The notes below the pieces were generated by a model. That model was given only the letters and a program-made list of their open reading frames with translations, was not told the DNA's origin and ran no database searches. Of a stretch of 34,863 nucleotides of DNA, positions 1 to 34,863 are shown in pieces (within the stretch, counting starts at the first letter, position 1; each line of letters starts with the position of its first letter). The stretch comes from Bacteroidales bacterium. GTDB lineage: Bacteria; Bacteroidota; Bacteroidia; Bacteroidales; JAAYJT01. The translations under genes were made by a program, and so were the position numbers. The stretch is taken from assembly GCA_012522795.1 (NCBI GenBank), contig JAAYJT010000049.1, positions 1-34,863 of the forward strand, written 5' to 3'.

Positions 1-26
1 AAATTCTTCCACACATGATTTCTAGG

Positions 27-69
27 ATAAAAAAATCTCCCTTTGGGTATTTTTATCCAAAGAGAGATT
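27..69 (-). terminator. Intrinsic terminator of rnr
   Basis: Read on the minus strand, a 13-bp stem (57-69 with 34-46, one position being a U-G wobble) encloses a 10-nt loop and is followed directly by seven T residues (complement of A29-A35). It lies about 70 bp past the rnr stop. On the plus strand the same arms have an A-C mismatch and no T run after the hairpin, so the element is oriented for rnr. Confidence 0.85.
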
Positions 70-137
70 GTTGAAAGCTGTTTTTAATCCCAAAAAGTAG
101 AAATTATTCTATTTTCTGAAAGTGCCTAACTAATATA

Positions 138-2303
138 TTATTCTACAAGTACAAAATCCATTTGCTTTTTCTGCAGGTCTACTTTCCGAACTCGAATTTT
201 TAATCTATCACCTAACTTAAACTGCTGCCCATAGCGTTGCCCCACAACTCTATAATTATCCTCATCGAGGTAGTAAAAATCATCGCTGAGATATTTCAGC
301 GATATCATTCCTTCACATTTATTTTCTTCAATTTCCACATAAATTCCCCACTTACTTACACCTGAAATCAGCCCATAAAATTCCTGACCTATTTTATCCA
401 TCATATATTCAGCCTGTTTGTATTTAACTGATTCACGCTCGGCAAGCTCAGCTTTTCTTTCCATTTCTGATGAATGCTGACACAGGGGTTCAAAATCTTC
501 TTCACTTACTGATGGTTTTCCGGCAAGGTAATCTTTCAGCAGGCGATGAACCATGAGATCAGGATAGCGTCTGATAGGAGCGGTAAAGTGAGTGTAGTAC
601 TTAAAATCAAGACCGTAATGACCAATATTCTTTGTTGAATATTCTGCTTTTGCCATGGTACGGATTGCAATATTTTCAATTATTGATGATTCTGCTTTTC
701 CTGATATTTGTTCGAACAGTTTATTGAACGAATTAGCTACAACTTTACGCGAAGTTGTTTTCAGGTTATAGCCCATTTTTCCGATGAATTCAGTAAAACG
801 GGTTAGTTTTTCCTGATTGGGTTCATCGTGTATACGATAAACAAAGGTTTTTGGCTTGCGATTGCCTCTTTTCATACCTATTAATTCGGCTACCTTGCGG
901 TTAGCCAAAAGCATGAATTCTTCAATCAGCCAGTTTGCTTCTTTACTCTCAACTATGTATGTATTGAGGGGTTTACCGTTTTCGTCAAGTTTAAATTTTA
1001 CTTCAACCGTATTAAAATTGATAGCACCACTTTTAAAACGTGCCGATCGCAATTTCTGAGCTAAGTCATTCAAGATCAGCAGTTCATCTTTATTATCTCC
1101 ATCACCACCTTCAATAATAGCCTGCACTTCTTCGTAATTATACCTGCGATTTGAACGGATTACAGTTTCTCCGAACCATTCTTCAAGTACTTCAGCTTGC
1201 TCATTCATTATGAAAACAGCCGAAAAACAAAGTTTGTCTTCGTTTGGGCGCAAAGAGCAAACAAGATTCGATAATTTTTCAGGAAGCATAGGGATCACAC
1301 GATCAACAAGATACACTGACGTGCCTCTTTCATAACCTTCTTTGTCAATAACTGAACCTTCTTTTACATAATGCGATACATTGGCAATATGAATACCAAC
1401 TTCCCATACATTTTCCCTGACTTTTTTCAATGAAATGGCATCATCAAAATCTTTTGCATCCTCAGGGTCAATTGTGATTGTCAATACACCACGGAAATCA
1501 CGGTAGTTCCTGATCTCATCTTCCGAAATGGTTTCCTTGATTTTAGCAGCTTCTTTTTCTGCTGCTCTCGGAAAGGATAACGGAAAATTATGATTCACCA
1601 GAATAGATTTCATTTCCACATCATGATCCCCTGGTTTACCAAGTATTTCAACTACCTCCCCTATCAGATTTTTAGCATGTTTAGTCCATTCAATTATTTT
1701 AACAACGGCTTTCTGCCCATTTTTTGCCTTTTTCATATTTTCCGGCGGTATCATAATATCAATGGGAATAGTAGCATCGTCGGGTATTAGAAAACCAATT
1801 TTTCCGCTTAGACTTATGGTTCCTACAAAATTTATTCTTGCCCGGGATAGTACTTCCACAATCTGACCTTCAATTTTATATCCCTTACGCTTCGGAAAAA
1901 GATGTACTTTGACCTTATCACCATGGAGGGCAGTACCGGTATTATTGTATGCTATAAATACGTCTTCGTCAAGTTCAGGTGTAATGATATAGGCTTTTCC
2001 GCTTTGTTTCATATCTACTACACCTGTAACATAGTTTTTAGGAATAGCTTCCTTGAATTTTTCAGGTGCAAGCTGATATTTACCTCTGTTCAGCTCAACT
2101 ATTGATTTGTTTTTTCTGAGATCTTCAAGAATGACTTTTACCAGTTCTTTGCTTGCTTTATCGCTCAAACCTAGTTGAGAGGATATTTGCCTGAAATTCA
2201 ACGCTCTGTATGGATTGTTTACGAAAACTTCAAATACTGTGGCTACAAAAGAACTTTTAGGAGTAGTGTCTTTTTTATATGAGTTTTTCTTTTTCTTATT
2301 CAT
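138..2303 (-). CDS. rnr: Ribonuclease R (RNase II/RNB family 3'-5' exoribonuclease)
   Basis: Processive 3'-5' exoribonuclease that degrades structured RNA, including mRNA and defective rRNA, in the cytoplasm. The 721-aa protein has the usual RNase R order: an N-terminal winged-helix region (about 17-85), cold-shock/OB domains (about 90-230), a catalytic RNB domain (about 255-590) and a C-terminal S1 domain (about 640-718). The metal-binding signature DPEDAKDFDD is at 279-288, with all the expected Asp residues. The start ATG is followed by a Lys-rich stretch. It lies 119 bp downstream of gltX on the same strand and may be co-transcribed with it; a terminator follows. Length and motifs are normal for the family, so the identification is firm. 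Confidence 0.96.
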   Translation of the reverse strand: MNKKKKNSYKKDTTPKSSFVATVFEVFVNNPYRALNFRQISSQLGLSDKASKELVKVILEDLRKNKSIVELNRGKYQLAPEKFKEAIPKNYVTGVVDMKQSGKAYIITPELDEDVFIAYNNTGTALHGDKVKVHLFPKRKGYKIEGQIVEVLSRARINFVGTISLSGKIGFLIPDDATIPIDIMIPPENMKKAKNGQKAVVKIIEWTKHAKNLIGEVVEILGKPGDHDVEMKSILVNHNFPLSFPRAAEKEAAKIKETISEDEIRNYRDFRGVLTITIDPEDAKDFDDAISLKKVRENVWEVGIHIANVSHYVKEGSVIDKEGYERGTSVYLVDRVIPMLPEKLSNLVCSLRPNEDKLCFSAVFIMNEQAEVLEEWFGETVIRSNRRYNYEEVQAIIEGGDGDNKDELLILNDLAQKLRSARFKSGAINFNTVEVKFKLDENGKPLNTYIVESKEANWLIEEFMLLANRKVAELIGMKRGNRKPKTFVYRIHDEPNQEKLTRFTEFIGKMGYNLKTTSRKVVANSFNKLFEQISGKAESSIIENIAIRTMAKAEYSTKNIGHYGLDFKYYTHFTAPIRRYPDLMVHRLLKDYLAGKPSVSEEDFEPLCQHSSEMERKAELAERESVKYKQAEYMMDKIGQEFYGLISGVSKWGIYVEIEENKCEGMISLKYLSDDFYYLDEDNYRVVGQRYGQQFKLGDRLKIRVRKVDLQKKQMDFVLVE

Positions 2304-2322
2304 TTTTTTGAAATTGGATTAA

Positions 2323-2360
2323 AATTGTGCTGTTGTTTGAATCTTGAATAAGGCACAATT
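2323..2360. repeat. 8-bp inverted repeat in the rnr leader region
   Basis: AATTGTGC (2323-2330) and GCACAATT (2353-2360) are perfect inverted copies 22 bp apart, 20-57 bp upstream of the rnr start. It could be an operator or a leader hairpin. A second small hairpin, GCTTAT/ATAAGC, lies at 2369-2384. Neither has a T run, so I do not call a terminator. Confidence 0.3.
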
Positions 2361-2422
2361 GGAACAATGCTTATGTTTATAAGCTATATAATTGATTAAT
2401 AATAAAATAGAATACAAAAATA

Positions 2423-3958
2423 TTATTGCTCTACAAAAGCAATAACGTTTCTAATTCTTTCAACTGATTCTTTTATTCCAAGAATCTCCATAATAAAGAA
2501 CAGATCGGGACCGGTTGCTGAACCTACAAGTGCAATTCGAAGCGGAAGCATTACACTTCCCATGTTTAGTTGATTGTTCTCGATATACGACTTTATTAAA
2601 AGCGATAATTCGTTTGCTTCAGGATTAGTGCAGTTTTCAATCAAAGGTATTATTTCAAGAAGCGCAGGTATGGTTTCAGGTTTCCATCGTTTTTTAATAA
2701 GCTGTTCATCGTATCGTTTAGGTCTTACAAAGAAATATTCTGATTGAACCAATAAATCAGGAATAAGATTAGCGCGTTCTTTAATATGGGGTAATATCTT
2801 CAGGAAAATATTTTCATCAACCTTGAGATCTTCTTTTTCGCTAATATAGGGTTGCAATAATGTAAACAGTTCTTCATCCGGCTTTGTTTGAATGTATTTA
2901 TGATTATACCATTTGGCTTTATCCGAATCGTATTTTGCACCTGATTTACTGACCCTTTCAATTGAGAATGCATCAATAAGTTCGTTCATCGAAAATATTT
3001 CCTGTTCAGTACCGGGATTCCAACCCAGCATTGCAAGCATATTAATAAAAGCCTCTGGTAAATATCCTGATTCGCGGTAACCACTTGATATTTCATTACT
3101 TACCGGATCTTTCCATTGTAATGGAAAAACCGGAAATCCTAAGCGATCGCCGTCTCTTTTACTTAGTTTGCCTTTGCCATCGGGTTTGAGCAATAAAGGC
3201 AGATGTGAAAATTGAGGCATAACATCTTCCCAACCCAGATATCTGTACAACAAAACATGTAATGGAGCTGACGGAAGCCACTCTTCGCCGCGTATAACAT
3301 GGGAGATTTTCATAAGATAGTCGTCAACTACATTGGCTAAATGATAGGTAGGCAGTCCGTCTGACTTGAAAAGCACCTTGTCGTCAAGTAAATTACTGTC
3401 AACCTCGACAACACCACGAATCAGATCATGTAAAACAACTATTTCGTTTTCCGGTATTTTTATTCTCACTACATATGAAGTTCCAGCTTCAAGGAGTTTT
3501 TTTACTTCGTTTTTCGGTAGTGATAACGAATTACGAAGATTTCCGCGTGTTTTGTTGTCGTATTGAAAAGGAGGGGCTTTAAGTTCTTCAGCTTCTTTTC
3601 TTTTAGCTTCAAGCTCTTCGGCAGTATCGAAAGCATAATATGCGTAGTTATTTTCAAGCAAAATAGCAACATACTGACGATAAATCGCTGTTCGTTCACT
3701 CTGGCGGTAAGGCCCGAAAGGACCACCAAGATGGACACCTTCGTCAAATTCGATCCCGCACCAATTCAATGATTCAATTATATATTTTTCAGATCCTGGT
3801 ACAAAACGTGTCTGATCAGTATCTTCGATCCTTAGGATGATCTTGCCATTGTGTTTGCGGGCAAAAAGATAATTATACAAAGCAGTTCTTACACCGCCAA
3901 TATGTAATGGTCCGGTGGGGCTGGGAGCAAAACGAACCCGAATTTCTGTTGAATTCAT
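2423..3958 (-). CDS. gltX: Glutamate--tRNA ligase
   Basis: Class I aminoacyl-tRNA synthetase that charges tRNA-Glu with glutamate. The HIGH-type motif PTGPLHIGG is at residues 14-22 and the KMSKS-type motif KLSKRDG at about 263. The C-terminal half is the all-helical anticodon-binding region. I place the start at the ATG at 3956-3958, giving 511 aa. An upstream in-frame ATG at 4048 would add 30 residues unlike the family, and an exact -7 box (3977-3984) lies between the two starts. rnr follows on the same strand. Whether the enzyme is discriminating cannot be decided here. Confidence 0.96.
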   Translation of the reverse strand: MNSTEIRVRFAPSPTGPLHIGGVRTALYNYLFARKHNGKIILRIEDTDQTRFVPGSEKYIIESLNWCGIEFDEGVHLGGPFGPYRQSERTAIYRQYVAILLENNYAYYAFDTAEELEAKRKEAEELKAPPFQYDNKTRGNLRNSLSLPKNEVKKLLEAGTSYVVRIKIPENEIVVLHDLIRGVVEVDSNLLDDKVLFKSDGLPTYHLANVVDDYLMKISHVIRGEEWLPSAPLHVLLYRYLGWEDVMPQFSHLPLLLKPDGKGKLSKRDGDRLGFPVFPLQWKDPVSNEISSGYRESGYLPEAFINMLAMLGWNPGTEQEIFSMNELIDAFSIERVSKSGAKYDSDKAKWYNHKYIQTKPDEELFTLLQPYISEKEDLKVDENIFLKILPHIKERANLIPDLLVQSEYFFVRPKRYDEQLIKKRWKPETIPALLEIIPLIENCTNPEANELSLLIKSYIENNQLNMGSVMLPLRIALVGSATGPDLFFIMEILGIKESVERIRNVIAFVEQ

Positions 3959-3976
3959 GATATTGAGATTAAAGTG

Positions 3977-3984
3977 CAAATATA
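3977..3984 (-). promoter_or_regulatory. Predicted -7 box for gltX
   Basis: The minus-strand sequence is TATATTTG, an exact match to the Bacteroidota -7 consensus TAnnTTTG, 18 bp before the gltX ATG. I see no -33 TTG at the usual 17-23 bp spacing, so this rests on the -7 element and its position. Confidence 0.45.
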
Positions 3985-4088
3985 CAGAAGTACAGTGAAT
4001 TAAAGTTTTGAGTAAATCAAAATATATTGTTAAAAAATTGAAAAACAAATAATTATAGACAAAATAAACAGACTAAACTAATGTTTTA

Positions 4089-4096
4089 TAACTTTG
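4089..4096 (+). promoter_or_regulatory. Predicted -7 box for the cyclase-like gene
   Basis: TAACTTTG matches TAnnTTTG exactly, 24 bp before the ATG at 4121. The alternative TTG start at 4094 lies inside this box, which argues for the ATG. Confidence 0.45.
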
Positions 4097-4120
4097 ACAA
4101 ATGATTTAAAAACGTTTTAT

Positions 4121-6199
4121 ATGAATAAAAAAGGTAAGTCGGGATATCATATAGTCAGAATTTATGTGATTTCAATTCTGTTTTATATCATGCTGTTACT
4201 GCCGGTTTTGATTGCATTGTCGTACCAGATGGGTCCAAAATTAATTGAAACCCGCGATAGTGTTTTTAAAGCGATTTTGTGGGTTTTTAAAGATAGTGAA
4301 ATACATAATGATAATATTGCCAGGTTTGAAAACCAAACCATAAAGAATGAGTCAATTGCCAAAAAAGATAAAACTACTGATAACGAACTTATTAAAAGTC
4401 AAAGTAAGGGTAGGAGAGAAGGATTATCGGAAATAGGAAGGAAATTGAAGCAGAATTATAAAACACCTTATTTTACTGCTGTTTCAATTATTGTTGTGGT
4501 TGTTTTCTTATTTACCAGTTTTCTTGCTTTGATCATAAATCTGCCATTGAAAAGATTTTTCAGAAAACTTCGGAAAAACAAAACTATTTCACCACAGCTT
4601 TGTAACTACTGCAAGCCTCTGTTGTTACGTTCGCCCTCAATCAATGCAGGAATTCTATTTTTGAACTTTACTATTCTACATGGGTATATATATTTTGTTT
4701 TGAGAAGCGGAAAAGGCTTTGAGGATATAATATGTTACAACCTGTTCATTCATTTTTTTTATGTTTCAGTTTTTGCGTCTTTATTGGCGGTTTTATTTGT
4801 TTTTCTCTTGCAAAAACACAGGGTTCGGAATATTTATATCGAATATGTTTTTGATGCCGAAGATCTATACAAAAGGAATAAATATTTCCCCAAAAGCGGA
4901 ATTCATACGCATTTTTGGCTTTCAATTGGTTTGACCGTTTTAATTTCTCTTGCTTTAATCATCGTTTATGTTTTTCTGGGTTTGACATCAATTAAGAGTT
5001 TCGGCAATTTAAGCTCAGAACAATTAAAAATACTGACAGGGTATTACTTTGAAAATATTTCTGATAATAATTATTTTACCAAAGAAAACATTAGCAGCCT
5101 TTACTATATAAATGCGATTGATAACATATTGATGATCAGTGGGATAGTTATTACTATCATAGTAATGGTGGTCTTTATGCTTATCCAGATAAAATGGGTA
5201 GTTCTGAGTATTATTACTCCTGTGAAAGAGCTTTCTTACAATATGAAGTGGATTGAAGTAGAGAACACCGATAATTTTACCATTGTCAGGGCTGATGATG
5301 AAATAGGGCAATTATGTGAGCAATGTAATGAAATGACCATCAGGCTTAAAACCCATACTAAAAAGATTAAAGAAATGAATAGGGAGCTGGCAAGTTTTGT
5401 ACCCGGACAATTTTTTAAATTACTGGGAAAGGAAATATTTACTGAAATAAAGCCCGGTGATCAGATCCAAAGAGACATGACTATACTTGTCTCTGAAATA
5501 AGTTCATTTTTTGATGATTCAGAAGAAATAAACTCCAGTGAAGGTATTGAATTACTAAATCAATATCTGAATATTGCAGAACCTTTGATACAGGACAATA
5601 ACGGAGTTATTGACAGGCATTCCGGAGGTTTTGTCATTGCACTTTTCAGTAGAAGCGTTGATGATGCTATTGAGGCCGCTGTGGCAATTCAACAGACAGT
5701 ACGGCAATTCAATGAAAAAAGAAAAGGTTCAAACGAAAAAGAAATAAATATTGGTATGGGCATTCATGCTGGAAGTTTGATTCTGGGAGTCATTGGCAAT
5801 GAAAACAGAATGGAAGGCACTATTATAAGTAAGGCAGTAGATTTTGCCATGAACCTTGGAAAACTAACTAAAACATACGGGAGTACTATACTTATCAGTG
5901 GAGATGCATTGATAAAGCTTGGGAATACGGTTCGCTTCAGATATCGTATACTTGATATGGTAAGTACAAACGAAAAGTCTGGCTTAATTTATATATTTGA
6001 GATACTTAATGGAGAAGAAGAAAAGCTGAGAAAGCATAAGGAAGAAACACGGGATTTATTTGGTAAAGCTGTTGAATTGTTTCACAGTGATAAGCTTGAT
6101 GAGTCATTGGATATATTTCAGAAAATTCTGACAATCAATCCTGAAGATAAGGTTGCAAGGTTCTATTATGAACGTTGCAGCTCAGCAGATAAAGGATGA
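4121..6199 (+). CDS. Six-TM HAMP protein with a degenerate class III adenylate/guanylate cyclase domain and TPR-like tail
   Basis: Membrane protein of 692 aa from the ATG at 4121 (a TTG at 4094 would add 9 residues). About six hydrophobic segments occupy the N-terminal 370 residues, with a charged soluble loop between the first two. A HAMP-like linker follows, then a class III nucleotidyl cyclase fold at about 450-610, then a TPR-like helix pair ending near 690. The fold is clear from LLNQY, GIHAG and GNENRM, but the active site is not. The first metal Asp is Glu (SEIS, E459). The second, normally in a GD pair, is Gly (RHSGGF, G503). The usual DAVN...R segment reads KAVDFAMN. It is therefore probably a catalytically inactive sensor or scaffold. 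The fold call is firm; the inactivity is inferred. Confidence 0.85.
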   Translation: MNKKGKSGYHIVRIYVISILFYIMLLLPVLIALSYQMGPKLIETRDSVFKAILWVFKDSEIHNDNIARFENQTIKNESIAKKDKTTDNELIKSQSKGRREGLSEIGRKLKQNYKTPYFTAVSIIVVVVFLFTSFLALIINLPLKRFFRKLRKNKTISPQLCNYCKPLLLRSPSINAGILFLNFTILHGYIYFVLRSGKGFEDIICYNLFIHFFYVSVFASLLAVLFVFLLQKHRVRNIYIEYVFDAEDLYKRNKYFPKSGIHTHFWLSIGLTVLISLALIIVYVFLGLTSIKSFGNLSSEQLKILTGYYFENISDNNYFTKENISSLYYINAIDNILMISGIVITIIVMVVFMLIQIKWVVLSIITPVKELSYNMKWIEVENTDNFTIVRADDEIGQLCEQCNEMTIRLKTHTKKIKEMNRELASFVPGQFFKLLGKEIFTEIKPGDQIQRDMTILVSEISSFFDDSEEINSSEGIELLNQYLNIAEPLIQDNNGVIDRHSGGFVIALFSRSVDDAIEAAVAIQQTVRQFNEKRKGSNEKEINIGMGIHAGSLILGVIGNENRMEGTIISKAVDFAMNLGKLTKTYGSTILISGDALIKLGNTVRFRYRILDMVSTNEKSGLIYIFEILNGEEEKLRKHKEETRDLFGKAVELFHSDKLDESLDIFQKILTINPEDKVARFYYERCSSADKG

Positions 6200-6251
6200 C
6201 AATAAACTATTGGTTCAGATAAATGAAAAGCACAGAAAGCACCTTATGAAC

Positions 6252-6277
6252 ATGTGAAACCTTTAATAATGTGAAAC
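6252..6277 (+). repeat. Two direct copies of ATGTGAAAC, 17 bp apart
   Basis: ATGTGAAAC occurs at 6252-6260 and 6269-6277 in the gap before the DUF4175 gene. The spacing is not a whole number of helical turns. The word resembles one arm of parS, but the palindrome is absent. It may be a regulator site or chance. Confidence 0.25.
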
Positions 6278-6336
6278 GGGCAGTAAACTAAGCTGATAGT
6301 TTATACGTTTAACAGAATAAGAAAGATTGTAGAAAA

Positions 6337-9300
6337 ATGAATAATACAAGATCACTCGGAGAGTTAATTAAAAAAATTGACGCTTTTATCCGTATGTACT
6401 ATAAGAACCGGATAATACGCGGAATAATATATTCAGTAGGTTTACTGGTGGCTTTCTTTTTATTGTTGAACTTTCTTGAGTATTTCAGCTATTTTGGTAA
6501 AACCACAAGAGCAATATTGTTTTTCGGCTATTTAATTTTTGCCCTTATATTGCTATATGCCTATATAGTAGAGCCATTACTGAGATTATTAAAAATCCGT
6601 AAAACAATAACTCACGAACAGGCTGCAAATATAATAAGCCGACATTTTCCTGAGATCAGCGACAGACTGATAAATACCCTGCAATTGGGTTCAATGACCA
6701 ATTATGATGAAGGAAATCTTGAAGTTCTGGAAGCAGCAATTCGTCAGAAAACCGAAAAGATACGTCATATACCTTTTACTGAAGCAATTGATAAAAAGGA
6801 GAATGTAAGGAAAATGCCTTATGCACTGATTCCGCTTTTAATAGTGATACTTATTTTTATTGCTGCGCCTTCAATGATAAGGGAGCCTGCCCATAGGATT
6901 TCGACCTATAGAACTCATTATGAGCGACCAATGCCATTCAGCTTTGTAATTCAAAATGAAGACCTGAGCGTATTGAAAGGTGAAGACCTTGATATTTATA
7001 TAAAACTTACCGGCGAAGAATTGCCCGCTGAAATATTTATTGAATTCGATAAAAAGGTTTCACGTTGTATAAGAGTTTCAAATACTGAATTTATTTATAG
7101 GTTTAAGAATATTATTAAGGATCAGAGTTTTAAACTTCAGGGAGGAGGGTTTTACAGTGATGATTATAAGATAAAGGTTGTTCCCAGACCAGTCATTATT
7201 AATTATACCGTAAGTCTTGAATATCCGGCATATATAAGACGGCAGAATGAAGAAATAGCAAATACGGGCGATTTTTCGGTTCCGATAGGTACGAATATTA
7301 CATGGAAATTCAATACCGAAGCAGTAGATTCTGTTTTTCTTAAAACAAATATTTCAGAGAAACCTACTATCAAAAAGTTGTCTGATAATAGTTTCTCTAC
7401 AACTGTTAAGGTCATGGAATCCTTTGATTATGTTATTATACCGCAAAATAGTTTCATCATATCCAGGGATTCGCTTTTGCATCAAATCACAGTTATTCCA
7501 GATATGTATCCTGAAATAATGGTTGAAACTTTAATTGATTCAAGTAATTATAATCTTGCCTTCTATACTGGTCAGATAAAGGATGATTACGGTTTTGCCA
7601 AACTTGATTTTATTGTTAAGAAAAGAAATGTAAAACATCCTGATAAAATTCTGGAAGAAACTAAAAAGAGCATAAATATTGATAGATCTGTTAATAGTCA
7701 GACATTCTTTTATAATGCTGATTTTTCTGATATTAATATCGAACCGGGCGACAGAATTGAATATTGGTTTGAAGTGTGGGACAACGACAGGATAAATGGA
7801 AGTAAATCAACACGATCAGGGTTAGGAACTGTTGAAGTACCCGGAATTGCCGAAAGAGAGCAGCAAATAGCTGATAGGCAGAATGAAATGACTACAGAAA
7901 TGACATCTGTACAAAAAGAGCTTTTTAAGTTATCGGAAGAGATAGAACAGCTTCAGAAAACTATTCTGCAAAAAGAAAGCATTAGCTGGGAAGATACACA
8001 AAAATTACAGCAAATGCTTGAACAACAGCAGGAATTGCAGTCAAAGGTAGAGAAACTGAAAGATGAAAATACAGCTTTGAACAGGCTTCAGAATGAAATA
8101 AATCCGTACAATGAAGATATAATAAAAAAGCAACAGGAGTTGCAGAAACTATTTGATGATATAATGACGGATGAAATGAGAAAGCTTTTTGAAGATATTC
8201 AGAATTTGCTTGATAAGCTGGATAGAGAAAAAATGCAGGATGCACTTAATCAAATGAAATTAAGCAATAAAGATCTGATGGATGATCTTGACAGAACTCT
8301 TGAGTTATTCAAGCAGCTTGAAATGGAAAAAATGATAACTGAAACTGTTGAAAAGCTTAATAAACTTGCCGAGGAACAGGACGAACTGCTCAAAGAAACA
8401 TCTGATGCCGGTTCAGACTCAGAAGAATTGGATAAAAAGCAGGAAGAAATCGCTGAACAATTTGAAAAAATAAAGGAAGACATTAATAAGCTTGAAGAGA
8501 AAAATGAGGAGCTTGAAGAAAAATATGATATGATTGAAACCGGTGATATGCAAAAGGATATTGAAGACTCGATGGAGAAAAGCCGTGAAAATCTTCAGAA
8601 AAATCAAAAGAAAAATGCTGCTCCTCATCAGAAAGATGCATCTGATAAGATGAAAGAAATGGCTGAAAATTTCATGGATATGATGATGCAAATGCAGAAT
8701 GAACAACTGGGAGAAGATATAAAAATGGTTAGAAAACTATTGGAGGATCTTGTTGATATTTCTTTCGATCAGGAAGATATGATTGATAAAACGATAAATA
8801 TAAATAAGATGGATCCCCGCTTCAATCGGATTTTGAGCGATCAGAAAAAAATAAATGATGATCTTCGCCTTGTTGAAGATTCTTTAAATGCTATTGCGCG
8901 CCGTCAGCTTGCTATTCAGCAGTTCATTCTGCGGGAGATATCACAAATCAATCATAATGTTGAGGAAACTCTAAAATCGCTTGAGGATAGAAATATTAGC
9001 GTTGCAGGAACAAGGCAACAGTTTGTTATGACATCAATCAATAATCTGGCTTTAATGCTTAGCGAGGCTCTGGAACAGATGAATGAAGATATGATGAGCA
9101 ATTCAAACGACGGAAGCAGTTGCCCAAATCCTGGTTTTGGACAGGGGAAATCAAAAAAGAACTTGAAATCAATGAAGGATTTGCAGCAGCAAATGAATCA
9201 ACAAATGGAGCAGTTAAAAAATCAAATGGGTAAACAAGGAGAGGAGGGGAATCCTATGCCGGGCGGACAAACCATGAGCGAACAATTTGCAAGAATGGCT

Positions 9301-9696
9301 GCTCAGCAGGAAGCTCTGAGAAGGCAAATGCAGGAATATATTGAAGAATTAAAAAAAGAAACCGGAAAAGGTGACGGAAATGCAATGAAAGCAATTGAGG
9401 AGATGGAAGAAACTGAAAAGGATCTTGTTCATAAGAGAATAACTAATGAAACTTTGCTTAGACAAGAAAGGATATTAACAAGATTGCTTGAATCTGAAAA
9501 AGCTGAAATGGAGAGAGAACAGGAGGAGAGGAGAGAATCCAGAGAAGCAAAAGACTACCCCGTAACTAGTCAGGATTCAATAATAGAGATATACAGGAAG
9601 AAAATGGCGGAAAGGGAATTATTCCGAACAATTCCACCACAGATGAACTCATTTTATAGAACAAAAGTAAATAACTACTTCATTCAGGTTCAATAA
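6337..9696 (+). CDS. DUF4175-like giant membrane-anchored coiled-coil protein
   Basis: A 1119-aa protein. Two hydrophobic segments lie near residues 24-46 and 56-80 and a third at about 160-180. A beta-rich, probably periplasmic region follows (about 180-500), then some 550 residues rich in Glu, Lys, Gln and Met with strong heptad character, and a Gly/Met/Gln-rich stretch near 930-990. This architecture and the position directly before ybeY and mnmG fit the DUF4175 family common in Bacteroidota. Its function is not established. The spacing to ybeY is 3 bp, so the two are almost certainly co-transcribed. The start ATG is the first in frame and precedes the first membrane segment naturally. Several long antisense frames over the coiled coil are shadows of its composition. 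Confidence 0.8.
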   Translation: MNNTRSLGELIKKIDAFIRMYYKNRIIRGIIYSVGLLVAFFLLLNFLEYFSYFGKTTRAILFFGYLIFALILLYAYIVEPLLRLLKIRKTITHEQAANIISRHFPEISDRLINTLQLGSMTNYDEGNLEVLEAAIRQKTEKIRHIPFTEAIDKKENVRKMPYALIPLLIVILIFIAAPSMIREPAHRISTYRTHYERPMPFSFVIQNEDLSVLKGEDLDIYIKLTGEELPAEIFIEFDKKVSRCIRVSNTEFIYRFKNIIKDQSFKLQGGGFYSDDYKIKVVPRPVIINYTVSLEYPAYIRRQNEEIANTGDFSVPIGTNITWKFNTEAVDSVFLKTNISEKPTIKKLSDNSFSTTVKVMESFDYVIIPQNSFIISRDSLLHQITVIPDMYPEIMVETLIDSSNYNLAFYTGQIKDDYGFAKLDFIVKKRNVKHPDKILEETKKSINIDRSVNSQTFFYNADFSDINIEPGDRIEYWFEVWDNDRINGSKSTRSGLGTVEVPGIAEREQQIADRQNEMTTEMTSVQKELFKLSEEIEQLQKTILQKESISWEDTQKLQQMLEQQQELQSKVEKLKDENTALNRLQNEINPYNEDIIKKQQELQKLFDDIMTDEMRKLFEDIQNLLDKLDREKMQDALNQMKLSNKDLMDDLDRTLELFKQLEMEKMITETVEKLNKLAEEQDELLKETSDAGSDSEELDKKQEEIAEQFEKIKEDINKLEEKNEELEEKYDMIETGDMQKDIEDSMEKSRENLQKNQKKNAAPHQKDASDKMKEMAENFMDMMMQMQNEQLGEDIKMVRKLLEDLVDISFDQEDMIDKTININKMDPRFNRILSDQKKINDDLRLVEDSLNAIARRQLAIQQFILREISQINHNVEETLKSLEDRNISVAGTRQQFVMTSINNLALMLSEALEQMNEDMMSNSNDGSSCPNPGFGQGKSKKNLKSMKDLQQQMNQQMEQLKNQMGKQGEEGNPMPGGQTMSEQFARMAAQQEALRRQMQEYIEELKKETGKGDGNAMKAIEEMEETEKDLVHKRITNETLLRQERILTRLLESEKAEMEREQEERRESREAKDYPVTSQDSIIEIYRKKMAERELFRTIPPQMNSFYRTKVNNYFIQVQ

Positions 9697-9699
9697 AGT

Positions 9700-10128
9700 A
9701 TGATTAGTTTTCATTCATTGATACCGGATTTCCAACTTAAAAAGAAAAGAGAAATAAAGAGCTGGATAAAAAGAGTAATTGAAATTGAAAACCAAAAAGT
9801 AGGTCAGGTTGATATTATATTCTGTTCAGATGAGTATTTACTTGAAATGAATACTAAATATTTGAACCACAATTATTTAACAGATATTATTACTTTTGGT
9901 TTAAGCGAAGATACTAAAAAAATTTCCGGGGATTTGTTTATTAGTATTGAAAGGGTTGAAGAGAATTCACAAACTTATAATACAACGTTTGATGAAGAGC
10001 TTAGGAGGGTTATTGTTCATGGAGTTTTACATTTAATTGGTTATGATGATAAACAGAAATCTGATAAACAAGTTATGACAGGTAAGGAAGATATATATCT
10101 TTCAGAGTTTAAGAAGATTGATAAATAA
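9700..10128 (+). CDS. ybeY: Endoribonuclease YbeY (rRNA maturation factor)
   Basis: Metal-dependent endoribonuclease involved in 16S rRNA 3'-end maturation and ribosome quality control; 142 aa, a normal length. The signature HGVLHLIGYDD places metal ligands H107 and H111. The third ligand, His in E. coli and most bacteria, is Asp (D117) here; from memory this substitution recurs in Bacteroidota, so it need not mean loss of function. The gene begins 3 bp after the DUF4175 gene and lies before mnmG, an arrangement I recall as common in this phylum. Confidence 0.93.
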   Translation: MISFHSLIPDFQLKKKREIKSWIKRVIEIENQKVGQVDIIFCSDEYLLEMNTKYLNHNYLTDIITFGLSEDTKKISGDLFISIERVEENSQTYNTTFDEELRRVIVHGVLHLIGYDDKQKSDKQVMTGKEDIYLSEFKKIDK

Positions 10129-10163
10129 AGGTATTGGAATATAGAAGCCTAAGTGAGTTATAT

Positions 10164-10179
10164 GGTTTCACGTGAAACA
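10164..10179. promoter_or_regulatory. parS: parS-like site (ParB/Spo0J-binding palindrome), mnmG 5' side
   Basis: GGTTTCACGTGAAACA matches the parS consensus TGTTTCACGTGAAACA at 15 of 16 positions, and its inner 14 bases form a perfect palindrome. It lies directly upstream of the preferred mnmG start (ATG 10186). No parA or parB gene is in the window, so ParB binding is inferred from the sequence. Confidence 0.8.
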
Positions 10180-10185
10180 TTTGAG

Positions 10186-12057
10186 ATGTTTAATGAATAC
10201 GACGTAATAGTGGTTGGTGCAGGACATGCCGGTAGCGAGGCTGCTGCCGCTGCTGCTAATATGGGTTCAAGAGTATTGCTTATAAGCCTGAGCCGACAAA
10301 ATATAGCTCAAATGTCGTGTAACCCTGCTATGGGCGGTATAGCAAAAGGACAAATTATTCGAGAGATAGATGCACTTGGAGGATATTCTGCAATTGTAAC
10401 TGACAAAACCATGATACAATTTAGAATGCTGAATAAGTCAAAAGGTCCTGCATTGTGGAGCCCAAGAGCCCAAAGTGACAGGTTCAGTTTTTCTCAGGAG
10501 TGGCGAGTAGTTCTCGAAAAACTGGGAAATATCCATTTCTGGCAGGATACAGTAACAGGATTAATTGTAAAAAAAAATAAGGTTTTGGGTGTTAAAACAA
10601 AAATGGGCTTAAAAATTAAATCTAAAACCGTTATACTTACTACTGGTACTTTTCTTAATGGCATCATATATATTGGTAAAAAGAGTTTTGGAGGAGGTAG
10701 ACTTGGGGAACCTGCTACAAAAGGAATTACTGAAAATCTTGTGGAACTTGGTTTTCAATCTGACAGGTTAAAAACAGGAACTCCTGTTCGTGTTGATGGA
10801 AGATCAATGGATTTTTCAAAGATGAAGGAACAGAAAGGCGATGACAATCCTGGGAAATTTTCGTATTTAAACACACCAAAACTCAAAAAGCAATTAAGCT
10901 GTTATATTACTTATACCAATGAGGAAGTACATGATATTTTGAGAACCGGCTTTCAATTTTCTCCTATGTTTACCGGCAGAATTGAAGGAATTGGTCCTCG
11001 TTATTGCCCCTCAGTTGAGGATAAAATTGACAGATTTTCGCATAGAAATAGTCATCAGATTTTTGCTGAACCCGAAGGATGGAATACGGTGGAATATTAT
11101 TTGAATGGTTTTTCATCATCATTACCTGAAGATATACAGTATAAAGCCTTAAAAAAGATTCCAGGGCTTGAAAATGCCAGGATATTTCATCCCGGATATG
11201 CAATTGAATACGATTATTTTCCTCCGGTACAGCTTAAATATACTCTTGAAACAAAATTAATAGAGAATCTGTATTTTGCGGGGCAAATAAATGGTACTAC
11301 AGGTTATGAGGAAGCCGGTGCGCAGGGAATAATTGCAGGAATAAATGCTCATTTAAAAATTAATGATCAGAGGGAATTTATATTAAAACGTTCTGATGCC
11401 TATATTGGTGTTTTAATTGATGACTTAATAACCAAAGGCGTTGATGAACCTTACCGGATGTTTACATCAAGGGCTGAATACCGGTTGCTTTTACGACAGG
11501 ATAATGCCGATTTAAGATTAACAAAGCTTAGTTACGATATTGGGCTTGCTGATAAAGAACGCATGGATACTCTGATTGAGAGAGAGGCTAAAATCTCGAA
11601 AATAATGAATTACATTAAAAAAATCAGCATTACTCCTGATGCAATAAACGGATTATTGCAAATGAAAGATTCCCAGCCAATTTCTCAAAAAACCAAATTA
11701 TCTTCTATTCTTTTACGCCCGCAAATATCATTGAATGATCTTATTATGCATCTTCCTGATCTGAATTCGTTTGTTGATTCAATAAATGCACGAAATTCTG
11801 AGGAAACTGATACTGCTGAAATTTTAATTAAATACAAAGGTTATCTGGAAAAGGAAAAAGACTTAGCCCAGAAACTGTCAAAACATGAAAATATAAGCTT
11901 GCAGGAAGATTTTGATTATCATCAGTTAAGTTCAATTTCCTATGAAGCACGTGAAAAATTAAACAGGATAAAACCCAGAACGATCGGGCAGGCTTCAAGG
12001 ATAAGCGGGGTTTCACCTGCTGATATTTCTGTTTTGCTGGTTTATATGGGACGATAA
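10186..12057 (+). CDS. mnmG: tRNA uridine-5-carboxymethylaminomethyl modification enzyme MnmG (GidA)
   Basis: FAD-dependent partner of MnmE that installs the cmnm5 group on wobble U34 of certain tRNAs. The N-terminal dinucleotide-binding motif [10 protein letters not shown], the GidA signature [12 protein letters not shown] and the C-terminal helical tRNA/MnmE-binding region are all present. I choose ATG 10186, giving 623 aa, because homologues begin a few residues before YDVIVVG. Alternatives are ATG 10162 and GTG 10153, which would make the parS palindrome coding (MVSRETFE). A second parS-like site follows the stop. MnmE is not in the window. The ybeY-mnmG gap is short, so they may share a transcript. 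Confidence 0.96.
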
Positions 12058-12059
12058 TC

Positions 12060-12075
12060 ATTTTCACGTGAAACA
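12060..12075. promoter_or_regulatory. parS: parS-like site, mnmG 3' side
   Basis: ATTTTCACGTGAAACA matches the parS consensus at 14 of 16 positions, with a perfect 12-bp palindromic core TTTCACGTGAAA shifted within TTTTCACGTGAAAC. It starts 3 bp after the mnmG stop and ends 7 bp before the next ATG (12083). A GTG at 12068 inside the palindrome could be read as a start but is less likely than the ATG. Confidence 0.72.
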
Positions 12076-12082
12076 AAGCAGA

Positions 12083-12979
12083 ATGCAAACTATTTTAACT
12101 AAGCCAGACGAATGTATTCTATGTAAAGGAACTGACTTCGGGTTTTTCCTTGAATTAAAAGATCATTTTCTCAGCAAACAATCATTTAGTTTATTACAGT
12201 GCAAATCGTGCGGATTAATGTACACAACACCTCAGCCTGATATTAATGATATTCAGGATTATTACAATTCAAAGGATTATACATCGCATGATACACGAGA
12301 TAATTCGTTAAAGAATTTTTTATATAAAATTGCAAGAAAAATATCACTTGCATCAAAATTAAAGCTGATTTCTTCCTATAAGAATTATGGTAAGTTACTC
12401 GATATAGGAGCAGGAACAGGAGAATTTATTAATTATTTTCATAAACACGGCTGGGAGGTATCGGGGATTGAACCAAATGAAAAAGCAAGAGAACAGGCAA
12501 GGAATAAATACAAATTGAATGTCGGGAACATTGATGATTTGAACGGGATAGCAGAAAGTTCGCTTGATGTAATCACTATGTGGCACGTACTGGAACATAC
12601 GTTTGATCCGGTAAAACAAATTAAACTGAATTTTAAATTATTAAAACCCAATGGTTTGCTAGTACTTGCTTTGCCAAATTATGGCTCGTGGGATGCACAT
12701 CACTATAAACAGTATTGGGCAGCCTATGATGTTCCGCGTCATTTATTTCATTTTTCTGAAAATGCAGTTAATAACATTGCGAAATTAACTGGATTTTATG
12801 TTCATGACAAAAAACCTCTTAAATTTGATGCCTATTATATAAGCTTGTTAAGCGAAAAATATAAAACAGGGAAAACGAATTATTTAAAAGTGGGAATTAA
12901 TGGTTTCAGATCAAATTGGGCTGCATACAGCGGACATTCGGGATATTCGAGCTTGATTTATGTGCTGAAGAAGAATTAA
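12083..12979 (+). CDS. Class I SAM-dependent methyltransferase with N-terminal Cys4 zinc ribbon
   Basis: A 298-aa protein. Four Cys in two CxxC pairs (C11/C14 and C40/C43) suggest an N-terminal zinc ribbon. The SAM-binding motif I, LLDIGAGTG, is at 105-113, and the motif IV-like MWHVLEH segment follows. This matches the family of small methyltransferases often found in glycan, lipid or quinone pathways; the substrate cannot be inferred. The ATG at 12083 is preferred over the GTG at 12068, which is embedded in the parS site. It follows mnmG closely and may be read from the same transcript. Confidence 0.85.
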   Translation: MQTILTKPDECILCKGTDFGFFLELKDHFLSKQSFSLLQCKSCGLMYTTPQPDINDIQDYYNSKDYTSHDTRDNSLKNFLYKIARKISLASKLKLISSYKNYGKLLDIGAGTGEFINYFHKHGWEVSGIEPNEKAREQARNKYKLNVGNIDDLNGIAESSLDVITMWHVLEHTFDPVKQIKLNFKLLKPNGLLVLALPNYGSWDAHHYKQYWAAYDVPRHLFHFSENAVNNIAKLTGFYVHDKKPLKFDAYYISLLSEKYKTGKTNYLKVGINGFRSNWAAYSGHSGYSSLIYVLKKN

Positions 12980-12996
12980 GCCAATTTAAGGCTTTT
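12978..12996 (+). terminator. Weak terminator-like hairpin after the methyltransferase
   Basis: AAGCC (12978-12982) pairs with GGCTT (12990-12994) across a 7-nt loop, followed by a run of four T counting the stem end. The stem is only 5 bp and overlaps the stop codon, so termination would be leaky at best. Confidence 0.3.
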
Positions 12997-13116
12997 AAAA
13001 GTAATTATACCGCTGTATAATATTTTATATCAAACTGATCAAAAAAGTTTAACAGAGAGCCTGAAATTAAGTCGTTTTTTAAACATTGATAATCAGGAAA
13101 ATAATATCAAATCTCA

Positions 13117-16100
13117 ATGTTCAGGGCAATATTTAATAAAACTGCACGCACAAGATTTATAATTGCACTTGTTATGATAAGTGTGGCAGTTATTATTGGT
13201 TGTTTTGTAACAAGAACAATTAATGAATCCAAATATGTTGATCATGTAAATAGGATTCTGAAAGAAAAATCGGAAATTATTGATAACGAACTTCAAAATC
13301 TGGTTCAGATCCCGGATGATCATCTTTTTACCGGTAGTCCGTGTAAATATGACCGGGTTCAGGGTATTGAATTTCTTTTATATAAAAATGATACACTTGT
13401 ATATTGGTCCGATAATCTAAACGCTACCTCTTATATTTATGATTCGGTTTTATTTTCCAGTAATCTGGTTGAGCTCGGAAATGGGTATTATTACAAACGG
13501 GAATTGATCAGAGATGAAAAAATATATCTGGGCTTATTGTTGGTCCGAAAGAACTATAAATATGAAAATGAGTATATTACGAATGATTTTAATACTTGTT
13601 TTTCTCTTCCTCAAAACACATCAATAAGTTTAACGGAAAACGGAAATGATATAAAAAACGATGATGGAGTATACTTGTTTTCGTTGAATTTTCCGGATAA
13701 AAGAGTTATTAATGAAAACTGTCAGGTTCTTGTACTCTTCATTTATCTGACTTCATTGTTATTTCTGATTTCTTCCTTATTTCATCTATACCAGAGCTTT
13801 AGAAAAATATTCAGAAAATCCGACTGGTTTTTTCTGTTTTTCGTAGTTGATGTAATTATAATCCGTGCTTTGACTTTTTATTTCAGAATTCCCAGAATTC
13901 TATATGCAAGTAAATTATTCAGTCCATCGCATCTGGCAATTTCTAAAATACTTCCTTCTTTTGGGGATCTATTTGTAAATGTAGTTATTGTTTTTCTGTT
14001 AATATACTATTTCTTCACTTATTATAAGTTTAAAAATAAGGCTAATATAAATACAGTTTATAAGAAATTAACAGCTTTTATTTTATTATTAAGTGCCTAT
14101 ATATTTTTCAGATTATTTCAGGGATTATTTTATAAAATAGTAATAGATTCAACCATATCATTCAATCTTGGCAATATTTTCAGTCTTGATCTTATTAGCC
14201 TGCTGGGCTTTATTGCACTTGGGTTAATTGTTATTTCTTATTTCCTGCTGGGTGTAAAACTGAGCCAGACAGCACTGGAAATATCAGGGGATAAACGACT
14301 CTATATTCTTCTTTCAGTTATTACAGCGATGGTATTTTCTTTGCTTACGTTAATCCGTAACGATTTCCAGATTATTCCACCTGTATTCGTTTTTCTTTTT
14401 GTTATTTCTTTTGCTTTATGGAGTAAAAAGGAAGATAAACTATTTGATACTGCAAGAATAGTGATTTATTTATTCGCTTTTACCTTTATTACAACCCTTG
14501 ATCTGCAATTGTTAAATCAATATAAAGAAAAGCAGGAAAGGAAACTTATTGCAATGGAGTTGGCTTCAAACCGCGATGAAATAGTTGAATTTAAATTCAA
14601 ACAAATTGAAAGAGAAATATATAATGATACTATTTTACAGGCTCTTATCCGGGAAGCTTATTTAAAACCTGAAAACGAAAAGAAAGTAATTTCCTATATG
14701 CTGGACAGATATTTCAATGTTTCGTTTTCAAAATTTGATATTCAAATCACAATTTGCTTTCCTGAAAAACAATTATATGTTAAATCTCAGGATTACATAA
14801 TTGATTGTAACACGTTTTTTGAGAATTATATTGAAACTTACGGAGAAGAAACTTATAGCGAAATATTGTATTACATTTTCCCTGGCATAAACTATTTTGC
14901 TCATCTAAAATTTCCCGAGATGGCTGCATCTGGCATGGGTACTGTTTCCGTTTTTATTGAAATAAGTGCAAAGGCAATAGAAAAAGGTCTTGGATATCCT
15001 GAACTACTTATTGATAAGGCATATAAAAAGCCATACGATTTGTTCAATTATTCTTATGCAACATACATGGACGGTGAACTTGTACGTAGTGTGGGAAAAT
15101 ATTCATATGCCATCAAAGAAACTGAAATGCCAGTAAATAAAGATAACTTTAATTTCTTTGATCATCAGGATCATAATCATCTGGTTTATTATTCTGATAG
15201 TAATACCAATATTATTGTAAGCCTTCCAAAGCCCTCATTTTTAAACATAGTTGCGCCTTATTCGTACTTTTTAATCTTTCTTGGACTGTTAAGTTTTATA
15301 TTAAGTCTGATCATTAAAATACGTAACAGAGCTGCACTGCGCTTTGTTAGCTTCCGCTATCGGATACAATTCCTGATGTTTGGTATTATTCTCGTTTCCT
15401 ACCTTGTAATTGGGATTTCGGTTCTGGTTTATATTGTCCGCCTGAATGATAACAAGAATTTCAATGCTTTAAGGGAAAAAAATCATTCGGTACTGGTTGA
15501 GCTTGAAAATAAGCTTTCTTCATATGATAAATTTGATAAAGACGATAGTGAATATCTGAATGATTTATTGACAAATTCATCAATGATATTCTTTTCTGAC
15601 ATCAATCTTTATAATCCTAAAGGTATATTGATTTCATCGAGCAGACCTCAGGTGTTTGAAGAGGGACTTGTTTCGGATCGTATGAACCCTGAAGCATTCC
15701 GACAATTAGCTATTTATCATAAATCGTCATTTATTCACAGAGAATCAATCGGCAGTTATAAATATTTATCGGCATACATGCCTTTTCATAACGATAATTA
15801 CCAAATAACAGGCTATCTGAACCTGCCTTATTTTGCAAAACAAAGTGAATTGCGCCAGGAAATTTCAACTTTTCTGGTAACCTTTACCAATATTTATGTT
15901 GTGCTGATGGCACTGGGGTTGTTTTTTGCCTTACTTCTTTCAGGATATTTATTAAGACCTCTTATGCTGCTAAAAGCCAATTTGCAGAAGCTTAAACTTA
16001 GTGAATCAACTCAAAAGATTGAATGGAAAGGAAATGATGAAATCAGCGAATTAATTGGTGAGTATAACCGGATGACAGAAGAGCTGGTTAAAAGTGCTGA

Positions 16101-16800
16101 ATTACTTGCCCGATCAGAGAGAGAAAGTGCATGGCGCGAAATGGCAAAACAGGTCGCACATGAAATTAAAAATCCTTTGACGCCTATGAAGCTGAGTGTT
16201 CAATACCTGCAAAAAGCATGGAATGACAATGCTCCTGATTGGAATGAGCGTCTTGAAAGATTTTCTCAGACACTGATTCAACAGATAGATTCTCTTTCTG
16301 AAATTGCGTCAGCTTTTTCTGATTTTGCTTCTATGCCGGCTGCTACAAAAACAAAAATTAATCTTGCTGAAGTAATAAATGATTCGGCTTCTTTGTACAA
16401 GGATATCCAGAATATCCGCTTTATTATTTCATCTCCTGATATTGAATCAGACAGTTATATAATTGCAGATAAACGACAACTACTAAGGGTTTTTAATAAT
16501 TTGATACATAATTCAGTTCAGGCTATAGGAAACAAACCAGATGGTATGGTTCAAATAAGATTGAAAAAGGAAAACAATTATTTAATTGCAGAAATTCAGG
16601 ATAATGGTTCAGGAATGAATGATGAACAACGGGCAAAAGTGTTTTCACCTTATTTTACTACTAAAAGTAGTGGAATGGGCTTAGGTCTGGCAATTGTAAA
16701 AAACATTGTTTCAGGAATGGGAGGGAGCATAGAATTTGTTTCTGAGGAAAATCGTGGAACAATCTTCACACTTCGGTTTCCTGTAACTGATAATCTGTGA
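13117..16800 (+). CDS. Large multi-TM sensor histidine kinase, NtrY-like
   Basis: A 1227-aa inner-membrane kinase. The C-terminal transmitter is complete: H-box VAHEIKNPLTPMKLS with phospho-acceptor H1015, N-box NLIHNSVQAIG, G1 DNGSGM, F-box FSPYFTTK and G2 GMGLGLAI. A HAMP linker precedes the H-box (about 935-990). The N-terminal 930 residues are unusual. One TM and a periplasmic segment (about 35-200) are followed by a cluster of about eight TMs (205-470), a second soluble segment (about 475-705), two more TMs, a third extracytoplasmic segment (about 770-910) and a last TM. The H-box resembles NtrY-type nitrogen-sensing kinases. No response regulator lies next to it, so its output partner is unknown. 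Confidence 0.88.
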   Translation: MFRAIFNKTARTRFIIALVMISVAVIIGCFVTRTINESKYVDHVNRILKEKSEIIDNELQNLVQIPDDHLFTGSPCKYDRVQGIEFLLYKNDTLVYWSDNLNATSYIYDSVLFSSNLVELGNGYYYKRELIRDEKIYLGLLLVRKNYKYENEYITNDFNTCFSLPQNTSISLTENGNDIKNDDGVYLFSLNFPDKRVINENCQVLVLFIYLTSLLFLISSLFHLYQSFRKIFRKSDWFFLFFVVDVIIIRALTFYFRIPRILYASKLFSPSHLAISKILPSFGDLFVNVVIVFLLIYYFFTYYKFKNKANINTVYKKLTAFILLLSAYIFFRLFQGLFYKIVIDSTISFNLGNIFSLDLISLLGFIALGLIVISYFLLGVKLSQTALEISGDKRLYILLSVITAMVFSLLTLIRNDFQIIPPVFVFLFVISFALWSKKEDKLFDTARIVIYLFAFTFITTLDLQLLNQYKEKQERKLIAMELASNRDEIVEFKFKQIEREIYNDTILQALIREAYLKPENEKKVISYMLDRYFNVSFSKFDIQITICFPEKQLYVKSQDYIIDCNTFFENYIETYGEETYSEILYYIFPGINYFAHLKFPEMAASGMGTVSVFIEISAKAIEKGLGYPELLIDKAYKKPYDLFNYSYATYMDGELVRSVGKYSYAIKETEMPVNKDNFNFFDHQDHNHLVYYSDSNTNIIVSLPKPSFLNIVAPYSYFLIFLGLLSFILSLIIKIRNRAALRFVSFRYRIQFLMFGIILVSYLVIGISVLVYIVRLNDNKNFNALREKNHSVLVELENKLSSYDKFDKDDSEYLNDLLTNSSMIFFSDINLYNPKGILISSSRPQVFEEGLVSDRMNPEAFRQLAIYHKSSFIHRESIGSYKYLSAYMPFHNDNYQITGYLNLPYFAKQSELRQEISTFLVTFTNIYVVLMALGLFFALLLSGYLLRPLMLLKANLQKLKLSESTQKIEWKGNDEISELIGEYNRMTEELVKSAELLARSERESAWREMAKQVAHEIKNPLTPMKLSVQYLQKAWNDNAPDWNERLERFSQTLIQQIDSLSEIASAFSDFASMPAATKTKINLAEVINDSASLYKDIQNIRFIISSPDIESDSYIIADKRQLLRVFNNLIHNSVQAIGNKPDGMVQIRLKKENNYLIAEIQDNGSGMNDEQRAKVFSPYFTTKSSGMGLGLAIVKNIVSGMGGSIEFVSEENRGTIFTLRFPVTDNL

Positions 16801-16859
16801 TGATATCAAATATTTTATCCTTGATTTGCAAAGAGCTGATGTAAGCAGTCCAATTTATT

Positions 16860-16867
16860 TATTTTTG
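16860..16867 (+). promoter_or_regulatory. Predicted -7 box for the flippase gene
   Basis: TATTTTTG matches TAnnTTTG exactly, 24 bp before the TTG start at 16892. No clear -33 element at normal spacing. Confidence 0.4.
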
Positions 16868-16891
16868 CGCTATTCTTTATAAGTGTAAGCA

Positions 16892-18361
16892 TTGAATGTA
16901 TTAAAGCGACTTGCCGGACAAACTGCCATTTACGGACTGCCAACCATAATAGGCAGAGTACTGAATTACCTGTTGGTTCCACTTTATACAAGGGTGCTTG
17001 ACCCTGCTGAATATGGTGTTGTTACTGAGTTTTATGCTTATGTTGCATTTCTTTATGTTCTTTTGGGCTATGGAATGGAAACGGCTTTTTTTCGTTATTC
17101 CAAAACAGAAGAATCAGGAAAGATAGTATTCAGCACGGCTCTTCTTTCCATAATAGCTACCACGCTATTATTCCTTATCCTTGCTATTGGATTTTCCGGA
17201 AATATTGCTTCCTATATGGGGTATGCTTCACACAGGGAATACATTATCTGGTTTGCTCTTATTCTCGGATTTGATTCCATATGTGCCATCCCTTTTGCAC
17301 AATTGCGCCAGCAAGGCAGGGCTGCACGTTTTGCTTTTGTCAGAAGCGTGAATATTTTCACAAATATAGGATTAAACCTGTTTTTCTTACTTTTCTGTCC
17401 ATTTGCGCTAAAAACCTGGGGTTCTACAGCTATACTGGAATTCATTTATAATCCTGATTTTGGGGTATGGTATATTTTTATTTCAAACCTGATAGCCAGC
17501 ACAATTACTTTTGTATTGCTAATATCATCGGCTAAGGGTGTGAAACTTGTTTTTAATGCTGCTTTATGGAAACAAATGATAATCTATGCCTGGCCATTAT
17601 TGATTTTTGGTCTTGCCGGGGTAGTGAATGAAACTTTTGACAGAATATTGTTAAAACATCTTTTACCTGAAGATTCAGACCCTATTTATCAATTAGGTAT
17701 TTATGGAGCTTGTTATAAGATTTCAATTTTGATGACATTATTTATTCAAACATATAAATATGCGGCTGAACCATTTTTTTTTGAGCAGATGAAAAATCAG
17801 GATGCAAAATTGCTTTATGCCCGTGTGATGAATTATTTTGTTGCTATTTGCGGCTTTATTTTTGCAGCTATCATGCTTAACATTGATATTGTTATCCTGT
17901 TGATTGGTAGGGAGTTTCGTGAAGGGGCAGCGGTAATACCAATTTTATTAATGGCAAATTTATTTTTAGGAATTTTTTATAATCTTTCAGTTTGGTTCAA
18001 ACTCACCGGAAAAACTTTTCATGGGGCTATGGTTGCAGTAGCTGGCATGATAATAACGCTTGTGCTGAACTTTTTGCTTATTCCCAGGTTTGGCTATATC
18101 GGAGCAGCATGGGCAACCTTTATATGTTATGCCAGCATGATGATAATTTCGTATCTACTCGGTCGCCGTTATTATCCGGTTCCATATAATGTATTAAAAA
18201 TCAGCCTCTATATTATTTTAGCTGCATTTCTTTATTATCTGAGCACGTTATTTAAATTTGAGAACCGGTTGCTCATCAGATTCTCTAGTTTAGTGTTATT
18301 AATGATGTATGTTGTAATAGTGATATTTGCTGAGAAATATCATAAACCAGAAGTAGCTTAA
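16892..18361 (+). CDS. Polysaccharide/oligosaccharide flippase (Wzx/MATE superfamily)
   Basis: An integral membrane protein of 489 aa with 12-14 hydrophobic helices through its length. The start, AGQTAIYGLPTIIGRVLNYL, is typical of Bacteroidota Wzx-like flippases, which move lipid-linked glycans or related substrates across the inner membrane. The start must be the TTG at 16892: an in-frame TAA lies one codon upstream (16886-16888), the protein's conserved N-terminus begins immediately, and no ATG is available nearby. No glycosyltransferases are adjacent, so the substrate is unknown. An exact -7 box upstream suggests its own promoter, separate from the kinase. Confidence 0.88.
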   Translation: MNVLKRLAGQTAIYGLPTIIGRVLNYLLVPLYTRVLDPAEYGVVTEFYAYVAFLYVLLGYGMETAFFRYSKTEESGKIVFSTALLSIIATTLLFLILAIGFSGNIASYMGYASHREYIIWFALILGFDSICAIPFAQLRQQGRAARFAFVRSVNIFTNIGLNLFFLLFCPFALKTWGSTAILEFIYNPDFGVWYIFISNLIASTITFVLLISSAKGVKLVFNAALWKQMIIYAWPLLIFGLAGVVNETFDRILLKHLLPEDSDPIYQLGIYGACYKISILMTLFIQTYKYAAEPFFFEQMKNQDAKLLYARVMNYFVAICGFIFAAIMLNIDIVILLIGREFREGAAVIPILLMANLFLGIFYNLSVWFKLTGKTFHGAMVAVAGMIITLVLNFLLIPRFGYIGAAWATFICYASMMIISYLLGRRYYPVPYNVLKISLYIILAAFLYYLSTLFKFENRLLIRFSSLVLLMMYVVIVIFAEKYHKPEVA

Positions 18362-18462
18362 AGGGAGTGCTGGGGTATTTAGAGCCTGATAAAGTATATG
18401 ATTATTTTGCTTTCCTGCTAATTATAAAAATTTGAATATCAAGTATTGTGTAAGTTTTTTAG

Positions 18463-18534
18463 TAGCCCCGCTAGGAATCGAACCTAGATTTAAAGTTTAG
18501 GAAACTTTCGTTCTATCCATTGAACTACAGGGCC
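18463..18534 (-). tRNA. tRNA-Arg (anticodon CCU)
   Basis: A 72-nt cloverleaf on the minus strand. The acceptor stem GGCCCTG pairs with CGGGGCT, including G-U pairs at positions 1-72 and 6-67. The D stem is GTTC/GAAC, the anticodon stem AAAGT/ACTTT with loop TTCCTAA (anticodon CCT), and the T stem CTAGG/CCTAG with loop TTCGATT. The discriminator is A and CCA is not encoded. It reads AGG codons. Confidence 0.95.
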
Positions 18535-18556
18535 ATTTTTAAAGCTTTTGAGGCTG

Positions 18557-18564
18557 CAAAAATA
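18557..18564 (-). promoter_or_regulatory. Predicted -7 box for tRNA-Arg
   Basis: The minus-strand sequence is TATTTTTG, an exact TAnnTTTG, 22 bp before the tRNA-Arg 5' end. It faces away from the tRNA-CAU promoter, making the pair divergent. Confidence 0.45.
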
Positions 18565-18613
18565 ATAAATCAGTTCTGAATAGCAGAAATAAAAACTTTT
18601 TCATTCTATCAAA

Positions 18614-18643
18614 TTGTATTTATTAAGCAATTTTGTATTTTTG
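18614..18643 (+). promoter_or_regulatory. Predicted promoter of tRNA-CAU
   Basis: TTG at 18614-18616, a 19-bp spacer, then TATTTTTG at 18636-18643. Both the -33 and -7 elements of the Bacteroidota consensus are present at standard spacing, about 45 bp before the mature tRNA 5' end. Confidence 0.6.
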
Positions 18644-18687
18644 CAACCCGTTTTTATCTGATATCAGGATCTGATTAGATAAAAAAA

Positions 18688-18761
18688 GCGCCTATAGCTC
18701 AGTTGGTTAGAGCAACTGACTCATAATCAGTAGGTCCCTGGTTCAAGTCCAGGTAGGCGCA
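18688..18761 (+). tRNA. tRNA with anticodon CAU (elongator Met, or Ile2 if lysidine-modified)
   Basis: A 74-nt cloverleaf. The acceptor stem GCGCCTA pairs with TAGGCGC, the D stem is GCTC/GAGC, the anticodon stem ACTGA/TCAGT with loop CTCATAA, and the T stem CCTGG/CCAGG with loop TTCAAGT; discriminator A, no encoded CCA. The intact G1-C72 pair and the lack of GGG/CCC in the anticodon stem exclude initiator tRNA. The T arm resembles tRNA-Ile2, where TilS would convert C34 to lysidine, but elongator Met remains possible. Confidence 0.93.
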
Positions 18762-18764
18762 CAG

Positions 18765-18803
18765 AAAAACCACTTACAATATTTGCTGTAAGTGGTTTTT
18801 TAT
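18765..18803. terminator. Bidirectional terminator between tRNA-CAU and hemD
   Basis: A perfect 14-bp stem (18765-18778 with 18787-18800) around an 8-nt loop. The outer arms are A-rich and T-rich, so both directions end in a T run. It serves tRNA-CAU on the plus strand and hemD, which stops at 18829, on the minus strand. Confidence 0.88.
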
Positions 18804-18828
18804 TTTTTGAAACCTGGTAGTATTGTTT

Positions 18829-19572
18829 TCAGATATTACCTTTACTCAGATACAGTTCCAAAGCTTTTGCCATAGAAGGAGCTTCAGGAAGTGGTGCCTG
18901 TAGATCGAGACGTAATCCAGCATCTAATACTGCTTGTGAAGTAGAATTACCAAATGCTCCTATTTTAATACTATTCTGTTGAAATGCCGGAAAATTCTTA
19001 AATAATGATTTTATTCCTTCCGGACTGAAAAAGACCAGCATATCGTAATCCAGTTCTCCCATTTTGCTCAGATTATTAGGAACTGTTTTGAAGATAACCG
19101 CTTTTTTATAATTAATCTTGTTGTCTTCAAGCAATTGATGTTTCTCATTTTTACAAACATCAGAAACAGGTATTAAAAATTTCTCGCCTGAATGTTTTTT
19201 CAATAAATCAACTAATTCCACAAGATCACGGGTGCCGAAAAAGATTTTTCGTTTTCGGTAAACAATATATTTCTGTGTATATAAAGCAATGACTTCAGTA
19301 ACACAAAAATACTTTAATGATTCAGGAGGTGTGTACCGCATTTCAGAACATAATCTGAAAAAGTGATCTACTGAACTTTTGCTTGTAAAAATTACTGCAG
19401 TATAATCTTTAAAATAGATTTTCTGTTTTCGAAATTCAGATGCTGTTAATCCTTGTACCCTAATAAATGGTTTAAAATCAATCTCAACGTCAAATTGAGA
19501 AACAAGATCAAAATAAGGTGATTTTTCATTCTCGGGCTGGGGTTGGGAAATCAGAATCTTTTTTACTTTCAT
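18829..19572 (-). CDS. hemD: Uroporphyrinogen-III synthase
   Basis: Cyclises hydroxymethylbilane to uroporphyrinogen III with inversion of ring D, the committed step to haem and other tetrapyrroles. The 247-aa length fits. Typical HemD features are AVIFTSKSSVDHFF (about 60-72), the ISQPQP start, LVFFSPEGIKSLF (about 182-195) and the closing IGAFGNSTSQAVLDAGL region. HemD is poorly conserved in sequence, so the call rests on these motifs and the two-domain layout. No other hem genes are adjacent. An exact -7 box lies 48 bp upstream. Confidence 0.88.
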   Translation of the reverse strand: MKVKKILISQPQPENEKSPYFDLVSQFDVEIDFKPFIRVQGLTASEFRKQKIYFKDYTAVIFTSKSSVDHFFRLCSEMRYTPPESLKYFCVTEVIALYTQKYIVYRKRKIFFGTRDLVELVDLLKKHSGEKFLIPVSDVCKNEKHQLLEDNKINYKKAVIFKTVPNNLSKMGELDYDMLVFFSPEGIKSLFKNFPAFQQNSIKIGAFGNSTSQAVLDAGLRLDLQAPLPEAPSMAKALELYLSKGNI

Positions 19573-19619
19573 ATTTACACTTTAAGAAACCTGAAAATTA
19601 CCTTACAAAAAAATTTTTG

Positions 19620-19627
19620 CAAAATTA
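19620..19627 (-). promoter_or_regulatory. Predicted -7 box for hemD
   Basis: The minus-strand sequence is TAATTTTG, an exact TAnnTTTG, 47 bp before the hemD ATG. The -33 element is not clear. Confidence 0.4.
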
Positions 19628-19820
19628 CACTAAATTGTGATATGCGCCACAGTTGAGATTTACAAAAAAAGTGAAAATCCAGATTTACCAGCAGGTTTTA
19701 ATTGCATAATCTTTTGATATACAGAATTATATAATCCTTTTGTTTATGATAAACTTTTAATCTTGATTTTTCATATTAATTATCCAAAATCTAAAATCTG
19801 GAGATAGATTCATATAAATC

Positions 19821-20051
19821 GTGAAAAAAATTTCGGCATACAATACTGTAACACCGGCATTAAAAATAATCTTTTCAGTTTTTGCTAGTAGCTTTTTTTT
19901 ATATTCCTTTATTACGATATGAACTGTTTTTAACACTATCTATTTAACAGGCAAGAACAAAATTGATATTTGGGAGATAAATCCGAAATGCTATAAAGAC
20001 AAGGGAATTACATTTTGTTCACATATTAATCAGCTTATCGAAAATGATTAG
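19821..20051 (+). pseudogene. Possible decayed small membrane-protein gene, interrupted by an in-frame TGA
   Basis: From a GTG at 19821 a frame encodes 33 residues (start MKKISAYNTVTPALK, then a hydrophobic stretch), stops at TGA 19920-19922 and continues in the same frame for 42 sense codons to TAG 20049-20051. The second part is soluble in character and includes two Cys. Together they look like a short TM protein with a cytoplasmic or periplasmic tail. A 42-codon open stretch can arise by chance in DNA this AT-rich, and no promoter was found. Treat as a weak candidate; I do not recognise a family. Confidence 0.2.
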
Positions 20052-20176
20052 CATAATTAATGTGTAATACCATAACATTCCTGGAATATGTAAGGATAAT
20101 CCGGGAAGATATTTCTTACATAGAGAGTTCACTACCAATGGAAGAAAAGGCAGTTATGTAGAAGTATAAATTCGAC

Positions 20177-20202
20177 AATTTATACCATGTAAGGTATAAA
20201 TT
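20177..20202 (-). terminator. Hairpin downstream of fhs
   Basis: A perfect 10-bp stem AATTTATACC/GGTATAAATT with a 6-nt loop, 12 bp beyond the fhs stop. The stem is AT-rich and no T run follows, so it may stabilise the 3' end of the transcript rather than terminate it. Confidence 0.45.
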
Positions 20203-20213
20203 TCAATTGTGTT

Positions 20214-21875
20214 TCAAAACACACCTGTTATGTTACCATCTTCATCGATGTCAATTTTTTCTGCAGCAGGCATTTCGGGTAATCCGGGCATTCGCATGAT
20301 TTCACCAGTTATTGGAACAAGGAACCCCGCACCAGAAGCAATTTCAATTTGACGTACAGTAATAACAAAGTCTTTTGGTCTTCCTACCAAGTCAGGATTA
20401 TCTGAAAGCGATTTTTGAGTTTTTGCAATACAAATAGCGAGATTATCCAGTCCAAGTGTTGAAATCTTTGCCAAATCTGATTTTGCTTTAGCGGTATAAT
20501 CTACTGCTTCGGCACCATAGATTTTCTTTGAGATGGTTTCAATTTTTGTTTTAACACTGTCAGTTAATGGATATAGAGGTTCGAATTCAGAATCGTATTC
20601 ATCAAGGGTTTTTACTACCAGATGAGCTAATTCTTCAGTGCCTGCTCCACCTTTTCCCCATACATCTGCCACTGCGACAGGAATATTATTTTGTTTGCAA
20701 AAATCAACAAGTAAATCAATTTCTTCCTGTGTGTCGGTTTGGAATTTATTAATGGCAACAATTGGTGCAAGTTTAAATTGTTTTATATTTTCCACATGTT
20801 TTTCAAGGTTAGGTATTCCTTTGGCAAGTGCTTCTATATTTGGAGTTTTTATATCCTTAAGTGATTGTCCGCCATGATATCTCAATGCTCTTATAGTAGC
20901 AACCAGTACTGATGCTTTTGGTGATAATTCAGCGCTTCTGCATTTAATATCCATAAATTTTTCTGCACCCAGATCAAAACCAAAGCCAGCTTCTGTGATT
21001 GTATAATCAGTTAATGATAATGCAGTTTGTGTTGCAACTACAGTGTTTGTTCCCTGAGCAATATTTGCAAAAGGGCCACCGTGTATGATTGCCGGAGTTC
21101 CTTCAATTGTTTGTACCAGATTAGGTTTTATGGCATCTTTAAGTAAAGCAGTCATAGCTCCATTGGCATTCAGATCTCTTGCATAAATTGGTTTTTTGTC
21201 AAATGTAAAACCAACAAAAATATTACCAAGCCTTTTTTTAAGGTCTTTTATATCGTTTGAAAGGCATAAGATTGCCATCACTTCTGAAGCAGCAGTGATG
21301 TCAAAACCAGTTTCTCTAGGTATTCCATGCGCTGTACCGCCCAGCCCAACAACAATTGATCTCAGTGAACGATCATTCATATCCATTACGCGTTTCCATG
21401 AAATAGTACGCGGATCGAGTCTTAGCGAGCGGTTCTTGCTTTGGATATTATTATCAATTAAAGCAGCCAGAAGATTATGTGCCTTTTCAACCGCTGCAAA
21501 ATCGCCTGTAAAATGAAGATTTATATCTTCCATAGGAACAACTTGAGAATATCCGCCACCGGCAGCTCCACCTTTAATTCCGAAAACCGGTCCTAAAGAT
21601 GGTTCTCTGAGAACTACCGCCGAACGTTTTCCTATTCTGTTAAGAGCTTGTGTCAAGCCAATTGAAACTGTGGTTTTTCCTTCTCCGGCAGGTGTTGGCG
21701 TTATAGCCGAAACTAAAATTAATTTACCAAATTTTGAACGGTCAATAAATGATAAAGGCAGTTTTGCTTTATATTTTCCATAAAGCTCAAGATCTTCAGG
21801 TTTAATGCCCAGTTGTTCTGCTATTTCTTCAATAGGGCGTAGTTTAGTTTTACGTGCAATCTCTAGATCAGTCAT
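20214..21875 (-). CDS. fhs: Formate--tetrahydrofolate ligase
   Basis: ATP-dependent formation of 10-formyl-tetrahydrofolate from formate and THF, feeding one-carbon units to purine synthesis and to formyl-Met-tRNA. At 553 aa it is full length for the family (about 555). The P-loop TPTPAGEGKTT is near 61-71, and the conserved KGGAAGGGYSQV and GGTAHGIP segments are intact. It is monocistronic, with a divergent gene upstream and a 640-bp gap downstream. Nothing in the window indicates an acetogenic pathway; a biosynthetic role is more likely. Confidence 0.97.
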   Translation of the reverse strand: MTDLEIARKTKLRPIEEIAEQLGIKPEDLELYGKYKAKLPLSFIDRSKFGKLILVSAITPTPAGEGKTTVSIGLTQALNRIGKRSAVVLREPSLGPVFGIKGGAAGGGYSQVVPMEDINLHFTGDFAAVEKAHNLLAALIDNNIQSKNRSLRLDPRTISWKRVMDMNDRSLRSIVVGLGGTAHGIPRETGFDITAASEVMAILCLSNDIKDLKKRLGNIFVGFTFDKKPIYARDLNANGAMTALLKDAIKPNLVQTIEGTPAIIHGGPFANIAQGTNTVVATQTALSLTDYTITEAGFGFDLGAEKFMDIKCRSAELSPKASVLVATIRALRYHGGQSLKDIKTPNIEALAKGIPNLEKHVENIKQFKLAPIVAINKFQTDTQEEIDLLVDFCKQNNIPVAVADVWGKGGAGTEELAHLVVKTLDEYDSEFEPLYPLTDSVKTKIETISKKIYGAEAVDYTAKAKSDLAKISTLGLDNLAICIAKTQKSLSDNPDLVGRPKDFVITVRQIEIASGAGFLVPITGEIMRMPGLPEMPAAEKIDIDEDGNITGVF

Positions 21876-21918
21876 AAAAAAATATTTTAGTTAGATGAAC
21901 ATTTATTAAAAACCGCTA

Positions 21919-21948
21919 TAAAAGTACAAATAATTCTTAATCTCCAAA
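21919..21948 (-). promoter_or_regulatory. Predicted promoter of fhs
   Basis: On the minus strand, TTTG (complement of 21945-21948), an 18-bp spacer and TACTTTTA (7 of 8 to TAnnTTTG; complement of 21919-21926), about 44 bp before the ATG. Confidence 0.4.
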
Positions 21949-22081
21949 TAAAAACAGAATTTTGATAATGAAATGTCAGATGTGATGAATAGGTAATGTT
22001 TTAATAGGATTTAACAAATATTATAATACCAATGCTATAAAAATTTGTAATATTGCCGGTCGAATTAATAATTAAAACATT

Positions 22082-22726
22082 ATGAAACGAGTATTTTTTG
22101 TAATTACTTTATTACTTACAGCAAACTTAATGATTATGAGCCAAACTATTGAAAAGTCTCAGAAAGAAACTGTTGTGGTTATCCACACCGATTTGGGCGA
22201 TATTACTGTAAAGCTTTACAATGAAACTCCATTGCATCGCGACAATTTTATAAAACTGGTGAAAGACGGATATTATAACGGATCAATATTTCATCGTGTG
22301 ATTAAAGAGTTTATGATCCAGGGTGGTGGTGGAACTACCGGTATGGAAGATCCGGGATATACTGTACCTGCTGAATTTGTTAGCAAATATTATCATAAAA
22401 AAGGAGCACTGGCAGCAGCCCGTAAGCCCGATCAGGTTAATCCAAAAAAAGAATCTTCGGGCTCACAGTTTTACATAGTTCACGGACGTAAATTTGCTGA
22501 AAATGAACTATCAATGTTTGGACAGCGTATGGGTAAAACTTTTACCAAAGAACAGATTGAAACTTATGCCAAAATAGGTGGTGCACCACATTTGGATGGT
22601 GATTACACTGTGTTTGGAGAAGTGATTTCGGGGCTTGATGTTGTTGATAAAATTGCTGCTGTTGAAACTGCTACCGGCGATCGCCCTGTAAAGGAAGTGA
22701 AAATGAGAATGAACCTCATGAAATAA
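22082..22726 (+). CDS. Secreted cyclophilin-type peptidyl-prolyl cis-trans isomerase
   Basis: A 214-aa protein. A hydrophobic N-terminal signal sequence (about 1-20, MKRVFFVITLLL) suggests export to the periplasm. The rest is a cyclophilin domain that isomerises Xaa-Pro bonds. Active-site features seen are FHRVIKEFMIQGG (catalytic Arg in FHR), SGSQFYIV and the YTVFGEVISG segment. An insertion around 140-165 lengthens the loop before the last strands, as in many Bacteroidota cyclophilins. pheS begins 12 bp after its stop, so the two are probably co-transcribed. Confidence 0.92.
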   Translation: MKRVFFVITLLLTANLMIMSQTIEKSQKETVVVIHTDLGDITVKLYNETPLHRDNFIKLVKDGYYNGSIFHRVIKEFMIQGGGGTTGMEDPGYTVPAEFVSKYYHKKGALAAARKPDQVNPKKESSGSQFYIVHGRKFAENELSMFGQRMGKTFTKEQIETYAKIGGAPHLDGDYTVFGEVISGLDVVDKIAAVETATGDRPVKEVKMRMNLMK

Positions 22727-22738
22727 TCTCGGCAACAG

Positions 22739-23761
22739 ATGAAAGATCGTATTCGTCAGATAATAGAGGAAGTTAAAGAATATCGTGCAGGTTCTGAATA
22801 TGATGCTGAAGCATTCAGAATTAAATATCTGGGTAAGAAAGGATTACTCAACGATTTGTTTGCTGATTTTAAATCGGTTTTAGCAGAAGATCGGAAAGAA
22901 ACCGGACAACTGCTGAATGATCTAAAGAGTCTGCTCCAGAAAAGGGTTGATCAGTTCAAAGCAGGCTTTAAAAGTCAGGAGGCTTCATCGGCATCTTTTT
23001 CTGACTTGTCCCTTCCGGTTGATTTTCAGGAAACAGGCTCACGCCATCCGGTTTCAATAGTGCTTAACAAGATGATTGAAGTCTTTAACAAGCTTGGTTT
23101 TCCTGTTGCTGAGGATCGTGAAATTGAAGATGACTGGCATAATTTCACAGCATTGAATTTTCCACTCGATCATCCGGCACGCGACATGCAGGACACTTTT
23201 TTTATTGAAACAAACCCTGATATTGCATTACGAACCCACACTTCTTCGGTTCAGATACGTTATATGGAAAAACATAAACCGCCTTTAAGGGCTATCTTTC
23301 CCGGACGTGTATATCGTAATGAGGCAATATCAGCAAGGGCGCATTGCCTTTTTCATCAGGTTGAAGGTTTGTATGTTGATAAAAATGTTTCGTTTGCCGA
23401 TTTAAAACAAACCCTTTTATATTTTGCTCAGGAAATGTTTGATGCAAATACCAAGATTCGTTTGCGTCCTTCATTTTTCCCATTTACCGAACCATCGGCC
23501 GAAATGGATATTTCATGTAATATCTGTGGAGGCAAAGGATGTAATATCTGCAAATATACCGGCTGGGTCGAAATACTTGGTTGTGGAATGGTTGATCCGG
23601 CAGTATTGGAAAACTGCAATATTGACAGCAAAGAATACACAGGCTTTGCCTTCGGGATAGGAGTAGAACGTATGGCTTTATTGCTTTATCAGATCAACGA
23701 CCTGAGGCTTTTCTTTGAAAATGATCTGAGATTTTTAAAGCAATTCAGATCAGTAGTATAA
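22739..23761 (+). CDS. pheS: Phenylalanine--tRNA ligase alpha subunit
   Basis: Catalytic alpha subunit of the alpha2beta2 synthetase that charges tRNA-Phe; 340 aa, normal length. An N-terminal coiled coil (about 1-90) is followed by the class II core. The conserved AFGIGVERMALLLY motif 3 is near the C-terminus, ending in DLRFLKQF as in most PheS. A CNICGGKGCNIC segment after PSAEMDIS supplies two CxxC pairs, a likely zinc site found in some bacterial PheS and absent from E. coli. pheT is not adjacent, which is usual in Bacteroidota. Confidence 0.97.
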   Translation: MKDRIRQIIEEVKEYRAGSEYDAEAFRIKYLGKKGLLNDLFADFKSVLAEDRKETGQLLNDLKSLLQKRVDQFKAGFKSQEASSASFSDLSLPVDFQETGSRHPVSIVLNKMIEVFNKLGFPVAEDREIEDDWHNFTALNFPLDHPARDMQDTFFIETNPDIALRTHTSSVQIRYMEKHKPPLRAIFPGRVYRNEAISARAHCLFHQVEGLYVDKNVSFADLKQTLLYFAQEMFDANTKIRLRPSFFPFTEPSAEMDISCNICGGKGCNICKYTGWVEILGCGMVDPAVLENCNIDSKEYTGFAFGIGVERMALLLYQINDLRLFFENDLRFLKQFRSVV

Positions 23762-23873
23762 TCTACTGTTGGTATTCGTACTATAAAATAACTGAGAATA
23801 ATTTCATGTTGCTTTGAACACCTGCAATCATATTTCTCAGTAAATTAGCAGTTTTATAAATAATTCATTGTTA

Positions 23874-24902
23874 ATGATCACTCCTCCTTATCTGAAAAAA
23901 GGTGATAAAGTGGGTGTTGTAGCGCCTGCCCGTTGGGTTAAAGCCGAAGAAATTGAAGAGGCTTTGAAAATAATTGAGAGCTGGGGACTTGAAATCGTGA
24001 AAGGTGAAAACCTGTACAAGCAATATCATCAGTTTGCCGGTACTGACGAACAAAGGGCTGCCGATTTACAGGCAATGCTTGACAGTGAATCAATAAGAGC
24101 TATTATTTGTGCCCGTGGCGGATATGGTGTAGTCCGGATAGTTGATATGCTGAATTTCGGCGGTTTTTGCTCGAATCCAAAATGGCTTGTAGGTTTCAGC
24201 GATATTACAGTATTGCATAGCCATATACAGCAGAATTTCGGAATAGAAACCATACATGCCTCCATGCCTTTTGGATATGTTGATGGAGAAAGTACAAATG
24301 CTTCGCTCGAAACCTTGCGCATGGTTTTGTTTGGTGAAAGTATTGAGTATGAGTTAACACCCGGACAATATTCAAGGAAAGGGTTTGCACAGGCTAATAT
24401 TACTGGTGGTAATCTTTCATTGCTTTGCAATATTATTGGTTCGGTTTCAGAATGCGATACTGATGGAAAAATTCTTTTTCTGGAAGATGTTGATGAGTAT
24501 CTGTATCACATTGATCGTATGATGCAGCAGTTGAAGCGTAGCGGAAAACTCAGGAATCTTGCCGGATTGATTGTTGGCAATATGAGTGACATGCATGATA
24601 ACGTAATTCCGTTTGGAATGAATGTCAGGGAAATAATAGCCAATGCTGTGGCAGAATACGATTATCCGGTTTTGTTCGATTTTCCTTTTGGTCATGAAGC
24701 ACTTAACAAAGCTTTGATATTAGGACGAACGGTTGTTTTGGAATCTGGTGAAAACAAGGCAAAACTTTCTTTTTTGCAGAATTTATCCCACGGATTAAAA
24801 AGTATTGTACCACGCAGGTTTTTTATTACCACAGGCTTGATATTTATTTTGTTTATCGCCATTTATTTTATTTATTATCTGGTCTTTAAACTGTTGATGT
24901 AG
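23874..24902 (+). CDS. S66 family LD-carboxypeptidase (LdcA/MccF-like) with C-terminal TM segment
   Basis: Serine peptidase that removes the terminal D-Ala from muropeptide tetrapeptides during peptidoglycan recycling. The Ser-Glu-His triad is visible: S109 in VGFSDIT, E204 in FLEDVDEYL and H274 in FPFGHEALNKALILG. I start at ATG 23874 (342 aa), since the conserved TPPYLKKGDKVGVVAPA follows at once; a TTG at 23868 adds two residues. The canonical enzyme ends near 305, but here a basic linker and a 25-residue hydrophobic segment (about 312-340) follow, suggesting a tail anchor with the enzyme in the cytoplasm. yraN begins 31 bp downstream. Confidence 0.92.
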   Translation: MITPPYLKKGDKVGVVAPARWVKAEEIEEALKIIESWGLEIVKGENLYKQYHQFAGTDEQRAADLQAMLDSESIRAIICARGGYGVVRIVDMLNFGGFCSNPKWLVGFSDITVLHSHIQQNFGIETIHASMPFGYVDGESTNASLETLRMVLFGESIEYELTPGQYSRKGFAQANITGGNLSLLCNIIGSVSECDTDGKILFLEDVDEYLYHIDRMMQQLKRSGKLRNLAGLIVGNMSDMHDNVIPFGMNVREIIANAVAEYDYPVLFDFPFGHEALNKALILGRTVVLESGENKAKLSFLQNLSHGLKSIVPRRFFITTGLIFILFIAIYFIYYLVFKLLM

Positions 24903-24933
24903 CTAAAAATCTTACACCTGGAATATTATTAAT

Positions 24934-25296
24934 ATGGCAGAGCATAACAAACTTGGTAAATCAGGCGAACAAATTGCAGTTGAATATTTGCAAAAGAAAG
25001 GCTATAAAATTCTTGAAACCAACTGGCATGCCGGAAAATTCGAAATTGATATAATAGCCTCAATATCAAATCAGATAATTATAGTTGAGGTGAAAACCCG
25101 GACTTCAACTTTTTTAATGGAACCGGAAGCAGCTGTCAATAAAGAAAAACAGAGAATACTGGCAAAGGCAGCCGATATTTATGTGCGGCGTAATGAAATT
25201 GATAAAGAGGTTAGATTTGATATTATATCAGTAGTGATCGTAAGGGATGAATTCCGCATCAATCATATCGAAGATGCTTTTTATACTACTATGTAA
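24934..25296 (+). CDS. yraN: YraN family (UPF0102) putative endonuclease-fold protein
   Basis: A small 120-aa protein of the UPF0102/YraN family, which has an Endonuclease/Holliday-junction-resolvase-like fold. The typical start GKSGEQIAVEYLQKKGYKIL, the FEIDIIA and IIIVEVKTR segments (the E-x-K nuclease core) and the VRFDIISV motif are present. Its biological role is not established. It is in a probable operon with the LD-carboxypeptidase and faces the Usp gene, whose stop lies 14 bp away. Confidence 0.92.
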   Translation: MAEHNKLGKSGEQIAVEYLQKKGYKILETNWHAGKFEIDIIASISNQIIIVEVKTRTSTFLMEPEAAVNKEKQRILAKAADIYVRRNEIDKEVRFDIISVVIVRDEFRINHIEDAFYTTM

Positions 25297-25310
25297 CAAC
25301 AAGCATAGTA

Positions 25311-26426
25311 TTATTCAGAACGAAAGACAAACACCGGTTTATTGAATCGGCTGAGTGCCTTGCGGGTTATACTGGGGCTAAACAGCTTTGTGAAAATATT
25401 GCGTTTGTGCGAATTGAAACTTACAATTCCTATATTGTTGTTACGCATATAAGTTTCAAGTCCGGTGAAAATATTATCACTCAACATATTTGAGAATTTG
25501 GCTTTCTGGTCAGGGTATTCAGCCTTTATATAATCCCGCAGGTTATCCATTTTCACCGAATCCCAGGGTTTCTTACTTCCAATACAAATATGTACACAGT
25601 GCAGTTTCATGTCAAAAGGTCTTATCAGATTAACAAGTCTGTGTATAGCTGCATAGTCAGTTTCATCAAAATCAGTGGCATACAGAATATTATTGATCTT
25701 TGATAATCCTTTAAAGGTAGCTGAAGCAGGAATTGCCATTAAAGGAACATCGATTTTATCAATCAGCTTGATTGCTACACTTCCAAATATTCCTTTGGTT
25801 TTTTCACCTATGCCATGGCTTCCAATAACCACAATTCCGGGTTTGTAGGTTTCAGTGATTTCAAGAATTGCATCTTCAGCAAAACCATTACTGGCTGTAG
25901 CAGTGATTTTTATTTTTTCAAGTTTTTTACTTTTTACATATTTTTCGAGATGTTCAGTAAGTTCCTGTAATTGTTTTTTAGCCTTGATCTCAATTTCCTG
26001 AAAATAATTGTCATAATTCATCTGGAACAGATGAGCTCCTTCGTAAGTTGGCAGATTTATGGCAGGCTTGAAAAACGCATGAAACAGTTTTATTTCTGCC
26101 TTAAATGTATCAGCCAGAGCGACGGCATAATAACAAGCATTTTTTGAATAATCAGAAAAGTCAACAGGAACAAGTATTTTTTTGATTTGTTGAATCTTTT
26201 TCCCTGTTTTTGCTTTTCCTGACATTTTTCCGGATTCCTGAATAATTCGCAAAGCTGCTTCTACATCCTTGGTTTTTACTCTGAGGCGGACTCCACTACC
26301 TACCATGGGTTGAATTACATTAATACCGGTAAGCAAACACTCAATACCGGCTGCTTCCAGTTGATTTTGTAATAATAGCGCCCTTGAGTAGGTATGATAA
26401 GCGATGGTTGTAAATTTATCTTCCAT
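25311..26426 (-). CDS. DUF2007-UspA-UspA fusion protein
   Basis: A 371-aa protein from ATG 26426; the in-frame ATG at 26480 would add 18 unlike residues. It has three parts. Residues about 5-65 resemble the DUF2007 'putative signal transducing protein' domain (YSRALLLQNQLEAAGIECLL). A first UspA domain (about 77-235) has a good nucleotide-binding motif, GSHGIGEKTKGIFGSVA. A second (about 240-370) keeps the fold but lacks the Gly-rich loop (NSHKRNIFTKLFSPS). Tandem Usp proteins are common, but the DUF2007 fusion is less so. A stress or energy-sensing role is inferred from the family. Confidence 0.87.
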   Translation of the reverse strand: MEDKFTTIAYHTYSRALLLQNQLEAAGIECLLTGINVIQPMVGSGVRLRVKTKDVEAALRIIQESGKMSGKAKTGKKIQQIKKILVPVDFSDYSKNACYYAVALADTFKAEIKLFHAFFKPAINLPTYEGAHLFQMNYDNYFQEIEIKAKKQLQELTEHLEKYVKSKKLEKIKITATASNGFAEDAILEITETYKPGIVVIGSHGIGEKTKGIFGSVAIKLIDKIDVPLMAIPASATFKGLSKINNILYATDFDETDYAAIHRLVNLIRPFDMKLHCVHICIGSKKPWDSVKMDNLRDYIKAEYPDQKAKFSNMLSDNIFTGLETYMRNNNIGIVSFNSHKRNIFTKLFSPSITRKALSRFNKPVFVFRSE

Positions 26427-26533
26427 GATCTTATATTTTAAAAAACTGTATAAATATACAATCAATTCAGAACATAGCAATAAAATAAATAAAATTAATT
26501 TGCATTAGAAAAGATGTGGTGCAATAACTTTCG

Positions 26534-26541
26534 TACTTTTG
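26534..26541 (+). promoter_or_regulatory. Predicted -7 box for the pseudouridine synthase gene
   Basis: TACTTTTG matches TAnnTTTG exactly, 22 bp before the ATG at 26564. No -33 element at standard spacing. Confidence 0.4.
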
Positions 26542-26563
26542 CCGCCTAAATTTCACACAATCA

Positions 26564-28030
26564 ATGAAAAACAAGGAAAAAGAACCTGAAAGGGAAAAGC
26601 AACCTGAGGCAGGTAAAAAAAGATATTCTTCAAGAACTTCAGAAGAAAACAGAAAATTTTCTAGCAAGAAAACGGAAAAAGATAAAAAACCTTATAAAAG
26701 AGTAGAATCATCAGATTATCGAAAGGAAAAATCATTCAAATCAGGAAAAGAAAAATCTTCTGGTTCAACAAGGCGCTCAAACTCAGATTCTTTTAAGGAA
26801 AAGAGATACGGTGAAGAAAGAAAAAGACCGTATAAACGGACAGAAGAAAAGCCCCCGTATAAAAGATCAGGGGCATCGGATGCCGAAAGACATAGTGATC
26901 AAGGTCCTTATCAGAAACATTATTACGGTTCCGAAAGGAGACGTTCATTTTCGCGGGATGATGAAGCAGATAAAAGGCGTAATATAAGAAGTGGTAAAAA
27001 ATATAGTGAAGGCAGAGATACTGAAGCAGGAAAGCGCTCGGACTCAGGGTTTTATAAGGAAAAGAGATACGGTGAAGAAAGAAAAAGACCGTATAAACGG
27101 ACAGAAGAAAAGCCCCCGTATAAAAGATCAGGAGCATCGGATTCTAGAAAATACAGGGATCAGGATTCAAATCAGAAACGTTATCATGGTTTTGAAAGGA
27201 AGCGTTCATTTTATATGGACGAAGATTTAGGATATGATAGAAATAAAGGCAGACGAACAAGGTATGGTGAAGAAAAACCTGCTGAAAAAACTTCCCGTCC
27301 TGTAAAAGCTGATCCGACTACTCCTATACGTTTGAATAAGTTTATTGCAAATGCCGGAGTATGTTCAAGGCGTGAGGCTGATAAATACATTGAAAGCGGT
27401 GCTGTAAAAGTAAATGGTGTAATTATAACCGAACTCGGTACCAAAGTAAGCCCAACAGATAAAGTACAGCTTGGAGATCAGACCCTTTCATCTGAAAAGC
27501 TTCGCTATGTTTTGCTTAATAAACCCAAAGGCTATATTACCACTTCTGACGATCCTTTTAAACGAAATACGGTAATGATGCTTGTGGAAGATGCCTGTAG
27601 AGAAAGGATTTATCCGGTTGGCAGACTAGACCGTAACACCACCGGACTTTTGCTTTTCACAAATGATGGAGAACTTACCAAACGGTTGACACATCCGCGT
27701 TTTGGGGTTCGGAAAGTTTACGATATAGAACTCGACAAGCCGCTAACAAAAAAAGATATGGAAACCATTGCCGGAGGAGTTGAACTGGAGGAGGATATTA
27801 TTTCAATTGATGATATTGCGTATGTTGATTATGGTCAAAGCCGTAAACATATTGGAATTATACTTCATTCCGGACAAAATAGGGTTGTAAGAAGAATTTT
27901 TGAAAAATTCGGTTATGAGGTAATTAAACTCGACAGGGTGATGATAGGCAGTCTTACGAAGAAAAATCTACCACGTGGAAAATGGAGAAATTTAAATGAT
28001 TCAGAAATAAGAATGCTGAAACGATTATAA
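26564..28030 (+). CDS. RsuA/RluB-family rRNA pseudouridine synthase with long basic N-terminal extension
   Basis: A 488-aa protein. Residues from about 252 are a standard RsuA/RluB-type enzyme: an S4 domain (RLNKFIANAGVCSRREADKYI), then the catalytic domain with GRLDRNTTGLLLFTNDG (catalytic D356) and a C-terminal HSGQNRVVRRIFEKFGYEV segment. It probably modifies 23S rRNA; the family does not fix the target uridine. The first 250 residues are Lys/Arg/Glu/Ser-rich and low in hydrophobics, so probably disordered and RNA-binding. They contain two copies of a block around RYGEERKRPYKRTEEKPPY (see repeat). Such basic extensions occur in other Bacteroidota homologues. An exact -7 box precedes the ATG and a terminator follows. 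Confidence 0.92.
   Translation: MKNKEKEPEREKQPEAGKKRYSSRTSEENRKFSSKKTEKDKKPYKRVESSDYRKEKSFKSGKEKSSGSTRRSNSDSFKEKRYGEERKRPYKRTEEKPPYKRSGASDAERHSDQGPYQKHYYGSERRRSFSRDDEADKRRNIRSGKKYSEGRDTEAGKRSDSGFYKEKRYGEERKRPYKRTEEKPPYKRSGASDSRKYRDQDSNQKRYHGFERKRSFYMDEDLGYDRNKGRRTRYGEEKPAEKTSRPVKADPTTPIRLNKFIANAGVCSRREADKYIESGAVKVNGVIITELGTKVSPTDKVQLGDQTLSSEKLRYVLLNKPKGYITTSDDPFKRNTVMMLVEDACRERIYPVGRLDRNTTGLLLFTNDGELTKRLTHPRFGVRKVYDIELDKPLTKKDMETIAGGVELEEDIISIDDIAYVDYGQSRKHIGIILHSGQNRVVRRIFEKFGYEVIKLDRVMIGSLTKKNLPRGKWRNLNDSEIRMLKRL
26794..27142 (+). repeat. 88-bp near-perfect direct repeat inside the pseudouridine synthase gene
   Basis: Positions 26794-26881 and 27055-27142 are identical except for one base (G/A). 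The 261-bp offset equals 87 codons and keeps the frame. The DNA between and after the copies is also similar at the protein level (YQKHYYGSERRRSF against NQKRYHGFERKRSF), so an older duplication of about 87 codons is likely, with its core recently homogenised. Confidence 0.9.
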
Positions 28031-28046
28031 GACAACATTAATTATT

Positions 28047-28086
28047 TGCTTTATTATCAGCTTGTTAAAGCACATTTTTATTTTTT
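28047..28086 (+). terminator. Terminator of the pseudouridine synthase gene
   Basis: A 7-bp stem TGCTTTA/TAAAGCA (28047-28053 with 28066-28072) around a 12-nt loop, followed by a T-rich tract ending in six T residues at 28081-28086. The gene stop is at 28030. Confidence 0.55.
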
Positions 28087-28123
28087 GCCGAATATCCTAC
28101 TTATCAGATTGATTTTTGTGTTG

Positions 28124-28157
28124 AAAAATAGCAGATGAAGTTTCATCAATCCATCTG
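28124..28157 (-). terminator. Possible terminator of the EEP gene
   Basis: On the minus strand CAGATG/CATCTG (28152-28157 with 28132-28137) forms a stem, with an alternative inner GATGAA/TTCATC hairpin, followed by a short T run (complement of A24-A28 of 28124-28128). It is just past the stop at 28163. Confidence 0.4.
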
Positions 28158-28162
28158 AAATA

Positions 28163-29005
28163 TCATCTTTTTCTGGCGATTACCATTACTGGCCAGTGAT
28201 CTGAAGGAAGGATACCATTATGCATTTCCATCAGCACCTCATATTTAAGTGCTTTTAGTTTTCGGTCGAGGAAAATATAATCAATACGATCTTCTTTACT
28301 TTCATATTTAAAATCATTGAAAGTGTCAGCAGGTCCTTTTCTATGCAAAGCATCAAAATAAGGATCAATTAATAATTGATGATTTTTCAGGTATTCATAG
28401 GGTTCTTCTTCTGGCCCGGTATTAAGATCGCCCATAAGTACAGCATGGTGATTGCTATATTCAGGTTTTTTCAGAAAATCAACAATCAGTTGAATACTGT
28501 TAAGTCTTGCCTGTTTCCCAACATGATCAAAATGAGTATTTATTACTAGATAATTTTCATTTGATACATGGTCGTATAATGTTGCCCAGGTAGCAATTCG
28601 CGGTAAAGCGGCATCCCATCCCACAGAAACCTTTTCAGGATTCTCAGAAAGCCAGAAAACACCATTATCCAGAATTTTGAAGCGTTCAGTATTAATAAAT
28701 AATGGCGCATATTCTCCGGCGGTGGCTCCGTCATCACGACCCACACCAATACGCTGATAATTTTTCATGCCATTTTCCAGATCTATTAGCTGTCGGTGCA
28801 AAACTTCCTGAAAACCGGCTATATCGGGTTTAAAATCATGGATCTGAGCCAGTATTAATGGGTTTCGGACTTCCCACACATGAGGGAAATCTGATTCGTT
28901 GGCATAACGGATATTATAAGTCATTAAACGAATATCCTGACTTTTTACCGAACTACATAAAGACAGAATGATAAGTATCTTCAGAGCTATTGTTTTGATT
29001 TTCAC
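28163..29005 (-). CDS. Secreted endonuclease/exonuclease/phosphatase (EEP) family hydrolase
   Basis: A 280-aa protein with an N-terminal signal peptide (about 1-22, ending SSVKSQ), so periplasmic or secreted. All EEP motifs are present: TYNIRYAN (Asn), GFQEVL (metal-binding Glu), THFDHVG, GDLNTGP, DRIDYIFL and the C-terminal SDHWPV (catalytic His). The family includes DNases, sphingomyelinases and phosphatases; Bacteroidota members of this length are usually annotated only to family level. The substrate cannot be decided from the sequence. It is monocistronic, divergent from the downstream fucose-isomerase-like gene. Confidence 0.92.
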   Translation of the reverse strand: MKIKTIALKILIILSLCSSVKSQDIRLMTYNIRYANESDFPHVWEVRNPLILAQIHDFKPDIAGFQEVLHRQLIDLENGMKNYQRIGVGRDDGATAGEYAPLFINTERFKILDNGVFWLSENPEKVSVGWDAALPRIATWATLYDHVSNENYLVINTHFDHVGKQARLNSIQLIVDFLKKPEYSNHHAVLMGDLNTGPEEEPYEYLKNHQLLIDPYFDALHRKGPADTFNDFKYESKEDRIDYIFLDRKLKALKYEVLMEMHNGILPSDHWPVMVIARKR

Positions 29006-29105
29006 AGTGATAAATTTAAATTGAAAACATCAATATTGATTTAATTTTTTTACAATTTTAATGACTTTTTTAATTTAACCGGGCTTATTTCAAAAATTTC
29101 TAAGA

Positions 29106-29133
29106 AAACCAAATGCTGTCAGTTTTTTGGTTT
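29106..29133. repeat. Hairpin in the divergent EEP / isomerase-like intergenic region
   Basis: AAACCAAA (29106-29113) and TTTGGTTT (29126-29133) are perfect inverted copies separated by 12 nt. Both flanking genes start facing away from it, so it does not sit at a transcript end; an operator is possible. Confidence 0.3.
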
Positions 29134-29210
29134 CTGCGAATAAAAAACATTCTGCTAATAATTATATGCTTAGCTGATTGCATATTAACTGTCATTTAGA
29201 ATGCAATCAT

Positions 29211-29218
29211 TATTTTTG
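29211..29218 (+). promoter_or_regulatory. Predicted -7 box for the isomerase-like gene
   Basis: TATTTTTG is an exact TAnnTTTG, 15 bp before ATG 29234. It lies downstream of the alternative ATG at 29201, which would therefore not be transcribed from it; this decides the start call. Confidence 0.42.
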
Positions 29219-29233
29219 AAAAAATTTTTAACA

Positions 29234-30397
29234 ATGGAATTATTTATAAAAACGGTTGCTTTTCAGGGAGCACCGGAAGAAATACATATTAACGGACAGG
29301 AAAAATTACGTGAACTATTTCCTGAGATCAGCTTCAGGTTCGTAAGTGAAAAACCTGATCTGATTTATTTTTTATCCGGTGGCTCTGAGCAGGAGGCAGT
29401 AGCCGCAATGCAGACTGGCAAGCATTTTTTATTGCTTGCCGGATTTGAAAACAATGCTTATGCAGCAGGCATGGAAGTAAAGGCGTGGGCAGATGAAAAG
29501 AAAATATCTTCTTCTCTTGTTTCATTACATGAAGCAGAAGAAAAGAAAATATTAAATGATCATGCTCTGATATGCAGTTCGTTACGTTTGCTTAATAAAA
29601 AGCATGCAGCTCTTATCGGAAATGTTTCGAAGTGGCTGGTTGCATCTGAGTTTCCGTTTATTCTTGCCAAAGAACGTTTCGGGATAAATATACTTCATCT
29701 GCAGTGGAGTAGTTTGCCTGATTTTATGAGCTTTGATCCTGATCCGGAATTTTTTGAAGTGTTCAAACAGGCAAATAAAGACTCTTTAACGAATGAAGCC
29801 CGTTTCTATTCATTTCTTAAACATATTGTTAATGAATTCAATATCAGTGGCTTGACTGTTGAGTGTTTTCAACTTGTAAACACACGTAATATTTCTGCCT
29901 GTCTTGCTTTGGCAATGCTTAACAATATGAATATTGCAGCCGGATGCGAGGGTGATCTGGTGAGTTTGGCAGGCATGATGCTGGTACAAGCTTTAACAGG
30001 GCATATTCCATGGATGGCAAATGTTGCAGGATTTAATGGGTCAAATTTACTATTTGCTCATTGCACTGCACCGATTAACCTGCTTGATGAAATTGAACTT
30101 CCAACGCATTTTGAAACAAACAAATCTTTTGCAGTAACTGGAAAGCTAAAGATGGAGGATTTAACCATATTTCGTATGAACCAGCATTTAGACCGGGCTT
30201 TTATAAGTATCGGAAAAATTGTTTCTCAGCCCCGTCATAGTTTTGCCTGCCGGATTCAGGCTGAAATAGCTGTTTCAGAAACAGATCTTGAAAAATTACT
30301 AAAACAGCCTCTGGGTAACCACCACCTTATATTCCCGGGAGACCACAGAGAAATGCTTGCAAGGGCATGCCGGTATAAACAAGTGCAGTTAATATAG
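29234..30397 (+). CDS. Divergent L-fucose/arabinose isomerase-like protein
   Basis: A 387-aa cytoplasmic protein (ATG 29234 preferred over 29201, see the -7 box). The C-terminal half carries the sugar-isomerase signature of COG2407-like proteins: a Cys-rich NISACLALAMLNN stretch, CEGD (238-241), a LVQALTGHIPWMANV block and HCTAP (H276). In relatives the position in the WMANV block is usually a metal-binding Asp; here it is N263. The N-terminal half is poorly conserved. It is therefore either an isomerase with altered metal binding or a non-catalytic relative. No sugar kinase, aldolase or transporter is nearby to suggest a pathway, so the function remains open. Confidence 0.6.
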   Translation: MELFIKTVAFQGAPEEIHINGQEKLRELFPEISFRFVSEKPDLIYFLSGGSEQEAVAAMQTGKHFLLLAGFENNAYAAGMEVKAWADEKKISSSLVSLHEAEEKKILNDHALICSSLRLLNKKHAALIGNVSKWLVASEFPFILAKERFGINILHLQWSSLPDFMSFDPDPEFFEVFKQANKDSLTNEARFYSFLKHIVNEFNISGLTVECFQLVNTRNISACLALAMLNNMNIAAGCEGDLVSLAGMMLVQALTGHIPWMANVAGFNGSNLLFAHCTAPINLLDEIELPTHFETNKSFAVTGKLKMEDLTIFRMNQHLDRAFISIGKIVSQPRHSFACRIQAEIAVSETDLEKLLKQPLGNHHLIFPGDHREMLARACRYKQVQLI

Positions 30398-30524
30398 CAG
30401 GGTGTAAGATCGTTTTTAGTTGGTTCATGAAAATAACTTTTAGTGGTTTGATAATTCAATAAGACTTAATAAAAAAACAAAACACTGATTTACTGAACTT
30501 ATTAGTATTTTTCTTGTTTATTAC

Positions 30525-30552
30525 TTGAAAAGCCTTAAAAGTTTTAAATTTG
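30525..30552 (+). promoter_or_regulatory. Predicted promoter of the metal-related cluster
   Basis: TTG at 30525-30527, a 17-bp spacer, then TAAATTTG (30545-30552), an exact -7 box, 16 bp before the ATG at 30569. Confidence 0.5.
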
Positions 30553-30568
30553 CAGCTTTAATCAAACA

Positions 30569-31063
30569 ATGAGATTGCAACGGATTTACAAGATACTCTC
30601 TGTTTTTCTTGTTACACTGATACTGTTTTTTACTATCGGAGTTTCAGTGTACAGGCATTATTGTGCATGTACTAGTAAGGCCATTGTTTCTGCATTTATC
30701 GAATCAGTATGCGATAACGATAATGGTAGATCCTGCTGTGCTTTGTTACCAGAACAGGAGCATAAGTGTTGTGCTTCTGATATTCCAGGTACAACTGAAT
30801 CACACAATAGTTGTGATATAGCAGGAGCCTGCAAAACTGAGACTAGCATATTTCAGATAGAATCAGAATATCAGGTTTCTCAGGAAAAGTTGCAAAAAGC
30901 AGATTTTATCACAGAAATTTTAATTATTTTTGATAATATCAGTATTTATGAGAAACCGATATTAATTTCTTCTTCTTTTTATATTGATACTTCACCCCCT
31001 CGTATTGGCAGGGAATTCCTTATTTCCGTACAGCAGCTTAAATTAGACATTCCTGTTTGCTAA
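30569..31063 (+). CDS. HYC_CC_PP-type Cys-rich membrane-anchored protein
   Basis: A 164-aa protein. One N-terminal hydrophobic segment (about 9-28) anchors or exports it; HYCAC follows at 30-34. It then has a Cys-rich section (SCC near 55-57, KCC near 66-68 and further single Cys) and a C-terminal SPPRIG. This HYC...CC...PP layout matches a Bacteroidota family named for those motifs and of unknown function, typically found beside TonB receptors and HMA proteins, as here. About ten Cys in an exported protein suggest metal binding. The link to copper is an inference from the neighbourhood, not shown by this sequence. Confidence 0.75.
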   Translation: MRLQRIYKILSVFLVTLILFFTIGVSVYRHYCACTSKAIVSAFIESVCDNDNGRSCCALLPEQEHKCCASDIPGTTESHNSCDIAGACKTETSIFQIESEYQVSQEKLQKADFITEILIIFDNISIYEKPILISSSFYIDTSPPRIGREFLISVQQLKLDIPVC

Positions 31064-31069
31064 ATCTAT

Positions 31070-31101
31070 AACCGGAAACATTCCGGTTTCTATGGTTTTT
31101 T
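31070..31101 (+). terminator. Hairpin between the HYC_CC_PP gene and the TonB receptor gene
   Basis: AACCGGAA (31070-31077) and TTCCGGTT (31081-31088) pair perfectly around a 3-nt loop, with six T residues at 31096-31101 seven bases later. The displaced T run suggests partial termination or mRNA stabilisation inside the operon rather than a full stop. Confidence 0.45.
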
Positions 31102-31145
31102 AGCCATATTTAAATTTTAGCTATTCAATTATAAAACAGGAATTT

Positions 31146-33359
31146 ATGAAATCAATAATTAAAATATCATTTATCGTTTTTTTAATATTAACTGGTTTTG
31201 TTCTACAGGCCCAGGATATTAAAGGTGTAGTTTATGAGAAAACCGATCACGGACATAAACATCCGCTTCCAGGAGCCAATGTTTTTTGGTCTGGTACACA
31301 AACTGGTACAGCCACAGATGATAAAGGTAATTTTGCTATCAACAGGATCAAAGACAATAACCAATTAATTATCAGTTATATAGGGTATAGAACTGATACT
31401 GTCACCATTACTCCACAACAAAGGCGTGTTGAAGTTTCGTTAGAAGCTATCGTTGAACTTAGTGGTGCTGAAGTTACAGCTCGTTTGGCCGGTAGTCATT
31501 TTTCAACTTTAAACCCCATTCAAACTCAGACAATTACACGTGGTGAATTACAAAAAGCAGCATGTTGCAATCTTTCAGAAAGTTTTGAAACAAATGCATC
31601 TATTGATGTTTCATATGCTGATGCTGTTTCTGGGGCAAAGCAAATCATGCTTCTAGGAATTCCGGGTAAATACAGTCAGATGCTTTTTGAAAATATTCCT
31701 AATTTAAGAGGTTTATCATCCACTTATGGATTGATGTATATTCCGGGACCTTGGATGGAATCAATACAGGTTAGCAAAGGAACCTCTTCGGTTACTAATG
31801 GTTTCGAGTCGGTTTCGGGTCAGATAAATGTAGAATATAAAAAGCCGGAGAATAGTGAAAAGCTTCATTTTGAACTTTTTGCAGGAGATGTTGGGCAGAT
31901 TGAATTCAATTCAAATTCAGCAGTACAATTCAATGAGAACTTGAGTACAGGGCTTCTTGTCCATGCAAGTAAAACTGACAGAAAAATTGACTTTAACGGA
32001 GATTCATTTTTGGATCAGCCACTTACTGAAATGATCAATATCATGAATCGCTGGAATTATGAAAACCATCAGTGGGAAATGCGGTTTGGTGTCAATGGTT
32101 TGTACGAAAATCGTCAGGGTGGACAAATGCTAGGTATTCCTGAAAATGCTTTAAATCCGGGTAATCCATATTTAATTAAAGTGAAGACCAGGCATGCAGA
32201 AGCTTTTGCAAAGATTGGCTGGATGTCGCATAACAGGGCTGCCACCAGTATTGGCTGGATTACCGATTTTAGCTACCATGACCGCGATGCTATGTTTGGA
32301 AAGAATATATATCAGGGAACCCAACAGAGTATTTATTCAAACGTATTATTTCAGTCCTACATCAGAAATACGGCTCATACCTATACTACGGGAGCAAGTA
32401 TAATGTACGATAATTTCAGTGAAAAGCTCAACGACAGCATATTTGGTCCTCGCGAAATAGTGCCGGGTATGTTTTTTCAATACACATATAATAATTTTGA
32501 GAAGTTTTCGGCTATTGCAGGCTTAAGGCTTGACCATCATAATAAATTTGGATTTTTCTGGACACCACGTCTTCATCTCAGATACGAAATTGATACTAAT
32601 ACTATAGTAAGAGCTTCAGCTGGAATGGGTTATCGCAGTGCACGTATCATTGCTGAGAATAATAATTTACTTGCCACCTCACGTAGGATTATTTCTCTGG
32701 AAGATCCAAAAATGGAAAAAGCAGTAAATTATGGATTGAATATAACACGTAATTTCACTATTGACGGTCGTGTTATGAGTATAAATGGAGAGTTTTACAG
32801 AACAAGCTTTAAAGACCAGCTGATCGTTGATATGGACCAAAAAACTACTGAAATCCATATTTATAATCTTAATGGAGAGGCATATTCAAATAGTTTTCAG
32901 GTGGAAATGATGTGGGAGGTTCTTAAAAACTTTGATGTTGTTCTTGCATACCGGTGGAACGATGTTAAGGTAACCCAGCAGGAGCAACTGGTTCGCCAGC
33001 CTTTGGTAAATCGATATAAGGGTTTGGTAAATCTATCGTATGCAACCAATCTGCGCAAATGGCAGTTTGATTTTACTTCTCAGTTCAATGGCGATGCCAG
33101 ATTACCGGATACAAAAGCCAATCCTGAAAAATACCAGCGTCCTGAGAATTCACCTGCCTACACCATTATAAATGCTCAGGTAAGCAAATTCTTCAGAAAA
33201 TGGAGTATTTATGCCGGTGTTGAAAACCTTACAAACTTTGTTCAAAAAGACCCGGTTGTAGCGGCTGACGATCCTTTTGGCGAGTATTTTGATTCATCAA
33301 TGGTATGGGGTCCGGTTTTAGGTAGAAAAATATATGCCGGGCTTAGAGTAACTTTATAA
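31146..33359 (+). CDS. TonB-dependent outer-membrane receptor, likely metal/metallophore type
   Basis: A 737-aa outer-membrane receptor powered by TonB. It has a signal peptide (about 1-22, ending VLQAQ), a carboxypeptidase-regulatory-like domain (about 24-105), a plug domain (about 115-235) and a 22-strand barrel to the C-terminus. Two features point to metal uptake: a His-rich DHGHKHPL segment at the start of the mature protein, and AACCNLSESFETN in the plug, with a Cys pair. That plug signature recurs in receptors encoded beside HYC_CC_PP and HMA proteins. No SusD partner is present, which argues against a glycan role. The substrate (copper or another metal complex) is inferred from context. 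Confidence 0.93.
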   Translation: MKSIIKISFIVFLILTGFVLQAQDIKGVVYEKTDHGHKHPLPGANVFWSGTQTGTATDDKGNFAINRIKDNNQLIISYIGYRTDTVTITPQQRRVEVSLEAIVELSGAEVTARLAGSHFSTLNPIQTQTITRGELQKAACCNLSESFETNASIDVSYADAVSGAKQIMLLGIPGKYSQMLFENIPNLRGLSSTYGLMYIPGPWMESIQVSKGTSSVTNGFESVSGQINVEYKKPENSEKLHFELFAGDVGQIEFNSNSAVQFNENLSTGLLVHASKTDRKIDFNGDSFLDQPLTEMINIMNRWNYENHQWEMRFGVNGLYENRQGGQMLGIPENALNPGNPYLIKVKTRHAEAFAKIGWMSHNRAATSIGWITDFSYHDRDAMFGKNIYQGTQQSIYSNVLFQSYIRNTAHTYTTGASIMYDNFSEKLNDSIFGPREIVPGMFFQYTYNNFEKFSAIAGLRLDHHNKFGFFWTPRLHLRYEIDTNTIVRASAGMGYRSARIIAENNNLLATSRRIISLEDPKMEKAVNYGLNITRNFTIDGRVMSINGEFYRTSFKDQLIVDMDQKTTEIHIYNLNGEAYSNSFQVEMMWEVLKNFDVVLAYRWNDVKVTQQEQLVRQPLVNRYKGLVNLSYATNLRKWQFDFTSQFNGDARLPDTKANPEKYQRPENSPAYTIINAQVSKFFRKWSIYAGVENLTNFVQKDPVVAADDPFGEYFDSSMVWGPVLGRKIYAGLRVTL

Positions 33360-33373
33360 TACTGCAAATATAG

Positions 33374-33417
33374 GTGTTGGAGAGTTTAAATAAGACTCTC
33401 CAACACTTTAATTTTTT
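33374..33417 (+). terminator. Terminator after the TonB receptor gene
   Basis: A perfect 12-bp stem GTGTTGGAGAGT/ACTCTCCAACAC (33374-33385 with 33395-33406) with a 9-nt loop, followed by TTTAATTTTTT. It separates the receptor from the HMA gene, which would then depend on read-through or a promoter of its own. Confidence 0.85.
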
Positions 33418-33457
33418 AAACTGACAAATTTATTGGCAATTTTAAAACCTTATAAAA

Positions 33458-33775
33458 ATGAAAAACATGCAATTAATTTACAGGATCCTTCTGGCTGTTA
33501 TTGTGATTTTGTTTACAGCCGGTTATGTTTTGGCTCAGAAACCTTCAACCAAAACGAAAGTAAACATACAAACTAATATGGATTGCGAAAGTTGTAAAAA
33601 GAAGATCATTGATTACATGACTTTCGAAAAGGGAGTAACAGAGATTAGTGCTGATGTAAGTACTAAAATTGTAACCATTGAGTACCGTAACAATCGTACT
33701 ACTGAGGATAAGCTTGTTAAAGCAATTGAAAAGCTTGGTTATAAAGCCGAAGTTATAAAGGAAGATGATAAATAA
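33458..33775 (+). CDS. Exported heavy-metal-associated (HMA) domain protein
   Basis: A 105-aa protein with a signal peptide (about 1-25, ending VLAQ) and a single HMA domain with ferredoxin-like fold. The metal-binding CxxC is in MDCESC (C43, C46), and the usual KLGYKAEV closes the domain. It resembles MerP- or CopZ-like carriers but is exported, so it probably binds copper or a similar soft metal in the periplasm. It lies last in the cluster, after a strong terminator, so its expression may be lower than or separate from the receptor's. I found no exact -7 box before it. Confidence 0.9.
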   Translation: MKNMQLIYRILLAVIVILFTAGYVLAQKPSTKTKVNIQTNMDCESCKKKIIDYMTFEKGVTEISADVSTKIVTIEYRNNRTTEDKLVKAIEKLGYKAEVIKEDDK

Positions 33776-33830
33776 TTCAGAAACCTATATTGGCTAATTA
33801 TCAAAATAAAGCTCAACCGGATACATCCTT

Positions 33831-34457
33831 TTAAAAAAATTGTTTTTCCTCATCCGGGAAATCATTATAGAATTTAAGTGCTTGCAAGGGATTTTTAAAG
33901 GCAAGCCAGTCAATGATTTCCAGAGCAGTATCTTTGTTCAGTTTGCTCATTGGGAAGTGATAAATAACATGCAAACGGTCTTTCGATCTATTATCTTTTC
34001 TGTTTCTTGACTTTTTGCTCTTTTCTTCAATGATTACACGTCGGCGTATGAGAAAATCCTCCTTTAATTCAAAATTCACAAAGTCTTCATGTTTGGAGAC
34101 ATAAATATAAAAAGTCCGGATATTCTTTACTTGTGTGGGTTTAATAAAAAGCGATAACAAAAAATTTGTTTTTTGCTTTCTTCTGCTGGTATAGAAATAA
34201 TGAAGCTTATTATCCAGTTTTGATTTTTTTGAAACAGCGCTTATTTTCTTGAAAGGCTCACGATGTTCTTCAGGTAGGTCATTAACGCGTTCTGACAGAT
34301 TGAACATTATTTCAATGAAGCTGTCATAAGTTTCCTTGTTCTTTTCATAGTTTGTTTTAATAAGGTTTTTCTTTTCCAGTACCATTTTCTGAAAACTCAT
34401 TGAACGACGCTGAGATCTTTTATGTTTTCTTTCTATTTTGTCTATCCAGTGTGCCAT
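33831..34457 (-). CDS. Uncharacterised basic soluble protein
   Basis: A 208-aa protein that I do not recognise. It has no signal peptide or membrane segment and is rich in Lys and Arg, especially at 1-20 and 145-160 (KSKKSRNRKDNRSKDR). The N-terminal third is predicted helical; the rest alternates short hydrophobic strands with basic runs, ending in an aromatic/acidic tail (FPDEEKQFF). Composition suits nucleic-acid binding, but I see no known motif. It is monocistronic, converging on the HMA gene 55 bp away. An exact -7 box 62 bp upstream supports it being a real gene. Confidence 0.7.
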   Translation of the reverse strand: MAHWIDKIERKHKRSQRRSMSFQKMVLEKKNLIKTNYEKNKETYDSFIEIMFNLSERVNDLPEEHREPFKKISAVSKKSKLDNKLHYFYTSRRKQKTNFLLSLFIKPTQVKNIRTFYIYVSKHEDFVNFELKEDFLIRRRVIIEEKSKKSRNRKDNRSKDRLHVIYHFPMSKLNKDTALEIIDWLAFKNPLQALKFYNDFPDEEKQFF

Positions 34458-34518
34458 GTTAGTATTATCTGATTGATAGTCTTTGAGTTAGATTATTAGT
34501 AGTTAGTTTTAAGTTTTA

Positions 34519-34526
34519 CAAAATTA
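34519..34526 (-). promoter_or_regulatory. Predicted -7 box for the uncharacterised basic protein gene
   Basis: The minus-strand sequence is TAATTTTG, an exact TAnnTTTG, 61 bp before the ATG at 34457. No -33 element was seen. Confidence 0.33.
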
Positions 34527-34632
34527 AATGAAATTTCCCTTCAGTTAATGAATAAGGATAAAAAGCACGATTTATTATAAATTCTGGTAGAACTTTTATC
34601 TGGCAATAACAGTGTTTCGTAGTCTTTCAGGT

Positions 34633-34670
34633 ATAAAAGAGCAAGGCTGGCAAAAACCAACCCTGCTCTT
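34633..34670 (-). terminator. Terminator of the gene cut by the right edge
   Basis: A 14-bp stem (34657-34670 with 34637-34650) with a 6-nt loop. In minus-strand RNA two positions are G-U pairs, whereas in plus-strand RNA they are A-C mismatches, so the hairpin is complete only for leftward transcription. A TTTTAT tail follows on that strand. Confidence 0.7.
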
Positions 34671-34739
34671 ACGTTTTCTTAAAATAATAAGCAATTTGAT
34701 TGTATTCCTGTTTTGGCTGTTACTCTTGACTTGTCCCTT

Positions 34740-34863
34740 TTAGTGCGTTAGGAATAATTTACTGGATATTTCTTTCATCTTCTGGGTTGGCTTTGCTTGA
34801 ATGGTTACAGATTTACCTGTAATATGGTTTAGGATTTTGCCATCAACTACCTTTTTAGCTTCA
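34740..34863 (-). CDS. C-terminal fragment of an unidentified gene (truncated by window edge)
   Basis: An open frame enters from the right edge and stops at TAA (complement of 34740-34742), encoding 40 residues that end QKMKEISSKLFLTH. It is followed by a strand-matched terminator at 34633-34670, which supports it as a real gene end. The fragment is soluble and Lys-rich; it is too short for me to assign a family. Confidence 0.55.
   Translation of the reverse strand, partial: EAKKVVDGKILNHITGKSVTIQAKPTQKMKEISSKLFLTH

Follow-up and report, generated by a model that had tools for sequence, protein, structure and literature searches.

Introduction

In class III cyclase dimers, the metal-binding Asp residues come from one protomer, while the base-specifying and transition-state residues come from the other (PMC4174876; PMC12264004). 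Some of these domains have lost part of the site and have been kept for dimerization or regulation, as is the case for the C1 and C2 domains of mammalian tmAC and for the fungal protein NeoR (PMC4174876, PMC12264004). NeoR supplies the metal Asp residues to RGC1, and tmAC C1 and C2 likewise retain one half of the site (PMC4174876; PMC12264004). Even when metal-less, as in C2-C2, the domains pair in the same dimer arrangement and can still take up ligand (PMC4174876). Among bacteria, Mclx2 (Rv1358) and Mclx3 (Rv2488c) of M. tuberculosis contain cyclase-fold domains without catalytic residues, with the Asn and one metal residue missing from Mclx2 (PMC4452763). Thus, degenerate bacterial cyclase domains are already on record. 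Here, we examine a receptor gene from a Bacteroidales genome, whose cyclase domain differs from these in both what it has lost and the setting in which it has lost it.

Results

Organization of the receptor gene

The window, by which we mean the whole 34,863-nucleotide stretch of DNA analyzed (contig JAAYJT010000049.1), contains an ORF encoding a 692 aa receptor whose class III cyclase domain is degenerate (4121..6199; this and all other features of the gene given below are on the forward strand). Its assignment draws on the ORF, the ortholog set, and the start of the ortholog L003, with which the ATG at 4121 aligns. Residues are numbered from this ATG; an in-frame TTG is also found upstream at 4094. 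The N-terminal sensor region (aa 14-354; 4160..5182) has six predicted transmembrane segments from hydropathy, in agreement with the number given in the initial annotation, as well as helices in the AlphaFold2 (AF2) model, and it is common to SpoIIE-type proteins. Two longer loops occupy aa 33-120 and 288-335, while the basic loops predicted from the same hydropathy profile occupy aa 140-175 and 231-268. No Pfam family covers this transmembrane sensor, and a comparison of the sensor half alone with solved structures yielded no match at E ≤ 0.001, which does not show that its fold is new. The sensor half (aa about 1-430) also recurs in other Bacteroidales genomes (L020, L022, and L025, also L016, L019, and L024), and SpoIIE phosphatase domains were confirmed downstream of it in L020, L022, and L025.

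The sensor region is followed by a HAMP-like linker and signaling helix (aa 355-424; 5183..5392). The HAMP linker proposed previously is partly borne out, as aa 323-427 are matched by HAMP-bearing NCBIfam models and Pfam HAMP scores above its cut-off in the ortholog L071, whereas Pfam makes no such call in the window protein. The catalytically degenerate class III cyclase-fold domain (aa 446-633; 5456..6019) comes next, and the protein ends with a C-terminal helical, TPR-like tail (aa 634-692; 6020..6196). The tail is helical in the AF2 model, but the case for a TPR is weak, since TPR_1 reached only E 0.06 and 13.6 bits against a cut-off of 27.8.

The cyclase domain and its catalytic residues

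Both sequence matches and the AF2 model place the domain in the class III fold. A phmmer search of the cyclase domain matched 2w01 at E 1.9e-14 and, more weakly, OaPAC, bPAC, and CyaB. The AF2 model of the window protein (mean pLDDT 82.5) matched OaPAC, bPAC, Cya2, CyaC, and CyaB with Z about 20-24, including Z 23.9 for OaPAC, 21.6 for Cya2, and 21.1 for CyaC, although the AF2 alignment included intact relatives and the homology-assisted model is therefore compatible with the fold rather than proof of folding. With Pfam Guanylate_cyc (PF00211), the window protein scores 19.5 bits, just below the 21.9 cut-off, while its sister ortholog scores 76.9 bits. Judged from these comparisons, the fold core of the domain is kept.

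The same cannot be said of the active site, in which five of the six catalytic positions are replaced and T567 alone is retained. The first metal Asp is replaced by E459 (D459E; 5495..5497), the adenine-specifying Lys by R499 (K499R; 5615..5617), the second metal Asp by G503 (D503G; 5627..5629), the transition-state Asn by D574 (N574D; 5840..5842), and the transition-state Arg by N578 (R578N; 5852..5854), while T567 (5819..5821) still occupies the second substrate-specifying position. All six residues (D, K, D, T, N, R) are invariant in 77/77 aligned orthologs, whose motifs read F(S/T)DIR, DK(Y/F)IGD, and GTVISDAVNLASRLEGL, in place of VSEIS, DRHSGG, and GTIISKAVDFAMNLGKL in the window protein. 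By these residues, the orthologs, with K/T in 77/77, are K/T-type (class IIIb) adenylate cyclases, and the window protein is left with neither the two metal Asp nor the transition-state Asn and Arg nor the K/T pair. E459, the G503 of RHSGGF, and the KAVDFAMN segment (aa 571-578) had been noted in the initial annotation and are exact with numbering from the ATG at 4121; K499R is an additional change that it had missed. A shift of the metal Asp was also considered and ruled out, as the ortholog alignment is ungapped across the three motifs, D498 is a conserved family residue, and both D465 and D466 are out of register. With no gaps in this part of the alignment, no nearby Asp is able to substitute.

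It is conceivable that the Glu at the metal site, aided by compensating residues, could sustain residual cyclase activity or some other catalysis. E459 is still acidic, and Ma1120 has activity even though an Ala takes the position of its transition-state Asn (PMC4215837), but here the second metal ligand is a Gly, the Arg is an Asn, five positions have changed together, and no alternative acidic residue is in register, which makes such activity very improbable. With both metal Asp, the substrate Lys, the Asn, and the Arg gone and all of them kept in every ortholog, the window protein is almost certainly devoid of cyclase activity, as had been proposed from the first reading of the sequence.

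With both halves of the active site lost, neither a homodimer nor a mixed dimer would provide a complete site, and even an intact partner could not restore it. In addition, we found no second class III cyclase in the window genome, which is 97% complete. This also bears upon whether the protein could regulate a different class III cyclase, or inhibit it in a dominant-negative manner, by pairing with it. The composite sites of such a mixed dimer would each miss half of their residues (following the logic of PMC4174876 and PMC12264004), but with no candidate partner found in the genome, we consider this role very improbable. A ligand-gated switch, in which a nucleotide or other small ligand would occupy the degenerate dimer cleft by analogy with the mammalian forskolin pocket, has some precedent, as forskolin occupies both clefts of the mammalian C2-C2 homodimer, which is metal-less (PMC4174876), and the non-catalytic site of fungal NeoR/RGC1 has been proposed to be regulatory (PMC12264004). 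However, the loss of the metal Asp pair, the base-specifying Lys, and the Arg makes the usual binding of ATP or GTP unlikely, and a switch of this type seems improbable; a ligand other than a nucleotide might still occupy the cleft, much as forskolin does in C2-C2 dimers. The nucleotide sensor suggested in the initial annotation is similarly disfavored, since the losses fall precisely on the contacts to metal, adenine, and phosphate.

Distribution of the loss among orthologs

A profile search of 393 genomes from the order identified near-complete orthologs in 54, the window genome included, and full-length orthologs are thus present in 53 of the 392 other sampled genomes. The 77 aligned orthologs, all of which span sensor and cyclase, combine the profile-found loci with loci added from genome contigs. 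The latter were found using peptide patterns containing GFIDK (query A1) and therefore lean toward intact sites, unlike the profile-searched set, for which no such pattern was used. A contig scan using the window domain alone found no loci. Orthologs with the same substitutions were likewise sought, and there were none in the 53 other genomes of the order. Apart from the window domain, the fetched loci contain 143 class III domains, all of which have both metal Asp (where covered), the Asn, and the Arg; across the seven positions tabulated, the window protein alone reads E, R, G, T, K, D, N. The receptor family itself is ordinary, as a six-transmembrane region joined through HAMP to a class III cyclase is a common architecture in Bacteroidales and the sensor half is fused to SpoIIE phosphatases as well, so the earlier suggestion of a new kind of signaling receptor finds no support in the form given. 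The unusual feature is the loss of chemistry in one genome's copy; both of the same-genus genomes (G001 and G002) have an intact cyclase gene.

The window copy can be assigned to this ortholog group by its full-length homology and its shared gene order. Within contig reach, G001, G002, G007, and G042 share with the window the gene order gltX, cyclase gene, DUF4175, ybeY, mnmG, making the cyclase gene a positional ortholog and ruling out a diverged paralog. Also located near mnmG, both here and in relatives, is a gene for a 1227 aa multi-transmembrane histidine kinase (13117-16800 of the window) with a poorly conserved N-terminal part.

Comparison of the neighboring proteins makes G002 and the window genome sisters, and these proteins have not changed faster on the window side. 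For gltX, identity is 73% between window and G002, 62% between window and G001, and 63% between G001 and G002, with corresponding values of 63%, 53%, and 53% for DUF4175. The cyclase gene breaks this pattern (46%, 42%, and 60%), as does the cyclase core to a greater degree (53%, 49%, and 79%), for which the window branch in the tree measures 0.92 substitutions per site versus about 0 for G002. The sensor half is accelerated too, less strongly than the cyclase, at about threefold at second codon positions, which also fits with weakened selection on the whole receptor.

Decay versus maintenance of the gene

The acceleration of both halves raises the main alternative, that of an orphaned receptor in slow decay, in which cAMP signaling has become dispensable, selection has weakened, and the catalytic residues have drifted before any stop was fixed. 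Two further observations are in keeping with this, namely the failure to find another class III cyclase in the genome and the smaller size of the window genome (2.9 Mb, vs about 4.4 Mb for G002). The reading frame argues otherwise. It is open, with no stops or frameshifts in 692 codons, whereas a crude neutral simulation at the observed first/second-position divergence from G002 produced at least 10 stops (10-37, mean 22.7), and still at least 5 (5-23) with half that divergence. Likewise, third codon positions have changed far more than second positions, with window-unique changes at 48/90 third and 36/178 second positions of the cyclase domain; pairwise dS is saturated, so a formal dN/dS is not given.

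The location of the losses is also at odds with drift at random conserved columns. Among the 77 orthologs, 58 columns are ≥95% conserved, and the window protein has replaced 22 of these, while 76/77 orthologs have replaced 0-3. The remaining sequence, from a spirochete (L117), has 16/58 replaced and keeps all six catalytic residues. Of the conserved columns, 13/19 have changed within segments preset around the catalytic residues, compared with 9/39 elsewhere (Fisher p 0.001). The losses therefore cluster at the active-site motifs, where the changes are radical (D503G, D571K, R578N, E580G); elsewhere, several are mild (F476I, L527V, M554I, I591L).

Lastly, the upstream region retains a Bacteroidetes-type -7 promoter motif, TAACTTTG (4089..4096), of the form TAnnTTTG, which has been described as the consensus for the -7 element in Bacteroidetes (PMC7366714). 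The 15-base stretch surrounding it, TTTTATAACTTTGAC, is identical upstream of the G002 ortholog, and motifs similar to TAACTTTG precede four other orthologs. An open frame, a third-position excess, and a kept promoter motif, as seen here in one genome and at saturated dS, would be in keeping with a maintained pseudoenzyme. From these results, the gene is probably kept by selection as a protein, and the evidence from this single genome favors a maintained protein over a decaying one, which we regard as unlikely but deserving of serious consideration.

Other cAMP-related genes

The Crp-like proteins are uninformative about cAMP use: all three in the window genome are without the canonical Glu/Arg-Ser cassette of E. 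coli CRP, and those of the intact relatives lack it as well. Two CYTH proteins, which score 47-50 bits on TIGR00318 (cut-off 57.95), may be a candidate alternative source of cAMP. The window genome carries CYTH (class IV cyclase-like) genes as a nearly identical pair about 21.6 kb apart (L203 and L204, G000:C47:25193-25672 and 46782-47261), while G001 and G002 each have one cyaB-like CYTH copy. G001 also encodes a small stand-alone class III-like cyclase (L182:1284-1931, G001:C45) with weak similarity to Pycsar cyclases (PycC, E 3e-5), and this gene was not found in the window genome.

Discussion

The best explanation as a whole, to which we assign a probability of roughly 0.55, is that the window gene encodes a pseudocyclase receptor that is particular to this lineage, is still maintained, and acts through a non-enzymatic output, its chemistry having presumably been lost in the window lineage after the split from the sister species. 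With five catalytic losses in a gene that is intact in 53 sampled relatives, this lineage probably either uses the receptor in a non-enzymatic capacity or is gradually losing it. For a maintained pseudocyclase receptor, a protein-interaction or conformational output is possible; that the output is protein contact can be proposed tentatively. In such a scheme, signals at the six-transmembrane sensor would pass through the HAMP and signaling helix to a cyclase-fold dimer, which would still assemble through the HAMP and the cyclase fold. Motion of the dimer could then alter its surface or the helical tail, causing a putative partner protein to be bound or released, while no cyclic nucleotide would be made by the protein. 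If so, one lineage would have converted a transmembrane receptor cyclase into a receptor that signals without a second messenger, with protein contact as the sole output of its dead dimer, a suggestion that we put forward even more cautiously.

The intact orthologs of the sister species provide a clean before-and-after pair with which to ask whether a receptor cyclase has a function beyond making cAMP. The Bacteroidales class IIIb orthologs with the same six-transmembrane and HAMP architecture (L003, L004, L071) are the closest comparison, as they share full-length homology and the same helical tail with the window protein and, in several genomes, the same gene neighborhood; where all 77 aligned orthologs read D, K, D, T, N, R, the window copy reads E, R, G, T, D, N. 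Cya2, CyaC, P. aeruginosa CyaB, OaPAC, and bPAC have the domain fold in common with it, but they are catalytically competent with canonical residues, whereas its own are degenerate. The known pseudocyclase domains mostly retain one half of the site and complement a partner. In tmAC C1/C2 and NeoR, each subunit keeps one half and the partner gives the other, while the window protein has lost both, has no partner that we could find, and still keeps its frame and promoter motif. Mclx2 and Mclx3 resemble it as bacterial cyclase-fold domains without catalytic residues (PMC4452763), except that they are soluble proteins with AAA/NB-ARC and LuxR domains and have numerous intact cyclases beside them. 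By contrast, the window receptor is predicted to lie in the membrane, no other class III domain was found in its genome, and, unlike in Mclx2 and Mclx3, both metal Asp are gone together with the Lys, Asn, and Arg. What is new here is thus a membrane receptor cyclase without both halves of its site, while those of its sister species stay intact.
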